NCBI RefSeq assembly: GCF_017877135.1
Contig: NZ_JAGIPH010000001.1
Location: forward strand, 1,364,001-1,428,000
Origin: Neorhizobium galegae
GTDB lineage: Bacteria; Pseudomonadota; Alphaproteobacteria; Rhizobiales; Rhizobiaceae
Length of the DNA: 64,000 nucleotides
Reading direction: 5' to 3'
Part shown: piece after piece, positions 1-64,000 of the stretch
Position numbering within the stretch: the first letter of the stretch is position 1
How the letters are laid out: each line of letters opens with the position of its first letter
Notes under the pieces: model-generated
What the model was told of the DNA's origin: nothing
Databases searched by the model: none
What the model saw: only the letters and a program-made list of their open reading frames with translations
Position numbers and translations under genes: made by a program

Positions 1-146
1 CGCGCCAAAAGCGAATTTGGTTGCGAGGTCGTGGCACGGCGGGAGCAAAGGCCCGTCTTTGACATGCTTGCGTCACAGCTTTCCGCTAGCAGCAGGCACG
101 CGATCCGTTAGACTTTCCCGCAGCAACAGAAGTGATTCCCCCGCCC

Positions 147-863
147 GTGCGTTACGCCGTCTATTTCACGCCTCCCCAGGATGACCCGTTGACCCGCGCC
201 GCCGTTGCATGGCTTGGACGCGATGCCTTTGCCGGCCCCGCGATGACACCGCCTTCCGATGCAGGCATGGCGCTTTCCGATTGGGAGGCGCTGACGGCCG
301 ATCCGCGCCGCTATGGCTTTCATGCGACTCTGAAAGCGCCCTTCACGCTCGCCGAAGGCTGCAGCCCGGCAGACCTTGAAGCAGCCTTCGAACGTTTTTG
401 CGCGCAAGCGGCGCCGGTCGTCATCCCGAAGCTGGTGCTTGCGCAACTTGGTCCTTTCTTTGCCCTGGTGCCCGAGATCGGATCGTCAGAGAGCGTGGAT
501 AACCTCTGCGCGGCCGTGGTCGAGGCGTTCGAGCCGTTTCGCGCAGCGCTTTCGCCGGAAGACATTGCACGGCGTCGCCCCGAGCGACTGACGGAGCGGC
601 AGCGCGCCCATCTCGATCGCTGGGGCTATCCGTATGTCTTTGATGAATTCCGCTTTCACATGACGCTGACCGGCCCCGTTGCCGAAGCAGATCAACCGCG
701 CATGCGCGATCTTCTCACAGAACGTTTTTCAGCCTTCACCGACCGCCCCCTGCCCGTTTCCCATCTCGGCCTGTCGGTCGAACCGGAACGCGGCGCCGCC
801 TTTGCCATTGCGCGCCTTGCGCCGTTGTCCGGCAAGGCGAACACCGGAGAGACCATCGCATGA
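147..863 (+). CDS. 2H-phosphoesterase-like phosphonate-locus protein (DUF1045)
   Basis: Protein of about 238 residues with two H-x-T-L motifs, HATL near residue 59 and HMTL near residue 171, the paired signature of 2H phosphoesterases. It matches the DUF1045 family that accompanies C-P lyase operons. The gene overlaps phnM by 4 bases, so the two are co-translated. I chose the GTG at 147 because family members begin with an RYA-YFTPP block; a GTG at 132 in the same frame would add five residues. Neither start has a strong ribosome site. A role in hydrolysing a cyclic phosphate made during phosphonate breakdown is inference from the fold and neighbours. Upstream phn genes would lie outside the window. 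Confidence 0.85.
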   Translation: MRYAVYFTPPQDDPLTRAAVAWLGRDAFAGPAMTPPSDAGMALSDWEALTADPRRYGFHATLKAPFTLAEGCSPADLEAAFERFCAQAAPVVIPKLVLAQLGPFFALVPEIGSSESVDNLCAAVVEAFEPFRAALSPEDIARRRPERLTERQRAHLDRWGYPYVFDEFRFHMTLTGPVAEADQPRMRDLLTERFSAFTDRPLPVSHLGLSVEPERGAAFAIARLAPLSGKANTGETIA

Positions 864-1999
864 GCCACGAACTGATCCTGACCAATGCCCGCGTGGTGCT
901 TGAAGACCAGATGCTGGACGGCACCGTTCAGGTCAAAGGCGGCCTGATTGCCGATATCAGCGAAGGCCGCACGACAATCGGCGAGGACATGGATGGCGAC
1001 TACCTGATCCCGGGTCTGGTGGAACTGCACACCGACCATCTGGAGACCCATTATTCGCCCCGTCCCGGCGTGCGTTGGGACACGACCTCGGCCATCCAGT
1101 CGCATGACGCGCAGATCGCCACCTCCGGCATTACCACGGTGCTCGACTGCCTGCGGCTGGGCTCGGATGAAGACAGCGGTTTTGCGCGTGGCGACATGCG
1201 CGCCCTGGCCGATGCCATTGCGGCCGCCGACGCGGCCGGACGCTTGCGGGCCGACCACCTGATCCACCTGCGCTGCGAGGTTCCCTGCGCCGACGTGCTG
1301 GAACAGTTTTCCGATTTCGAGGGTGATCCCCGGGTCCGGCTTGCCTCGCTGATGGATCATGCGCCCGGCCAGCGACAGTTCCAGTCGCTCGACCAGTATA
1401 TCTTCTTCTACAAGAAGAAGCGCGGCATGACGGACGAGGCCTTTGATGCCTTTATCGAACGGCGCATGGCCGCATCGGCGCAGTATTCCGCGCCCCACCG
1501 CGATGCGATTGCCGCCCGCTGTGCGGCGCTTGGCATTACCGTTGCAAGCCATGACGACGCGACGCTTGCGCATGTGGCCGAAGCGGAAGGCCACGGTGTG
1601 CGCCTTGCGGAGTTTCCGACAAGCGAAGCTGCGGCCAAGGCTTCGCATGCGGCCGGCATGAGCGTGCTGATGGGCGCGCCGAATGTCGTGCGCGGACAGT
1701 CGCATTCCGGAAATATCGCCGCGCGCGATCTGGCAGAGCTCGGCGTTCTCGATGTCCTGTCGTCCGATTATGTGCCGTTCAGCCTGCTGCACGCGCCCTT
1801 TATCCTTGCCGACACGGTGGAGGGGCTTAGCCTGCCGCAGGCGATTGCCATGGTGAGCGCGACGCCGGCCAGAACCGTCAACCTCAACGATCGCGGCCGA
1901 ATCGCAGCCGGACTTCGGGCAGATCTCGTGCGCGTGCATCGCAGCCATGGCGTGCCGATCACCCGCGCCGTATGGCGCAGCGGCCGGCGGGTTGCCTGA
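860..1999 (+). CDS. phnM: alpha-D-ribose 1-methylphosphonate 5-triphosphate diphosphatase PhnM
   Basis: Amidohydrolase-fold protein of 379 residues, the usual PhnM length. PhnM removes pyrophosphate from ribose 1-methylphosphonate 5-triphosphate, giving the C-P lyase substrate. Visible marks are the metal-binding segment ELHTDHLE near residue 55, the run of conserved His and Asp residues such as SHDDATLAH, the SDYVPFSLLHAP block, and a C-terminal GLRADLVRVH segment typical of cytosolic amidohydrolases. The start overlaps the preceding DUF1045 gene (ATGA) and the stop overlaps the phnN start, so all three sit in one operon for organophosphonate use. Confidence 0.96.
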   Translation: MSHELILTNARVVLEDQMLDGTVQVKGGLIADISEGRTTIGEDMDGDYLIPGLVELHTDHLETHYSPRPGVRWDTTSAIQSHDAQIATSGITTVLDCLRLGSDEDSGFARGDMRALADAIAAADAAGRLRADHLIHLRCEVPCADVLEQFSDFEGDPRVRLASLMDHAPGQRQFQSLDQYIFFYKKKRGMTDEAFDAFIERRMAASAQYSAPHRDAIAARCAALGITVASHDDATLAHVAEAEGHGVRLAEFPTSEAAAKASHAAGMSVLMGAPNVVRGQSHSGNIAARDLAELGVLDVLSSDYVPFSLLHAPFILADTVEGLSLPQAIAMVSATPARTVNLNDRGRIAAGLRADLVRVHRSHGVPITRAVWRSGRRVA

Positions 2000-2625
2000 T
2001 GCAAAAGCCACCCGCGAGAGAGACCGCGACGGTCGGAGGCACGATGGCGGTGGTCGTCGGCCCGAGCGGCGCCGGCAAGGACACGCTGATCGGCTATGCC
2101 GCGGCCTATTTTACGCGTGATCCGCGCGTGTCCTTCGTGCGCCGGTGCATTACCCGCGATGCCTCCGCCGGCGGCGAAGACCATGAGGGGATGACGCCCG
2201 AGGGCTTTCTCGCCGCAGAGCAGGCCGGCGAATTTGCGGTGTCCTGGCATGCGCACGGCCTTCATTACGGCATTCCGCGCCGCACGAAGGAGGCGCTCGC
2301 GGCCGGCCAGCTTCTGGTTGCCAACGGCTCGCGCTCGGCGCTGCCGCTATTTCAGGCGGCCTATGACCGGCTTCTGGTGATCAACATCACGGCTCGCCCG
2401 GACATACTGGCCGAACGGCTGATGGCGCGCGGGCGCGAAACACGCGACGACATCCTCGCCCGGCTGCAGCGCGCAACGCTGCCGCTTTCCGGAGATTACC
2501 GGGTCGCCACGATCGACAACAGCGACAGCGTCGAAAAGGCCGGCGCGGAACTGGTGGGAATTCTGACGGAAAACCTGACACCCCCCTCGAATCAGCCAGT
2601 AGAAGTGGTCGAGGCTTCGCGTTAA
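1999..2625 (+). CDS. phnN: ribose 1,5-bisphosphate phosphokinase PhnN
   Basis: Small P-loop kinase of 208 residues that phosphorylates ribose 1,5-bisphosphate to PRPP, the last step that returns the sugar of the C-P lyase pathway to metabolism. The Walker A motif GPSGAGKDT lies at residues 21-29, followed by FVRRCITRD and the segment SWHAHGLHYGIP seen in PhnN and guanylate-kinase-like proteins. I use the ATG at 1999 because it overlaps the phnM stop codon (TGATG), a typical coupled start; an upstream in-frame start at 1972 would overlap phnM by 28 bases. Confidence 0.95.
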   Translation: MQKPPARETATVGGTMAVVVGPSGAGKDTLIGYAAAYFTRDPRVSFVRRCITRDASAGGEDHEGMTPEGFLAAEQAGEFAVSWHAHGLHYGIPRRTKEALAAGQLLVANGSRSALPLFQAAYDRLLVINITARPDILAERLMARGRETRDDILARLQRATLPLSGDYRVATIDNSDSVEKAGAELVGILTENLTPPSNQPVEVVEASR

Positions 2626-2641
2626 AGTATTCAGAATACTT
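2625..2641. promoter_or_regulatory. 17-bp perfect dyad at the phnN stop, possible operator
   Basis: The sequence aagtattcagaatactt is a perfect inverted repeat with 8-base arms and a single central base. It starts on the last base of the phnN stop codon and lies 37 bases before the next gene. It has no T-tract, so it reads better as a protein-binding site for the small downstream gene than as a terminator. The binding protein is unknown. Confidence 0.35.
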
Positions 2642-2678
2642 CTTTGCGCCTTTTGGTGTAGACGCGAAGGGAAGCGGC

Positions 2679-2963
2679 ATGACCACGATCAGTGCTGTCT
2701 ACGATCCCTCCCACGATCCTTTGGCCGCGCTTGAAGCACGGATGGTGGTGCTCGAGATCGTTACAATGTCGGCGCTTGCGATGGCGCTCGACACGTCGGA
2801 TCCCGTGCAGGCCAGCAGCCTCGCCGACCTCATCCTGGAAACCGTTGACCAGCGCTGCGGCGAACTGCGTCTTTCGCAGGAAAGTCGCAACACGGCGGCA
2901 AACTATGCGCGCGCGCTTCTGGCGACGGCGCTGGCATCGCTTTACCCTGCCCAGGCCCACTGA
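2679..2963 (+). CDS. small conserved-looking protein of unknown function
   Basis: Predicted 94-residue protein, mostly helical by composition, with an Ala/Leu-rich middle and the segment ETVDQRCGELRLSQES. No family was recognised. The ATG at 2679 has a purine-rich site (gaagggaagcgg) in front, and codon use matches the neighbouring genes. It lies 53 bases after phnN and converges on polA. A 17-bp dyad stands just upstream, so it may be regulated separately from the phn operon. No signal peptide or clear membrane segment is seen. Confidence 0.7.
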   Translation: MTTISAVYDPSHDPLAALEARMVVLEIVTMSALAMALDTSDPVQASSLADLILETVDQRCGELRLSQESRNTAANYARALLATALASLYPAQAH

Positions 2964-3027
2964 CAGCACTGAAAGCCCTCCCGCAGGGCGGGGGAGCGCC
3001 CTCACCCCCGGCGAGCAGGGGTCATAT

Positions 3028-6024
3028 TCAGTGTGCCTCGTCCCAGTTGAGGGCCGCGCGCGCGTCCACCTTCAGCGGCACGCGCATGTCAAGCGCCGGG
3101 AGCGCCGCATGCTCCATGGTGCGAACGATGAGCGGCATGGCTTCGTCGATCGCCTCGTCCTCGACCTCGAAGATCAGTTCGTCATGCACCTGCAGCAGCA
3201 TGCGCACCTTCTCGCCAAGGCCCGCCTTCTGCAGCACCGGCTCCACCTGGATCATTGCCCGGCGGATGACATCGGCGGCCGATCCCTGGATCGGCGCATT
3301 GATGGCCGCACGCTCGTTGAAGGCGCGCACCGACGGATTGGAGGACTTGATTTCCGGATAATGCGCCCGGCGCCCGAAAATGGTTTCCACATAGCCATGC
3401 TCGCGGGCAAAGGCCTTCGTCTGATCCATGTAATCGCGGATGCCGGGGAAGCGCTCGAAATATTTCTTGATGTATTCGCCCGCTTCCGAACGCTCGATCG
3501 ACAGCTGGTTGGCAAGACCGAAGGCGGAAATGCCGTAGATGATGCCGAAATTGATCGCTTTGGCCCGGCGCCGAATGTCCGATGGCATGCCGTCCACCGG
3601 CACACCGAACATTTCCGAGGCCGTCATGGCATGGATGTCGATGCCATCGGCAAAGGCCTGGCGCAGCTGCGGAATATCGGCGACGTGGGCGAGCACGCGC
3701 AGTTCGATCTGGCTGTAATCGGCCGACAGCAGCTTGTGGCCGGGAGTCGAGATGAAGGCGGTGCGGATCTTGCGGCCTTCGGCATTGCGCACCGGAATAT
3801 TCTGCAGGTTCGGCTCCGAGGAGGACAGCCGTCCCGTGGAGGTTGCCGCCATGGAATAGCCGGTATGCACCCTCTTCGTTTCGGGATGCACATAGCCCGG
3901 AAGCGCGTCCGTATAGGTGGACTTGAGCTTGGTCAGCTGGCGCCAGTCGACAATTCTGCGTGGCAGGTCGAGCCCTTGCGCTGCCAGATCCTCCAGCACC
4001 TGCGCCGACGTGGACCATTGGCCGGTCTTGGTCTTGGCGCCCCCCGGCAGGCTCATCTTGCCGAACAGGATATCGCCCAGCTGCTTGGGCGAGCCGATGT
4101 TGAAGCGCTCGCCGGCCAGCTCATAGATCTCGTCCTCGAAAGCCGCGGCCTTCTGCGCAAGCTCGCCGGAGAGGCGCGACAGGATCTGCCGGTCGATGGT
4201 GATGCCGCGCTCTTCCATATGGGCAAGCACCGGCACAAGCGGCCGCTCCAGGCGCTCATAGACGCGCGTCAGCCCATCGGCGGCAAGCCGAGGCTTCAGC
4301 ACGAGCCAGAGCCGCAGCGTCACGTCGGCATCTTCAGCCGCATAGGCGGTTGCCTTGTCGATCTCCACCCGGTCGAAGCTGACGGAGGATTTGCCCGACC
4401 CGGTGACATCCTTGTAGGCGATCGGCGTGTGGCCGAGCCAGCGCTCCGACAGGCTGTCCATGCCGTGATTGCCCTGGCCCGCTTCCAGCACATAGGAGAT
4501 CAGCATCGTATCGTCGAAGCCGGCCAGCGTGATGCCGTGCCGCTTCATGACGAGATAATCATATTTGAGGTTCTGCGCGACCTTCAGCACGGACGGATCT
4601 TCCAGCAGATCCTTCAGAAGCGCCAGCGCCTCGCCCATGGGGATCTGGCCATCGACGAGCTTCAGCCCCTCGCTGAACAGATCCTCGCCGCCGCTGCGGT
4701 GGCCAAGCGGCACATAAGCGGCACGGATGACGGCAGACGCGGGCGACGCGCGATTGTCCTGCACGGCAAGCGACACGCCGACCAGCTCCGCCCGCATCGG
4801 GTCAAGCGAGGTGGTTTCCGTATCGAAGGCCACCACGCCGGTTTCGCGCGCGCTGGCAATCCAGGTTTTCAGCGTCTCGACATCGCGGATGGCGACATAG
4901 GTGGAATGGTCGATCTTGGCGGCTGAAAACGCTTCATGGCGGGACGCGGCAATCTCGGCTGCCCGAGTGCCATCGCCTGCCGGCTCGCTCAAGGCAGACT
5001 GCGGGGCGGATGTCGCTGCACTTCCATCAGCCAGAAGGTCCTGCGAATGCTCGGCACCGGGATCAAGATCCGGCCCGTGGGCGGCCGGCCCCCATTCCAC
5101 CTGGATTTCGGAGGGCTCGATCGCGCCTGCATCGCAGTCGCAGGCATCGGCGACGCGCCGCGTCAGCGTGCCGAATTCCATCGCCTTGAGGAAACCGACG
5201 AGTTTTGGCCCGTCCTGCTTTTCCAGAACCAGCGCATCGAGCGGCAGATCGAGCGGCACATCGGTGCGCAGTTCCACCAGCCGGCGCGACAGGCGGGCAA
5301 GCTCCGCATTCGCCACGATATTCTCGCGCCGCTTGACCTGCTTGATCTCGGAGGCGCGGGCAAGAAGCGTTTCCAGATCGCCGAACTCTTCCAGAAGCTG
5401 GGCCGCCGTCTTCGGGCCGATGCCGGGAATGCCCGGGACATTGTCCACCGAATCGCCCACCAGCGCCTGCAGGTCGATCATCTTGTCCGGGGTGACACCC
5501 CATTTCTCGATGACATCGGGAATGCCGATCTGCTTGTCCTTCATGCTGTCGTACATATGGACGTTCGGCGTCACCAGCTGCATCAGATCCTTGTCGGAGG
5601 AGATGATGGTCACATCGGCGCCGATGGCTTCGGCGGCGCGGGCATAGGTGGCGATGATATCGTCGGCCTCAAAACCTTCCGTCTCGATGCAGGGCAGGTT
5701 GAAGGCGCGTGTCGCCTGGCGGATCAGGCCGAACTGCGGCACCAGCTCTTCCGGCGGCGCCGAACGATTGGCCTTGTAGTCCGCATAGAGATCCTTGCGG
5801 AAGGTCTTCGACGAATAGTCGAAGATCACGGCGAAATGCGTCGGCGTCACACCCACATTGGTGTCGCGCGCATTGGTCAGAAGCTTCCACAGCATGTTGC
5901 AGAAACCGGACACGGCGCCGACCGGCAGTCCGTCGGTCTTGCGCGTCAGCGGCGGCAAAGCGTGAAAGGCCCGGAAGATGAAGCCGGAGCCGTCGACAAG
6001 GAAGAGATGATCGCCTTTTTTCAT
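3028..6024 (-). CDS. polA: DNA polymerase I
   Basis: Full-length Pol I of 998 residues that fills gaps and removes RNA primers. The N-terminal 5'-3' exonuclease starts MKKGDHLFLVDGSGFIFRAF and includes DSVDNVPGIPGIGPKTA. The 3'-5' exonuclease domain keeps the catalytic VAFDTETTSLDP motif, so proofreading is probably active. The polymerase domain shows motif A (DYSQIELRVLAH), motif B (RRRAKAINFGIIYG) and motif C (QVHDELIFEV). The ATG at 6024 was chosen because it begins the conserved MKKGDHLFL block; the open frame extends 29 codons further upstream without conserved sequence. The stop converges on the small gene at 2679-2963. Confidence 0.98.
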   Translation of the reverse strand: MKKGDHLFLVDGSGFIFRAFHALPPLTRKTDGLPVGAVSGFCNMLWKLLTNARDTNVGVTPTHFAVIFDYSSKTFRKDLYADYKANRSAPPEELVPQFGLIRQATRAFNLPCIETEGFEADDIIATYARAAEAIGADVTIISSDKDLMQLVTPNVHMYDSMKDKQIGIPDVIEKWGVTPDKMIDLQALVGDSVDNVPGIPGIGPKTAAQLLEEFGDLETLLARASEIKQVKRRENIVANAELARLSRRLVELRTDVPLDLPLDALVLEKQDGPKLVGFLKAMEFGTLTRRVADACDCDAGAIEPSEIQVEWGPAAHGPDLDPGAEHSQDLLADGSAATSAPQSALSEPAGDGTRAAEIAASRHEAFSAAKIDHSTYVAIRDVETLKTWIASARETGVVAFDTETTSLDPMRAELVGVSLAVQDNRASPASAVIRAAYVPLGHRSGGEDLFSEGLKLVDGQIPMGEALALLKDLLEDPSVLKVAQNLKYDYLVMKRHGITLAGFDDTMLISYVLEAGQGNHGMDSLSERWLGHTPIAYKDVTGSGKSSVSFDRVEIDKATAYAAEDADVTLRLWLVLKPRLAADGLTRVYERLERPLVPVLAHMEERGITIDRQILSRLSGELAQKAAAFEDEIYELAGERFNIGSPKQLGDILFGKMSLPGGAKTKTGQWSTSAQVLEDLAAQGLDLPRRIVDWRQLTKLKSTYTDALPGYVHPETKRVHTGYSMAATSTGRLSSSEPNLQNIPVRNAEGRKIRTAFISTPGHKLLSADYSQIELRVLAHVADIPQLRQAFADGIDIHAMTASEMFGVPVDGMPSDIRRRAKAINFGIIYGISAFGLANQLSIERSEAGEYIKKYFERFPGIRDYMDQTKAFAREHGYVETIFGRRAHYPEIKSSNPSVRAFNERAAINAPIQGSAADVIRRAMIQVEPVLQKAGLGEKVRMLLQVHDELIFEVEDEAIDEAMPLIVRTMEHAALPALDMRVPLKVDARAALNWDEAH

Positions 6025-6117
6025 GGCCGATGGATAGCGCGATGCGGCGCAAAGGTCCATTGCGGGCGGGCCGGGGCCTCTATAAAAGTAGCCATCCTTT
6101 TGCCGGAACACAGTCCC

Positions 6118-6489
6118 ATGACATCACGCGATATCGTTTCTGCCTACGCGGCGCCTGCGGGCCTTGCTGTCTTCGTCGGCCTCCTGTGCCGGCTCGAGGG
6201 GGCTCCGCCGGCCATGACGTTCCACAAGATCCTGATCGCCCTTCTCCTGCCCATGGCCTGGCGCGGCCTGCGGGGCTTCTTTCCGCCGGAAAAGGATGCC
6301 ACGCGCAGCTGGCCGGCGGAGGTGGAATTCCAGCTTCTCTCAGCCTGCGTCACCGGCGCCTTCTTCGTTCTCATCGCTACGCCCGAAATGGGCCACAACG
6401 TGGTGCGCCAGATCCTGATGTTTGCCCTGTTCGTTCTCATTGCCCTGCCGCTGCAGCTGTTTTTCAGCTGGCGCAAACGCCGCTCCTGA
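6118..6489 (+). CDS. small multi-spanning membrane protein
   Basis: Predicted 123-residue protein with three or four hydrophobic segments: AAPAGLAVFVGLLCRLEG, FHKILIALLLPMAWRGLRGFF, LLSACVTGAFFVLIAT and ILMFALFVLIALPLQLFFSW. The end is basic (WRKRRS), suggesting a cytoplasmic tail. It is divergent from polA with only about 93 bases between the two starts. No family was recognised. The ATG at 6118 is the first start in the part of the frame that is not antisense to polA. Confidence 0.7.
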   Translation: MTSRDIVSAYAAPAGLAVFVGLLCRLEGAPPAMTFHKILIALLLPMAWRGLRGFFPPEKDATRSWPAEVEFQLLSACVTGAFFVLIATPEMGHNVVRQILMFALFVLIALPLQLFFSWRKRRS

Positions 6490-6854
6490 ACACGAAGCCT
6501 TCACCGGAACGTGACCTCGCCCTCGCCGGGGCCGCCCTTGAAAAGGCGCCGGACCGCGGCCATTTCCTGTTCACCGGCACTGATCATGCCGCAGTCTGGC
6601 AGCCGGCTTGTCCCCCAGCCGCACCAGACCGGACAAAGGCCTTATCCCCCTCTCCGGGCCTTTGTCCCTCTCTCTGACCGCCACGGCTTCCCCTCCCGGC
6701 CGTGGCGGTTTTACTTTGCTGGCCTCGGCCGTTGCTGTTGCAAGACTGTCCATCGAAGGATATCGTGCTATTGATCATGCCGTTGCAGTCGCTCGGCACA
6801 CGTTCATTTGCACGCATGTGCTTGTCATTGAAGCGCAGAGGGTTCTGAGCGCAT
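6490..6854 (+). other. intergenic stretch with two strong hairpins, possible small RNA
   Basis: No convincing gene is seen here. Two strong stem-loops stand in series on the plus strand. The first is a perfect 11-bp stem at 6631-6641/6657-6667. The second is a perfect 11-bp stem at 6677-6687/6699-6709 followed by ttttactttg. The second looks like an intrinsic terminator but lies about 190 bases after the preceding stop codon, so either the upstream mRNA has a long structured 3' end or a separate small RNA ends here. Confidence 0.4.
6677..6719 (+). terminator. intrinsic terminator
   Basis: Perfect 11-bp inverted repeat (arms accgccacggc and gccgtggcggt, loop of 11) followed by a T-rich tail, ttttactttg. 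Confidence 0.6.
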
Positions 6855-7295
6855 ATGAGCTTCGAGCGCACGAATTCCGCTCTCTACCTCAGCAGCCAGC
6901 TGGCAAAAGGCCTGGGGCGCGCGCTGCACAAGCGCGCGGCAGCGCTCGGATTCTCTCCCGGCCAGTTTCCGGTTCTGCTCGTGCTCTGGCATGAGGACGG
7001 CCTCACCCAGCGCCAGCTCCTCGACCGGATGGAGGTGGAGCAGGCAACGCTTGCCAATACGCTCGCCCGCATGGAGCGCGATGGACTGATCCTGCGCTCG
7101 CCGCATCCTTGCGACCGACGCGCGCAGATCGTGACGCTGACGGCGCGCGGGCGCGAACTGGAACGTTTTGCCACGGAGGCGGCAACCCTTGCCGATGACG
7201 AGATCTTTGCCGGCTTTCGCACCTTCGAGCGCGAACTGCTGATGGAATACATGCGCATGGCGCTTGCCAATGCGCGCAACCTGCAACGGGATTGA
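6855..7295 (+). CDS. MarR family transcriptional regulator
   Basis: Winged-helix DNA-binding protein of 146 residues. Residues 30-100 hold the MarR core: FPVLLVLWHEDGLTQRQLLD, the recognition-helix region VEQATLANTLARMERDGLI, and the wing with DRRAQIVTLTARG. N- and C-terminal helices form the dimer part. A GAGGG site precedes the ATG. It stands alone between hairpin-rich DNA and a peptidase gene; no adjacent efflux gene shows what it controls, and the ligand is unknown. Confidence 0.92.
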   Translation: MSFERTNSALYLSSQLAKGLGRALHKRAAALGFSPGQFPVLLVLWHEDGLTQRQLLDRMEVEQATLANTLARMERDGLILRSPHPCDRRAQIVTLTARGRELERFATEAATLADDEIFAGFRTFERELLMEYMRMALANARNLQRD

Positions 7296-7436
7296 TTGAC
7301 CACCGCAGCCCATCCCCTCGCCTGCTCTGCCGGCTTCGATAGGCTATCCACATTCCTTGGCTGAGCCAGTTCCCTCGCGCGCGGGAAGGGTCTAACGTGG
7401 CCGCCTTAGACCCGATGACCCCCGCAAGGCTCTCCC

Positions 7437-8819
7437 ATGACAGAACTTTCCCCGATCCTCGCCCAAGCCGACAGCAATCTCACCGCAAGCCTCGAGCGGC
7501 TGTTCGATCTGGTGCGAATCCCCTCCATTTCCACCGATCCGGCCTACAAGCCCGATTGCCGCAAGGCGGCCGAATGGCTGGTGGTGGCTCTTTCGGAGCT
7601 TGGCTTTGAAGCCTCGCTGCGCGACACGCCCGGCCATCCGATGGTGGTTGCCCACCACGCCGCCGGCCGCGCCGACGCTCCGCATGTGCTGTTTTACGGC
7701 CATTACGACGTGCAGCCGGTCGATCCGCTGGAGCTTTGGGAAAGCGATCCTTTCGATCCGAAGGTGAAGGATCTGGGGAATGGCCGCCAGGTGCTGACGG
7801 GCCGTGGCACGTCCGACGACAAGGGCCAGCTGATGACCTTCGTCGAAGCCTGCCGCGCCTACAAGGAAACCGCCGGCGCGCTGCCGGTGCGAATCACCAT
7901 TCTCTTCGAAGGCGAGGAGGAATCCGGCTCGCCATCGCTGAAGCCGTTCCTGGAAGCCAATGCGGACGAGTTGAAGGCCGACTATGCGCTGGTCTGCGAC
8001 ACCAGCATGTGGGATGGCGAAACGCCGGCCATTGCCGCAACGCTGCGCGGCCTCGTAGGCGAGGAGCTGACCGTGACCGCCGCCGACCGCGATCTGCATT
8101 CGGGCCTCTTCGGCGGCGCTGCCGCTAACCCGATCCACATCCTGGCAGAGGTGCTGGCCGGGCTTCGCGACGAGACCGGACGCGTGACGCTGGACGGCTT
8201 TTACGACGGCGTGGAAGAAACGCCGGAAAGCATCAAGGCGAGCTGGAGCACGCTTGGCCGCGACGCCCATAGCTTTCTTGGCGAGGTGGGGCTTTCAGAA
8301 CCCTCCGGCGAAAAGGGGCATTCGGTCTTGGAATTGACCTGGGCGCGGCCGACCTGCGAGGTGAACGGCATCTGGGGCGGTTATACGGGCGAAGGCTTCA
8401 AGACGGTGATTGCCGCCAAGGCATCCGCCAAGGTCTCGTTCCGCCTCGTCGGCACGCAGGACCCGGCAAAGATCCGCGACAGTTTTCGCGCCTATGTCCG
8501 CTCCCGGATCCCGGCCGATTGCAGCGTCGCGTTTCACGAGCACGGCGCCTCGCCCGCCATTCAGCTGTCCTATGATTCGCCGGTGCTCACCAAGGCAAAG
8601 TCGGCCCTTTCCGACGAATGGCCGAAGCCGGCCGTTGTCGTCGGCATGGGCGGCTCCATCCCGATCGTGGGGGATTTCCAGACCTATCTCGGCATGGATT
8701 CGCTGCTGGTCGGCTATGGCCTGATCGATGACCGGATCCATTCCCCGAACGAGAAATACGACCTCGTCTCGTTCCACAAGGGCATCCGTTCCTGGATCCG
8801 CATCCTCGCGGCGCTCTGA
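7437..8819 (+). CDS. M20 family metallopeptidase, probable dipeptidase
   Basis: Cytosolic zinc peptidase of 460 residues in the M20/ArgE/DapE clan. Metal-binding and catalytic segments are visible: LFYGHYDVQPVDP, GRGTSDDKGQ, ILFEGEEESGSPS with the catalytic Glu pair, and DTSMWDGETP. The C-terminal SPNEKYDL block holds another metal-side residue. A dimerisation lid domain lies in the middle, around DLHSGLFGGAAANP. Length and motifs fit the bacterial dipeptidase branch; the exact substrate cannot be read. A 9-bp hairpin without a T-tract follows at 8833-8859. Confidence 0.9.
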   Translation: MTELSPILAQADSNLTASLERLFDLVRIPSISTDPAYKPDCRKAAEWLVVALSELGFEASLRDTPGHPMVVAHHAAGRADAPHVLFYGHYDVQPVDPLELWESDPFDPKVKDLGNGRQVLTGRGTSDDKGQLMTFVEACRAYKETAGALPVRITILFEGEEESGSPSLKPFLEANADELKADYALVCDTSMWDGETPAIAATLRGLVGEELTVTAADRDLHSGLFGGAAANPIHILAEVLAGLRDETGRVTLDGFYDGVEETPESIKASWSTLGRDAHSFLGEVGLSEPSGEKGHSVLELTWARPTCEVNGIWGGYTGEGFKTVIAAKASAKVSFRLVGTQDPAKIRDSFRAYVRSRIPADCSVAFHEHGASPAIQLSYDSPVLTKAKSALSDEWPKPAVVVGMGGSIPIVGDFQTYLGMDSLLVGYGLIDDRIHSPNEKYDLVSFHKGIRSWIRILAAL

Positions 8820-8880
8820 TCGCCGCCGTCGCTGCTCCTCATCCCTGCGGTGAGGAGCAAGGTCTCCGCCTTGAAAAGGC

Positions 8881-8916
8881 TTAAAAAACAAAAAGGCCGG
8901 GACAAGCCCGACCTTT
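8881..8916 (-). terminator. intrinsic terminator of a minus-strand transcript
   Basis: Stem 8892-8901/8907-8916 with a 5-base loop. On the minus strand all ten pairs form, one as U-G, while the plus strand would have a C-A mismatch. The hairpin is followed on the minus strand by tttttgttttttaa, so the transcript comes from the minus strand. Confidence 0.75.
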
Positions 8917-8926
8917 CATTCCCGTC

Positions 8927-9037
8927 TCAGTCCCTGCCAGTACATCCGTGGTCAAACACGAAACGGGGTTGGCATTTCGATGGCTTCGGTTCATCACCGC
9001 CGCCTGTGCCTTCATCATCTCCCACGAAGGTAAACAT
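8927..9037 (-). CDS. candidate 36-residue small protein
   Basis: Short reading frame beginning MFTFVGDDEGTGGGDEPKP and ending FVFDHGCTGRD. Its stop codon lies 10 bases before a minus-strand intrinsic terminator, which is the main evidence that it is expressed. The peptide is acidic and Gly-rich with two cysteines. The only Shine-Dalgarno-like sequence (aggaag) is about 15 bases from the ATG; an in-frame GTG further upstream could be the true start. It lies downstream of cspA on the same strand but behind the cspA terminator. No family was recognised, and a non-coding RNA is the alternative. Confidence 0.4.
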   Translation of the reverse strand: MFTFVGDDEGTGGGDEPKPSKCQPRFVFDHGCTGRD

Positions 9038-9127
9038 CGGGTTAAGATATTCACTCTTCCTGATAGACGGCGCGATCACGATCGACCGCCGGCACACACT
9101 CGTCCTGCCGCTTGATCCTGAAATGGG

Positions 9128-9158
9128 AATGGCGCCCCGCGATTGCAAGGGCGCCATT
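9128..9158 (-). terminator. terminator-like hairpin after cspA
   Basis: Perfect 10-bp inverted repeat (aatggcgccc and gggcgccatt) with an 11-base loop, 41 bases after the cspA stop codon. The flank is only moderately T-rich, so termination may be partial. Confidence 0.55.
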
Positions 9159-9198
9159 CGATTTTCGTCTGATTTTAAAGTCAGAAGCCTCTAAAGGC

Positions 9199-9408
9199 TC
9201 AGGCTGCGCGCAGGTTGTCTGCGGACATGCGGCCCGAACGCTTGTCGGAAACCAGTTCGTAGGAGATCTTCTGGCCGTCGTTGAGGCCGGACAGTCCAGC
9301 GCGCTCAACAGCAGAGATGTGGACGAACACGTCCTGTGCGCCGTCATCCGGCTGGATGAAACCAAAACCCTTGGTGGCGTTGAACCATTTTACAGTACCG
9401 GTAGCCAT
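9199..9408 (-). CDS. cspA: cold-shock protein CspA family
   Basis: Cold-shock domain protein of 69 residues, an RNA chaperone that melts secondary structure. The RNP1 motif KGFGFIQ and the RNP2 motif VFVHIS are intact, and the start [17 protein letters not shown] is canonical. A good ribosome site (aaagga) precedes the ATG at 9408; in-frame codons upstream lack conservation. A sigma70-type promoter at 9549-9577 gives a leader of about 130 bases, as is usual for cold-shock genes controlled at the RNA level. Confidence 0.96.
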
Positions 9409-9548
9409 TACGATTCCTTTCGTTCGCAACGTTGACTCTGTTCCTCGCCGCGGGCGGCGGGGAACGCGGATTTCGTATTTGAAGAAAGGTCGTCGTCAGC
9501 GCTTTTGACGCTGTAGTGCCACTTGTCAAACAAATATCGATGCGGGTG

Positions 9549-9577
9549 AGGTAGCCCCGGATGGGGCCTTCTGTCAA
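9549..9577 (-). promoter_or_regulatory. sigma70-type promoter of cspA
   Basis: On the minus strand CTTGACA is followed after 17 bases by CTACCT, a good match to the rhizobial consensus CTTGAC-N17-CTATAT. The predicted start leaves a leader of about 130 bases before the cspA ATG. Confidence 0.55.
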
Positions 9578-9669
9578 GGCGGAGATGACATTCCGCGTGC
9601 AGGCACCTTGCCGCACACCCTGCAGGCGGAAGCAAAAAACCTAGACAAATCAACCGGATGAAATGGCAC

Positions 9670-9793
9670 TAAAACGAAAGAAGCCCGGTGCGGGAGGAGG
9701 TGCACCGGGCTTCTAAAACTGACCAGCAACCGGGAGGAGGAGGTGTTGCCAGTCCCATCGTTCGGCGCTGGGAGGAGGAGTGCGCCGTTCGAT
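9670..9793 (-). ncRNA. three-hairpin CCUCCUCCC-loop RNA ('cuckoo' type), copy 1
   Basis: On the minus strand three adjacent stem-loops each show CCUCCUCCC in the loop. Stem 1 is 9782-9793/9757-9768 with a small internal loop. Stem 2 is 9745-9753/9722-9730 and has two G-U pairs that form only in minus-strand RNA. Stem 3 is 9702-9712/9681-9691, an 11-bp perfect stem followed by ctttcgtttt, so it doubles as terminator. A -10-like TATAGT with CTGTTT 17 bases before it lies just upstream. This is the described layout of the cuckoo RNA family: 2-4 hairpins with CCUCCUCCC loops that could pair with Shine-Dalgarno sequences. No DUF1127 gene sits in front of it. Confidence 0.85.
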
Positions 9794-9912
9794 GATTTGA
9801 CTATACAGCGGTCTCGCCCAAAAAACAGCCAGACTTTTGCAGTGCAGCAATGCAAAAACGGCATATCTCGCCGCGTCTTGCGCTTCGGCACCCCCTTGGC
9901 TAGGCTGGCGTC

Positions 9913-10386
9913 ATGAGCCTTACATCCGTCAAGACCTTCTTTGCCACCCACGCGCCCGACATTGCGGTGATCGAAACGGAAGCGAGCTCCGCAACCGTGA
10001 CGCTCGCGGCCGAAGCCCATGGCGTGGATCCCGATCAGATCGCCAAGACCATCTGCCTGCGGGCGGGTGATGCGGTGATTCTCGTCGTTGCGTCAGGCAC
10101 CAGCCGGCTCGACAACCGAAAATTCCGCGACCGATTTTCCGCCAAGCCACGCATGCTGGGTGCCGAAGAGGTGGTGGAGCAGACAAGCCATCCGGTGGGC
10201 GGCGTCTGCCCGTTTGGCCTGCCGCAGCCGCTTGCGGTTTATCTCGACGTGTCGTTGAAACGATACACAGAAGTGGTTCCCGCAGCCGGCGCCATCAACG
10301 CGGCCGTCCGCATTTCGCCGGAGCGCATGGCAGAGCTGGTGTCAGGCGAATGGGTGGATGTCTGCCAAGCGACCGCAAACGCCTGA
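9913..10386 (+). CDS. YbaK/EbsC-type aminoacyl-tRNA deacylase domain protein
   Basis: Stand-alone editing-domain protein of 157 residues in the YbaK/ProX family, which hydrolyses mischarged aminoacyl-tRNAs. Conserved segments are QIAKTICLRAGD with the key Lys, LVVASGTSRLDNRKF, and the GGVCPFGLP loop. It is divergent from the small RNA at 9670-9793. The preferred substrate (Ala- or Cys-tRNAPro, or another) cannot be told from sequence alone. Confidence 0.92.
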   Translation: MSLTSVKTFFATHAPDIAVIETEASSATVTLAAEAHGVDPDQIAKTICLRAGDAVILVVASGTSRLDNRKFRDRFSAKPRMLGAEEVVEQTSHPVGGVCPFGLPQPLAVYLDVSLKRYTEVVPAAGAINAAVRISPERMAELVSGEWVDVCQATANA

Positions 10387-10408
10387 CGCTTTCGGCCCGG
10401 AAAAATAG

Positions 10409-10463
10409 ACCCGGCTTGGCGCCGCCACGCCTTGGAAGGCGAAGGGCGCTGCCGGGTTTTTTG
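10409..10463. terminator. bidirectional intrinsic terminator
   Basis: Outer stem acccggc (10409-10415) with gccgggt (10451-10457) encloses further GC-rich pairing. It is followed by tttttt on the plus strand and by ctattttt on the minus strand, so it can end both the YbaK gene and the convergent gene at 10502-10852. Confidence 0.75.
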
Positions 10464-10501
10464 TCTTGCTGAAGCGCTGCGATGATCAGCGCCGGAGACT
10501 A

Positions 10502-10852
10502 TCAGGAATAGTAGCGACGATACCAGGCCTGCTTCTGTTCGAAGGAGGTCGATGCCACCAGATAGCCGATGGCAAAGCCGATGCCGCCCACCAGCGTCAT
10601 CAGGGTCGTGGCGGTGGCCGGATGCTGGCGGATGGCGCCGGCGACCGAGCTTGCCTCGTCCTGCACGTAGGCGGCAGCGCTGCCGGCGCTGCGTGCGACG
10701 CTTTCATAGGCCTCGCCGCTGAATTCGGTCAGCTTTTCGCGGATGCTGGCGATCTCGGCGCGCAGCGCGGAAATCTCCGAGCGCACGGCAGCATTTGCAT
10801 CTTCGCCGGCACGCTGCTGTGCAATGCCCATGCCTGTTTCGGGGTTTTCCAT
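10502..10852 (-). CDS. DUF883/YqjD-like C-tail-anchored membrane protein
   Basis: Protein of 116 residues with the layout of the DUF883 (ElaB/YqjD) family: a helical soluble part (ISALRAEIASIREKLTEFSG, then an Ala/Ser-rich helix) and one C-terminal membrane segment (TLMTLVGGIGFAIGYLVAS) ending in a short basic tail. Relatives bind stationary-phase ribosomes at the membrane or respond to stress; that role is only inferred here. The ATG at 10852 has a clear aaggag site in front, and the longer open frame upstream lacks a better start. Confidence 0.8.
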   Translation of the reverse strand: MENPETGMGIAQQRAGEDANAAVRSEISALRAEIASIREKLTEFSGEAYESVARSAGSAAAYVQDEASSVAGAIRQHPATATTLMTLVGGIGFAIGYLVASTSFEQKQAWYRRYYS

Positions 10853-11056
10853 GCGGATCTCCTTGGCTGGCGGCCCGTCAATCAGGCCGATGATGGTCAG
10901 GAGCCGGGTCAACTTGCGAAGCGCCGATAGGTTCCAGGCGTTTTTAAGCGCAGGGAAACCGCTGAAACAGGTGGGTGCAACGGGGGACGAGCCCAATCTG
11001 TAACCCGCGCAGGGCGACCGGGATTTGAGGATAAGCGTGCGATCAGCACCCTTGGT

Positions 11057-11269
11057 TCAGCGTCCTTGGGCAAGCGCTTCGGCAAGCGAGGCCAGCGCCT
11101 CTTTCTCGCTCATGCCCTTCTGCAGGGAGTTGACCAGGATCAGCGCCAGGGCCTCGCCATCGGGGCTTGCCTTGCTGATCTGGTGCTGCGCGCAGGCGGC
11201 ATCGAAAACCTGCTGAAGCAAGCTCAGCTGGTCGGGATGGACAGGGCGTCTAACAACCGGTGCGCGCAT
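11057..11269 (-). CDS. small unrecognised protein
   Basis: Protein of 70 residues starting MRAPVVRRPVHPDQ, with helical segments LSLLQQVFDAACAQH and EALALILVNSLQKGMSEKEA. No domain was recognised. The ATG at 11269 has an excellent ribosome site (aaaggagg, 5 bases away); a TTG one codon upstream is less likely. Codon use fits the genome. It could form an operon with the DUF883-like gene 204 bases downstream, but that gap is long. Confidence 0.7.
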   Translation of the reverse strand: MRAPVVRRPVHPDQLSLLQQVFDAACAQHQISKASPDGEALALILVNSLQKGMSEKEALASLAEALAQGR

Positions 11270-11802
11270 CAAAACCTCCTTTTGTGGCAGCCGCAGCGCC
11301 TTTATCTCGCATCCATTCCTTGAGTGTGTTCATCAACGGCGCTGGCGTTGCGTCCGTTGGACGAATGCTCCCGGACATCCGGCTTCCCTCTTGCCGAATA
11401 TCCCGTGTTCCCGCCGGTCTACCGCCCATTATAGAAGGACGCAGAAGGTTGGATTTCTCAAGTTGTATGTCACTTCTCCGAAATGGCAACTCTCATTATT
11501 GGTAGGTAAGTTAGTATATCTTCATCTTGGCATCTTTTGGACCATCGGCCTTGCGACGCCGATATTTTTGATCTGGCGGGCGGTGGCGGGCATCACGGAT
11601 GCCCGTGCGACAGGACTGCAGCCGCCCTTCCTTAACCTCCCCTTAAATCGCCGCATTTAAGGTGCAGCGAGCGTCTCTGGACCGGTTGCATCCGTGCCGG
11701 GTCAGCCTTGAGATCCATTTCCGCCTTCAAGTGAGATCGTGCTGCCCTTCGCTTCAGGATCACGGGTCGCATGCACGCAGATGGGGAGCACAGCCTCAAT
11801 TC
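11270..11802. other. gene-free stretch before the PBP gene
   Basis: No supported gene. The left half is the upstream region of the small gene at 11057-11269. The right half holds a CtrA-type box at 11632-11646 and an 8-bp dyad (ccttaaat/atttaagg) at 11641-11662. A hydrophobic open frame around 11500-11660 has no usable start codon. Confidence 0.5.
11632..11646. promoter_or_regulatory. CtrA-type binding box TTAA-N7-TTAA
   Basis: ttaacctccccttaa matches the consensus TTAA-N7-TTAA of the alphaproteobacterial cell-cycle regulator CtrA exactly. A third TTAA lies at 11657-11660. The box is about 157 bases before the start of a cell-wall synthase gene. Confidence 0.5.
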
Positions 11803-14127
11803 ATGGCATCGTGGAAGAAATCGCGCCACCGCGTCGACCCATCGTTTGACGAAGACGAGACCGAAGATGACGTGCACATCGATGCCGACGAGCGGATCAT
11901 AGGCAACGGCTCGCGAAAACCTGCGCAAAAACCTCCCGCCAGACAGGAACGCAGCGGGCGGAAGAAACGCCGGGACGAGCCGCGCCGCGGTCTCTTCGGC
12001 ACGCTGCGCGCACTCATCTACTGGTGCATCGTCCTTGGCATCTGGGGCGCCATCGGGGTTGGCGGGCTGGTGGTCTATTATGCCGCGCAGATGCCGAGCG
12101 CCGGCTCCTGGGCCATTCCCGACCGCCCGCCCAATGTGAAGATCACCGCCCTTGACGGCACCCTGATTGCCAATCGCGGCGTGACCGGCGGCGAGGCGCT
12201 GGCGCTTGAGGAAATGTCGCCCTTCCTTCCCCAGGCGGTGATGGCGATCGAAGACCGGCGCTTCTATTCCCATTTCGGCGTCGACCCGCTCGGCCTGGCG
12301 CGTGCCTTCGTCAACAATCTCACCGGCCAGAGCATCCAGGGCGGCTCGACGCTCACCCAGCAGCTGGCCAAGAACCTGTTCCTCTCGCCCGACCGCACGT
12401 TCGAGCGCAAGATCCAGGAAGTGATGCTCGCCTTCTGGCTGGAGCACAAGTTCACCAAGGACCAGATCCTGGCGATGTATCTCAACCGCATGTTCTTCGG
12501 CTCCAGTGCGTACGGGGTGGAAGCGGCTTCGCGGCGCTATTTCAACAAGTCGGCGCGCGATGTGAGCCTCGGCGAAGCAGCCCTTCTGGCGGGCCTCCTG
12601 AAGGCGCCGACGCGGCTGTCGCCGGCGCGCGACCCGCAGGCCGCCGAGGCGCGGGCGCAAGTCGTGCTCGGCGCGATGCGCGAAGAGGGCTATATTACCG
12701 AGGAAGAGGCAAAGACGGCCATGTCGCAGCCGCCGACCAAGGCGCGCAGCTACTGGTCCGGTGCCGAGCATTATGCCGCCGATACGGTGATGGACGAGGT
12801 GAAAACGCTGATTGGTGAGGTGAAGACCGATATCACGGTGGAAACCACCCTCGACATGCGGCTGGAAAAGGACGCCGAGAAGGCCCTGGACGACCTGTTG
12901 GCAAGCGATGGCGGCAAGCTCAACGCCTCGCAGGCAGCGCTCGTCTCGGTGGATGCGACCGGTGCGGTGCGCGCGCTGGTCGGCGGGCGGGATTATGCCG
13001 CAAGCCAGTTCAACCGCGCCGTACGCGCCAAGCGCCAGCCGGGCTCCGCCTTCAAGCCCTTCGTCTATACCACCGCGCTCGAAGCAGGCTTTACCCCGGA
13101 TACCGTCATGACCGACGGGCCGGTGAAGATTGGCAACTGGACGCCGGAAAATTATGACCAGAAGTATCGCGGCAATGTCACGCTTGCGACGGCGCTTGCC
13201 AATTCGCTGAACACCATTGCCGCCCAGCTCGTCATGCAGGTGGGGCCGGAGAAGGTGGTCAGCACGGCGCATCGGCTGGGCATCGAATCGGAACTTCAGC
13301 CCAATGCCTCGATTGCGCTCGGAACATCGGAAGTCTCGCTGCTGGAGCTGACATCCGCCTATGCGCCCTTCATGAATGGCGGCTTCAAGGCAACGCCGCA
13401 CACCGTCACCCGCATCCTCGATGCCGATGGCAAGGTGTTGTACGAGGCCGATTACTCCAATCCGCCGAAAGTGTTGAGCGATACGGTGGTGGCCACCATG
13501 AACGGCATGCTGAACCGGGTGATGGTAGAGGGCACCGGCAAGGCGGCACGGCTTGCCAACTGGGAGGCCGCCGGAAAATCCGGCACGACGCAATCATTCC
13601 GCGACGCCCTGTTTGTCGGATATACCAGCACGCTGACCACCGGCGTCTGGTTCGGCAATGACGACGGCACCTCGATGAAGAAGGTGACCGGCGGCGGCCT
13701 TCCGGCGCGCGCCTGGAAAAACTATATGACGGCCGCGCTCAAAGGATATCGCCCGACGCCGCTTTACGGTGTCGGCATTCAGCCAGCCCTGCCGCAGGCG
13801 CCGGACTCCGGTTCCTTGTCGATCGGCGACATCATTTCCGGCGTTCTGCCGGGCCAGGCCAGCAAGGACGCCTATCCGCCGGCACCTGCAGCGCCCGCCG
13901 CGCAAAATCGCCCCTTGCCGCCTGTTGACCGCAGCGAAAGGCCGGCGCTTCCCGCCTCCCCGGACGAGCCGGTGCGGGACTACCGCCAATACCGCGGCCC
14001 CTTCGATCAACCGGTGCCGCCGGGCGATGTGGGAGAAGGGCCGGTACCACCGGGTGACGTCGGCGGCGGCAGGCATGAGGCAAGGCCGCACCAGACGACA
14101 CTTTTCGACCTCATCATGGGGCAGTAA
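11803..14127 (+). CDS. bifunctional penicillin-binding protein, class A (PBP1 type)
   Basis: Peptidoglycan synthase of 774 residues. An acidic and basic cytoplasmic tail (1-69) precedes one membrane segment near 70-92. The glycosyltransferase-51 domain follows with EDRRFYSHFG near 149 and GGSTLTQQLAKNLFLS. The transpeptidase domain has SAFK (catalytic Ser near 415), SLN near 468 and KSGT near 591, so both activities look intact. The C-terminus is a Pro-rich low-complexity tail. The ATG at 11803 begins a charged tail typical of this family; the open frame runs further upstream without signal. A CtrA-type box upstream suggests cell-cycle control. Confidence 0.95.
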   Translation: MASWKKSRHRVDPSFDEDETEDDVHIDADERIIGNGSRKPAQKPPARQERSGRKKRRDEPRRGLFGTLRALIYWCIVLGIWGAIGVGGLVVYYAAQMPSAGSWAIPDRPPNVKITALDGTLIANRGVTGGEALALEEMSPFLPQAVMAIEDRRFYSHFGVDPLGLARAFVNNLTGQSIQGGSTLTQQLAKNLFLSPDRTFERKIQEVMLAFWLEHKFTKDQILAMYLNRMFFGSSAYGVEAASRRYFNKSARDVSLGEAALLAGLLKAPTRLSPARDPQAAEARAQVVLGAMREEGYITEEEAKTAMSQPPTKARSYWSGAEHYAADTVMDEVKTLIGEVKTDITVETTLDMRLEKDAEKALDDLLASDGGKLNASQAALVSVDATGAVRALVGGRDYAASQFNRAVRAKRQPGSAFKPFVYTTALEAGFTPDTVMTDGPVKIGNWTPENYDQKYRGNVTLATALANSLNTIAAQLVMQVGPEKVVSTAHRLGIESELQPNASIALGTSEVSLLELTSAYAPFMNGGFKATPHTVTRILDADGKVLYEADYSNPPKVLSDTVVATMNGMLNRVMVEGTGKAARLANWEAAGKSGTTQSFRDALFVGYTSTLTTGVWFGNDDGTSMKKVTGGGLPARAWKNYMTAALKGYRPTPLYGVGIQPALPQAPDSGSLSIGDIISGVLPGQASKDAYPPAPAAPAAQNRPLPPVDRSERPALPASPDEPVRDYRQYRGPFDQPVPPGDVGEGPVPPGDVGGGRHEARPHQTTLFDLIMGQ

Positions 14128-14189
14128 CCCGTCTTCGACTGCCCGCATCAACGACTTGTTTTTTTGCTGATCTGCACGGTGTTTCCCGC

Positions 14190-14218
14190 CTTGCAGTCGG
14201 AAAAACCGGTCCTTATAT
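14190..14218 (+). promoter_or_regulatory. heat-shock (RpoH-type) promoter of dnaK
   Basis: CTTG at 14190 and CCTTATAT at 14211, separated by 17 bases, match the alphaproteobacterial sigma32 consensus CTTG-N17-CCATNT. The expected leader is about 100 bases. No CIRCE palindrome was seen here. Confidence 0.65.
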
Positions 14219-14325
14219 ACGCCGCATGACAGCAGACCACTGCTGAAAAGTTATCCCAGTCGAGGAACTGTCAGCGGAATGCCTTTGAGGGGGTTCCGAC
14301 GGTTCGCTTAAAGGAGAGAGAAGAA

Positions 14326-16230
14326 ATGGCAAAAGTAATTGGCATCGACCTTGGCACAACCAATTCCTGCGTCGCCGTCATGGACGGCAAGGACGCAAAG
14401 GTAATCGAGAATGCCGAAGGCGCGCGCACGACGCCCTCCATGGTTGCCTTCTCGGATGACGGCGAGCGTCTGGTTGGCCAGCCGGCGAAGCGCCAGGCAG
14501 TCACCAACCCGACCAACACGCTGTTTGCCGTCAAGCGCCTGATCGGCCGCCGCTACGAAGACCCGACGGTTGAAAAGGACAAGGGCCTGGTTCCCTTCGA
14601 AATTTCGCGCGGCGACAACGGCGATGCCTGGGTCACCGCCAACGGCAAGGGCTACTCCCCGTCGCAGATCTCCGCCATGATCCTTCAGAAGATGAAGGAA
14701 ACGGCGGAAGCCTATCTCGGCGAAAAGGTCGAAAAGGCCGTCATCACGGTTCCCGCCTACTTCAACGACGCCCAGCGCCAGGCCACCAAGGATGCCGGTC
14801 GCATTGCAGGCCTTGAAGTTCTGCGCATCATCAACGAGCCGACGGCTGCGGCCCTCGCCTATGGCCTCGACAAGAAGGACGGCAAGACCATTGCCGTTTA
14901 CGACCTTGGCGGCGGTACCTTCGACATTTCTGTTCTGGAAATCGGCGACGGCGTCTTCGAAGTGAAGTCGACGAACGGCGACACCTTCCTCGGCGGCGAA
15001 GATTTTGACATGCGCCTCGTCGAATATCTGGCCGGCGAATTCAAGAAGGACCAGGGCATCGACCTGAAGGGCGACAAGCTGGCCCTGCAGCGCCTGAAGG
15101 AAGCAGCCGAAAAGGCAAAGATCGAGCTGTCCTCGTCGCAGCAGACGGAAATCAACCTGCCCTTCATCACGGCAGACGCTTCCGGCCCGAAGCACCTGAC
15201 GATGAAGCTGACCCGCGCCAAGTTCGAAAGCCTGGTCGACGATCTCGTCCAGCGCACCATCGCACCGTGCAAGGCAGCCTTGAAGGATGCCGGCGTAACG
15301 CCTGCTGAAATTGACGAAGTCGTTCTGGTCGGCGGCATGAGCCGCATGCCGAAGGTCCAGGAAGTCGTCAAGCAGCTGTTCGGCAAGGAGCCGCACAAGG
15401 GTGTGAACCCGGACGAAGTCGTGGCTCTTGGCGCTGCCATTCAGGCCGGCGTTCTGCAGGGCGACGTCAAGGACGTTCTGCTGCTCGACGTGACCCCGCT
15501 GTCGCTCGGCATCGAAACGCTGGGTGGCGTGTTCACCCGTCTGATCGACCGCAACACGACGATCCCGACGAAGAAGAGCCAGGTCTTCTCGACCGCTGAC
15601 GACAACCAGCAGGCCGTGACGATCCGCGTTTCCCAGGGTGAACGTGAAATGGCCGCCGACAACAAGCTGCTCGGTCAGTTCGACCTGGTCGGCCTGCCGC
15701 CGGCACCGCGTGGCATGCCGCAGATCGAAGTCACCTTCGATATCGACGCCAACGGCATCGTTCAGGTTTCGGCCAAGGACAAGGGCACCGGCAAGGAACA
15801 GCAGATCCGCATCCAGGCCTCCGGTGGCCTCTCCGACGCCGACATCGAGAAGATGGTGAAGGACGCCGAAGCCAATGCCGAGACCGACAAGAAGCGCCGC
15901 GCGGTCGTTGAAGCCAAGAACCAGGCCGAAAGCCTTGTTCACTCCACCGAAAAGTCGCTGCAGGAATATGGCGACAAGGTATCCGAGGCCGACCGCAAGG
16001 CGATCGAGGATGCGATTGCTGCCCTGAAGGCTGCAACGGAAGCGTCCGAGCCGGAGGCAGAGGACATCACGGCCAAGACCCAGACGCTGATGGAAACCTC
16101 CATGAAGCTCGGCCAGGCGATCTACGAGGCCCAGCAGAAGGCGGAAGCCGGTGCTGAAGGCGGCAAGCATGAAGACGGCGTCGTCGATGCCGACTACGAG
16201 GAAATCAAGGACGACAAGAAGTCGGCCTGA
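14326..16230 (+). CDS. dnaK: chaperone protein DnaK (Hsp70)
   Basis: Hsp70 chaperone of 634 residues that holds and refolds client proteins with DnaJ and GrpE. The ATPase domain has [13 protein letters not shown] at its start, [14 protein letters not shown], and [13 protein letters not shown]. The interdomain linker and substrate domain follow ([19 protein letters not shown]). The lid ends in an acidic tail, [11 protein letters not shown] strong ribosome site (aaaggagagaag) precedes the ATG, and a heat-shock promoter lies about 110 bases upstream. dnaJ follows after 81 bases. Confidence 0.99.
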
Positions 16231-16264
16231 CGTTTGACTGCTTAATCTGTAATCGCGTAGACAT

Positions 16265-16286
16265 CCGGCTGCCCCTGTGCAGCCGG
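16265..16286 (+). promoter_or_regulatory. hairpin between dnaK and dnaJ
   Basis: Perfect 8-bp stem (ccggctgc/gcagccgg) with a 6-base loop in the 81-base gap, not followed by a T-tract. It probably tunes relative dnaK and dnaJ levels by processing or partial termination. Confidence 0.45.
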
Positions 16287-16311
16287 ACCCCTTTCGGGAG
16301 CCGTTACCTCC

Positions 16312-17448
16312 ATGGCAAAAGCTGACTTTTACGAAACGCTGGGTGTCGGCCGCACCGCTGACGAGAAGGAGCTGAAAAGCGCCTTCCGCAAGCTTGCGAT
16401 GAAATATCATCCCGACAAGAACCCTGGCGACGCTGAATCCGAGAAGAAATTCAAGGAAATCAACGAGGCTTACGAGACGCTCAAGGACCCGCAGAAGCGG
16501 GCGGCCTATGACCGGTTCGGCCATGCGGCCTTCGAGCAGGGCGGCATGGGTGGCGGTGGCGGCATGGGCGGCGGCTTTGCCGGCGGTGGCGGTTTCTCCG
16601 ACATTTTCGAAGACATCTTTGGCGAAATGATGGGTGGCGGCCGTGCACGGCGCTCGTCCGGCGGGCGCGAACGCGGCGCCGACCTTCGCTACAACATGGA
16701 AATTTCACTGGAAGAGGCCTATTCCGGCAAGACCGCGCAGATCCGTGTGCCGACCGCCGTGACCTGCGATGTCTGCACAGGCTCGGGCGCCAAGCCCGGC
16801 ACGCAGCCGAAGACCTGCGGCACCTGCCAGGGCTCCGGCCGGGTTCGCGCCAGCCAGGGCTTCTTCTCGGTCGAGCGCACCTGTCCGACCTGCCACGGCC
16901 GTGGCCAGATCATTCCGGACCCTTGCGTGAAGTGCAACGGCCAGGGCCGCATCACCGAGGAACGGGCGCTTTCCGTCAACATTCCCTCGGGCATCGAGGA
17001 CGGCACGCGCATCCGCCTGCAGGGCGAAGGCGAAGCCGGCGCGCGCGGCGGACCAGCCGGGGACCTCTACATTTTTCTGTCGGTCAAGCCGCATGAGTTC
17101 TTTCAGCGCGACGGGGCGGACCTCTACTGCGCCGTGCCGATTTCCATGACGACGGCAGCGCTGGGCGGCACGTTCGACGTGACCACGCTCGACGGTACGA
17201 AATCGCGCGTCTCGGTTCCGGAAGGCACCCAGCCGGGCAAGCAGTTCCGGCTGAAGGGCAAGGGCATGCCGGTTCTGCGCTCCTCGCAGACGGGGGATCT
17301 CTATATCCAGATCCAGATCGAAACCCCGCAGAAGCTGACCAAGCGCCAGCGCGAACTGCTGCAGGAGTTCGAGGAAATCTCGTCCAAGGACAACAACCCG
17401 GAATCCACCGGCTTCTTCGCCCGCATGAAAGAATTTTTTGAGGGGTGA
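16312..17448 (+). CDS. dnaJ: chaperone protein DnaJ (Hsp40)
   Basis: Type I DnaJ of 378 residues, the co-chaperone that stimulates DnaK ATPase. The J domain has the HPD motif in [10 protein letters not shown] near residue 33. A Gly/Phe-rich stretch follows near 80-115. Four zinc-binding repeats are [24 protein letters not shown] and CVKCNGQG. The C-terminal substrate domain ends with a standard helix. All key residues are present. Tandem palindromic repeats begin at its last base. Confidence 0.99.
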
Positions 17449-17728
17449 GCTGCGACGGCGTAGCCGGCAAAACGTGCCAGTGGCACGTTTTGAGCAGCGA
17501 ACGCGCCGAGCCCAAAGCGAGGCGCCGGGGCGATAAGCCAGCTGCGACGGCGTAGCCGGCAAAATGTGCCAGTGGCACATTTTGAGCAGCGAACGCCCTG
17601 AGCCAAAGCGAAGGGCTGGGGCGCAAGCCAGCTGCGACGGCGCAGCCGGCAAAACTTAGCCGTGGCACGTTTTGAGCAGCGAACGCGCCGAGCCCAAAGC
17701 GAGGCGCCGGGGCGATGGCCAGCTGCGG
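17448..17728. repeat. three tandem ~91-bp palindromic repeats
   Basis: Copies begin at 17448, 17540 and 17630 with agctgcgacggcg, and a truncated fourth begins at 17721. Each copy carries two inverted repeats. In copy 1 these are aaaacgtgcc/ggcacgtttt (17469-17478/17482-17491) and gcgcc/ggcgc (17503-17507/17521-17525). Copy 2 has aaaatgtgcc/ggcacatttt and gccct/agggc, so both stems changed on both arms. In copy 3 the first stem is degraded. The layout recalls the RIME-type intergenic elements of rhizobia. Confidence 0.85.
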
Positions 17729-17809
17729 TGATCGCATGACGCCCACCCCATCCAAAGTCCCAACGCCGGCCTCCAGGCCGGCGTTTGCATGTCTGGCCGG
17801 TGCCCGTCG

Positions 17810-18385
17810 TCAAGCGACAGCCTTCAGCCCTGCCCCCGCAAGCAGCGTGGCAAACAGCAGCAGGCCGATGGCGGCGATGCGGTGAATGAGGATGTGGGTG
17901 CGCGGGGATTCGCCCTTGTGCTGCAGCAGGCTGCCGCCGAGGATCCAGACGCTCGCTGCACCAAACACCAGCAGAGCAAACACGACAAGCCAGGGCAGAA
18001 GCGAGGCAAGCGCGCCGCGCGGCATGATGACGAGGCCGATGATCAGCGCCTTCGGATTGAGGCAGGTCGTGACGAAAACGCTCCGCCAATCGATTTGGCG
18101 CGCGCCGGCGGCGTCCGGCTGAATGGTCCAGAGCTTGATTGCCAGGAAGAAGACCCAGGCGCCGGCCGCAAGCTTCGCCCAGAGGGCAAGGACCGGCCAT
18201 TCCTCGAACAGCGGCGCGGCAAGCGTCGCAACGGGGATGATGATGAGGAGATAACCGGCAAGCTCCGCCGAGATCAGCGGCGCGGCCTTCTGCCAGCCGT
18301 GTTGATAACCGGCGAGCGCCATCAGCGTGTTGGTGGGACCGGGTGTTGCCAGGAGCAACAGTATGGACAGACAGAAAGTCAGCAC
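17810..18385 (-). CDS. LysE/RhtB family amino-acid exporter
   Basis: Membrane protein of 191 residues with about five or six hydrophobic segments. The family mark TPGPTNTLMALAGYQHGW is at residues 14-31, and NPKALIIGLVIMP is the second conserved block near the middle. The family exports amino acids or homoserine-type compounds; the substrate is unknown. The start is a GTG with gggtgagg before it. It stands alone between the dnaJ repeats and a His-rich membrane protein gene on the same strand, which it follows by 125 bases. Confidence 0.88.
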   Translation of the reverse strand: MLTFCLSILLLLATPGPTNTLMALAGYQHGWQKAAPLISAELAGYLLIIIPVATLAAPLFEEWPVLALWAKLAAGAWVFFLAIKLWTIQPDAAGARQIDWRSVFVTTCLNPKALIIGLVIMPRGALASLLPWLVVFALLVFGAASVWILGGSLLQHKGESPRTHILIHRIAAIGLLLFATLLAGAGLKAVA

Positions 18386-18510
18386 GCCTCACCCTTTCAC
18401 CGATGGGATACGGCAGTTCCTAGCAGATCGGACAAGGTGCCGTCCTGATCGATATCAATCGAGCCTTTGGAGCTGTCGTGCGACATCTGCCGGGCGGTTC
18501 GCACGGTCGG

Positions 18511-18939
18511 TCAGGACCGCGGGCGGGCGCGGGGAATGACCAGCCAGTGCAGATATTTCAGGATCAGCGGCGTGACGACGAAGATGATGCTGAACACCAT
18601 CACCGGCGTGATCAGCAGCGTGCGATGCCAGGTGGCCCAGCCCTCGGTAAGGGGCACCAGCACGTAGAGCAGCGTGGTGATGACCGGATAGACGCAGAGC
18701 ATCAGGACCAGTGCGAGCCGAAGGCGATGCGGTGCCTGCCGCGGCGCAAGAACAGGCCTCTGATCCGCCTGCGGCTGCAGATGCGGATGATCGTGATGGG
18801 CGTGGCTGTGGGGATGAGCGTGCGGATGGGGGTGGGAATGAGAGTGGGCAAGAGCCTGCGGCAGGCCGGCTGCCGGTTCTTCCGACCGCGCGGCGGGATG
18901 CGGAGACTGCGCCTTTACAGAGGTCTGTTGCGGAGCCAT
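18511..18939 (-). CDS. membrane protein with a His-rich N-terminal region
   Basis: Protein of about 142 residues. Residues 30-60 form a dense His/Pro run in which His alternates with Ser, Pro and Ala, a likely divalent-metal-binding tail. Two membrane segments follow: LRLALVLMLCVYPVITTLLYV and TLLITPVMVFSIIFVVTPLIL. The membrane part recalls the C-terminal membrane region found after some antibiotic-biosynthesis-monooxygenase domains; this is tentative. The ATG at 18939 is used; a TTG at 18951 is possible. It is divergent from a TetR gene with a palindrome between them, so TetR control is likely. Confidence 0.7.
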   Translation of the reverse strand: MAPQQTSVKAQSPHPAARSEEPAAGLPQALAHSHSHPHPHAHPHSHAHHDHPHLQPQADQRPVLAPRQAPHRLRLALVLMLCVYPVITTLLYVLVPLTEGWATWHRTLLITPVMVFSIIFVVTPLILKYLHWLVIPRARPRS

Positions 18940-18954
18940 GGGGCCATCCAATAA

Positions 18955-18967
18955 AAACGATCCGTTT
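18955..18967. promoter_or_regulatory. palindrome, candidate TetR operator
   Basis: aaacgatccgttt is an inverted repeat (aaacg, 3 bases, cgttt) 15 bases before the start of the His-rich protein gene, in the gap shared with the divergent TetR gene. Position and form fit an operator. Confidence 0.45.
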
Positions 18968-19088
18968 CGTATCTATTCAAACTTGTGTTTCCAGGCAAGA
19001 GATTTTCCGCGTTGGGGCATTTCATGCTACCAGACCACAGGACCGCAGCGGCCGCTCGACACGAGCCAAGTCGCGGCAAGGAAACAGC

Positions 19089-19679
19089 ATGACGTCAGAC
19101 ATCCGCAGAACCTCCATCGGTGCGCAACGCAATCCGGAAAGCCGCGATGCGATCCTGAAGGCGGCAACCGACATCATTACGGAATCCGGGCTGGCCGGCT
19201 TCTCCATCGAGGCGGTGGCGCGGCGCGCGCGGGCCGGCAAGCCCACCATCTATCGCTGGTGGCCGTCGCGCGGCGCGCTGCTTCTGGCAATCTACGAGCT
19301 GCAGAAACCGGACCTCAAGATGCCCGACACCGGCGCGCTGGAGGAGGACATTTTTTTGTTCCTGAAGGGCCTGATCGGCCACTGGCGGGACACTCCGGCC
19401 GGCGCCATCTATCGCTCGATCCTGGCCGAAGCACAGTCTAACGATGCCTCGGCGCGCGTGGTCGGCGACTACACTGCGGGGCGCTATCACTGGATCGGCG
19501 AGGTTCTTTCGCGCAACAAAGCGCGTGGCACGCTGGCTGACGATGTCGATGCGGACATGGCCGGCGAGCAGATCGCAAGCTTTGCCATCGCGCGGCTGGT
19601 GATGCACCGGCTGGACATGTCCGATTCCGAGCTGCGGCTTGCCGCACGGCAGTTCACGCAAGGCCTGCGCAAGCGCTGA
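19089..19679 (+). CDS. TetR/AcrR family transcriptional regulator
   Basis: Repressor-type protein of 196 residues. The N-terminal helix-turn-helix spans about 20-65: AILKAATDIITESGLAGFSIEAVARRARAG, then KPTIYRWWPSRGALL, the classic TetR recognition block. The ligand-binding C-terminal domain is unspecific in sequence. The ATG at 19089 follows gcaaggaaacagc. Its divergent neighbour is the His-rich membrane protein, the likely target besides itself. The effector is unknown. Confidence 0.93.
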   Translation: MTSDIRRTSIGAQRNPESRDAILKAATDIITESGLAGFSIEAVARRARAGKPTIYRWWPSRGALLLAIYELQKPDLKMPDTGALEEDIFLFLKGLIGHWRDTPAGAIYRSILAEAQSNDASARVVGDYTAGRYHWIGEVLSRNKARGTLADDVDADMAGEQIASFAIARLVMHRLDMSDSELRLAARQFTQGLRKR

Positions 19680-19721
19680 TTGAACGGCATCCTGCAGACG
19701 GCCGGGATCGGCGCACTGCTC

Positions 19722-19958
19722 TCAGTAATGCGGTGGCCTGGTGATCGCCGGCGCATCCAGCGAGCTCTCTTCCAGCGTCAGGAAGCGCTCGGTCAGCCGG
19801 TCGAGTTTGGCGCGGGTCTGCTCCACCACTTTCCACTGCTCGACCAGTTGCTCGGACAGCTCGTCAATCGTTTTTGCCTGGTAAGCGACGATCTCCTCGA
19901 GCTTGACGATGCGCTCGTTCTGCGAGGGGACGGTTTCGGTCGGGATCGTATCGGACAT
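19722..19958 (-). CDS. slyX: SlyX family protein
   Basis: Small coiled-coil protein of 78 residues. The pattern ERIVKLEEIVAYQAKTIDEL followed by EQWKVVEQTRAKLDRLTERF is typical of SlyX, and the end RPPHY matches the conserved C-terminal PPPHY-like tail. Function is unclear even in well-studied bacteria. It converges on the TetR gene and lies downstream of a small membrane protein gene on the same strand. Confidence 0.92.
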   Translation of the reverse strand: MSDTIPTETVPSQNERIVKLEEIVAYQAKTIDELSEQLVEQWKVVEQTRAKLDRLTERFLTLEESSLDAPAITRPPHY

Positions 19959-20019
19959 GATGCCTCCTCTACTGCAGGTGCGCTGGATTGGAAAGCGTTC
20001 TTCCGGACGTCGAGAAGGG

Positions 20020-20313
20020 TTAGGCCTGTGTCTTAGCCTTATAGGGCATCAGCATGACAGCCGATGCGGTGACGGCACCGCTGAAGGTAAACGCCATCGG
20101 CACAGACAGCATGAACATCACCATGAAGGGTGTGTGCGAACGGGCAACGCGCGTGCCGAGCCCTCCAAGATCAAACCAGACAAGGCTGAAGGCAACGCCA
20201 AGGCCGATCAGAAAGCCGACGCAGGCATTGATGGCCAGAAACCGCATCATGCTCCAATGGTCCGCCTGCGCCTCCCGTGCGCTCAAAGGCTGATGGCTTT
20301 GCTCTCTGTTCAT
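20020..20313 (-). CDS. small two-span membrane protein
   Basis: Protein of 97 residues with a short polar N-terminus (MNREQSHQPLSAREAQADHW) and two hydrophobic segments, FLAINACVGFLIGLGVAFSLVWF and FMVMFMLSVPMAFTFSGAVTASAVM. No family name was recognised. The ATG at 20313 has gggagag in front and starts a cleaner protein than the longer open frame. It may share a transcript with slyX, 61 bases downstream, and is divergent from recF. Confidence 0.75.
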   Translation of the reverse strand: MNREQSHQPLSAREAQADHWSMMRFLAINACVGFLIGLGVAFSLVWFDLGGLGTRVARSHTPFMVMFMLSVPMAFTFSGAVTASAVMLMPYKAKTQA

Positions 20314-20483
20314 GCCCGCTCTCCCCACGGACTGGTGAATTTCAGCGGATCCTAACATGATTTGGCGCGCAGGGTTCCATTGTTTTTTGCTCCGGCCGGG
20401 GCGGGCAGGCGCCCACTGAACGGCAAAAATCCGGCGCAAGCTTGCCATCGCCTGGCCGAAGCATTAGCTGCTAGGCACGATCA

Positions 20484-21614
20484 ATGCGAAGCACCATGGC
20501 GCAGAAAACCTTCCTTTCGACACTGAAGCTCACCGACTTCCGCAACTATGCGGCGGCCGCGCTGTCCTTCGATGATCGCCATGTGGTGCTGACTGGCGAT
20601 AACGGCTCAGGCAAGACGAACCTTCTCGAAGCCGTTTCCTTCCTGTCCCCCGGCCGCGGCCTGCGCCGCGCGGTGCTTTCGGATGTGACGCGCGTCGGGG
20701 CGAGCGGCGGCTTTTCCGTCTTTGCCGATGTCGAAGGCCGAGAGGGCGAGGTGGCGATCGGCACCGGGATCGAGGGCGGTGAAGAGACCGTCAGCCGGCG
20801 CCTGCGATTGAACGGAACACCGGCACGCTCGGTGGAGGAACTCACCGATCATCTGAACGTCCTGTGGCTGACGCCCGCCATGGATGGCCTGTTTACCGGC
20901 GGCTCGTCGGATCGCCGTCGCTTTCTCGATCGCCTCGTCCTGTCGCTCGATCCCGCCCATGGCCGGCGCGCCGCCGACTATGAGCGCGCCATGCGCAGCC
21001 GCAACAGGCTTTTGTCGGAGGGGCGGTTCGATCCGACCTGGCTCACCGGCATCGAGCTGCAGATGGCCGAGCTCGGCATGGCGATGGCGGCCGCGCGCAT
21101 CGAAATGCTCGACCTGTTGTCGGCCCTCATTGAGCGTGCCGCATCGCCCTTCCCGACGCCGCATCTTGCGCTATCCGGGTTTCTCGAAGACGGCGCTGGC
21201 CGGCCCTTTGCCGAGCTGGAAGAGGCGTTTCTGGAAACGCTGCGCGAGACCCGCGCCCGCGACGCCGCCGCCGGGCGCACGCTGACGGGGCCGCACCGCG
21301 CCGATCTTCTGGTGCGCCACCGCGAGAAGGATATGGATGCCGGCCGCTGCTCGACGGGCGAACAGAAGGCGCTGCTGGTCGGGCTTGTGCTTGCCCATGC
21401 GCGGCTGACGGCCGACATGACCGGTCACGCGCCGGTGCTGCTGCTCGACGAGATCGCAGCACACCTGGATGAGGGCCGCCGGGCCGCACTCTTCGATCTG
21501 GTCGATGATCTCGGCGGCCAATCCTTCATGACCGGCACCGACCGGGCCATGTTTTCAGCGCTCGGCGCGCGGGCGCAATTTCTGACCGTGGCGCAGGGGG
21601 CCGTTCATGGCTGA
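20484..21614 (+). CDS. recF: DNA replication and repair protein RecF
   Basis: SMC-like ATPase of 376 residues that helps load RecA at single-strand gaps with RecO and RecR. It has LTDFRNYAAAAL near the N-terminus, Walker A GDNGSGKTNLLEAV, the ABC-type signature CSTGEQKALLVGLVLA, and Walker B VLLLDEIAAHLD. The start may be the ATG at 20484 or the one at 20496, which differ by four residues; neither has a clear ribosome site. moeB follows after 36 bases on the same strand. Confidence 0.97.
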   Translation: MRSTMAQKTFLSTLKLTDFRNYAAAALSFDDRHVVLTGDNGSGKTNLLEAVSFLSPGRGLRRAVLSDVTRVGASGGFSVFADVEGREGEVAIGTGIEGGEETVSRRLRLNGTPARSVEELTDHLNVLWLTPAMDGLFTGGSSDRRRFLDRLVLSLDPAHGRRAADYERAMRSRNRLLSEGRFDPTWLTGIELQMAELGMAMAAARIEMLDLLSALIERAASPFPTPHLALSGFLEDGAGRPFAELEEAFLETLRETRARDAAAGRTLTGPHRADLLVRHREKDMDAGRCSTGEQKALLVGLVLAHARLTADMTGHAPVLLLDEIAAHLDEGRRAALFDLVDDLGGQSFMTGTDRAMFSALGARAQFLTVAQGAVHG

Positions 21615-21650
21615 TTCCACCCGGGCTTTCCCCGTGCTAGGCTCTTTCTC

Positions 21651-22418
21651 ATGGATCACCTGACATCGGACGAAATCGAACGCTACAAGCGCCATATCCT
21701 GCTGCCGGAAGTGGGCGGGGAAGGCCAGAAGAAGCTGAAGGGGGCCCGCGTGCTCGTCATCGGCGCCGGTGGGCTGGGTGCCCCCGTGCTGCACTATCTG
21801 GCGGCCGCCGGCGTGGGCACGCTTGGCATCGTGGACGACGACCGGGTGTCGCTCTCCAACCTGCAAAGGCAGGTCATTCACGACAGCGGCACGCTTGGCG
21901 AATTGAAGACGCAAAGTGCGGCAGATGCCATCGCACGGCTTAACCCGCATGTGCGCACCCTCAGGTTCGAAGATCGCTTCGGGCCTGAATTTGCAGCCCA
22001 GCATCTGGCAAGGTTTCACCTGGTCATCGATGGATCGGACAATTTCGACACCCGCTATGCGGCAGCCGATGCGACGGACGCATTCAAGATACCGCTGGTG
22101 ACGGGGGCCGTCGGCCGTTTCGATGGAACGGTGACGGTGCTGAAACCCTATGAGACCGATGCCGAGGGCCGACAGAATCCGCGTTACCGCGATCTTTTTC
22201 CGGAAGCTCCCCCGCAGGGCCTGGTGCCGGTCTGTGCGGAAACCGGGGTCATCGGCGCCCTCACCGGCGTCATCGGCACGCTGATGGCCATGGAAGCGAT
22301 CAAGCTGATTGCCGGCATCGGCGAACCGCTCGTCGGCCGCCTGCTGATCTATGACGCGCTGGCCGCCACCTTCAACACGATCCGCTACAAGCGCCGCATG
22401 AAACCTGAAAGTCGATGA
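21651..22418 (+). CDS. moeB: MoeB/ThiF-type adenylyltransferase
   Basis: E1-like enzyme of 255 residues that adenylates the C-terminal glycine of MoaD or ThiS for sulfur transfer. It shows the nucleotide-binding block VLVIGAGGLGAPVLHYLAAAG, the LSNLQRQVIH motif, VIDGSDNFDTRY, and PVCAETGVIG with the conserved Cys. The two zinc-binding Cys pairs of the E. coli enzyme are absent: NPRYRDLFPE stands where one pair is expected, and the C-terminus KRRMKPESR lacks the other. It overlaps the next gene by 4 bases. Confidence 0.93.
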   Translation: MDHLTSDEIERYKRHILLPEVGGEGQKKLKGARVLVIGAGGLGAPVLHYLAAAGVGTLGIVDDDRVSLSNLQRQVIHDSGTLGELKTQSAADAIARLNPHVRTLRFEDRFGPEFAAQHLARFHLVIDGSDNFDTRYAAADATDAFKIPLVTGAVGRFDGTVTVLKPYETDAEGRQNPRYRDLFPEAPPQGLVPVCAETGVIGALTGVIGTLMAMEAIKLIAGIGEPLVGRLLIYDALAATFNTIRYKRRMKPESR

Positions 22419-22885
22419 TTACCATTGCCCCCATCCCTTCGGACTTTGCCGATTGGCAAGGTCTGCTCTCCCTCATCCTGCAGGCCTTTTCCTATATGGA
22501 CGCGGTCATTGATCCGCCGTCCTCTGCCCATCGCCTGACGCCGGCGACGCTCGCTGAAAAGGCGCGCGACGAGACGGGCTTTCTTGCCCATGACGGCGAC
22601 ACGCTGGTCGGCTGCATGTTTCTGAAGCCGGAGACGGCCAGTCTTTATGTCGGCAAGCTTGCCATCTCTCCCGCCTGCCAGGGGCGCGGCATCGGCCGGC
22701 TGCTACTGCAAGCGGCGGAGGCAGAAGCGAAGCGCTTGAACCTGCCGGCTCTTCGGTTGGACACGCGCATCGAGCTCGTTGCCAATCATGCGACCTTCGC
22801 CGCCTGGGGCTTTGCGAAGACCGCGGAAAAATCCCATCCCGGCTATGACCGGCCGACCTTCATCGAAATGCGCAAGACGCTCTGA
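22415..22885 (+). CDS. GNAT family N-acetyltransferase
   Basis: Protein of 156 residues with the GNAT acetyl-CoA site CQGRGIGRLLLQAAEAEAKR after the strand LYVGKLAISPA. The C-terminal WGFAKTAEKSHPGYDRPTFIEM segment is a typical last part of the fold. The ATG overlaps the moeB stop (ATGA), so the two genes are translationally coupled. The substrate is unknown. Confidence 0.93.
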   Translation: MITIAPIPSDFADWQGLLSLILQAFSYMDAVIDPPSSAHRLTPATLAEKARDETGFLAHDGDTLVGCMFLKPETASLYVGKLAISPACQGRGIGRLLLQAAEAEAKRLNLPALRLDTRIELVANHATFAAWGFAKTAEKSHPGYDRPTFIEMRKTL

Positions 22886-22908
22886 CGGTCCGACCCTTGG
22901 CCCCGCGT

Positions 22909-23409
22909 TCAGCGGCTGAACACGACGCGGGTCTTTGCCACCGGAAACAGGTATTTCGTCACCCAGGCGGTGTTGATCACCCGTCCGTCCGGCTGCAGCA
23001 CCATCGTGTCATGGAAACGCACGGTGTTGGGCTTTGCCGCCGTGCCAAGGTTGACGAGATAGGTGAACTTCGCAACCTTGCCTTCGATCACCACATCGGT
23101 CGAACCGATGACATCCTCACGGGTCCCGCTGTAGCGGCCCTCGCCGGTCTTGGTGAAGCGCCAGGTCTTGGTGTCCTTCTCGCCGTCGGAGAAGACGAAA
23201 TCCTCGCGCAGCACCAGCGTCTTGCCGTTCCAGCGACCGTCGAGGTCCACCTTGAAATCGCGCCTGACGCCGTTGATGGCGCCAAAAGAGCCGGTGGCGG
23301 TCGTCCTGCCGGCGAAATACCGTTCAAACACCAGATCCGCGGCCTCGGCCGTCTGCGTCAGTGTCACCATCGAAAGCCCCATCGTGAGCGAGACCAAAGC
23401 CGTTTTCAT
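22909..23409 (-). CDS. exported DUF3833-like protein
   Basis: Protein of 166 residues with a signal peptide (MKTALVSLTMGLSMVTLTQTAEA). The mature part has LVFERYFAGRTTATGSFGAI, FVFSDGEKDTKTW and FHDTMVLQPDGRVIN, matching the lipocalin-like DUF3833 family of envelope proteins. No lipobox Cys is seen, so it is probably periplasmic. Function is unknown. It converges on the GNAT gene. Confidence 0.85.
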   Translation of the reverse strand: MKTALVSLTMGLSMVTLTQTAEAADLVFERYFAGRTTATGSFGAINGVRRDFKVDLDGRWNGKTLVLREDFVFSDGEKDTKTWRFTKTGEGRYSGTREDVIGSTDVVIEGKVAKFTYLVNLGTAAKPNTVRFHDTMVLQPDGRVINTAWVTKYLFPVAKTRVVFSR

Positions 23410-23584
23410 GGCTGCCTCCTTTCATCTCTGCTGTGGCTTTACGGCGCGTGTTCCCGGCTGGATCGATGAGACGCCAAGAAAGATCGTCACGATGTTGCGA
23501 GATCGAAGGAGAGGTCAGGCATGCCTCCTCTCCCGGGGGGCTTCTATCCGACAGGATCGGCATCTCGAAGCAGGAAGGCGCGCC

Positions 23585-24589
23585 TCAGAGGCGGCTCGGC
23601 AGCACGCGGTTCGGGGGCCGATGTCCGTCGAAGAAGGTGCGGATGTTGATGATGACCTTATCGCCCATGTCGATGCGCCCTTCGATCGTCGCCGAGCCCA
23701 TATGCGGCAAAAGCACCGCCTTGCCATGATGGGCAAGCTTCAGGAGCTTCGGGTTGACCAGCGGCTCGTTGGAAAACACGTCAAGGCCGGCGCCGGCAAT
23801 CTTGCCCTCGCGCAGCAGCTGGACGAGAGCGGCTTCATCGATGATATCGCCGCGCGCGGTATTGACGATGATGCTCGACGGCTGCATCAGCGCCAGCCGC
23901 CGTGCCGACAACAGATGAAACGTCGCCGGCGTCGAGGGGCAGTTGACCGAGACGATATCGACACGCGCCAGCATCTGGTCGAGGCTGTCCCAGTAGGTCG
24001 CCTCCAGTTCCTCCTCGGTCGCCGGGTTCACCCGCTTGCGGTTGTGATAATGGATGGACAGGCCGAAGGCCTTGGCGCGGCGGGCAACGGCGGTGCCGAT
24101 GCGCCCCATGCCGACGATGCCGATGCGCTTGCCGCCGATGCGCCGGCCGAGCATCCAGGTGGGCGACCAGCCGGCCCAGCTTGCGGGCGATTCGGTGAGC
24201 ACCCGCGAGCCTTCGATCAGACGGCGCAAGACCGCAAAGATCAGCACCATGGTCATGTCGGCTGTGTCTTCGGTGAGCACGTTCGGCGTGTTGGTGACGG
24301 TAATGCCCTTCCTGGCCGCCGCATCCACATCGATATGATCGACGCCGTTGGAAAAGCTCGCGATCAGCTTCAGCTGCGGCCCGGCGGCCTCAATCAGCGC
24401 CGAATCGATTCGGTCCGTCACGGTCGGCACCAGGACTTCCGCCGTCTTCATTGCCTCCATGAGCTGCTCGGGCGTGCGCACGACATCATCGACGTTCAAC
24501 TGCGCATCGAACAATTCGCGCATGCGTGTCTCGACCGCATCCGGCAGCTTGCGGGTAATATAAACCTTGGGCTTTTTCCTGGCGGTCAT
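23585..24589 (-). CDS. gyaR: D-isomer-specific 2-hydroxyacid dehydrogenase, glyoxylate-reductase type
   Basis: NAD(P)-dependent dehydrogenase of 334 residues. The substrate half includes LIASFSNGVDHIDVDAA and VTNTPNVLTEDTADM. The Rossmann motif GIVGMGRIGTAVARRAKAFG is near residue 150. Catalytic residues sit in NTARGDIIDE (Arg), DVFSNEP (Glu side) and LPHMGSAT (His). Overall it resembles glyoxylate/hydroxypyruvate reductases annotated gyaR in rhizobia; the true substrate needs assay. It stands alone, 175 bases from each neighbour. Confidence 0.9.
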   Translation of the reverse strand: MTARKKPKVYITRKLPDAVETRMRELFDAQLNVDDVVRTPEQLMEAMKTAEVLVPTVTDRIDSALIEAAGPQLKLIASFSNGVDHIDVDAAARKGITVTNTPNVLTEDTADMTMVLIFAVLRRLIEGSRVLTESPASWAGWSPTWMLGRRIGGKRIGIVGMGRIGTAVARRAKAFGLSIHYHNRKRVNPATEEELEATYWDSLDQMLARVDIVSVNCPSTPATFHLLSARRLALMQPSSIIVNTARGDIIDEAALVQLLREGKIAGAGLDVFSNEPLVNPKLLKLAHHGKAVLLPHMGSATIEGRIDMGDKVIINIRTFFDGHRPPNRVLPSRL

Positions 24590-24765
24590 GGGTGTCCTAC
24601 AGAAGCTCGTTCAGAAGTCGTTAACCAAGATAGGTGACATTCGGCGGATCAGGCGTTTTCTACCAGACCCATCGGCGAAGACAAACAAAACCTCAGCGAG
24701 GACCGGCTGCTGTTTGACCGATGGCTCGGGTTTGCAGCACCTGACGACCCGCAAAGAGAAGAAAC

Positions 24766-25314
24766 ATGAACCGCTCCATCCGTATCGCCAGCCTCGCAGC
24801 CCTGCTTCTCGTCGCCATATCCGGTATCGCCCCGGTGACGGCACCGGCCTTTGCCCAGGGCGCCTCGAAAGGGGCAAGCGGCCTGCCTCTGCCGCGCTTC
24901 GTCAGCCTGAAATCCCGCCGCGTCAATATCCGCATCGGTCCCAGCACCGATTATGCCGTCTCCTGGATGTACATGAAGGAGGGGCTGCCGATGGAAATCA
25001 TCCAGGAATACGAAAACTGGCGCCGCGTGCGCGATGCCGACGGCACCGAAGGATGGGTCAACCAAGCGCTCTTGTCGGGCGAGCGCAGCGCCATTGCCGC
25101 CCCCTGGATGCGCAGCAAGGGCCAGGATGTCTTCGTCAACATGCGCCGCGATCCGCAAAGCTCCGCCCAGGTTCTGGCCAAGCTGGAGCCCGGCGTGATC
25201 ATGCGCCTGAAACAGTGCAACGGCACCTGGTGCCAGGCCATTGCCGGCTCCGTGGAGGGCTGGGTCTCGCAGGCCGAGATATGGGGTGCCTATCCCGACG
25301 AAGCCTTCAAGTAG
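24766..25314 (+). CDS. exported SH3-domain protein
   Basis: Protein of 182 residues with a signal peptide ending near AFAQG (residues 25-32). Two bacterial SH3-like repeats follow: RRVNIRIGPSTDYAVSWMYM through GTEGWVNQALLSG, and QDVFVNMRRDPQSSAQVLAK through VEGWVSQAEIWG. Such repeats bind peptidoglycan or other envelope targets. Two cysteines in KQCNGTWCQA may form a disulfide. It converges on the PfkB kinase gene with only 12 bases between stops. Ribosome site gaaga precedes the ATG. Confidence 0.88.
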   Translation: MNRSIRIASLAALLLVAISGIAPVTAPAFAQGASKGASGLPLPRFVSLKSRRVNIRIGPSTDYAVSWMYMKEGLPMEIIQEYENWRRVRDADGTEGWVNQALLSGERSAIAAPWMRSKGQDVFVNMRRDPQSSAQVLAKLEPGVIMRLKQCNGTWCQAIAGSVEGWVSQAEIWGAYPDEAFK

Positions 25315-25326
25315 GCCTCAACCGGC

Positions 25327-26319
25327 TTAAATAAGGCCAGCCTCTTGCCCGGCTTCCTTCAGCGATACCATCGGGCGCGGCCCGAAATGCTGGATGACGA
25401 TGCCGGCGGCAAGGCAACCCATCTTGCCACACACATCGAGTGGCCGGCCGGCCGTGTAGCCGGCCAGGAATCCGGCGGCAAACAGGTCGCCGGCACCTGT
25501 GGTATCCAGCACCTTGTCGATCTTCAACGCCTCAATCTTGAAACGCTCGGTGCCGCGCACGACGATGGCGCCCTCTTCGCTCAACGTGACGCAGGCAAGC
25601 TTGCTATCGCCTGCGATGTTTTGAAGCGCCGTTTCCAGATCATCCGTCTCGTAGAGCGACAGAACCTCCTGGCGGTTTGCAAACACGATATCGACCGTGC
25701 CGGAGCGCATCAGATCGAGAAACTCGTCGCGGTAGCGGCCGACGCAGAACGGATCGGACAGCGTCATCGACACTTCACGACCGTTTTCATGGGCGATGCG
25801 GGCGCATTCGCGGATGGCTTCCTTGGCGCGCGGCGGATCCCAGAGATAGCCTTCGAAATAGGTCACCTTCGACTGGGCCACCACCTCGGGCTCCACATGC
25901 TCCGGCCCCAGATCGACGCAGGCGCCGAGATAGGTGTTCATCGAACGCTCGCCATCGGGGGTCACAAAAATCATCGAGCGGGCGGTCGGCGGAAAGGTGC
26001 CATCCGGCTTCGTCTCGTAATGCACGCCCTGGGCGCGGATGTCGTGGGCAAAAATCTTGCCAAGCTCATCCTCGGCCACCTTGCCGAAATAGGCCGCACG
26101 CCCGCCAAAACTGGCGACGCCCGCTGCCGTATTGCCGGCGCTGCCGCCGGAGGCTTCGTGGGCGGGGCCCATCAGCGCATAGAGGTGTTCCGCGCGTTCC
26201 GCATCAATGAGGTTCATGGCAGCCTTGATAATGCCGTTCTCTTCGAGAAACCGGTCGTCGCAGCGTGAAATGATATCCACGATGGCATTGCCGATGGTCA
26301 GAACGTCGAACTTGCTCAT
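25327..26319 (-). CDS. PfkB family carbohydrate or adenosine kinase
   Basis: Ribokinase-fold kinase of 330 residues. Family marks are SGGSAGNTAAGVASFGGRAA in the first PfkB signature and DTTGAGDLFAAGFLAGYTAG in the second, which holds the catalytic Asp and anion hole. It resembles the adenosine-kinase-like branch found in rhizobia, but the substrate is not settled by sequence. The ATG at 26319 begins the conserved MSKFDVLTIGNAIVD; the 33 upstream codons look like leader DNA. Confidence 0.93.
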   Translation of the reverse strand: MSKFDVLTIGNAIVDIISRCDDRFLEENGIIKAAMNLIDAERAEHLYALMGPAHEASGGSAGNTAAGVASFGGRAAYFGKVAEDELGKIFAHDIRAQGVHYETKPDGTFPPTARSMIFVTPDGERSMNTYLGACVDLGPEHVEPEVVAQSKVTYFEGYLWDPPRAKEAIRECARIAHENGREVSMTLSDPFCVGRYRDEFLDLMRSGTVDIVFANRQEVLSLYETDDLETALQNIAGDSKLACVTLSEEGAIVVRGTERFKIEALKIDKVLDTTGAGDLFAAGFLAGYTAGRPLDVCGKMGCLAAGIVIQHFGPRPMVSLKEAGQEAGLI

Positions 26320-26476
26320 GAAGCCTTCAATCTCCGCGGTTGGCGACAGCCTCCTCATATAGCTTTCAGAGTTGAAGAAAAGGAAAAAACCGCCGCAGCT
26401 TACGGCGAGAACCGTCATTCTCCCGTCACGAAAGGGCGCTATACGTCACATCATCGGATCGCTTCCAGGACCACGG

Positions 26477-26518
26477 ATGAACTGGCAGGAGGCGATACCG
26501 GGACCCGGTTTCGGGTGA
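26477..26518 (+). CDS. candidate 13-codon leader peptide
   Basis: Reading frame MNWQEAIPGPGFG followed by a stop codon and, two bases later, an intrinsic terminator. An agga sequence precedes the ATG by 7 bases. The coding bases can form two mutually exclusive small hairpins, accgg/ccggt (26497-26509) and acccg/cgggt (26503-26516). It lies 112 bases before the start of the AEC transporter gene, the layout of a transcription attenuator. Whether the peptide is made is unknown; a small untranslated RNA is the alternative. Confidence 0.35.
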   Translation: MNWQEAIPGPGFG

Positions 26519-26519
26519 C

Positions 26520-26549
26520 AAGCGGGCTCGATGCCCGCTTTCTTTTTTT
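26520..26549 (+). terminator. intrinsic terminator in the AEC transporter leader
   Basis: Perfect 8-bp stem aagcgggc/gcccgctt with a 5-base loop and the tail tctttttttg. It lies about 80 bases before the start codon of the transporter gene, so it ends a short leader RNA. Confidence 0.8.
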
Positions 26550-26630
26550 GAGCTGGCGGCCGGGTTCGCGTTTGTCGGTCACGGCCGAATGGGCTAAACG
26601 GGGTATCTCCTCTTTGAAAGCCCTTCCCCC

Positions 26631-27578
26631 GTGTCAGCCGTCTTCGTCAATGTCGCGCCCGTCTTCCTGTTGATCCTCATCGGCTTTCTGGTGGCGCGCA
26701 CCGGCCTGATGCGCGAAGAGACCGGGGATGCGCTGGCCGAATTCGTCTTCAAGATCGCGCTGCCGACCCTCATCTTTCGCACGCTGGCGGAAGCGCATTT
26801 CGAGGGCGCCTCGCCGTTTCGGCTGTGGATCGCCTATTTCGGCGGCGTGGCGGTGACCTGGACCGCGGGCCATCTGATTGCCAAGCATGTTTTCGGGCGC
26901 GACGACAAGATCGGCGTGATTGCCGGCATGTCGTCCGCCTTTGCCAACAACGTCTTCATCGGCCTGCCGCTGGTCGGCCGCTCGGTCGGCGATGACGGGT
27001 TGGTGGCCCTTTCCATTCTGCTTGCCATCCACCTGCCGCTGATGATGGTGGCTGGCACGATCCTGATGGAACATGCGAGCGCCAAAGTGGATGGTGGCGG
27101 GCGGCGCAGCCTGGTGACGGTTCTGAAACAGGTGGCCACCAATCTCTCGCGCAACCCGCTGGTGATTGCGCTGACGTTCGGCCTTGCCTTCAACATCTCC
27201 GGCCTTGGCGCGCTTCCGGTCGTGCTGAAGAGCGTGGTGGACCAGATCGCCGCCGTGACTGCCGCGTCCGCGCTTATTTCGCTCGGCATGACGCTGAAGA
27301 AATATCCGGTGCATGGCAATCTGTCGCTGGCAGCAGTGATGGCCGTGCTGAAACTGCTGCTGCTGCCGGCTGTCGTTTATGGTCTTGCCCATCTGCTCGG
27401 TCTGTCGAAACCCTGGACGGCGGCGATCGTGCTGACCTCTTCGGTGCCGACCGGCATCAATGCCTGGATCATCGCCACCCGCTTCCGCTCCGGCCAGAGC
27501 CTTGCCGCCTCGGTGATCAGCATCACCACCATCACCGGCATCGTCACCGTCAGCTTCTGGGCCTGGCTGCTGAGCTGA
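26631..27578 (+). CDS. AEC family (auxin efflux carrier-like) transporter
   Basis: Membrane protein of 315 residues with about ten hydrophobic segments split by a central polar loop (EHASAKVDGGGRRSLVTVLK), the layout of the AEC family. Typical pieces are APVFLLILIGFLVARTGLM at the N-terminus, MSSAFANNVFIGLPLVG, and SLGMTLKKYPVHGN in the second half. The start is a GTG with a weak ribosome site. Substrates in bacteria are small organic acids in known cases. The upstream leader carries a short ORF and an intrinsic terminator, suggesting attenuation. Confidence 0.9.
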   Translation: MSAVFVNVAPVFLLILIGFLVARTGLMREETGDALAEFVFKIALPTLIFRTLAEAHFEGASPFRLWIAYFGGVAVTWTAGHLIAKHVFGRDDKIGVIAGMSSAFANNVFIGLPLVGRSVGDDGLVALSILLAIHLPLMMVAGTILMEHASAKVDGGGRRSLVTVLKQVATNLSRNPLVIALTFGLAFNISGLGALPVVLKSVVDQIAAVTAASALISLGMTLKKYPVHGNLSLAAVMAVLKLLLLPAVVYGLAHLLGLSKPWTAAIVLTSSVPTGINAWIIATRFRSGQSLAASVISITTITGIVTVSFWAWLLS

Positions 27579-27589
27579 CCTCGGACGCA

Positions 27590-27616
27590 AAAAGGCCCGG
27601 ACGAACCGGGCCTTTT
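27590..27616. terminator. bidirectional terminator between convergent genes
   Basis: Perfect 11-bp stem aaaaggcccgg/ccgggcctttt with a 5-base loop between the stops of the AEC transporter and cytochrome c genes. A-rich and T-rich arms allow function on both strands. Confidence 0.8.
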
Positions 27617-27633
27617 CGGACTTCATCGAAAAA

Positions 27634-28209
27634 TCAGTTGGTCGCCGGTGCGGCAGCCGGATCCGGCAGCGGTGCCGGGCTATCGGACAGCGACCGCAGA
27701 TAAGCGATCACGTTTGCCCGCTCCTGATCGTTCTTCAGGCCGGCAAAGCCCATGGCTGTGCCCTTGATATAGGCCTTCGGCGCCGTCAGGAAGTGGTTAA
27801 GATGCTCATAATCCCACTTCTCCGCGCCACCCTTGGAAAAGTCCTTGATGGCCGCGGAATAGCTAAAGGCTTCATGCGCTGCGATCGGCCGATTGACGAC
27901 GCCCCACAGGCCGGGTCCGACCTTGTTGGGGCTGCTCGGTTCGGCCGAATGACAGCTCGCACATTTCTTGAACACGGTTGCCCCTGCCGTTGCATCGGCG
28001 CTGGCCAGCAGCTTGGCGATCGGCACGGCGGCCGGCGCGGCGGCACCGGCAGCGCCACCCTCTGCGGGCGCCTCTTCGGCCACGATGGCAAATCCCGGCT
28101 TTTCGGGTGCTTTCGCGTGGAAAAGACCTTCCGAGGCGATCGAGACCGACATCATCACAAAGACAGTGCCGAGCAGGGCCCCCGCGGCCATGTTCGTATA
28201 GGAATTCAT
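27634..28209 (-). CDS. cycM: membrane-anchored cytochrome c (CycM type)
   Basis: Protein of 191 residues. An N-terminal signal-anchor ([18 protein letters not shown]) is followed by an Ala/Pro-rich linker and a class I cytochrome c domain. The haem site CASCH is at residues 83-87, and the axial Met is probably in the GTAMGFAGL segment. It carries electrons between the bc1 complex and terminal oxidases at the inner-membrane surface. The ATG at 28209 is used because gaaggag lies 10 bases upstream. It is divergent from kdsB, an arrangement usual in rhizobia. Confidence 0.95.
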
Positions 28210-28375
28210 CCGAGAAAAGCTCCTTCCCGCCCGCCGGCCCACCCGCCGGAATCACAGGCGTCCCACCTTGAAATCCGTTGAAAGCTATGTCTTTTGCAGG
28301 ATCGGTGCAACCTGAATCACGTTGCAGCCCCTGAGACCTTTTGCCATCCCACCGGCAGTGCCAGAAGAGAAATCA

Positions 28376-29131
28376 ATGCGCAATACGGCTTTTGACAAGA
28401 CGCTCGTTCTTATTCCGGCGCGCATGGCCTCCACCCGCCTGCCGGGAAAGCCGCTCGCCGACATCAACGGTGCCCCGATGATCGTGCAGGTGGCGCGCCG
28501 CGCCCGTGAAGCCGACGTCGGCCGCGTCATGGTGGCCGTCGACGACCAGGACGTCTACAATGCCGTCAAGGCGGCGGGCTTCGACGTGGTGATGACGCGC
28601 GCCGACCACCAGTCCGGCTCCGACCGTATCCACGAGGCCCTGGTGGCCGCAGACCCCGACGGCAAGGTCGAATATGTCGTCAACATCCAGGGGGATCTTC
28701 CCACCATCGAGGCGGACGCCGTCCATGCCTCGCTGCGTCCGATGCAGGATCCGGCCGTCGATATCGCCACGCTGACCGTCGAGATCGACAACGAGGAAGA
28801 CAAGGTTCTGCCGCATATCGTCAAGGTGGTCGGCTCGCCGATTGCCGCAAACCGCCTGCGCGCCCTCTATTTCACACGCGCCACCGCTCCTTATGGCGAT
28901 GGCCCGCTCTACCACCATATCGGCCTTTACACCTATCGCCGCGCAGCGCTCGAACGCTTCGTCACGCTCGGTCCCTCCGTCCTGGAACAGCGCGAGAAGC
29001 TTGAGCAATTGCGGGCGCTCGAGGCCGGCATGCGCATCGACGTGGAGATCGTTGACTCCGTGCCGCTCGGCGTCGATACTCCCGCCGACCTTGCCAAGGC
29101 GCGTGCGATCCTCGCCAGCCGCCCCCTCTGA
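28376..29131 (+). CDS. kdsB: 3-deoxy-manno-octulosonate cytidylyltransferase
   Basis: Enzyme of 251 residues that activates KDO with CTP for lipid A-core assembly. It starts [20 protein letters not shown], the nucleotide-binding loop of the family, and has [12 protein letters not shown] and [12 protein letters not shown] with the metal-binding Asp. The ATG at 28376 follows agaagaga; an open frame extends 18 codons upstream without conservation. pheA follows after 14 bases, so they form an operon. Confidence 0.97.
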
Positions 29132-29145
29132 CCGGACATCCCCTC

Positions 29146-30009
29146 ATGGCTTCGACCACCAATCGCATCGCCTTCCAGGGCGATCACGGCGCCAACTCCG
29201 ACATGGCCTGCCGGGACATGTTCCCGACCATGGAACCCCTGCCCTGCCCGACCTTCGAGGATGCGTTTACGGCGCTGGAAAGCGGCGAGGCGGATCTGGC
29301 GATGATCCCCATCGAAAATACGCTGGCCGGGCGTGTCGCCGACATCCACCACCTGCTGCCCGATTCGCGCCTGCACATCATCGGCGAATATTTCATGCCG
29401 ATCCGCTTCCAGCTGATGGTGCTGCCGGGCGTTTCGCGCGAAGAGATCCGCACCGTCCACAGCCATATCCATGCGCTTGGCCAGTGCCGCAAGATCATCC
29501 GCTCGAACGGCTGGAAGGGCGTCGTCGCCGGCGATACGGCCGGTGCCGCACGGCTGGTGTCGGAGCGTGGGGATCGCTCGATGGCAGCCCTTGCGCCGCG
29601 TCTGGCCGCCGGCCTCTACGGGCTTGAAATCATGCAGGAAAACGTCGAGGATTCCGAGCATAACGTCACCCGTTTCGTGGTGCTGTCGCGCGACGAGCAA
29701 TGGGCTCACCGAACGAGCGCCGACGACCTCATCGTCACCACCTTCGTCTTCAATGTGCGCAATATTCCAGCCGCCCTCTACAAGGCGATGGGCGGCTTTG
29801 CGACGAACGGCATCAACATGACGAAGCTCGAAAGCTACCAGATCGGCGGCAAGTTCGTGGCAACGCAGTTTTATGCCGATATCGAGGGACATCCGGAGGA
29901 TGCGCCGGTGCGCCGCGCCTTGGAGGAATTGCGCTTCTTTTCCGAAAAGGTTCGCATTCTCGGCAGCTATCTCGGCCATCCCATGCGCCGGTCGCTGAAC
30001 GGCTCGTAA
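29146..30009 (+). CDS. pheA: prephenate dehydratase with ACT domain
   Basis: Enzyme of 287 residues that converts prephenate to phenylpyruvate for phenylalanine synthesis. The catalytic part has IAFQGDHGANSDMACRDMFP, IPIENTLAGRV, and HNVTRFVVLSRD with the conserved Thr-Arg-Phe. The C-terminal ACT domain (about 193-270) begins VTTFVFNVRNIPAALYKAMG and has NMTKLESYQIGGKF, the feedback site for phenylalanine. There is no chorismate mutase part. It sits between kdsB and a DMT exporter, all on one strand. Confidence 0.97.
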   Translation: MASTTNRIAFQGDHGANSDMACRDMFPTMEPLPCPTFEDAFTALESGEADLAMIPIENTLAGRVADIHHLLPDSRLHIIGEYFMPIRFQLMVLPGVSREEIRTVHSHIHALGQCRKIIRSNGWKGVVAGDTAGAARLVSERGDRSMAALAPRLAAGLYGLEIMQENVEDSEHNVTRFVVLSRDEQWAHRTSADDLIVTTFVFNVRNIPAALYKAMGGFATNGINMTKLESYQIGGKFVATQFYADIEGHPEDAPVRRALEELRFFSEKVRILGSYLGHPMRRSLNGS

Positions 30010-30030
30010 CGAGCCTGAAAAGGAGACCGC

Positions 30031-30945
30031 ATGCTTTTGGGGATCTTGGCCGGCCTCCTCACAGGAGCGCTGTGGGGCCTGACCTTTGTGGCCGCGCGCC
30101 TCGTGCATCCCTTCTCCGTCTGGGACATCACGATCGGCCGCTACTTCGTCTTCGGCATCACCTGCCTCATCACCATGCTGCATCCGCGCTTTCGCCTGCA
30201 GGGTGTCGGCGTCAAGCGCGCGCTGATCGGCATGGCGCTCGGCGTCATTGGATATGTCGGCTATTTTCTGCTCGCCTCGCAGGCCGTCCTTCTGGCCGGT
30301 CCCGTCATTCCGCCGCTGATCATCGGCGTCACGCCGGTGGTGCTGCCGGCAATCGCCAACCTGATGGAGCGCACCATCGCCTGGCGCCGGCTTGCCGCAC
30401 CTCTGGTGATGATTGCGGCCGGCATCCTGGTGGTCAATCTCGAACTGGTGGCTAAGCTCGACATTGCCGGACAGCACATGGTGCTGGCGGGTGCCGGCTG
30501 CGCGGTGGCGGCCCTTCTCGTCTGGGTGATCTACGGCATCGTCAATTCCCGCCTGATGCGGGCCGACAATCCTCCAAGCGCCATGGACTGGACCACCCTG
30601 CATGGGCTGGGCGCGCTGATCGGTTCGATCCTGCTTCTGCCCATGGCCTCCGACGCCTACCAGACCGTACCCTCCGAGGTGCTGACACGCTTCGTCCTCT
30701 GGTCCTTGGTACTGGGCATGGCCGCTTCCTGGCTCGCCACCTGGTGCTGGAGCTTTGCCTCGAACCGGTTGCCGCTGGCGCTGACGGCGCAGCTCATCGT
30801 GGCGGAAACCGTCTTCGGCCTGATCTTCGGCCTCACCATGGATCTGCGCCTGCCGACCCCATCGGAAGGGTTCGGCTGCCTGCTGCAGGTGATCGGCGTC
30901 TCGCTTGCCGTGCGCGAATTCACCCGGCGGAAAACGGCGTCCTGA
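30031..30945 (+). CDS. DMT superfamily (EamA-type) transporter
   Basis: Membrane protein of 304 residues with about ten hydrophobic segments in two EamA halves. It starts MLLGILAGLLTGALWGLTFV, typical of drug/metabolite transporters, and the middle holds LVMIAAGILVVNLEL. It follows pheA by 21 bases with a ggaga ribosome site and is probably co-transcribed. Export of an amino acid or related metabolite is a guess from the neighbour. Confidence 0.9.
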   Translation: MLLGILAGLLTGALWGLTFVAARLVHPFSVWDITIGRYFVFGITCLITMLHPRFRLQGVGVKRALIGMALGVIGYVGYFLLASQAVLLAGPVIPPLIIGVTPVVLPAIANLMERTIAWRRLAAPLVMIAAGILVVNLELVAKLDIAGQHMVLAGAGCAVAALLVWVIYGIVNSRLMRADNPPSAMDWTTLHGLGALIGSILLLPMASDAYQTVPSEVLTRFVLWSLVLGMAASWLATWCWSFASNRLPLALTAQLIVAETVFGLIFGLTMDLRLPTPSEGFGCLLQVIGVSLAVREFTRRKTAS

Positions 30946-31908
30946 TCAGCGGCTCCACTCCACCCAGTCGCGCAGCAGGCGATGGGCAATGGCACCGCGC
31001 AACGGCGCCGACGGCCCCTCGCCCGCCGGATCGGCCGCCAGCATGGCAGTGACCTCGGCGCGCGAAAACCAGCGGCAATCCTCCAGCTCCTGGGCGTCGA
31101 TGTGGATCTCCTCGCTCAGAGCCTCGGCGTAGCAGCCGATCATCAGCGAATGCGGCATCGGCCAAGGCTGTGACGCATGATAGCGCACGCGTCCGGTGAT
31201 GATGCCCGATTCCTCGCGCGTTTCGCGGCGCACGGCATCCTCGATGGTTTCGGCCGGCTCGACGAAACCGGCAAGCGCCGAATACATGCCCGGCGTAAAA
31301 TGCGGGCCGCGGCCGAGCAGCACGCGATCACGTTTCTCATCGACGGTCAGCATGATGACGACGGGATCGGTGCGCGGAAACATCATATGCGCGCAGGCCG
31401 GACAGATGCGCTTGTAGCCGGCAAGGCGGCTTTGCGTCCTCGTGCCGCATTTGCCGCAGAAGCGGTTGGCCTCGTTCCAGTGGAGAAGGCTGACGGCCTG
31501 CGCCACCTCGCCCAGCACCTCCTCCTCGACCAGGCCATCGCGCAGGGCCGAGCGGGGATCCGTCAGGCGGAACGACAGTGCAAGCGCGTCCGCAGGCTCA
31601 AGGACCGGAATGGCAAGGCGCGGCGACCCATCCTGGCGCTTTCCCAAAAGGATGGCGCCCGCCAGATCCGGCCGAAAAGCCTCAAGCTCCGCACGCTCAA
31701 ACAGCGGATCAAGCCTGCCCCCGGTCTCCTTCAGCAGGAGCCGGTTGCCGGTAAAGGCAAGGATGGTCGCGCCGCCCACCGCCAGCGCCTGTTCAAGGCT
31801 GTCTTCCGTGCGGTGTTCGGCGTCGCGGTCCAGCCGGTTGCCGGTAAAGGCCGTCAGCCGGCTTGCTTCGCCATGCGGGGAATCGGTATCGAAGAGGGAA
31901 AGGGTCAT
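30946..31908 (-). CDS. nudC: NADH pyrophosphatase (Nudix)
   Basis: Enzyme of 320 residues that cleaves NAD(H) to AMP and NMN(H) and may remove NAD caps from RNA. A zinc ribbon CGKCGTRTQ...CPAC lies near residues 165-190. The Nudix box reads GFVEPAETIEDAVRRETREE followed by SG. The SQPWPMPHSLM block after the box is the NudC-specific SQPWPFPxS mark. The ATG at 31908 is preferred over one 12 codons upstream because the longer form would run into the gap after the HIT gene. The two form an operon 19 bases apart. Confidence 0.95.
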   Translation of the reverse strand: MTLSLFDTDSPHGEASRLTAFTGNRLDRDAEHRTEDSLEQALAVGGATILAFTGNRLLLKETGGRLDPLFERAELEAFRPDLAGAILLGKRQDGSPRLAIPVLEPADALALSFRLTDPRSALRDGLVEEEVLGEVAQAVSLLHWNEANRFCGKCGTRTQSRLAGYKRICPACAHMMFPRTDPVVIMLTVDEKRDRVLLGRGPHFTPGMYSALAGFVEPAETIEDAVRRETREESGIITGRVRYHASQPWPMPHSLMIGCYAEALSEEIHIDAQELEDCRWFSRAEVTAMLAADPAGEGPSAPLRGAIAHRLLRDWVEWSR

Positions 31909-31927
31909 GGGGCCAGATCTTGCAGGG

Positions 31928-32332
31928 TCAGAGGGCTTTTTCAAGCGCGAGGAGAAAGGCGCGCTTGTCTTCCTGCGCGTAGGCTACGGCAGAACCGTGG
32001 CCCCAGATCGGCCCTGGCCAGTTGGGATCCCCCTCGTTTCGCGCCACCACATGAACGTGTAGCTGCGACACGATATTGCCGAGCGCCCCGACATTGATCT
32101 TTTTCGCGCCGGTGACCCGCTTCAGTGCCTGCGCCACGAGGTTCGTCTCGAAGGTCAGCATGGCCTGGTCAAGCGGCGTCAGCTCGAAGATCTCGGTCAT
32201 TTCCGGCCGCTGCGGCACCAGCATCAGCCAAGGCCAGCGGCTGTCGTTCAGGATGCGCAGCTGACAAAGGCCCAGAACCGTCACGAGATCGGAATCGCGC
32301 GCCAGCCGGGCATCCAGGTCGAAATGGCTCAA
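31928..32332 (-). CDS. HIT family protein
   Basis: Histidine-triad nucleotide-binding protein of 134 residues. Family marks are WPWLMLVPQRPEMTEIFEL and the triad region NIVSQLHVHVVARNEGD. The triad reads H-V-H-V-V, so the third His of the classic H-x-H-x-H is a Val. The start is taken as the TTG at 32332 because aggaggaaa lies 3 bases in front and the product begins SHFDLDARLARDS; no ATG lies close by in frame. It is the first gene of an operon with nudC and is divergent from the SRP RNA. Confidence 0.88.
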   Translation of the reverse strand: MSHFDLDARLARDSDLVTVLGLCQLRILNDSRWPWLMLVPQRPEMTEIFELTPLDQAMLTFETNLVAQALKRVTGAKKINVGALGNIVSQLHVHVVARNEGDPNWPGPIWGHGSAVAYAQEDKRAFLLALEKAL

Positions 32333-32381
32333 GGGTTTCCTCCTGCTTTTTTGTCTTGCTAGCAGTTTTTTGGAAGCTTGG

Positions 32382-32410
32382 CTTGCATTTGCGTACGTTA
32401 TTGCCGATAT
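32382..32410 (+). promoter_or_regulatory. promoter of the SRP RNA gene
   Basis: CTTGCA (32382-32387) and CGATAT (32405-32410) are separated by 17 bases, close to CTTGAC-N17-CTATAT, and would start transcription at the 5' end of the SRP RNA. Confidence 0.55.
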
Positions 32411-32415
32411 GTCGC

Positions 32416-32518
32416 CTCGGGAGGTTGGTGGTGGACGAGCCACTCGCCAACCGGGTCAGGTCCGGAAGGAAGCAGCCCTAACGAGCCAGGCACGGGTCGC
32501 CGTGCCAGCCTCCCACCT
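32416..32518 (+). ncRNA. ffs: signal recognition particle RNA, small bacterial type (4.5S)
   Basis: A hairpin RNA of about 100 bases. The conserved SRP core ggtcaggtccggaaggaagc followed by agccctaacga lies at about 32454-32483. The terminal stem gggaggttgg (32419-32428) pairs fully with ccagcctccc (32505-32514), including one G-U. It forms the signal recognition particle with Ffh for co-translational membrane targeting. It lies just upstream of dnaX, a common alphaproteobacterial position. Ends are approximate. Confidence 0.95.
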
Positions 32519-32600
32519 CATTTCCTAGTTGGCCAGCGTCCGGTCGGTCCGCAATCCGGCAGAGGCCGGGGGCGGTCTTGAAGAAGGCTGGCGGAACCTC

Positions 32601-34532
32601 ATGAGCGACATAGAGCCGCCGGTAAACGGGCCGACAGTTTCGGGAAACACCGCGACGGCCAGCAATGCCGGCTACCGGGTCCTGGCACGAAAATACCGCC
32701 CGAAGGATTTCTCCGACCTGATGGTCGGCCAGGAACCGATGGTGCGCACCCTCACCAACGCGTTCGAGACCGGCCGCATCGCGCAGGCCTACATGCTGAC
32801 CGGCGTGCGCGGCGTCGGCAAGACGACGACCGCCCGCATTCTGGCGCGCGCGCTGAATTACAAGACGCCCGAGATCGACAAGCCGACCATCGACCTTCGC
32901 ATCCCCGGCGAACATTGCCAGGCGATCATGGAAGGCCGCCATGTCGACGTGATCGAGATGGACGCTGCCTCCCATACCGGCATCGACGATATCAGAGAAA
33001 TCATCGAGCAGGTGCGCTACCGCCCGGTATCGGCGCGCTACAAGGTCTATATCATCGACGAAGTGCACATGCTCTCGACGCAGGCCTTCAACGGCCTGTT
33101 GAAGACGCTCGAAGAGCCGCCGGAGCATGTGAAATTCATCTTCGCCACCACCGAAATCCGCAAGGTTCCGATCACCGTCCTGTCGCGCTGCCAGCGATTT
33201 GACCTGCGCCGCATCAGTGCGGCCGATCTGGTCGGCCTGTTCTCGACCATTCTCGACAAGGAAGCCGTGCCCTTCGAGCCGGAGGCGCTCTCCATGGTGG
33301 CGCGTGCCGCCGAGGGTTCGGCGCGCGACGGCCTGTCGCTCCTCGACCAGGCGATTGCCCATGGCGGCGGCAGCGTGCAGGTGGAAACCGTGCGCGGCAT
33401 GCTGGGCCTTGCCGACCGCGCCCGCATCGTCGATCTCTTCGAGCATGTGGTGAAGGGCGATGTGACGGCGGCGCTGTCCGAATTTACCGCCCAGTATGAA
33501 GCCGGCGCGAGCCCCGTCGTGGTGCTGACGGATCTCGCCGACTTCACCCATCTCGTCACCCGCATCAAATATATTCCGGATGCCGCCGACGACCCGTCCT
33601 TGAGCGAAGTGGAGCGCCTGCGCGGCGCCGAATTTGCCGGCACGGTTGCCGTCAGCACGCTGTCGCGCATCTGGCAGATGCTGCTGAAGGGCATTCCGGA
33701 GGCTGAAAATTCGTCGCGTCCGGCCGGCGCTGCCGAAATGGTGCTGATCCGGCTCACCCATGCCGCGCACCTTCCCTCGCCGGAAGATGCCGCGCGCCGC
33801 ATGGCCGATCTTCTCTCCAGCGGCGGCAGCGATCCGGCGGCCTCACCCTCGCCGGCCGGCAATGGCAATGGCGGCGCGCGCGCAATGGCGGCCCCGCAGA
33901 TGACGGCAATGGCACGCGGTTCCGATGCGGGACAGGCTGCCCGCATGCCTTCAGGCGGCGCGACCGCCATGCTGGCCGCTGTCCCAGCCTCCTCCCCGCC
34001 GATGGCGATGGGGCAGACCGAGGCGCAGCCGGATGCCAGGCCCGCGCCGCAGCAGAAACAGCAGACGCAGCCGAAGGTGTCGATCACCTCGCTGTCGGAC
34101 ATTGCCGATCTCTGCACCAAGAATCGCGATCCGAAGCTGAAGGCGCTGTTGCGCGGCTTCGTGCGGCTGGTGAAGGTGGAACCCGGCCGGCTCGAAATCA
34201 ACCTGCCGACCGATGCGCCGAAAAGCATTGTCGGCGACCTGCAGAAGCGCCTCGAAGAATGGACCGACATCCGCTGGATGGTGATCCTCAGCCGCGAAGC
34301 CGGGTCGCAGACGCTGTCCGAGCAGGAAACGGAGGCCCGCGAGGCGCGCCTCACCGATGCGCGATCCGATCCGGATGTCGCCGCCATCCTGTCGCAGTTT
34401 CCCGGCGCCCGCATCACCGACGTGCGCATCCGGGTGGCGGAGATAACGGACGATGCCGACGAGGCGCCGCCACCGGCAACCATCGAAAGTGCCGAGGGCG
34501 ATATCCTGCCCGGCGACGACATGGAATTCTAA
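32601..34532 (+). CDS. dnaX: DNA polymerase III subunits gamma and tau
   Basis: Clamp-loader protein of 643 residues. The AAA+ part has RVLARKYRPKDFSDLMVGQ, Walker A GVRGVGKTTTARI, Walker B YIIDEVHMLS and the sensor block SRCQRFDLRRI. The zinc-binding Cys cluster of E. coli DnaX is reduced to one Cys in IPGEHCQAIMEG. A Pro/Ala/Gln-rich linker (about 405-500) precedes the tau-type C-terminal domain. The ATG at 32601 is the first start after the SRP RNA with conserved sequence behind it. ybaB follows closely. Confidence 0.96.
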   Translation: MSDIEPPVNGPTVSGNTATASNAGYRVLARKYRPKDFSDLMVGQEPMVRTLTNAFETGRIAQAYMLTGVRGVGKTTTARILARALNYKTPEIDKPTIDLRIPGEHCQAIMEGRHVDVIEMDAASHTGIDDIREIIEQVRYRPVSARYKVYIIDEVHMLSTQAFNGLLKTLEEPPEHVKFIFATTEIRKVPITVLSRCQRFDLRRISAADLVGLFSTILDKEAVPFEPEALSMVARAAEGSARDGLSLLDQAIAHGGGSVQVETVRGMLGLADRARIVDLFEHVVKGDVTAALSEFTAQYEAGASPVVVLTDLADFTHLVTRIKYIPDAADDPSLSEVERLRGAEFAGTVAVSTLSRIWQMLLKGIPEAENSSRPAGAAEMVLIRLTHAAHLPSPEDAARRMADLLSSGGSDPAASPSPAGNGNGGARAMAAPQMTAMARGSDAGQAARMPSGGATAMLAAVPASSPPMAMGQTEAQPDARPAPQQKQQTQPKVSITSLSDIADLCTKNRDPKLKALLRGFVRLVKVEPGRLEINLPTDAPKSIVGDLQKRLEEWTDIRWMVILSREAGSQTLSEQETEAREARLTDARSDPDVAAILSQFPGARITDVRIRVAEITDDADEAPPPATIESAEGDILPGDDMEF

Positions 34533-34556
34533 CGACAAGCATAAAGGAGCGACCCG

Positions 34557-34880
34557 ATGCGCGACATCATGGGCATGATGGGCAAGGTCAAGGAAATGCA
34601 GGCCAAGATGGAAAAGGTGCAGGAGGAGATCGCTGCCCTTGAAATCGAAGGCAAGGCCGGTGGCGGCCTCGTCACTGTCGTCCTCAACGGCAAGGGCGAG
34701 ATGCGCGGCCTGAAGATCGACCCCTCCCTCTTCAAGGAAGACGAGGTGGAAATCCTCGAAGACCTGATCGTTGCCGCCCACAAGGACGCCAAGGACAAGG
34801 GCGAAGCCCAGGCGCAGGAAAAGATGGCAGCCTTGACCGCCGGCCTGCCGCTGCCGCCCGGCATGAAGCTGCCGTTCTAA
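34557..34880 (+). CDS. ybaB: YbaB/EbfC family nucleoid-associated protein
   Basis: Protein of 107 residues, almost exactly the family size. It starts [20 protein letters not shown], a helix rich in Met and Lys, followed by the strand block [20 protein letters not shown] and a C-terminal helix ending LPPGMKLPF. It binds DNA as a dimer. The aaaggag ribosome site is 9 bases before the ATG. The dnaX-ybaB-recR order is usual, but here a repeat element and a MOSC gene separate recR. Confidence 0.96.
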
Positions 34881-34969
34881 CTAAGGCGCAAGGCCGCAGC
34901 GGGAACGCTGGGAAACAAGCTTTTGCGGTCTAAGACAGTGCATGAGGGCAAACGAGTCGCCACAATGTC

Positions 34970-35183
34970 CCTTCTCCCCGTCAAAACCAGGGCTGTCTCA
35001 TATGAGACAAGTCCCCTCCCAAACCCTCCCCACAAGGGGGAGGGCTTAATCCAGTCGCACCGTCTGATGCGGGAACAGGGCGCTTGTCACGTCGCTTCTC
35101 CCCCCTTGTGGGGGAGATGCCCGGCAGGGCAGAGAGGGTCTTATTTCAAATGCGATAGCCCTACCGTTAAAACGGGGAGAAGG
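34970..35183. repeat. 214-bp element with nested inverted ends (MITE-like)
   Basis: The outer ends ccttctccccgt (34970-34981) and acggggagaagg (35172-35183) are perfect inverted repeats of 12 bases. Inside them the imperfect arms beginning ggctgtctcatatgag (34991) and, inverted, ggctatcgcatttgaa (ending 35160) continue the symmetry, about 19 of 25 bases matching. The centre holds ccctccccacaagggggagg and ctccccccttgtgggggag. It has no coding capacity. The same style of sequence recurs between genes in rhizobial genomes. Confidence 0.7.
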
Positions 35184-35218
35184 TGCCGGCAGGCGGATGA
35201 GGGGCAGACAGCCCCGCC

Positions 35219-35842
35219 TCAGCTGCCCGCCTTTTCCAGGTCCGCGCGGAGCTTCGTGTGGATCGGTGCTGAGAGATACCGCGCCCGGTCTTGCGGCGTC
35301 AGCCTCTTGCCGAAGGTGCGCATCATCTCCGCGATCGGCACTTTTTCGCCGGTAAAAGCGACGTGGCTGGCGTCTTCCTCCGGGCTTGCCGTTCCGGGCT
35401 TCAGAACACGGCAGTAAATGCCAGGCCGGGCCGCTGCCATGTACCGCTTGGCAAATGCCGCGTCTCCCATCCGGGCCGAAAACGTGTTGCAGGGAATGCG
35501 CGCCGAGGTCGCCTCGAGCACTACGCCGCCCGAGAGGCAGAACCGGTCACCGGCTGCGACATCGCGGTTGTCGAGCCCGTCGATGACGAGATTTTCGCCG
35601 AACGTGCCGGGCTCTATCGGGCGGCCCAGCGCCTCAGCCCACCAGTCCAGTGTCAGGCTGCCTTCCACATAGACCGCCTGATCCGGCCCTCCATGATATT
35701 TGCGGTTGCAGATCCTGTCCCCGACAAGGCCGGTTTCATCGATGAGCACCGCCGCCGCGACCGGGTGCTTGTTGATGCCGGTCTTGTAGCTTTTTCCCGG
35801 CAGTTTTTCCGCCTGACCCAGGCAGATGGCGCTGACTTTCAT
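35219..35842 (-). CDS. MOSC domain protein (YiiM-like)
   Basis: Protein of 207 residues with a MOSC fold: VLIDETGLVGDRICNRKYHG, DQAVYVEGSLTLDWW, TFGENLVIDGLD, and the conserved Cys in SARIPCNTFSARMG that binds the molybdenum cofactor or carries sulfur. Relatives such as YiiM reduce N-hydroxylated compounds or detoxify aldehydes. It is inserted in the opposite direction between ybaB and recR. Confidence 0.92.
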   Translation of the reverse strand: MKVSAICLGQAEKLPGKSYKTGINKHPVAAAVLIDETGLVGDRICNRKYHGGPDQAVYVEGSLTLDWWAEALGRPIEPGTFGENLVIDGLDNRDVAAGDRFCLSGGVVLEATSARIPCNTFSARMGDAAFAKRYMAAARPGIYCRVLKPGTASPEEDASHVAFTGEKVPIAEMMRTFGKRLTPQDRARYLSAPIHTKLRADLEKAGS

Positions 35843-35912
35843 GCGGCAAGCCTCACTTTACGACTGCGTTTTGGCGATTCCGTTTTGCAGACATATGGTC
35901 TAAAAGCGGCGC

Positions 35913-36518
35913 ATGGCAAAACGTGTGACCGGTCCGGAAATCGAAAAACTCATCCAGCTGCTGGCAAAGGTTCCGGGGCTTGGCCCCCGCTCCGCCCGGC
36001 GCGCGGCGCTTCATCTCATCAAGAAGCGCGAACAGCTGATGGGGCCGCTGTCGGCCGCGATGGGCGAGGCCTATGACAAGGTGAAAGTCTGCTCGCGCTG
36101 CGGCAATGTCGATACGGTCGACCCTTGCACGGTCTGCACCGACGAGCGACGCGACCAGGCCGTCATCATCGTGGTGGAGGATGTGTCGGACCTCTGGGCG
36201 CTGGAGCGGGCCGGCGCGATGAACACGTCCTACCACGTGCTTGGCGGCACGCTGTCGCCGCTCGATGGCGTCGGACCGGATGACCTCAACATCAAGGGTC
36301 TCATCGACCGGGTGAGCGAAGGCGGCATCCGCGAAATCATTCTTGCGGTGAACGCCACCGTCGAGGGACAGGCGACGGCCCATTACATTACCGACCGTCT
36401 GGGCGATCTCGACGTGCGCATCACGCGGCTTGCCCATGGCGTGCCGGTCGGCGGCGAGCTTGACTATCTCGACGAGGGCACGCTGACGGCAGCGCTTCGT
36501 GCGCGCACCGCGATCTGA
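35913..36518 (+). CDS. recR: recombination protein RecR
   Basis: DNA-binding recombination mediator of 201 residues that works with RecO and RecF. The helix-hairpin-helix [20 protein letters not shown] is at the N-terminus, the zinc finger [16 protein letters not shown] near 59-74, and the Toprim domain begins [18 protein letters not shown]. The C-terminus has THAT-like [19 protein letters not shown]. The next gene begins 13 bases after the stop, so the two may be co-transcribed. Confidence 0.97.
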
Positions 36519-36531
36519 GGAGAACAGGCTC

Positions 36532-37794
36532 ATGTTGAGAACGACTGCCCGGTGGCGCATAGCCGGCGCCATCGCCATTCTTGCCCTGTCTCTCCTGCCG
36601 CTTCCGGCGCTGGCCGCCCCCTCCAAAGCTCAGGTGGAAGGGCAGTTCCGCACCTGGCTTGCCAGCGAAATCACGCCAGAGGCGCGCAAGGCCGGCGTTT
36701 CCGCTCGCACCGTCGAGAACGCGCTGAACGGCGTGAAACTGTATTGGGACCTGCCGGATCTGGTGCCGCCCGGCACCACGCCACCGAAGGAGCGCGACCA
36801 GAGCCAGGCGGAGTTTTCATCACCCGGCGCCTATTTTTCCGAGCAGCGGCTGCAGGGCCTTGCCGTGACCGGCCGGTCGCTTGCCGCAACCCATGCCGCA
36901 ACGCTGCGCAAGATCGAGCAGACCTATGGCGTGCCAGGCGCCATCGTGCTCGCCGTCTGGGGTCGAGAATCCGGCTATGGGCGGGCAAAGCTGCCCTACC
37001 CGGCACTCGACGTCCTGGCGACGAAAGCCTTCATGTCGACCCGCAAGGAGATGTTCCGCACCGAACTCATCGATGCGCTGCGCATCATCGAGCATGGCGA
37101 CATCACTCCCGACAGAATGATGGGCTCCTGGGCGGGCGCCCTTGGCCAGCCGCAGTTCATGCCGTCGAGCTATGCCCGCTATGCGGTGGATTTCGACGGC
37201 GACGGACGCGCCGACATCTGGAATTCGGTGCCGGACACGCTGGCCTCGATTGCCCATTATCTGGCGCTGAAGGGCTGGAGCCGAGGGCGCAACTGGGGAT
37301 TTGAGGTGTCTATCCCGCAAAACGTCTCCTGCGCGCAGGAGGGGCCGGATCTGGCCAAGCCGATTTCCACCTGGGCTGGCATGGGCATCCGCCGCGTCTC
37401 GGGCAAGGCCTTTCCCTCCACGGAGCAGAGGGTGGACGGCATGATGCTTGTGCCGGCCGGCCGCCACGGTCCGGAATTCATCGTCACGCCGAATTTCTAC
37501 GTGCTGAAGGAATACAACAATTCCGACCTCTACGCGCTCTTCATCGGCAATCTGGCCGATCGTATCGCCTATGGCGGCAGCGCCTTCGAGGGCAGTTGGG
37601 GGCCGGTCGGGAAAATGCTGCGATCGGATGTACTCGCTATGCAGAAGACCTTGCAGTCCAAGGGCTACGATGTCGGCAATGCCGATGGGCTTGCCGGCTT
37701 CAAGACCCGCCGTTCGCTCGGTGATTGGCAGACGAAAACCGGCCTTTCCCCCACCTGTTTTCCCGACGAGAGCCTGAAGGCAAAGCTACGCTGA
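36532..37794 (+). CDS. lytic murein transglycosylase, MltB type
   Basis: Exported peptidoglycan-cleaving enzyme of 420 residues. A signal peptide ([19 protein letters not shown]) is followed by the SLT domain with the catalytic Glu in [10 protein letters not shown], then [20 protein letters not shown] and [20 protein letters not shown], the marks of family 3 (MltB). A C-terminal peptidoglycan-binding domain holds [20 protein letters not shown]. No lipobox is seen, so it is probably a soluble periplasmic form. gaggag lies before the ATG at 36532. Confidence 0.95.
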
Positions 37795-37839
37795 CGGCTC
37801 ACTTTCGAGCCTCAACAGACTATCTCGGTATAGGCAGCA

Positions 37840-38097
37840 TCAACGCCGATTTTTGAAATAGAACATGAGCGCTTTGACGCTGATTGCCATTGTGAACGCG
37901 GCCAAAACGAGCCACAGGCCGGCGAAAACGTAGAATGCAGCGGGGTCGCTACTCAGCTCGATCAGTGTGCTGTCCCTTCTGCTCAAACCCATGATGACCC
38001 CGTTGATCAGATGATGAACCACCATGCCCAAGACTATGGGTCCTAAAAGGATCTTGCCAATCAAAGCACAATAAAACTTGAGACGACCTTCTTCCAC
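37840..38097 (-). CDS. small two-span membrane protein
   Basis: Protein of 85 residues with membrane segments IGKILLGPIVLGMVVHHLING and FYVFAGLWLVLAAFTMAISV, ending in a basic tail FKNRR. No family was recognised. Base composition is less GC-rich than the neighbours, and the 180 bases upstream are also AT-richer, which hints at recent arrival. It converges on the transglycosylase gene. Confidence 0.55.
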   Translation of the reverse strand: MEEGRLKFYCALIGKILLGPIVLGMVVHHLINGVIMGLSRRDSTLIELSSDPAAFYVFAGLWLVLAAFTMAISVKALMFYFKNRR

Positions 38098-38280
38098 CCG
38101 AAAACCTCACAACTCCTGCCTTCGTGGTTCGTCACACGACAAGATCCGGCGCTATCAAACACCATATCAATCCGCTTATCGCGTATTCTTGACGAAAATC
38201 TCGACCTCTTCCATGTTAATGAACTTGAAATATACATTGGGACGAAGCTGGCAACGGTCGGAAATCGGGAAATGAGACCA

Positions 38281-38736
38281 CTAGAGCGTTAGCTTCAAAC
38301 CCGCATGGCTGTTTTCAAAGCCAAGCTTTTCATAGAAGCGCAGGGCATCCTCGCGCCTGCGATCAGAGGTGAGTTGCACGAGCCTGCAGCCGCGCTTTCG
38401 ACACGCCTCGATGGCCCAGACCATCATGTCGCGGCCGATGCCGCGTCCACGCGCCTGCCCGGCCACCCGCACACTTTCGATCTGCCCGCGCCACAGGCCA
38501 AGCCGCGACAGGCCGGGGATGAAGCTTACCTGAAGACAGCCGATCACCTGACCCTCTTCGGACACGGCGACGGCGAGCATCTGGTTTTCATCCCGGTCGA
38601 TGGCCTCGAAGGCCTCGACATAGCGCCGATCGACGGGATCCGACACCACTTCGCGGGCAAGGCCCAGCGCGTCGTCGGCAAGCATGGCGACGATGGCGGA
38701 AAGGTCGTCGCGGCGTGCCTTGCGGATCGTCACCAT
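38281..38736 (-). CDS. GNAT family N-acetyltransferase
   Basis: Protein of 151 residues. It starts VTIRKARRDDLSAIVAMLAD and has the acetyl-CoA loop AGQARGRGIGRDMMVWAIEA, then LTSDRRREDALRFYEKLGFE, all typical of single-domain GNAT enzymes. The ATG at 38736 opens the conserved block; 14 open codons further upstream look non-coding. It lies 25 bases after the stop of the MFS exporter gene and is probably co-transcribed with it. Confidence 0.93.
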   Translation of the reverse strand: MVTIRKARRDDLSAIVAMLADDALGLAREVVSDPVDRRYVEAFEAIDRDENQMLAVAVSEEGQVIGCLQVSFIPGLSRLGLWRGQIESVRVAGQARGRGIGRDMMVWAIEACRKRGCRLVQLTSDRRREDALRFYEKLGFENSHAGLKLTL

Positions 38737-38761
38737 GCGTGCCTCCGAGAATCCGTTGCTG

Positions 38762-40417
38762 TCAGTGGTGAATATCAAGCGCAGACTTCAGAAAGACTTC
38801 GTCGCGCGCATTAAGCGGCGGAATGGCCTGGCGCTCGATCATGCGGTGGACGCGCGGTCCCTCCGGCCCGGCATGAAGCGCCCGGATGCGCGACCAGACC
38901 TCGGCATCGGCCTGGGTGCGGCGCTGGTTGTGGCGCACGTAATCAGCCCAGGTTGCCGTGTGATAGGTTTCCGTCCAGATATCCGGGTTTTCCAGGTCGC
39001 GCAGCAGCCCCCATTGGCGCGCGCCGTCACGGATGCGGATGCGCCGGCGCTCCGACATCAGGGTCAGGAACTCGGCGACGTTTTCCTCGCGGATCGTATA
39101 ATCGACGAGCAGCACGATCGGGCCGCTGCGCGGCTGGAGGTCGAGCCTCAGCGAGGGTTCGCGAAAGGTGTTGACGGGATCAAGGTTCAGCGTTTCCAGC
39201 GAGGGCAGCCACAGTTTCCAGCCGATCGCGGCGCCCACCACCATGGCAAGGCTTGCCAGCATCAGCGCCGTCGCCACTCCATGCTCTTCGGCAAGCGCGC
39301 CCCAGACCCAACTGCCAACTGCAATGCCGCCGAAGGCCGCCGTCTGGTAGAAGGAAAGCGCCCGCCCGACCACCCAGCGCGGCGTCGACAGCTGCACCGT
39401 GGTGTTGAACAGGGAAAGCGCCAGCACCCAACAGGCGCCGGGGATCAGAAGCACGAGACAGGTGAGCCAAGTGACGGTCGACAGCGCGGAGACCACGGCA
39501 CTGACTGCAAAGCCGGTAAAGGCGATGCGCACGATCATCTCGCTCGAAAACATCTCGCGCAGCCGGGCATTCAGCATGGCGCCGCCCACCGCCCCGACGC
39601 CGAAAGCGCCTAGCATGAAGCCATAGGTCAGCGGCCCGCCGGAGACGAGATCGCGGGCGACCAGCGGCAGAAGCGCCAGGATGGCGCTCGCCGAAAGACC
39701 GAAGAGAGCCGAGCGGAACAGCACGTTCAGGAGTTTCGGTGACATCGCCACATAGCCGAAGCCGGCCGACAGCGCCCGCCCCAGCGTTTCGCGCGGCAGC
39801 CTGCTTTCCGCCTCCTCCTGCTTCCAGCGCCACAGCGCATAGATCAGCGCAAAATAGCTGGTGGCATTGACGGCAAAGGCCGCAGCCGCCCCGAAAGCTG
39901 CGACAATGGCGCCGCCGATGGCCGGGCCGACGCTTCGGGTGATGTTGAAGCCGACGCTGTTCAGCGTCACCGCCGCCGGCAGAACAGGGCGCGGCACGAG
40001 ATCCCCGACAGACGCCTGCCAGGACGGATTGTTGAGCGCCGTGCCGCAGCCGATGAGGAAGGTGAAGGCAAGCAGCGCCCAGGGTGTCAGCCAACCGAAG
40101 AAGGCAAAGACCGTCAGCAAAAGCGAGATCGCCAGCATGAAACCCTGCGCCGTCAGCATGATGCGGCGGCGGTTGTAATTATCGGCAAGGGCGCCTGCGA
40201 CCAGCGAAAACAGCATGATCGGCAGCGCCGTGGAGGACTGCACCAAGGCCACCATGTTCTCCGACGAGGAAATCGCCGTCATCATCCAAGCAGCCCCCAC
40301 GGCCTGGATCAGCCCACCGAAATTGGAGGCGATGCTGGCAATCCAGATGGTGCGGAATGTCTGGTAACCGAAAGGCGCCAGGGGTGAGACCCGCTCGGGC
40401 ACGGTGAACCTCTTCAT
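38762..40417 (-). CDS. MFS transporter, MFS_3 type with C-terminal soluble domain
   Basis: Protein of 551 residues. About twelve hydrophobic segments span 1-410 and include GYQTFRTIWIASIASNFGGL, SLVAGALADNYNRRRIMLTAQ (a family A motif) and GAFGVGAVGGAMLNARLRE. A soluble tail of about 135 residues follows: GPIVLLVDYTIREENVAEFL through ETYHTATWADYVRHNQR, which looks like a ferredoxin-like (dimeric alpha-beta barrel) domain. This layout is known from the MFS_3/EntS-like family. The substrate is unknown. The ATG at 40417 is used; a further upstream start adds unconserved residues. Confidence 0.9.
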   Translation of the reverse strand: MKRFTVPERVSPLAPFGYQTFRTIWIASIASNFGGLIQAVGAAWMMTAISSSENMVALVQSSTALPIMLFSLVAGALADNYNRRRIMLTAQGFMLAISLLLTVFAFFGWLTPWALLAFTFLIGCGTALNNPSWQASVGDLVPRPVLPAAVTLNSVGFNITRSVGPAIGGAIVAAFGAAAAFAVNATSYFALIYALWRWKQEEAESRLPRETLGRALSAGFGYVAMSPKLLNVLFRSALFGLSASAILALLPLVARDLVSGGPLTYGFMLGAFGVGAVGGAMLNARLREMFSSEMIVRIAFTGFAVSAVVSALSTVTWLTCLVLLIPGACWVLALSLFNTTVQLSTPRWVVGRALSFYQTAAFGGIAVGSWVWGALAEEHGVATALMLASLAMVVGAAIGWKLWLPSLETLNLDPVNTFREPSLRLDLQPRSGPIVLLVDYTIREENVAEFLTLMSERRRIRIRDGARQWGLLRDLENPDIWTETYHTATWADYVRHNQRRTQADAEVWSRIRALHAGPEGPRVHRMIERQAIPPLNARDEVFLKSALDIHH

Positions 40418-40604
40418 GCTCTTGATGCTGCCGGCTAAACTAGTCAGCGCCGAGCTGACGGCAAGCGCAAAAACACAGCGGCCCGTCCTCATACCACCGA
40501 TCTGCGCCGCCCGGCCGCAAACCTCTCCAGCGAGCCGCCGCAGTCTGGATCAGCCGCGCGCGGAGCGCTTCCTTGCCCGCAAATACCCAGGCTTTGCGGG
40601 CACG

Positions 40605-40633
40605 CTTGCAATTGCGGCGCTGAAAGCGTATAT
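40605..40633 (+). promoter_or_regulatory. promoter of the rimP-nusA-infB operon
   Basis: CTTGCA and GTATAT are separated by 17 bases, a near-consensus rhizobial sigma70 promoter. It gives a leader of about 110 bases that contains the hairpin and T-run at 40664-40697. Confidence 0.55.
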
Positions 40634-40663
40634 GGCTCTCATATTCTTGATCGTCAGATGAAG

Positions 40664-40697
40664 GGTGGGGCCTGACCGGGACCCGCTCTTTTTTGTT
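40664..40697 (+). terminator. attenuator-like hairpin in the rimP leader
   Basis: A bulged GC hairpin (gggcc with ggGAccc around a short loop) is followed by gctcttttttgtt, about 55 bases before the rimP start. It may act as a partial terminator that tunes operon output; the stem is short, so this is tentative. Confidence 0.35.
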
Positions 40698-40751
40698 AGG
40701 CGGTCAGTTCGCAGCATCATCGCCGGGACGGCGACAGCGCCGAAAGACCAA

Positions 40752-41369
40752 ATGCAGGACAGCACCAAGGAACCGCGTCTCATCGTCGAGACAGGCCTCG
40801 ACCTCCGGGTCGCCGAAATCATCGAGCCGACGCTCGAAGCAATGGATTTCCGTCTCGTCAGGGTTCGTCTGATGAACCAGAACGGCCTGACCTTGCAGAT
40901 CATGTGCGAGCGTGACGACGGAACCATGGATGTCGAGGGCTGCGAAGCCGTATCCATGGCGGTTTCTCCGGTTCTGGATGTGGAAGATCCGATCGACAAG
41001 GCGTATCATCTGGAAGTGTCGTCGCCCGGCATCGACCGTCCGATGGTGCGCAAGTCCGATTTCAGCCGCTGGAGCGGGCACCTCTTGAAGTGCGAGACCT
41101 CCGTGATGCTCGATGGCCGCAAGCGTTTCCGCGGCAAGATCATCGCAACCGACGAGAATGGTTTCACGCTGGAGCGCGACCAGGCCGCCTATGGCGAAGA
41201 GCCGCGCGTGACCGTGCCCTATTCGGCGCTGGCCGAGGCAAAGCTGATCCTGACCGACGACCTGATCCGCGACGCCTTGAAGGCCGACAAGCTGGCCAAG
41301 GCCGAAGCTGCAAACCAGAACGACGAAGACCTGAGTGATGACGACCTGGGTGAAGATCACCAGGGCTGA
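40752..41369 (+). CDS. rimP: ribosome maturation factor RimP
   Basis: 30S assembly factor of 205 residues. The N-terminal domain starts [20 protein letters not shown] and has [17 protein letters not shown], the conserved RimP block, then [20 protein letters not shown]. The C-terminal Sm-like domain is followed by an acidic tail ([13 protein letters not shown]). The ATG at 40752 matches the start of rhizobial homologs. It is the first gene of the transcription-translation operon. Confidence 0.96.
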
Positions 41370-41444
41370 CCGCTCCCGGACCAACCGATCCACGCTGCCT
41401 GCCTTGCAGGCACGAACCCATTCGATCTACGGAGACCGACGACA

Positions 41445-43070
41445 ATGGCAGTGAGTGCGAACCGGCTAGAACTTCTGCAGATTGCAGATGCAGTGGCGCG
41501 CGAAAAGGTCATCGACCGCGAGATCGTGCTGGCCGCAATGGCCGACGCGATCCAGAAGGCCGCCCGCTCGCGTTACGGCACCGAAAGCAATATCCGCGCC
41601 GACATCAATTCCAAGACCGGCGAAATCCGCCTGCAGCGTCTTCTGGAAGTGGTCGATCACGCGGAAGACTACACGACGCAGATCCCGCTGGCGCTCGCCC
41701 GCGACCGCAATGTCGATGCCAAGATCGGCGACTTCATTGCCGATCCGCTGCCGCCGATGGACTTTGGCCGCATCGCGGCCCAGTCGGCCAAGCAGGTCAT
41801 CGTGCAGAAGGTGCGCGAAGCCGAGCGTGACCGGCAGTTCGACGAGTTCAAGGATCGCGTCGGCGAAATCGTCAACGGCACCGTCAAGCGCGTCGAATAC
41901 GGCAACGTGATCGTCGATCTCGGCCGTGGCGAAGGCATCATCCGTCGCGACGAAATGATCCCGCGCGAAAACATGCGCTATGGCGATCGTGTTCGCGCTT
42001 ACGTCTACGACGTGCGCCGCGAGCAGCGCGGTCCGCAGATCTTCCTGTCGCGCACACATCCGCAGTTCATGGTGAAGCTGTTCACCATGGAAGTGCCGGA
42101 AATCTACGACGGCATCATCCAGATCAAGTCGGTGGCCCGTGATCCGGGTTCGCGCGCCAAGATCGCCGTCATCTCGAACGATTCGTCGATCGATCCGGTC
42201 GGCGCCTGCGTCGGTATGCGTGGTTCGCGCGTCCAGGCCGTCGTCGGCGAGCTGCAGGGCGAAAAGATCGACATCATTCCGTGGAGCCAGGATCCGGCTT
42301 CCTTCATCGTCAACGCCCTGCAGCCGGCGGAAGTCGCCAAGGTGGTTCTGGATGAAGACGCAGAGCGCATCGAAGTGGTTGTTCCCGACGAGCAGCTGTC
42401 GCTCGCCATCGGCCGTCGCGGCCAGAACGTGCGCCTTGCCTCGCAGCTGACCGGCTGGGACATCGACATCATGACGGAAGCCGAGGAATCGGAACGCCGC
42501 CAGAAGGAATTCAACGAACGCACCAATCTCTTCATGGACGCGCTCGATGTCGACGAGATGGTCGGCCAGGTTCTGGCATCGGAAGGTTTCGCGCAGGTCG
42601 AGGAACTGGCCTATGTCGAGCTGGACGAAATCGCCTCCATCGACGGTTTCGACGAAGATACCGCCAGCGAAATCCAGATGCGCGCCAAGGAATACCTGGA
42701 GCGCCTCGAAGCCGAAATGGATGCCAAGCGCGTCGAACTCGGCGTAGAGGACGAGCTGAAGCAGATCGATGGCCTCACCGGCAAGATGCTGGTGGCGCTG
42801 GGCGAAGACGGCATCAAGACGGTGGAAGACTTTGCCGGCTGCGCCGCCGACGACCTCATCGGCTGGTCGGAACGCAAGGACGGCGAGACGAAGAAGTTCG
42901 AAGGCCTGTTCTCCAAGTTCGACGTATCGCGCGTCGAGGCGGAAAACATGATCGTGCAGGCCCGCCTGCTGGCCGGCTGGATCACCGAGGAAGACCTTGC
43001 ACAGCAGCAGGCTGACGGCGAAGACGCCGAGTTGGCGGACGAGGAGGCGGACGCCGCAGTTCAGGAATGA
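41445..43070 (+). CDS. nusA: transcription termination/antitermination factor NusA
   Basis: Protein of 541 residues. The RNA-polymerase-binding N-terminal domain (1-125) starts [20 protein letters not shown]. The S1 domain (about 135-200) includes [19 protein letters not shown]. Two KH domains follow, with [20 protein letters not shown] and [21 protein letters not shown]-terminal acidic repeats of the kind that bind RNA polymerase alpha end the protein. A ggag site precedes the ATG. It overlaps ylxR by 4 bases. Confidence 0.98.
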
Positions 43071-43753
43071 TTGCGGCGGCTGAGGCCGGTGACGGGAGCG
43101 CAGACGATGCGGAATTGGTTGTGAACGACCGGACCTGCATCGTCACGCGCCAGGCCGTTTCGCCGGAAAAGCTGATCCGCTTCGTGGCGGCACCCGATGG
43201 AACGGTGGTGCCGGACCTGAAGCGGCAATTGCCGGGCCGGGGATGCTGGGTGTCGATGGATCGTGCGCTGGTGGAAACCGCCATCAAGCGCAAGATCTTC
43301 GCCCGCGCCCTGAAGGCGGACGTGAAGGCGGCCCCGGAACTTGCCGCGCTGGTGGATAGACTGCTGGTGGCGGACCTTGCCGGCATGATGAGCTTGGCGC
43401 GCAAGGCGGGCCAGTTCGTTTCCGGCGCCACGAAAGTGGATGCCGCGATCCGCTCGGGCCAGGCGCTCGGCGTGTTCCATGCATCGGATGCGGCAGCGGA
43501 CGGTGTGCGAAAATTGGACCAAGCCCGCAAGGCCTGGCGGCTCGGAACCGAGAGCGACGAGGAGATCCCCTCCTTCATGCTCTTTGCCGCAGCCGAAATG
43601 GACGAACTGATGGGCCAGAGTGCTTTTATCCATGCCGCGGCGCTTGCCGGACAGGCGGGTGAGGGTGTAGTGAAACGCGCAACCATGCTCGATACGTACC
43701 GCAACGGCGGTCACTCCGGAGCAAATGGCGGCGCTGGCCGGTCAGAGACATGA
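43067..43753 (+). CDS. YlxR (DUF448) family RNA-binding protein with L7Ae-like domain
   Basis: Protein of 228 residues. The YlxR domain (about 15-90) has CIVTRQAVSPEKLIRFVAAP and LPGRGCWVSMDRALVETAIK. A second part resembles the L7Ae/YlxQ fold: DLAGMMSLARKAGQFVSGAT. Alphaproteobacteria commonly carry these two as one protein, whereas Bacillus has two genes. The ATGA overlap with nusA and the position before infB are standard. Confidence 0.93.
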   Translation: MIAAAEAGDGSADDAELVVNDRTCIVTRQAVSPEKLIRFVAAPDGTVVPDLKRQLPGRGCWVSMDRALVETAIKRKIFARALKADVKAAPELAALVDRLLVADLAGMMSLARKAGQFVSGATKVDAAIRSGQALGVFHASDAAADGVRKLDQARKAWRLGTESDEEIPSFMLFAAAEMDELMGQSAFIHAAALAGQAGEGVVKRATMLDTYRNGGHSGANGGAGRSET

Positions 43754-43854
43754 CGTGGTCACCGGCATTCGCCGGCAGCCGCACTGGAAAAGTGTATTGA
43801 ACGACAGGATCTGATGGCTTCCATCTCTGTTCCTGTCGGAAGGAACAGGAACGG

Positions 43855-46731
43855 ATGACCGACAACAAAGACGACAAGACGCTCAGCGTTACGGCAAAGA
43901 AGACCCTCACCCTGAAGCCTTCGGGGATGAGCCAGGGTACCGTGCGCCAGGAAATGGGTCGCGGTCGCACCAAGGCGGTCGTGGTGGAAACGCGCAAGCG
44001 TCGCCCGCTGCGTCCGGAAGACGAAAAGCCGATTACACCGATCGTGACGCCCGTTGCAGCGCCGGCCGCTCCGGCACCGCGCGCCGAACAGCCGGCTCCC
44101 CAGCCTGTTGCTGCCGCACCGGCGGTAGCGCCGGCGGCGCAGGCCCCGGCACCCGCAGCACCGGTTGCTTCCACGGCCGCTCCGCGCCCCGCAGCGCCCC
44201 AGCCGCAGCGTCCGGCTCAGACTTCGGGCTATGGCGCAGGCCAGAACAACCAGCAGCGCCCGAACCAGCAGGGCAACCGCCCGCAGCATTCGCAGCAGCG
44301 CCCGTCCTCGTCGCAGCCGCAGCGCCCCTCGCAGCCGCAGCGCCAGCCGGATCGTCCGCGCACCGTCCTGCACGATCTCTCCGCGAGCGAAATGGACGCC
44401 CGCCGCCGCGCGCTTGCCGAAGCGCAGGCCCGTGACGTGATCGAAGCGAAGCAGCGTGCGGAAGAAGAAGCCCGCCGCAAGATCGAGGACGAGCGTCGCG
44501 CCGCCGAACAGGCGATCGAGAACGAGCGCCTGGCAGCAGAAGCCAAGCTTCGCGCCGAAGAAGCCGAAAAGGCGGGCCCGGTGGCGCCTGCTCCGGTCGA
44601 AGCCCCGGTTGAACGCGCAGCCGCACCGGCGGCAGCCCGTGCGCCCGAAGGCCGTCCGCAGGCCCCGCGTGCCCCGGTTACGGCACCGGCTGCCGGTCTT
44701 CCCGGTGCCGTGCGTGGCCGCAAGAGCGGTGACGAGGACGATGATCGCGGTCCCGCGCGTGGCGCCCCGAACCGTGGCAAGGTAACCGCTCCGGTTCCGG
44801 CGAAGGTTCCTGCCCGCCCGAAGGTCGAGGAAGACCGTCGCCGCGGCAAGCTGACCGTCACCACCGTCAGCACGGACGATGACGGCAACGCCCGTGGCCG
44901 CTCGATGGCCGCGACCCGTCGCCGCCAGGAAAAGTTCCGCCGCAGCCAGATGCAGGAAACCCGCGAAAAGGTCATGCGCGAAGTCATCCTGCCGGAAACC
45001 ATCACCATTCAGGAACTGTCGCAGCGCATGTCCGAACGCGCCGTCGACGTCATCAAGTACCTGATGAAAGAAGGCCAGATGATGAAGCCGGGCGACGTCA
45101 TCGACGCCGACCTTGCCGAACTCATCGCGACCGAATTCGGCCATACCGTCAAGCGCGTCTCGGAATCCGACGTCGAAGAAGGCATCTTCAACGTCAAGGA
45201 CGACGAAGGCGAGCTGGTATCGCGTCCTCCGGTCGTCACCATCATGGGTCACGTCGACCACGGCAAGACCTCGCTGCTCGACGCTATCCGCAAAACTTCG
45301 GTCGTGTCGGGCGAAGCCGGTGGCATCACCCAGCATATCGGTGCCTATCAGGTCGAACAGAACGGCCAGAAGATCACCTTTATCGACACCCCCGGCCACG
45401 CCGCCTTTACGGCCATGCGTGCCCGTGGCGCCCAGGCGACGGATATCGCGATCCTCGTGGTTGCCGCCGACGACAGCGTGATGCCGCAGACGATTGAATC
45501 GATCAACCACGCCAAGGCCGCCAACGTGCCGATCATCGTGGCGATCAACAAGATCGACAAGCACGAGGCAAACCCGGACAAGGTTCGCCAGCAGCTTCTG
45601 CAGCACGAAGTCTTCGTGGAATCCATGGGCGGTGAAGTGCTCGATGTCGAGGTTTCGGCAAAGAACAAGCTCAACCTAGACAAGCTGCTCGAAGCCGTGC
45701 TGCTGCAGGCGGAAATCCTTGACCTCAAGGCCGACCCGACGCGCACAGCCGAAGGCACCGTCATCGAAGCCCAGCTCGATCGCGGCCGTGGCGCCGTGGC
45801 AACCGTTCTCGTCCAGAAGGGAACGCTGCGTCCGGGCCAGATCATCGTGGCCGGCGACCAGTGGGGCCGTGTGCGCGCGCTGGTCAACGACCAGGGCGAC
45901 CACGTCAAGGAAGCAGGTCCTGCCATGCCGGTCGAAATCCTCGGCCTGTCGGGCACGCCCGCTGCCGGTGACAAGTTCGCCGTGGTTGAAAACGAAAGCC
46001 GTGCCCGCGAAATCTCCGAGTATCGTCAGCGTCTGGCCCGCGACAAGGCCGCTGCCCGTCAGTCGGGTCAGCGCGGTTCGCTGGAACAGATGATGAGCCA
46101 GCTGCAGAACACCGGTTTCAAGGAGTTCCCGCTGGTCATCAAGGCCGACGTGCAGGGTTCCGTCGAAGCCATCGTTGCCGCTCTCGACAAGCTCGGCACC
46201 GACGAAGTGCGGGCCCGCATCGTCCATTCGGGCGCCGGTGCCATCACGGAATCGGATATCTCGCTCGCCGAGGCGTCCAATGCCGCCATCATCGGCTTCA
46301 ACGTGCGCGCCAATGCGCAGGCCCGGACCGCTTCCGAGCGTGCCGGCATCGAGATCCGCTACTACAACATCATCTACGATCTGGTGGATGACGTGAAGGC
46401 GGCGATGTCGGGCCTGCTCTCGCCGGAACGTCGCGAAACCTTCCTCGGCAATGCCGAGATCCTCGAGGTGTTCAACATCACGAAGGTCGGCAAGGTCGCC
46501 GGTTGCCGCGTCATCGAAGGCAAGGTGGAGCGTGGTGCGGGCGTGCGCCTGGTGCGCGACAACGTCGTCATCCACGAAGGCAAGCTCAAGACGCTCAAGC
46601 GCTTCAAGGACGAAGTCTCCGAAGTGCCGATGGGCCAGGAATGCGGCATGGCCTTCGAGAATTACGAAGACATCCGCGCCGGTGATACGATCGAATGCTT
46701 CCGCGTGGAACATATCACGCGCACACTCTGA
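43855..46731 (+). CDS. infB: translation initiation factor IF-2
   Basis: GTPase of 958 residues that brings initiator tRNA to the ribosome. A long Pro/Ala/Gln-rich, charged N-terminal region (1-370) is typical of alphaproteobacteria. The G domain starts [20 protein letters not shown], with G1 near residue 465, G3 DTPGHAAF and G4 NKID. Domains II-IV end [11 protein letters not shown] strong ribosome site (ggaagg, aggaac) precedes the ATG. A strong terminator follows 23 bases after the stop. Confidence 0.98.
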
Positions 46732-46754
46732 TCGACGTCAGCCGTCAGACAATC

Positions 46755-46787
46755 AACGCCGGGCCCTCATGCCCGGCGTTTTTTTTT
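46755..46787 (+). terminator. strong intrinsic terminator after infB
   Basis: Perfect 10-bp stem aacgccgggc/gcccggcgtt with a 6-base loop followed by nine T. It closes the rimP-nusA-ylxR-infB operon. Confidence 0.92.
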
Positions 46788-47029
46788 GTGCCGTTCAGCC
46801 GCCTCTGCGTCCTCACGCGCTGCACTCTGCAAAAGTTGAATAACAAGCTCGGCTTTAACGGCACATTATAGTTGCTAAAGGCACTCAAGTTTATTATCGG
46901 GGTAGGCAACTGGCGTGGCCGCGCGGGATTAATCCGGTGCGACACCGCGTTGGGCGCCCGCTTTCTGCAGCAATGGCCAGACCGGCCGGGTGCCCTGGCC
47001 CCTGCGTAAGATCATCCGGAGTTTGCCTG

Positions 47030-48145
<1,116 letters not shown>

Positions 48146-48148
48146 GCC

Positions 48149-48616
48149 ATGGCCGGAGGCATTCGCGAACATGGCGGTGAGGACATGGCCGAAAACCATG
48201 AGATCAACGTCACGCCCTTCATCGACGTGATGCTGGTGCTGCTGATCATCTTCATGGTGGCGGCCCCGCTTGCAACCGTCGACATCAAGGTCGATCTGCC
48301 TGCTTCGACCGCCAAGCCTGCCCCACGCACAGACGAGCCGCTTTATCTGACCGTCAAGCAGGACCTGACGCTGAATCTCGGCAATGATCCCGTCAGCCGC
48401 GAGCAGTTGGCATCCCGGCTGTCGCAGGTGACCGGCGGCAATACGGACCGACGGATTTTCCTGCGCGCCGACAAGTCGGTCGATTACGGGCAGTTCATGG
48501 AGGTCATGAATCTGTTGCGCGATTCCGGATATCTGAAGATCGCGCTGGTCGGGCTTGAAACGCTGCCTAAGGCGCCGCAAGCCGCTTCTGCAGCCCCGCA
48601 GGGCGCAACGCCATGA
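48149..48616 (+). CDS. exbD: biopolymer transport protein ExbD
   Basis: Protein of 155 residues with one membrane segment (VTPFIDVMLVLLIIFMVAAPL) that carries the essential Asp, preceded by ENHEIN, and a periplasmic domain with PLYLTVKQDLTLNLGN and FLRADKSVDYGQFMEVMNLL. It forms the ExbB-ExbD motor. It overlaps tonB by 4 bases. An alternative start at MAENHEIN (codon 13) is possible. Confidence 0.96.
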   Translation: MAGGIREHGGEDMAENHEINVTPFIDVMLVLLIIFMVAAPLATVDIKVDLPASTAKPAPRTDEPLYLTVKQDLTLNLGNDPVSREQLASRLSQVTGGNTDRRIFLRADKSVDYGQFMEVMNLLRDSGYLKIALVGLETLPKAPQAASAAPQGATP

Positions 48617-49608
48617 GCCAGATGCTTCCCCGCAGCCGCTGGAGCAAGCTTGGCGAGGCAGCCCTCTGGTCCGGTGCCTGCGCCACGGTTCTGGCCGCGC
48701 ATCTGGCAGCAGCCTCCGTGATGCTGCGCGAGGAGCCGGAAGACACGGCGGAAGCCTCGCAGCCGGCCGCCATCATGATCGAGCTTGCCCCGGAACCGGA
48801 AGCGACCCAGACCGATGAAACGCTGGTGGCCGAAGACCAGCAGGATTCCGAAGAGGTCAAGAGCGACACGACGCAGCCGGTAGACGAACCGCTGCCCGAA
48901 CCGGTTGTCGAGCCTGCCCCGGAGCCGCCGCCAGAGCCACCCCAGGAGGTCGCGGAAACCCCTGAGCCGCCGCCGCCGGAACCCGTCATGGAGGAACCGA
49001 AGCCGGAAGAGCCGGTCAAGGAGGTTACGGAAACCATTCCTGAAAAGCCGCCGGAGCCGATCGAGGAGACGGTAGATCAGCCTGCCGAGCAGCAGCTTGC
49101 GCTTCTGCAGAATGTCGAAGTGCCGCTTCCGGTGGTGCGCCCGCCGGAGGTCGAGGAGCAAAAGCCTGAGATTACCGAGGAAAAGCCGAAGCCGGTCGAG
49201 AAGAAGGTGGTGCGCGCCGAAAAGCCAAGGCCGAAGCCGCCTGCAGCAAAGGCTGCCCAGCAGGCCAAGGCAGAGGTTCAGCAATCCGATCGCACGGCAG
49301 CGGCGGCGACGTCCACCAGCCTTGGCGGCAGTTCGCTTTCGCCGGCGCGCTGGCAGACCAAGCTTGCCGCACATCTCGGCCGCCAGAGGGGCCGCTGCCC
49401 GGCGACCGGCCGCGGCAGTACGGCCTATGTGACCTTCCGGATCGATGACGGCGGCAATCTTTCAGCCGTCTCGCTGGCCAGATCCTCCGGTTATTCCGAT
49501 TTCGACAACTATATGGTCGAACTCGTGCGCCGTGCCTCCCCCGTTCCGCCGCCTCCGGCTGGCATCGGCAACAAGGTCACGGTTCCGCTCGGCTATAAAA
49601 ACTGCTAG
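48613..49608 (+). CDS. tonB: TonB energy-transducing protein
   Basis: Protein of 331 residues. One N-terminal anchor (AALWSGACATVLAAHLAAAS) is followed by a very long Pro/Glu then Pro/Lys spacer (about 50-215) that can span the periplasm. The C-terminal TonB domain has GSTAYVTFRIDDGGNLSAVS and GYSDFDNYMVELVRRASPVP. Two cysteines bracket the C-terminal domain (RCPATG and the final YKNC), possibly a disulfide. It powers uptake of iron complexes and other ligands through outer-membrane receptors. Confidence 0.95.
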   Translation: MSQMLPRSRWSKLGEAALWSGACATVLAAHLAAASVMLREEPEDTAEASQPAAIMIELAPEPEATQTDETLVAEDQQDSEEVKSDTTQPVDEPLPEPVVEPAPEPPPEPPQEVAETPEPPPPEPVMEEPKPEEPVKEVTETIPEKPPEPIEETVDQPAEQQLALLQNVEVPLPVVRPPEVEEQKPEITEEKPKPVEKKVVRAEKPRPKPPAAKAAQQAKAEVQQSDRTAAAATSTSLGGSSLSPARWQTKLAAHLGRQRGRCPATGRGSTAYVTFRIDDGGNLSAVSLARSSGYSDFDNYMVELVRRASPVPPPPAGIGNKVTVPLGYKNC

Positions 49609-49675
49609 TTCAGGCCATCCGGGGTTTGCGCCGTTGATGAGGCGGCGCGGCCCGCCCGCCTCAGGAATAAGCAGC

Positions 49676-50677
49676 ATGCACCATACCCTTGCCGACCTTG
49701 AACGGCAGATCGCCACGGTTTTCGAAACAAGCGGCGTTCTGCCCGCATCTGCGCGCTCGGTTGCCCGCGCGCTGGTGGCTGCAGAAGCCGCCGGCCAGTC
49801 CGGCCATGGCCTGCGCCGGGTACCGGCCTATGTGAAACAGGTCAGAAGCGGCAAGGTGGATGGCCTTGCGCAGGCAAGCCTCGCTCATCCGAGACCCGGC
49901 GTGCTGGCCATCGATGCACGCGACGGCTTTGCCTATCCGGCGCTCGATCTGGCGGTCAGTACGCTTGCGCCGCTCGCCCGCAGCCAGGGGATCGCCTCGG
50001 CCGGTATCTTCCGCTCGCACCATGCCGGCGTGATGGCGCTGACGGTCGAACGCTTTGCCGAAGAAGGGCTGGTTGCCATGATGTTTGCCAATGCCCCGGC
50101 CGCCATGGCGCCCTGGGGTGGCCGAAAGCCGCTGTTCGGCACCAATCCCATTGCCTTTGCCGTGCCCGTGGGCGAGCCGGCCGACGGCACCGATCCGATC
50201 GTCATCGATCTGGCGCTCTCCAAGGTGGCGCGCGGCAAGGTGATGGAGGCCCAGCAGAAGCGCGTCTCCATTCCCGACGACTGGGCGCTCGACCCGCAAG
50301 GGCAGCCGACCACGGATCCCGACATTGCCATGCAGGGCACGATGGCGCCGGCCGGTGGTGCCAAGGGTGCAGCCCTTGCGCTGATGGTGGAGGTTCTTTC
50401 CGCCGGCATCACCGGCGCCAATTTTTCACACGAGGCTTCCTCCCTCTTCGACGACAAGGGACCACCGCCGGCGCTTGGCCATTTCATCATCGCCATCGAT
50501 CCGCAGGCGACAGCCGGGGCCGGCTTTGGTGCGCGCATGGCAGCGCTTGCCACGCTCATGGCCAGCGAAGAGGGCGTGCGCCTGCCCGGCCGCCGCGGCC
50601 GCTCCTTGCGTCGTGAAGCCCTGGAAACAGGCCTTTCTATCGACGACAGCGTGATGCAGGCGATCGCCGCCCTTTGA
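49676..50677 (+). CDS. Ldh family (malate/L-lactate dehydrogenase type) oxidoreductase
   Basis: NAD(P)-dependent enzyme of 333 residues in the Ldh_2 family, distinct from classic LDH/MDH. Marks are SGHGLRRVPAYVKQV, SHHAGVMALTVERFAEEGLV with the catalytic His, and KPLFGTNPIAFAVPVGEP. The substrate could be malate, ureidoglycolate, a sulfolactate or a Pro-derived imine; sequence does not decide. The ATG at 49676 follows aggaa. A good terminator lies downstream. Confidence 0.9.
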   Translation: MHHTLADLERQIATVFETSGVLPASARSVARALVAAEAAGQSGHGLRRVPAYVKQVRSGKVDGLAQASLAHPRPGVLAIDARDGFAYPALDLAVSTLAPLARSQGIASAGIFRSHHAGVMALTVERFAEEGLVAMMFANAPAAMAPWGGRKPLFGTNPIAFAVPVGEPADGTDPIVIDLALSKVARGKVMEAQQKRVSIPDDWALDPQGQPTTDPDIAMQGTMAPAGGAKGAALALMVEVLSAGITGANFSHEASSLFDDKGPPPALGHFIIAIDPQATAGAGFGARMAALATLMASEEGVRLPGRRGRSLRREALETGLSIDDSVMQAIAAL

Positions 50678-50708
50678 GAGGCGCTTCTTCACCGGGTGAA
50701 ATCGAGAT

Positions 50709-50741
50709 GCCGCCGCGCCCAAGGGTCCGGCGGCTTTTTTG
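50709..50741 (+). terminator. intrinsic terminator after the Ldh-family gene
   Basis: Stem gccgcc/ggcggc, with likely inner pairing ccc/ggg, followed by tttttt. Confidence 0.75.
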
Positions 50742-50789
50742 TCCGACGGTACGGGGAACTGCAGGGAAAATGACGTTTCGGGGAGCCAG

Positions 50790-50917
50790 AAACGGAAAAA
50801 GCCTGCCGCGGGAGGAGGTGCGGCAGGCTTTTAAACTTGATCGGCAATTGGGAGGAGGAGGAGATTGCCGATCTCAACGAAGCAGCACCGGGAGGAGGAG
50901 TGCGCCGCTTCGATGGT
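50790..50917 (-). ncRNA. three-hairpin CCUCCUCCC-loop RNA ('cuckoo' type), copy 2
   Basis: On the minus strand three stem-loops each carry CCUCCUCCC in the loop. Stem 1 (50902-50912/50878-50888) has 11 pairs including G-U pairs possible only in minus-strand RNA. Stem 2 (50864-50873/50839-50848) is a perfect 10-bp stem. Stem 3 (50820-50832/50797-50809) is a perfect 13-bp stem followed by tttttccgttt, so it is also the terminator. Upstream TTGTTC-N17-TATATA is a good promoter. Stems share almost no sequence with copy 1 while loops and order are identical. It is divergent from rnd. Confidence 0.87.
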
Positions 50918-51083
50918 TTGTATATAGGCCATGGCTTCGATTCGAACAACCGCTCTGCCGCAACGCAGCAATGCATCCCGCGCAAGGCTTGGCGAGTGAT
51001 TGCTGCCCGATGCGGCAGAAAATTGCCATATTCAGACCCTGCGCCTTGGTTTATAGCCAACAGGGTCAAGCAGGAGGCAGGCC

Positions 51084-51707
51084 ATGAGCAGGATCAGGAC
51101 GCACGAGGGCGATATTTCTGCAGAGGATGCAGCGCGCTACACGGGCGCTATCGCCATCGATACCGAAACGCTGGGACTGGTTCCGCGTCGCGACAGGCTC
51201 TGCGTCGTGCAGCTTTCGCCGGGCGACGGAACAGCAGACGTCATCCGCATTGCCGCTCATCAGACGCAGGCGCCAAACCTGACCGCCATGCTGGCCGATG
51301 CCGGCCGGGAGAAAATCTTCCATTATGGTCGCTTCGACATCGCCGTGCTCTACCACACGTTCGGTGTGACCACCGCTTCGGTCTTCTGCACCAAGATCGC
51401 CTCACGCCTGACGCGTACCTATACCGACCGGCATGGGCTGAAGGACAATCTGAAGGAAATGCTGGATATCGACGTGTCAAAGGCACAGCAGCAGACCGAT
51501 TGGGCCGCCGAAACGCTGTCACAGGCGCAGTTGGATTACGCAGCCTCCGACGTGCTTTACCTGCATGGCCTGCGTGACAAGCTGATGGCCCGGCTCAAGC
51601 GCGATGAGCGGCTGGAGCTTGCCAAAGCCTGCTTCGACTTCCTGCCCACCCGCGCCAAGCTCGATCTTCTCGGCTGGGAAGAAACCGACATCTTTGCCCA
51701 TAGCTGA
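51084..51707 (+). CDS. rnd: ribonuclease D-like 3'-5' exonuclease
   Basis: DEDD-type exonuclease of 207 residues. Exo I is AIAIDTETLGLVPRRDRLC, Exo II HYGRFDIAVLYHTFG, and Exo III YAASDVLYLHGLRDKL, which keeps the catalytic Tyr and Asp. It consists of the exonuclease domain only, without the HRDC domains of E. coli RNase D, which is usual for the short rhizobial form. Its role would be tRNA or small-RNA 3' trimming. Its promoter region is shared with the divergent hairpin RNA. Confidence 0.92.
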   Translation: MSRIRTHEGDISAEDAARYTGAIAIDTETLGLVPRRDRLCVVQLSPGDGTADVIRIAAHQTQAPNLTAMLADAGREKIFHYGRFDIAVLYHTFGVTTASVFCTKIASRLTRTYTDRHGLKDNLKEMLDIDVSKAQQQTDWAAETLSQAQLDYAASDVLYLHGLRDKLMARLKRDERLELAKACFDFLPTRAKLDLLGWEETDIFAHS

Positions 51708-51750
51708 GGGTGTGCAATCGGGCATACGGCGGCAGACACACGACGGCGTC

Positions 51751-51765
51751 TTAATGCATTTTTAA
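51751..51765. promoter_or_regulatory. CtrA-type binding box TTAA-N7-TTAA
   Basis: ttaatgcatttttaa fits TTAA-N7-TTAA exactly, within an AT-rich patch (51750-51800) that also has a further TTAA at 51789. It lies about 137 bases before an uncharacterised gene. Confidence 0.4.
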
Positions 51766-51901
51766 TAAAATTATATTCTAATAAGTCCTTAATCGGCTTT
51801 AGATGACGCCATGAGGCGCCGCGGTTGCGGCCCGTTCGGTCGCAGTAGAAACGCCCCGCCAGCCGGTCTGCCCTTCAACCGACACAGCGTGGAGCAGACC
51901 C

Positions 51902-53653
51902 ATGTTGCCTCCGGTCGCCGCATCTTCCGATACCGCCTTCAACACCCATGACCAGTCCGGCATCGTTTTTTCGGCACCCCGCATCGAGGTGCTGTTGTCA
52001 TCGACCGGTGTGGATGCGCGCCTGTCGCGCGAACCTTCCATCCGCAGCGGCAGCCGGCTGGACATCATGTCTCTCTCGGGCCAGCTGCAATTGGCGCAGG
52101 GACTTTCGGTGGTGGAAACCATCGGCGCGCTTCTTTCCGTCAGCCGCAACCAGGGCGAACCGCTCGCCGACTATGCCGAGCGAATCACGGAGGTGATCGC
52201 CAAGCTGTCTTCCACCGAACGGCTCTCTCTGCAGCGGGCCCTCAACCAGCTGATGCAGGGATTTACCCTGCGTCTGCTGACCGAGATCCTCAAAAATCCC
52301 GTCGGACCGGAGGCTACGCGGCTGGCACTGCGGCTGGAGGCGGCGGCCTATCTGGAGCGCGATCCGGTCGCCCGCCAGGTGGTGACCTCCTATCGCCAGA
52401 ACGGCGGCGCGGAGGCACAACCGCCGACCGGCAGCCGTGCGAACGCCCCCGCGATTGCCCCGGCGGGTGGCCCGCGACAGGCCGTCGCTTCCACCATGGG
52501 TACCGACCCGCCTTTAGCGCCCCGGGAAGTGCACGAGGAGGCTTCGGCTCTTTCGACATCGCGCAACCCCGCCGTGGATCGGCGGCAGGATCCGGATGAA
52601 ACCGCAGCGACGCCAGCGCGAAGGGCCGGCGCGAAAGCGGCTCCGGATTTCCCTATGCCGGGCCGGCAGATGACCACCGTCGCCCTTCCCGCACAGCCGG
52701 AGACTGCCGAACGCATGGCCATTGCCGGGCAACCAACCGGGAACGCCTCCCCGCTCGAGCCTGCTTCCCTTGAAGGAAACGCCTCTTCGGCGGACGCGGC
52801 AGGCCTGGACGCGGCCGGGACCAACAATGCTGCCGACGAAACAACAGATGATGTGACCTATGACGCGCCGGCGCTTGCTCGGCAGATACAGGCCGAAACA
52901 GAACCGGCAAGCCCCGCCTCGAGCGCGCGTTTGACAGCTCCCGGCCAGCCCCTTCGTTCACAGGCGGGAGAAGCGCCGGGCCCGGTGCAGCTGGCGGTCG
53001 CCGTTGTCATCTCGGAACCCGTCCCTGTCGCCTGGCTCTCCGGCCTTTACGCGGATGAGGGTGGCGCTTCCTGGGGGCTCGCAAATGCTGCCCTGCCGAC
53101 ACCTGATGAGAGCGCCGAGACGGCACAGGCGCCTGACGCAAAGGCAAAGACAGCCGGCGGGGCGGACGCAGGTCCCGCATCCAACGCGAGGTCTGCAACG
53201 TCGTCCGCGCCCCTCACAACCGTGCAAACCTTGCCCGGCGCCGGTGGACCGGCATCCGGCGCAGCGCCTGCTGCTGCGCAGCCGGCGGCCATGATGCTCC
53301 AGGCGCAGGCCGCACAAGGTTTTCTGCGCGACAGCCTCATGCCGGCCTATGTCCCCTATGCGCCGGCAGGCGGCATCGCGGAAAAGCCGAAACCCCTCGT
53401 CTCGGCCATCGAAGCAGAGGACGACCGTCGCGAAGGCGGGGGCCGGTCCGGCGGCGGCGCCAAGAGTGGCGATGATCGTGAAGACAAGCAGCGGCAGGCG
53501 GACATGGAGCTTTCCGCAGCCGATGACGAGGATGGTCTTCAGGATCTTGTCCCGGCACTGGATGCGACCGCCACGGAAGAACTCGTTCCGCAGGACGCGC
53601 CGTCCGGTGGCGATGATGCGCAGGCCTATTATCGGCGCATGGCCGGCTGGTAG
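51902..53653 (+). CDS. uncharacterised 583-residue protein with ordered N-terminus and disordered body
   Basis: Residues about 50-165 look folded and helical (SLSGQLQLAQGLSVVETIGA, LADYAERITEVIAKLSSTER, LQRALNQLMQGFTLRLLTEI). The remainder is Ala/Pro/Gly/Glu-rich low complexity up to a C-terminus QAYYRRMAGW. No signal peptide or known domain was recognised. Length and composition vaguely recall hook-length control proteins, but no FliK C-terminal motif is visible, so no function is assigned. The ATG at 51902 opens the frame. A CtrA-type box and AT-rich promoter-like DNA lie upstream. Confidence 0.75.
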   Translation: MLPPVAASSDTAFNTHDQSGIVFSAPRIEVLLSSTGVDARLSREPSIRSGSRLDIMSLSGQLQLAQGLSVVETIGALLSVSRNQGEPLADYAERITEVIAKLSSTERLSLQRALNQLMQGFTLRLLTEILKNPVGPEATRLALRLEAAAYLERDPVARQVVTSYRQNGGAEAQPPTGSRANAPAIAPAGGPRQAVASTMGTDPPLAPREVHEEASALSTSRNPAVDRRQDPDETAATPARRAGAKAAPDFPMPGRQMTTVALPAQPETAERMAIAGQPTGNASPLEPASLEGNASSADAAGLDAAGTNNAADETTDDVTYDAPALARQIQAETEPASPASSARLTAPGQPLRSQAGEAPGPVQLAVAVVISEPVPVAWLSGLYADEGGASWGLANAALPTPDESAETAQAPDAKAKTAGGADAGPASNARSATSSAPLTTVQTLPGAGGPASGAAPAAAQPAAMMLQAQAAQGFLRDSLMPAYVPYAPAGGIAEKPKPLVSAIEAEDDRREGGGRSGGGAKSGDDREDKQRQADMELSAADDEDGLQDLVPALDATATEELVPQDAPSGGDDAQAYYRRMAGW

Positions 53654-53695
53654 GCACGTTCGGACCGTATCTGGCAGCTGTGTCCGGATCTTACG

Positions 53696-53730
53696 CATAA
53701 AAAACCCGCCGGGATCGCTCCCGGCGGGTT
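53696..53730 (-). terminator. intrinsic terminator of rpsA
   Basis: Perfect 12-bp stem aacccgccggga/tcccggcgggtt with a 4-base loop; on the minus strand it is followed by ttttttat. Confidence 0.92.
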
Positions 53731-53754
53731 CTTCAATTCAGTCTTTAACGAGGA

Positions 53755-55458
53755 TTAGTCGTTGGTGCGGTTCTTCAGGGCTGCGCCCAAGATGTCGCCG
53801 AGCGAGGCGCCCGAGTCGGACGAACCGAACTGAGCCACGGCTTCCTTCTCTTCTGCGATCTCGAGAGCCTTGATCGACAGCATAACCTTGCGGTCCTTCT
53901 TGGAGAAGTTGACGACGCGGGCGTCGAACACCTGGCCAACCGAGAAACGCTCCGGACGCTGATCGTCACGATCGCGTGCGAGGTCGCCACGGCGGATGAA
54001 GGACGTGATGTCTTCGTGAGCAACCAGCTTCACTTCGACGCCACCGTCGTTAACGGCGATGACTTCGCACGAAACGACAGCGTTCTTGCGCAGTTCGCCA
54101 GACGTTGCAGCTTCACCAACCGCATCGCGGCCGAGCTGCTTGATGCCGAGCGAGATGCGCTCCTTGTCGACGTCCACATCCAGAACGACAGCCTTGACGA
54201 CGTCGCCCTTGTTGAACTCTTCGATGACCTGTTCGCCCGGACGGTTCCAGTCGAGATCCGACAGGTGAACCATGCCGTCGACATCGCCGTCGAGACCGAT
54301 GAAGAGACCGAATTCGGTCTTGTTCTTCACTTCGCCTTCGACTTCAGTGCCGGCCGGGTGGCTGAAGGCAAATGCCTGCCACGGGTTTTCCAGCGTCTGC
54401 TTCAGGCCAAGCGAGATACGGCGCTTGGACGGATCGACTTCGAGAACGACAACGTCGACGTCCTGCGTGGTCGAAAGGATCTTGCCGGGATGAACGTTCT
54501 TCTTCGTCCAGGACATTTCGGAGATGTGGATGAGGCCTTCGATGCCCGGCTCCAGCTCAACGAATGCACCGTAGTCGGTGATGTTCGTAACGGTACCGGA
54601 GATCTTCTTGCCGACCGGATACTTGGCCGAGATGCCATCCCACGGATCCGACTCGAGCTGCTTCATACCTAGCGAGATGCGGTGGGTTTCCTGGTTGATG
54701 CGGATGATCTGAACCTTGACCGACTGGCCGATGTTCAGGATTTCCGACGGATGGTTCACACGGCGCCATGCCATGTCGGTGACGTGCAGCAGGCCGTCGA
54801 TGCCGCCGAGGTCAACGAACGCACCGTAATCGGTGATGTTCTTGACGACGCCGTCAACAACCTGGCCTTCTTCGAGGTTCTGCACGATTTCCGAACGCTG
54901 TTCAGCGCGGCTTTCTTCGAGAACCGTACGGCGCGATACAACGATGTTGCCGCGACGCTTGTCCATCTTGAGGATTTCGAAGGGCTGCGGGTTGTGCATG
55001 AGCGGCGTGACGTCGCGGATCGGGCGGATGTCGACCTGGCTGCGCGGCAGGAAGGCAACGGCACCATCCAGATCGACGGTGAAACCACCCTTGACCTGGT
55101 TGAAGATGACGCCTTCGACGCGTTCGCCGGCTTCGAACTTGGCTTCGAGCTTGATCCAGCTTTCTTCGCGGCGAGCCTTTTCGCGCGACAGAACAGCTTC
55201 GCCCAGCGCGTTTTCGATGCGCTCGACATAGACTTCGACTTCGTCGCCGACCTTCAGCGTGCCGTCTTTGCCCTTGGCGCCGAATTCCTTCAACGGAACG
55301 CGGCCTTCAACCTTCAGGCCGACGTCGATGACGGCGACGTCCTTTTCGATCCCGGTGACGATACCCTTGGCAACATAGCCTTCAGCAAGGTCGTTCGTGA
55401 CGAAGGATTCTTCGAGGAGGGCTGCGAAATCCTCCCGCGTGGGGTTTGCTACTGACAT
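53755..55458 (-). CDS. rpsA: 30S ribosomal protein S1
   Basis: Protein of 567 residues with six S1 RNA-binding repeats, the standard number. Repeats three to five show ITDYGAFVDLGGIDGLLHVT, ITDYGAFVELEPGIEGLIHI and KTEFGLFIGLDGDVDGMVHL. It brings mRNA to the 30S subunit. The ATG at 55458 has aggag close in front and matches homologs (MSVANPTREDFAALLEESF); the frame is open for 23 further codons. A 7-bp hairpin lies a few bases upstream of the ribosome site. It forms a unit with cmk. Confidence 0.98.
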   Translation of the reverse strand: MSVANPTREDFAALLEESFVTNDLAEGYVAKGIVTGIEKDVAVIDVGLKVEGRVPLKEFGAKGKDGTLKVGDEVEVYVERIENALGEAVLSREKARREESWIKLEAKFEAGERVEGVIFNQVKGGFTVDLDGAVAFLPRSQVDIRPIRDVTPLMHNPQPFEILKMDKRRGNIVVSRRTVLEESRAEQRSEIVQNLEEGQVVDGVVKNITDYGAFVDLGGIDGLLHVTDMAWRRVNHPSEILNIGQSVKVQIIRINQETHRISLGMKQLESDPWDGISAKYPVGKKISGTVTNITDYGAFVELEPGIEGLIHISEMSWTKKNVHPGKILSTTQDVDVVVLEVDPSKRRISLGLKQTLENPWQAFAFSHPAGTEVEGEVKNKTEFGLFIGLDGDVDGMVHLSDLDWNRPGEQVIEEFNKGDVVKAVVLDVDVDKERISLGIKQLGRDAVGEAATSGELRKNAVVSCEVIAVNDGGVEVKLVAHEDITSFIRRGDLARDRDDQRPERFSVGQVFDARVVNFSKKDRKVMLSIKALEIAEEKEAVAQFGSSDSGASLGDILGAALKNRTND

Positions 55459-55471
55459 GAAATCTCCTGGT

Positions 55472-55492
55472 CGTGTCCCTTGTTCGGACACG
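55472..55492 (-). promoter_or_regulatory. leader hairpin just before the rpsA ribosome site
   Basis: A 7-bp stem (cgtgtcc/ggacacg) with a 7-base loop sits directly upstream of the rpsA Shine-Dalgarno sequence. S1 is known to repress its own translation in E. coli; a similar role here is inference. Confidence 0.35.
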
Positions 55493-55608
55493 GATGGCGC
55501 CGGGGGGTTTGTGTTAAACATACCCAAAGAACAAATCCGCCCATCTCATCAAAGAGGGCAATCCGGCGCGGGGATCCGAGCTTTGGGGCAAGCACTGTCT
55601 GTCGAGGT

Positions 55609-55624
55609 GCCGGCGAACCGGCAA
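55609..55624 (-). other. UUCG-loop hairpin after cmk
   Basis: On the minus strand tgccgg-ttcg-ccggca forms a compact 6-bp stem with a UUCG loop 4 bases after the cmk stop. It lacks a T-tract and so probably stabilises or marks the cmk-rpsA junction. Confidence 0.4.
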
Positions 55625-55628
55625 ATCG

Positions 55629-56264
55629 TCAATTCTTTCTCAAGGCGGCGTCGATGATGACCGATGCTGCCTGAAACGCGGCCTCTATACTCATTTCCGA
55701 GGTATCAAGCAAGTGCGCATCGGCTGCCGGTTTCAAGGGGCTGTCGGCGCGGCCCATGTCGCGCTCGTCCCGCAGCTTCACATCGGCAAAGATGGTATCG
55801 AAATCCGCCTCCTTGCCGGAGGCGAGGATCTCGTCGTAACGGCGGCGCGCACGCACTTCGGGCGCTGCCGTGACGTAAAGTTTAACCGGCGCCTGCGGGC
55901 AGACCACGGTGCCGATATCGCGCCCGTCGATGACCGTGCCCGGCTCAAGCTCTGCAAAGGCGCGCTGCGCCTCCACAAGCGCGCGCCGCACCGCCGGCAT
56001 GACCGCAATCTTCGACGCCGCCTCGCCGATGGCATGGGCCGAGAGGACCGAGCGATCGAGACCGGCGAGATCCACCTTCCGTGCCATCCCTTCCGCCACC
56101 GCCTCGTCATCGAGCGGAAGACCGGCGTCGAGCAGCGCCTTGGCTGTGGCGCGGTAGGTGAGCCCCGTGTCGAGATGATGATAGCCATAGGTCTGCGCGA
56201 TGCGGCGCGACAACGTTCCCTTGCCAGCCGCAGCCGGCCCGTCGATGGCGATGGTGAAAGTCAT
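55629..56264 (-). CDS. cmk: cytidylate kinase
   Basis: Kinase of 211 residues that phosphorylates CMP and dCMP. The P-loop region is [20 protein letters not shown], then [20 protein letters not shown] and the CMP-binding [20 protein letters not shown] with the conserved Arg-Asp. The ATG at 56264 starts the family block; a further open stretch upstream is not conserved. It precedes rpsA by about 170 bases, a classic pair. aroA, which usually precedes cmk in related genomes, is not in the window. Confidence 0.97.
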
Positions 56265-56568
56265 GAAATCCCTCGGCAGCTCTTTTTCTCCTGGAGAGCC
56301 TCGCTTAGCGGAAAACCGCTCCGCGCGCACCCTGTTCCATGCTCTCGACCGATCCGCTCACGCAACCAAGCGCACGCCTGCCCACAAAGCCCCGGCGTCA
56401 CGAAGAGGAGGCCATTCCAGGGCGGTTATCGCGCAAATCCGGGTGTTTGGCGCAAAAAGTTTGCCTTTGACATGCCGAGGCACAAGCATTAAGGGGACCG
56501 GCTAGCATTTTAGCGCCGCCTTTGCGGCATCAGCCGAATTGATCGGCCATTCTCACGGGGCTTCGACA

Positions 56569-56955
56569 GTGGCAAAAGCGGAACTTGGTACCAAGCGCAC
56601 CGACCCGGATACGGGCAAAAAATTCTACGACCTCAACCGCGACCCGGTTGTTTCTCCTTACACCGGCAAGTCCTGGCCGCTCTCCTTCTTCGAAGAGACG
56701 ACGGCCCAGATGAAGATGGAACAGGCCGAAGAGGAAGAAGTCGCCGAAGTCGATACGGAAAACACCGATGTCGAACTCGTCTCGCTCGAAGAGGGCGACG
56801 AGGCGGCATCCGGTGACGACATTCCCGATATGGGCGATGACGACGTCGAAATCGACGGCGACGACGACGACACCTTCCTGGAAGCCGATGAAGATGACGA
56901 TGACGACGACGTCTCCGGCATCATCGGCGTTGGCGGCGACGAAGACGAAGTCTAA
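56569..56955 (+). CDS. FYDLN acidic protein (TIGR02300 family)
   Basis: Protein of 128 residues. The N-terminus AKAELGTKRTDPDTGKKFYD, followed by LNRDPVVSPYTGKSWPLSFFE, is the family block. The C-terminal two thirds are Asp/Glu-rich with runs of six Asp. Function is unknown; it is conserved across alphaproteobacteria next to cmk/rpsA. The GTG at 56569 is preferred since homologs begin M-AKAELGTKR; an ATG-like start ten codons upstream is less likely. Confidence 0.9.
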   Translation: MAKAELGTKRTDPDTGKKFYDLNRDPVVSPYTGKSWPLSFFEETTAQMKMEQAEEEEVAEVDTENTDVELVSLEEGDEAASGDDIPDMGDDDVEIDGDDDDTFLEADEDDDDDDVSGIIGVGGDEDEV

Positions 56956-57107
56956 GACGTTGATTTTTAGGCCCGGACGAAAAAAACGTCCGGGCTTTTC
57001 ATTTTTAGGCTTGCACTCCGAAACCACCGGAAGTAATAAGCCGCCACCCCGACGAAAGCAGCGCTTTCAAGGGGTTCCCGGAACCGGTTAATGCCCGGTA
57101 CCCTGAT

Positions 57108-57183
<76 letters not shown>

Positions 57184-58318
57184 AATTTTTTCTTTCCGAG
57201 TTTTAGTTCTTTTCGCCAATAATTCGGATTTTCCGTCAAGACGCCGATCAATTCTCAGATGCTTCCGATGTGTACGCCTCGCCCTCGTTGATCCCTCACG
57301 ATGCCCGCGCAGTTATTGGCGCATGCTGACATTCCCGGGCGCCTTGAGCAAAGGCTGGCTGGCAGAACGCTGTGTCAATGACGGACAGATCAACGGTGAG
57401 TGCTTCGCGCTGACGTCGAACGGCGGTTTGCTCCTACCCCAAGGCAGGTGACATGGCCATCTCATGGGCGACCTCGGCCCGCCGTCCGAAGCGCGATCGA
57501 AGCGGCAAGTGCAAACCTCTGATTCCTGTTTCCGTCTTCGCCGAACCTCAATGCGATCCGACAGCCCTTCTCGGCGGTAATGCATCCGTTGCGCAATGCT
57601 CGGAAACGGAGCAGCGAGGATACCCGGCGCTGTGTCGGAGGCCTGGTCAAACCATCCACCATACGGACTGCCGAGACGATCAGACCATTGCCGGCCACGG
57701 TTACAACGAAAGTAAAACCTCCTAGATCATGAAATAAAAATAAGTATTTAATTCGAAATTATTGCGTGATTTTGATTCTTCCCCACCCGCAAATCGATAC
57801 GTTTGTCTAACATAGAGAATATTGGCTCAAATCGGTACATTTCAGGAAGTGTGATCAGAACTGCCAGCGGCGTTATTTGTCGACACTCGCCTGCCGCCAC
57901 CGCTCACTGCAGCCGCGCTCACTACTTTAGAAAAAATCACATATATTCAATATTTTGACTTTCATGAGAGCAGGCAACCTCTCGACGCTGGTCAACGAGG
58001 CTGCGATGATCCGTGGCACAAACCGCATGTCTGCGGTGTGGCACAAGCGCCGAGATGGCTATCACGGGCCGTCAAACGCATCTTTGACGCGAGTTTCTAA
58101 AAGGAACACCTTTCAGTATATTATAATTCTACTTATAAAACACGATTAAATATTTGAAACCTCACCACATCCGCATCTAGACTTCCATTTTTCAACTCTG
58201 TATCTCTAGAAACATCGGGTGGAATCGGATCAGTATTATTTATTACTAAAATATACTGGCCGATTGAAAAAATTGAGAAGGTGCGGCCGATGCTGGGCGG
58301 CGCCGGGGGTTCTTTCAA
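57184..58318. other. gene-poor, AT-rich stretch between tRNA-Ala and the adhesin
   Basis: No supported gene in 1.1 kb. The first half (57184-57725) is of normal GC content with open frames on both strands, none of which has a ribosome site or recognisable product; it may be a decayed gene. The second half is AT-rich, with small dyads accgc/gcggt (58032-58047 region) and cagtat/atactg (58231-58258). It probably contains the adhesin promoter. Confidence 0.5.
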
Positions 58319-61300
58319 ATGGTTGATCGGTCTCGTCACTGGTATCCTGGTTTTGCGCGTTTTTCCCGCACGCTGACGGCCACTGTCGTGTCAGGAAGTC
58401 TGGCGCTGCAGCCCTTCCTCGTGCACGCGCAGCAAATCGTCATCGACGGACGCACGCAAACTTCGCTGCAGGTGCACGGCGCCGTCACGGACGTGACGAC
58501 GAAGACGATCGCCAATGGCAATGCGCTTAACTCGTTTTCCAAGTTCAACGTGGATTCCGGCAATACGGTCAATCTCTATGTGCCTGAGGGCGCCGACCGT
58601 CTGCTGAACATCGTCCGCGACACCCAGACCTCGATCAACGGCATCCTGAACAGCTATCAGCACGGCGAGATTGGCGGCGACGTTTATTTCCTCAACCCCC
58701 ACGGGGTGGTGGTGGGTGAAGGCGGTGTCGTCAATACGGGCCGCCTGACGCTGCAGACCCCGACCTCCGACTTCGTCGATGGCCTGATCGACAACCGCGG
58801 CGCCATCAGCCATGCGCAGGTGGATGCCGCCGTGCGCGGCGAGATCCCGCTGTCGAAGGACGGAAGCGTGCGCATTCTGGGCGAGGTGAATGCCCGCGAC
58901 CAGCTGATCATCCGCTCGGCCAGCCAGGAAATCCACGGCACGGTGCGGCAAGGGGCCGAAGCCTCGCGTGCCATTTTCGAGCATGTCGTCAACACGGATG
59001 GCCTGCAGAAAGGGGCGCAGTCGGTCGCGGTCGGCGCCGACGGCACGATCTCGCTGCTGGGAGCAGGCCAGACGACGGCCGCACCCAAGATGATCGCGCT
59101 GGACCAGAAGGCCGACACACGCACCGAAACTTCGCTCACCATCCGTGAGGGCCTGGTCGACATCTCGACCAACACCATCAACGGCAACAATGCCTATAAC
59201 TCCTTCAGTGTCTTCGACGTCTATGCGGGGCAGACGGTCAATCTGATCGTTCCCTCCACCGTCTCCAACCTGATCAACGTCGTCCACGACAAGCAGTCGA
59301 ACATCGACGGCCAGCTCAATACATTGAAGAACGGCCAGGTTGGCGGCAATGTGTTCTTCCTCAACCCCTATGGCATCGTGGTCGGTGCCAGCGGCATCCT
59401 GCGGGCCGACAGCATCACGCTCGCCACTCCCTCCACCGAGGATGTGGATCAGCTTCTAAAGACCGGTCGCGCGCCGGCGCAAAATGACGCGCTATCGCTT
59501 CTGACGCTCGGCGCCTTGCAGAAGAACAGCAAGGGCATCGTCAACGTTGCGGGCGTCGTTCAGGCGAAGTCGAACATCACTGTGGCGGCAAAGGATGTCG
59601 ATCTCTCCGGTCAGTTGACCGTGGAAGGTTCAGGCGCTGCCGGTATTGCGCCGCAGATCGTGGTGCAGTCGGTCGAGGACACCGTGATCAACGGCGCGGG
59701 CATCCGCGCCGATGGCGCAAACGGCCGCGATGCCGGCTCGATCAGCATCCGCTCCGGCAACGACGTGACGGTGAAGGCCGGCAGCCTGATTTCGGCAAGC
59801 GGCAAGGGTGCCAACTCTGACGGCGGTTCGGTGGTCATCTTCGCCGAGAACGAATCACAGCTGGCAGCGGACGCTTCGGTCATGGCGCTCGGCGGCGACG
59901 TGTCGGGCAATGGCGGCTTCATCGAGTTCAGCGGCCGCAATGTCGTGACCCTGTCCGGCGGCACGCTGGAAGCCGCCGCCTTCTTCGGCGAGGGCGGCAA
60001 GGTGCTGATCGATCCGGCCCAGATCGTCATTGCCGCCAACACCTGCCTCGGCTGCGGCGGGGCCTATTCCGGCGCCATTTCGGCCGGCACCACCTTCAGC
60101 CTTCAGGCGAGCCAAAGCATCACGCTGGCGCAAAACGTCTTCCTCTCCACCCGCCAGGTGGGCGGCGCAACCGATCGAAACAGCCACGCCAATGCCGCCT
60201 CCACCGGTGCCTCCGGCAATGTCGAACTGACGGCTGCCAAGATCGACCTGAAGAGCGGTTCGGCCATCTATGCCCAGGGCAGCGGCAATTATGCCGGTGG
60301 CGACGTGACCCTCTCCGGTCAGACGATCAACCTCGAAAACGCAACGATCTCCGGCAAGAACGTGGCGCTCGCCGCCAGCGACGAACAGTCGGATTCCGTC
60401 GCCTTCCTCGTGCAGACCGGCACGGCCTTCAGCAGCGTCAACATCACCAAAGGCAGCCGCATCAAGGCAGACGGCACGCTGGACGTGACCGCGACCGCCT
60501 CCTCGGTGGTCGAGGATCTCAGCCTCAACGTCAACCGCCCCTATCTGCTCTCCTCGGCTAACAAGGCCACCGCTTCTGTCACGATAGACAATTCGAGCCT
60601 CATCGCCCGGGACGATGTGACCGTCGATGCCAATGCCAAGACCGTTTCGCTCGCCAGCGACCTCCTGACTGACAGCGTTCTGCCCATTCCAATTCCCTTC
60701 GATGCCGCCGTAGGCGTCGCGCTCTCCAGCGCCACAGTCAATGTGCAGAACGGATCGAACATCATCAGCGACACGGCAAGCGTCAGCCTGACGGCCGACA
60801 GCCGCGCCGAGGTAGAGGCGATCGCGACTGCGCGCAACATTACCTTCGGACAGGCATCTCTTCCCTATGCGGCTGCCGTTTCGGTTGGCGTTCTCACCAA
60901 TGATGCAACGGTCAATGTCGACAATTCGACGCTGACGGCCGCCGAGGACGTCAATGTCCGCGCCTATGCGCTGAGCGACAACAGCAACACCTTCAACGTC
61001 CTGGCCGGTGGATCCACCACCGGTGCGCTCGGAATCGGCTTCAACTTCACCGATCACCAGGCGGTTGCCCGCGTTCACAATTCCGACGTGACCGCCACCA
61101 ATGGTGATATCAACGTCCAGACCGAAAGCATTTTGCGCGCCGAACAGGCTGGAACGCTGTCGGTGAAGGACAGCGCGACTGACAACATTCTCGACCTCCT
61201 GGACGGCGTGGTCACGGCCGTGGTGGACGAATTCTTCACGGACGATGGCGAGGTCAACGAGACCGGCGACAAGATCACCACCTACTGGGACATTACCAAG

Positions 61301-64000
61301 GATGCCGCGACAGCGATCGATGCGCTGGCCTCCGTCTATAGTGCTGCCTGGGGCGAAAAATCCGGGATTTCCGGCAAGCGTCAGGAAGGCAAGGACAAGG
61401 TCTGGGGCGCGGCCGCAGGCGCGCTGATTGCCCTTGACAACAGCTCGGCGGAAGTGACGGCGGATGGCGGAAAATCCGTCAGCATCACCGCCGGCGGCGA
61501 CCTCAACGTCGAAAGCCGTTCGAATGCGCTGACCATGAACTCCGTCGCAAGCGAAGTGGCTTACGAAGGCGAAGGGGGCAGTGCCACCTCACTGTCACTC
61601 AATCTTTCCTACGAAAACATCTCCAACCGCGCCGTCATCGATGGCGCCGGCGGCACGCTCGCAGTGGATGCAGGTGCCGTTTCGGTGCAGGCGACGCAGT
61701 TCGAGACCACAACGGATCCGGATGACGAAGAGGTCGAATATCTGGAGTTCCGGGGCGAGGAAATGAATGCCGGGCACTATGCCAATGGTCGCAGCGTCAT
61801 CGCCAATGCGCGCGCCGCAGCGCCGGACGCGACGGCCAACACCTATGCGATCGGCATCGGCGTTTCCATGCGGGATGTGGAGGCCTATGTCGACAACGCC
61901 GCCTTGAAGCTTGCCGAGGACGGCGCGCTGTCGATCGGCGCGGAGAACGTGCTGTCCGTTCTCTACATGGAAGCCGGTGACGCCGAAGACATGGCGGTGC
62001 TGGCGCAGGAAGCTGCGACAGGGCGCCTTGCCGATCAATTGTCTGAGATCCGCGATGCGAAGGCGGCCGCCAAGGCCGCCGCCGAGAGCGAAAAGGCCAA
62101 TGCGACCACAGCCGAGGCGAAGGCTGCAGCCGACAAGAAGATTGCCGCGGCCGATGCCGACCTGAAGAAGACGGAAGTCCAGGAGGCCAAGGTCGAGGAA
62201 ACGAAGACGGAAGCGGAAGCCGCTGCCGCGAACCCGGTTGCCTCGCTCGGTTCCACCTATACCGTTGGCTTCAACATGATCGACCAGAACACCAAGGCTG
62301 AGCTTCGCGGCGGAGCCTCGATCGGTTCGGAAGTGTCGAACGGCGTCCTGTCCGGCGCGGTGGGTGATATCGCAGTGACTGCGCATTCCGGCATGGAAGG
62401 CGGGCTCAGCACCTATGCGACGCTGAACGGCGGCAGCGCAAAATCTGCCTCCAGCGGCACGGCCCTTAACATCGGCGTGAACGTGCTGCTCGGCGAAACG
62501 ACGGCCAAGATTGCCGAGAAGGCAGGCTCCGGTGGTGGGTCGAATGCCCAGAACACCCTGGCCTCGAGCGGCGACGTCACGGTCAGCGCCCGCAACGAGA
62601 CCTCCTTCCAGATCGTCAACAAAAGTGCGACGCCGGAGAAGATGTCCGGGGACGCCACCTCTGCCAACCTGATCACGCTCTCCGGCGGCATCCAGATGCT
62701 GGACACCGGCGCGCGCCTGGAGCGCAGCGTGCTCGCCGACGGCGCGCTGACCGTGGAGGCAGCGAGCGCCAATACGGTGGCAACCTACCTGATCGGCACG
62801 ACGGCAGGTGGCGCGGTGTCGCCCGTCAGCAACGCCGTGACCAACGGGCTCGACCTGATTGCCGGCATTGCCGGCTACGACCTCGGCGATGAGGAAGAGG
62901 AAGGCGAGCCGCCGGCAGACGAGGGGGACGAAGATGAGACTTCTTCCAACGCCAAGCTTGGCATCGGCGCCATTCTGAACGTCGCAATGGTGGCGAGCGC
63001 CCTTCGCAACAGTGCCTCGATGATGGAATCGGCCGAGAAGGCCATGAGCGCGGAAGAAGACGCGCAGGGCGTGATGAAGGAGCAGGGCAAGAAGGACTTC
63101 GTCCTCAGCGCCGGCTTCTCCTATAATTCCTTCGACAGTGTGGCGGAAACCGCCTCCAACCTGACGCTGCGCGGCGAAGGCGTGACAGTCGGCGCCTACA
63201 ATGTCACCGACGCTGATGTAACCGTCACGTCGAATTCGGAATTCGACGAAGGCGCCGGCGCGACAGTTCTGTCGGTGGCCGCCAACCTTGCCAACCAGGA
63301 CAACCGTGCCCTGATCGGCTCCGGCAGCACGATCATCGTCGGTCAGGATGGCCTGACCGTCGAGGCCGCCACCAAGGCCTATGGCACTGATGAGAATGGC
63401 GACGAGACGCTGGATGACGACACCAGTGATTTCTTTGCCCGCAGCACCGGCAAGTCCGGCCTGAAGGGCAAGCAGATGATCATCGCGCTTGGCCTCAATA
63501 TCGTCGACTTCGAGAATGAAGCAACCGTCGGCAACAATGTGACTGTACTGTCGCAGGCTGCTTACGACGCAGCCAACCAGTCCGATCTCGCCGGCGTGAT
63601 CGCCAGCGGCGACGACAAGCCAGCCGTTTCTGTGAACTCGGCCGCCGCCATGACGCTGAAAGCCGAAGGCAACGCCGCCAACGGCACCAATGGCCTGTTC
63701 TTCGATGGCGAGGACGGCCTGCTCGGCTATTACGAGTCCACCGAAGGCATGCGCGGCGGCGCGCTCGGCCTGTCTATCGCCAAGATGGCAACGCCGCTGA
63801 TCGCCGGCTATCTGGACGCCCGCGTCAAACAACGTCAGTCCGAACTTACAGAAGGTCATAGCGCCGCTGGAGAGGGCGATGCCAAGGGCTTCGGCATCGG
63901 CATCAATATCGGCTCCATCGATGTCACGTCCAAGATCGGCGACGACAATGCGATCGTCGATATCGGCGATCTTGCGGTCACCACTGATGCGCAGGTCCGC
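58319..64000 (+). CDS. giant filamentous-haemagglutinin-like (LktA family) adhesin, 5' part
   Basis: The frame stays open for 1,894 codons to the window end, so the C-terminus is missing. Residues 1-38 form a long signal peptide with a likely cut at LVHA-QQ. A two-partner-secretion type domain (about 40-165) has NSFSKFNVDSGNTVNLYVPE and FLNPHGVVVG. A second copy (about 268-390) repeats NSFSVFDVYAGQTVNLIVP and FLNPYGIVVG. The rest is a repetitive beta-helix (many DVTV, NVNV and ASGN-like turns), interrupted by an Ala/Lys/Glu coiled coil near 1239-1307 and an acidic linker near 1521-1543. It resembles leukotoxin LktA-type filamentous adhesins. The ATG at 58319 is the only in-frame start after an upstream stop. 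No transporter partner is in view. Confidence 0.9.
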   Translation, partial: MVDRSRHWYPGFARFSRTLTATVVSGSLALQPFLVHAQQIVIDGRTQTSLQVHGAVTDVTTKTIANGNALNSFSKFNVDSGNTVNLYVPEGADRLLNIVRDTQTSINGILNSYQHGEIGGDVYFLNPHGVVVGEGGVVNTGRLTLQTPTSDFVDGLIDNRGAISHAQVDAAVRGEIPLSKDGSVRILGEVNARDQLIIRSASQEIHGTVRQGAEASRAIFEHVVNTDGLQKGAQSVAVGADGTISLLGAGQTTAAPKMIALDQKADTRTETSLTIREGLVDISTNTINGNNAYNSFSVFDVYAGQTVNLIVPSTVSNLINVVHDKQSNIDGQLNTLKNGQVGGNVFFLNPYGIVVGASGILRADSITLATPSTEDVDQLLKTGRAPAQNDALSLLTLGALQKNSKGIVNVAGVVQAKSNITVAAKDVDLSGQLTVEGSGAAGIAPQIVVQSVEDTVINGAGIRADGANGRDAGSISIRSGNDVTVKAGSLISASGKGANSDGGSVVIFAENESQLAADASVMALGGDVSGNGGFIEFSGRNVVTLSGGTLEAAAFFGEGGKVLIDPAQIVIAANTCLGCGGAYSGAISAGTTFSLQASQSITLAQNVFLSTRQVGGATDRNSHANAASTGASGNVELTAAKIDLKSGSAIYAQGSGNYAGGDVTLSGQTINLENATISGKNVALAASDEQSDSVAFLVQTGTAFSSVNITKGSRIKADGTLDVTATASSVVEDLSLNVNRPYLLSSANKATASVTIDNSSLIARDDVTVDANAKTVSLASDLLTDSVLPIPIPFDAAVGVALSSATVNVQNGSNIISDTASVSLTADSRAEVEAIATARNITFGQASLPYAAAVSVGVLTNDATVNVDNSTLTAAEDVNVRAYALSDNSNTFNVLAGGSTTGALGIGFNFTDHQAVARVHNSDVTATNGDINVQTESILRAEQAGTLSVKDSATDNILDLLDGVVTAVVDEFFTDDGEVNETGDKITTYWDITKDAATAIDALASVYSAAWGEKSGISGKRQEGKDKVWGAAAGALIALDNSSAEVTADGGKSVSITAGGDLNVESRSNALTMNSVASEVAYEGEGGSATSLSLNLSYENISNRAVIDGAGGTLAVDAGAVSVQATQFETTTDPDDEEVEYLEFRGEEMNAGHYANGRSVIANARAAAPDATANTYAIGIGVSMRDVEAYVDNAALKLAEDGALSIGAENVLSVLYMEAGDAEDMAVLAQEAATGRLADQLSEIRDAKAAAKAAAESEKANATTAEAKAAADKKIAAADADLKKTEVQEAKVEETKTEAEAAAANPVASLGSTYTVGFNMIDQNTKAELRGGASIGSEVSNGVLSGAVGDIAVTAHSGMEGGLSTYATLNGGSAKSASSGTALNIGVNVLLGETTAKIAEKAGSGGGSNAQNTLASSGDVTVSARNETSFQIVNKSATPEKMSGDATSANLITLSGGIQMLDTGARLERSVLADGALTVEAASANTVATYLIGTTAGGAVSPVSNAVTNGLDLIAGIAGYDLGDEEEEGEPPADEGDEDETSSNAKLGIGAILNVAMVASALRNSASMMESAEKAMSAEEDAQGVMKEQGKKDFVLSAGFSYNSFDSVAETASNLTLRGEGVTVGAYNVTDADVTVTSNSEFDEGAGATVLSVAANLANQDNRALIGSGSTIIVGQDGLTVEAATKAYGTDENGDETLDDDTSDFFARSTGKSGLKGKQMIIALGLNIVDFENEATVGNNVTVLSQAAYDAANQSDLAGVIASGDDKPAVSVNSAAAMTLKAEGNAANGTNGLFFDGEDGLLGYYESTEGMRGGALGLSIAKMATPLIAGYLDARVKQRQSELTEGHSAAGEGDAKGFGIGINIGSIDVTSKIGDDNAIVDIGDLAVTTDAQVR

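Follow-up and report, generated by a model that had tools for sequence, protein, structure and literature searches.

Small RNAs of the αr14 family are described as consisting of three hairpins with an anti-Shine-Dalgarno motif, CCUCCUCCC, in each loop, with variable stems and several copies per genome (PMC3927594, PMC10746234, PMC7143759). One member, NfeR1 of Sinorhizobium meliloti (Smr14C2/SmelC397), is reported to silence mRNAs through three redundant loops and to pair with the start region of ntrB; LsrB is reported to activate it and NtrC to repress it (PMC10746234). Among the six αr14 copies of S. meliloti, northern blots reliably showed only one under the conditions tested (PMC7143759). 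The SmelA075 and SmelA099 models and the cuckoo RNAs are also multicopy, with three or four hairpins, CCUCCUCCC loops and variable stems (PMC3927594), and we found no difference between these and the two RNAs at the centre of this analysis. AbcR1 and AbcR2 (αr15, RF00519) are another family that, like αr14, carries anti-Shine-Dalgarno motifs in unpaired regions, and the LsrB/VtlR control proposed here for the box-bearing αr14 copies is reported for AbcR1 (PMC8844928, PMC7486931); AbcR RNAs are reported to bind Hfq, whereas NfeR1 is reported not to (PMC8844928).

The published VtlR/LsrB box reads GCAT-N3-TG-N3-T (PMC7486931, PMC8844928) and lies at -61 to -49 in AbcR1 (PMC8844928). AbcR1, and not AbcR2, is described as being controlled by VtlR in Agrobacterium (PMC7486931) and by LsrB in S. 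meliloti (PMC8844928), and LsrB itself is described as transducing redox state (PMC8844928). For S. meliloti the statements in these sources conflict, one giving the AbcRs as unchanged in an lsrB mutant (PMC7486931) and the other reporting dependence (PMC8844928).

Here, we analyze a 64,000-nucleotide stretch of a Neorhizobium galegae genome (the window), which contains two RNAs of this kind, copy 1 and copy 2 (Table 1), and compare them with their relatives in the genome, the genus and the bacterial family. Copy 2 is, in our judgment, quite probably an αr14/NfeR1 gene, one of the genome's five, encoding an RNA with a predicted role in silencing many mRNAs in trans, and the gene is likely activated by a regulator of the LsrB/VtlR type.

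Table 1. Features at and around the two αr14 RNAs, in window coordinates
Feature	Position	Strand	Basis
αr14/NfeR1-family small RNA, copy 2	50794..50918	-	RF02344, 115.3 bits; own model R1, 121.3 bits (the R1 alignment itself includes copy 2)
Hairpin 1 of copy 2, 13-nt loop, CCTCCTCCC at 50890-50898	50875..50915	-	Fold, motif
Hairpin 2 of copy 2, 15-nt loop, CCTCCTCCC at 50850-50858	50839..50873	-	Fold, motif
Hairpin 3 of copy 2, 10-nt loop, CCTCCTCCC at 50810-50818, then T run	50797..50832	-	Fold, motif, sequence
Predicted core promoter of copy 2, TTGTTC-N17-TATATA, boxes 50949-50944 / 50926-50921	50921..50949	-	Read from sequence
Likely LsrB/VtlR box of copy 2, GCAT-N3-TG-N3-T (extended core 50960-50974)	50962..50974	-	Exact in 24/24 orthologues
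RNase D-like 3'-5' exonuclease, divergent from copy 2	51084..51707	+	PF01612, 115.4 bits
Malate/L-lactate dehydrogenase family frame, convergent to copy 2	49445..50677	+	PF02615, 316.7 bits, residues 83-407
αr14/NfeR1-family small RNA, copy 1	9676..9797	-	RF02344, 107.4 bits
Likely LsrB/VtlR box of copy 1	9841..9853	-	Consensus match
YbaK-type aminoacyl-tRNA editing domain gene, divergent from copy 1	9913..10383	+	PF04073, 87.9 bits, on longer frame

Copy 2 is a second αr14/NfeR1-family RNA

Copy 2 matches the Rfam model RF02344 (αr14) over the full model (115.3 bits, E 1.2e-20), against a curated gathering score of 58.8 bits. Its predicted fold has three hairpins with loops of 13, 15 and 10 nt from 5' to 3' at -56.5 kcal/mol (z -8.3), with none of 200 shuffles being as stable, and that of copy 1 has loops of 13, 14 and 10 nt (z -6.5, again 0/200). 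A prior reading of the window from its letters (the sequence-only reading) had proposed a second three-hairpin RNA on the minus strand, with loop sizes of 10, 15 and 13 against 10, 14 and 13 in copy 1; the model match and the stable fold bear out the RNA, and the predicted folds agree with the loop sizes. CCTCCTCCC occurs seven times in the window (0.73 expected), and six of the seven occurrences are the loops of copies 1 and 2; the arrangement of three hairpins with CCUCCUCCC in each loop, the hallmark of αr14 and of NfeR1, is present in both copies. Hairpin 3, with its T run, likely doubles as an intrinsic terminator, a role that the same reading had assigned to the last stem and that fits the sequence. 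A generic scan found its sole terminator-like site at copy 2 on the plus strand (50897-50911, 0.5 expected), being blind to hairpin 3 because the scan accepts loops of at most 8 nt and this hairpin has a loop of 10 nt. Copy 2 does not belong to AbcR/αr15, as the RF00519 (suhB) model has no match at its gathering score in the window. Copy 2 is a sound second copy of the published αr14/NfeR1 family; the RNA itself belongs to a known kind and was already to be expected from the literature.

The window contains further RNA genes. An αr7 small RNA (RF02342, 100.2 bits) at 6572-6714 on the plus strand is also matched by our αr14 model R1, at 39.3 bits, so the αr7 and αr14 families may share a layout. 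A match to the αr35 small RNA barely above its cut-off (47.2 bits, cut-off 45) lies at 8886-9007 on the minus strand, within 1 kb of αr14 copy 1, and the plus strand carries a bacterial small SRP RNA (32420-32516) and a tRNA-Ala (GGC) gene (57108-57183).

Five copies in the genome and three loci kept across the genus

The search of the whole genome for further copies, proposed in the sequence-only reading, yielded five αr14 copies in total, in keeping with the several copies per genome typical of the family: copies 1 and 2, a third beside trigger factor (contig C3) and two, on contigs C8 and C10, that have on their 5' side an additional CCTCCTCCC hairpin and resemble the published four-hairpin type. 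Each of 24 same-genus genomes, this one included, has 3 to 9 RF02344 matches (E up to 0.001), and 116 of 121 genomes of the bacterial family have at least one match, 108 of them above the cut-off. The 119 same-genus matches were reduced to 113 by leaving out six, all below the gathering score; one of these, a fragment at the end of a contig, comes from the sole genome (G011) without a YbaK-side copy.

By their neighbouring genes, the RNase D-side locus (that of copy 2) is retained in 24/24 same-genus genomes, the YbaK-side locus (that of copy 1) in 23/24 and the trigger-factor-side locus in 24/24, orthologues not being independent events. A tree of the 113 RNAs gives the YbaK group (23 copies) as one split with support 0.72, the trigger factor group (24) as one split with support 1.00, and the RNase D group (24) together with two further copies as one split with support 0.97. 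For every copy of the three groups (RNase D 24/24, YbaK 23/23, trigger factor 24/24), the nearest relative in another genome falls in its own group. The window loci are, accordingly, separate orthologue groups retained across the genus. The RNase D and YbaK groups are mutually closest, with a mean identity of 0.74 as compared to 0.58 to 0.65 to other groups, and on this ground may derive from one duplication.

Loops stay fixed while stems covary

Copies 1 and 2 are 77% identical overall. In the consensus structure of 30 copies, they agree at 38 of the 52 stem columns and at 35 of the 40 loop columns; the stems diverge more than the loops, yet not almost completely, as had been claimed from the letters, which overstated the difference. 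Across these 30 copies, which are diverse, two-sided changes with pairing kept are seen at 23 of 26 stem pairs, as expected of the variable stems of αr14. Paired cells make up 98.1% in the consensus structure and at most 47.3% in slid structures, and none of 500 shuffles reaches any of five covariation measures, the tested structure being somewhat favoured because the consensus was drawn from the same 30 sequences. Three CCTCCTCCC motifs are present in each of the 24 RNase D-side and 23 YbaK-side copies, and in 15 of the 24 trigger-factor-side copies. Thus, the loops of both window groups are fixed while the stems covary.

These patterns bear on whether copy 2 might be a silent or spare duplicate, kept by chance and yielding no useful RNA. 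The reliable detection of just one of the six S. meliloti copies in the conditions tested (PMC7143759) would fit such a duplicate, but the presence of the locus in all 24 same-genus genomes with its loops intact, two-sided changes in the RNase D-side group by itself (7 of 29 pairs), and a conserved upstream block make it very improbable. The separate genus-wide retention of each locus as its own orthologue group would likewise disfavour idle redundancy, one of the two explanations that the sequence-only reading had offered for the presence of two copies.

Genes next to the RNAs

The RNase D protein encoded next to copy 2 is 94% identical to that of a Rhizobiaceae metagenome-assembled genome and 89% to that of Rhizobium straminoryzae among the best 80 of 420 relatives; judged by this protein, the organism falls within the Rhizobiaceae close to R. 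straminoryzae and Neorhizobium. In 49 of these 80 named records, a set that overlaps the genus genomes, an αr14 RNA lies divergently within 3 kb, and in 33 of the 49 within about 500 nt. The frame convergent to copy 2 probably has its true start further in than listed in Table 1.

The position of both copies divergent from genes acting on tRNA or RNA had been taken as meaningful. Three neighbours were examined family-wide: among the best 150 αr14 places, which lie in 74 of the 121 family genomes, at least 69 (in 53 genomes) have the start of trigger factor within 5.5 kb of the αr14 start, as against at least 5 with RNase D within 3 kb and at least 7 with YbaK within 1.5 kb (distances from start to start; neighbour places compared were picked by eye for possible contig sharing, 76/120 for trigger factor, 29/117 for RNase D and 15/60 for YbaK). 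Trigger factor being by far the commonest of the three, the tRNA/RNA link does not characterize the family and is local to a few genera, and we reject a functional link of these RNAs to tRNA/RNA-acting neighbours.

Promoter and upstream box

The core promoter that had been read from the letters is found before copy 2 (Table 1) and would place the transcription start near 50914. It contains CTATAT, the -10 element of the published alphaproteobacterial consensus (PMC8844928); a generic scan listed no sigma-70 promoter at copy 2. Together with the conserved block upstream, this gives copy 2 the σ70-type promoter and conserved upstream motif of αr14 RNAs, and NfeR1 and the window copies have in common both the promoter with CTATAT and an LsrB-type box at a similar distance.

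Relative to the predicted start, the putative box of copy 2 spans about -60 to -48, in line with the spacing of about 50-60 nt expected of the LsrB/VtlR regulon, and that of copy 1 is equally distant from its model start. In the window, the 13-nt box occurs no more commonly than by chance (9 matches, 9.0 expected), and 68 of 11502 background stretches contain an exact match. Within the window, the 15-nt core precedes the two αr14 RNAs and occurs nowhere else, and 8 of 100 shuffles contain at least two matches to this core with one mismatch allowed. The weight of the evidence for the candidate box is in its position and conservation, not in its frequency in the window: 13 of the 15 box columns are at least 90% conserved on the RNase D side, compared to 8 of 76 elsewhere upstream, and 11 of 15 on the YbaK side, compared to 24 of 76. 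The box is exact in all 24 RNase D-side copies, in 8 of 23 YbaK-side copies (23/23 within one mismatch), in 28 of 38 four-hairpin copies (37/38 within one mismatch) and in one of the four remaining copies of the genus. In the four-hairpin copies, it is shifted upstream by about 38 nt, in accordance with the extra hairpin; the spacing of the box would be fixed relative to the promoter rather than to the RNA body, also where there is a fourth hairpin.

The second explanation offered in the sequence-only reading was that copies 1 and 2 respond to different triggers, each with its own regulator and condition, such that separate sensors would feed one silencing module. The core promoters of the two copies are indeed unlike, the YbaK side has more conserved upstream columns than the RNase D side and few exact boxes, and each locus is retained separately; nevertheless, with the box at the same distance before both RNAs and within one mismatch in 47/47 copies, we regard different triggers as unlikely, and the conserved box at the same spacing speaks for a shared LsrB-type input.

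Boxes of LysR-type regulators resemble one another, and the 13-nt consensus is loose, as its chance-level frequency in the window indicates, so the box could be real and yet serve another LysR-type or similar regulator rather than LsrB/VtlR. We would give this reading a low probability, too, given that the box fits the published consensus, that its distance from the predicted start is close to that in AbcR1 (PMC8844928), and that a TGC-N7-GCAT layout much like the NfeR1 site (PMC10746234) overlaps with it. A LysR regulator is also encoded next to the AbcR-like RNAs of the genome (RF00519 matches on contigs C2 and C4); the box precedes the first of these RNAs and not the second, and this pattern, too, favours an LsrB/VtlR-type regulator as the probable activator of copy 2.

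The trigger-factor-side copies

Among the 24 trigger-factor-side copies of the genus, none has the box at -62..-50, even with one mismatch, and three have it within one mismatch at -102..-86. In this genome, the trigger-factor-side copy (G000:C3:45056-45175) has no box near the model start and a TATAGT-like site farther upstream; this copy may have a longer 5' part. About 4 kb from it, at G000:C3:49160-49205, GGGAGGAGG and CCTCCTCCC form the arms of an inverted repeat.

Four relatives outside the genus, Ensifer sesbaniae, Sinorhizobium psoraleae, Sinorhizobium sp. 8-89 and Shinella fusca, have two tandem αr14 copies near trigger factor; in each pair the farther copy has an exact box at -61, and the nearer copy has no box within one mismatch at -110..-40. 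The window copies adjoin RNase D and YbaK, whereas in two named Sinorhizobium and one Ensifer relatives the copy with the published NfeR1 motif, TGCA-N6-GCAT, is 2.8-3.1 kb away from trigger factor. Comparison with these relatives suggests that the NfeR1 locus may be the trigger factor locus, where neither window copy lies; we found no paper naming both NfeR1 and trigger factor.

Predicted targets

The complement of eight loop bases, GGGAGGAG, lies 3 to 9 bases before an ATG at 42 places in the genome (one start counted twice and one place inside an αr14 copy), compared to 17 places in the range of 23 to 29 bases, of which an αr14 copy accounts for two and one inverted repeat for another two; read backwards, it gives 5 and 4 places at the same two distances. 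This excess mostly reflects a good Shine-Dalgarno sequence. Twelve of the 42 places (11 distinct starts) were examined as loci and ten downstream frames were scanned, two of which encode solute-binding proteins; both NfeR1 targets that had been validated earlier than ntrB belong to this class (PMC8844928).

The start region of ntrB contains GGGAGG, which is seen in none of 36 crude window genes, each taken to begin at the first ATG of its frame. By pairing energy, however, ntrB is not exceptional, as 4 of these 36 genes pair at least as well, and the case for ntrB as a target specific to copy 2 is weak.

Discussion

By the mechanism that we favour, an LsrB/VtlR-type LysR regulator would switch copy 2 on, and any of the three CCUCCUCCC loops would pair with Shine-Dalgarno regions and block translation. 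By analogy with NfeR1 of S. meliloti, the loops would act redundantly and the targets would be mainly transport and metabolic mRNAs; hairpin 3 would, in addition, end transcription. With their shared box, copies 1 and 2 would answer the same input and their doses would add up, and differences between their core promoters may set their respective strengths. The trigger-factor-side copy of the genus, without a box at that place, would be controlled otherwise.

A broader proposal, which we put forward tentatively and with somewhat less than even confidence, is that most of this paralogous set of Shine-Dalgarno-blocking RNAs, three- and four-hairpin alike, is subject to one LsrB/VtlR input, and that the trigger-factor-side copy left that control in the genus. 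Against the LsrB/VtlR-type control favoured for copy 2 stand the trigger-factor-side copies of the genus, which lack the box although the same type of locus has NfeR1-like motifs in Sinorhizobium.

The useful result is the sorting of the copies, with three loci kept genus-wide and the putative box present at two of these and before the four-hairpin copies, and absent at the trigger-factor-side copy. The question why rhizobia keep several αr14 copies thereby becomes a simple test, the levels of each copy in the wild type as compared to an lsrB-like mutant. If the broader proposal is true, one redox-linked regulator would set, from several unlinked loci, the total dose of one universal loop.
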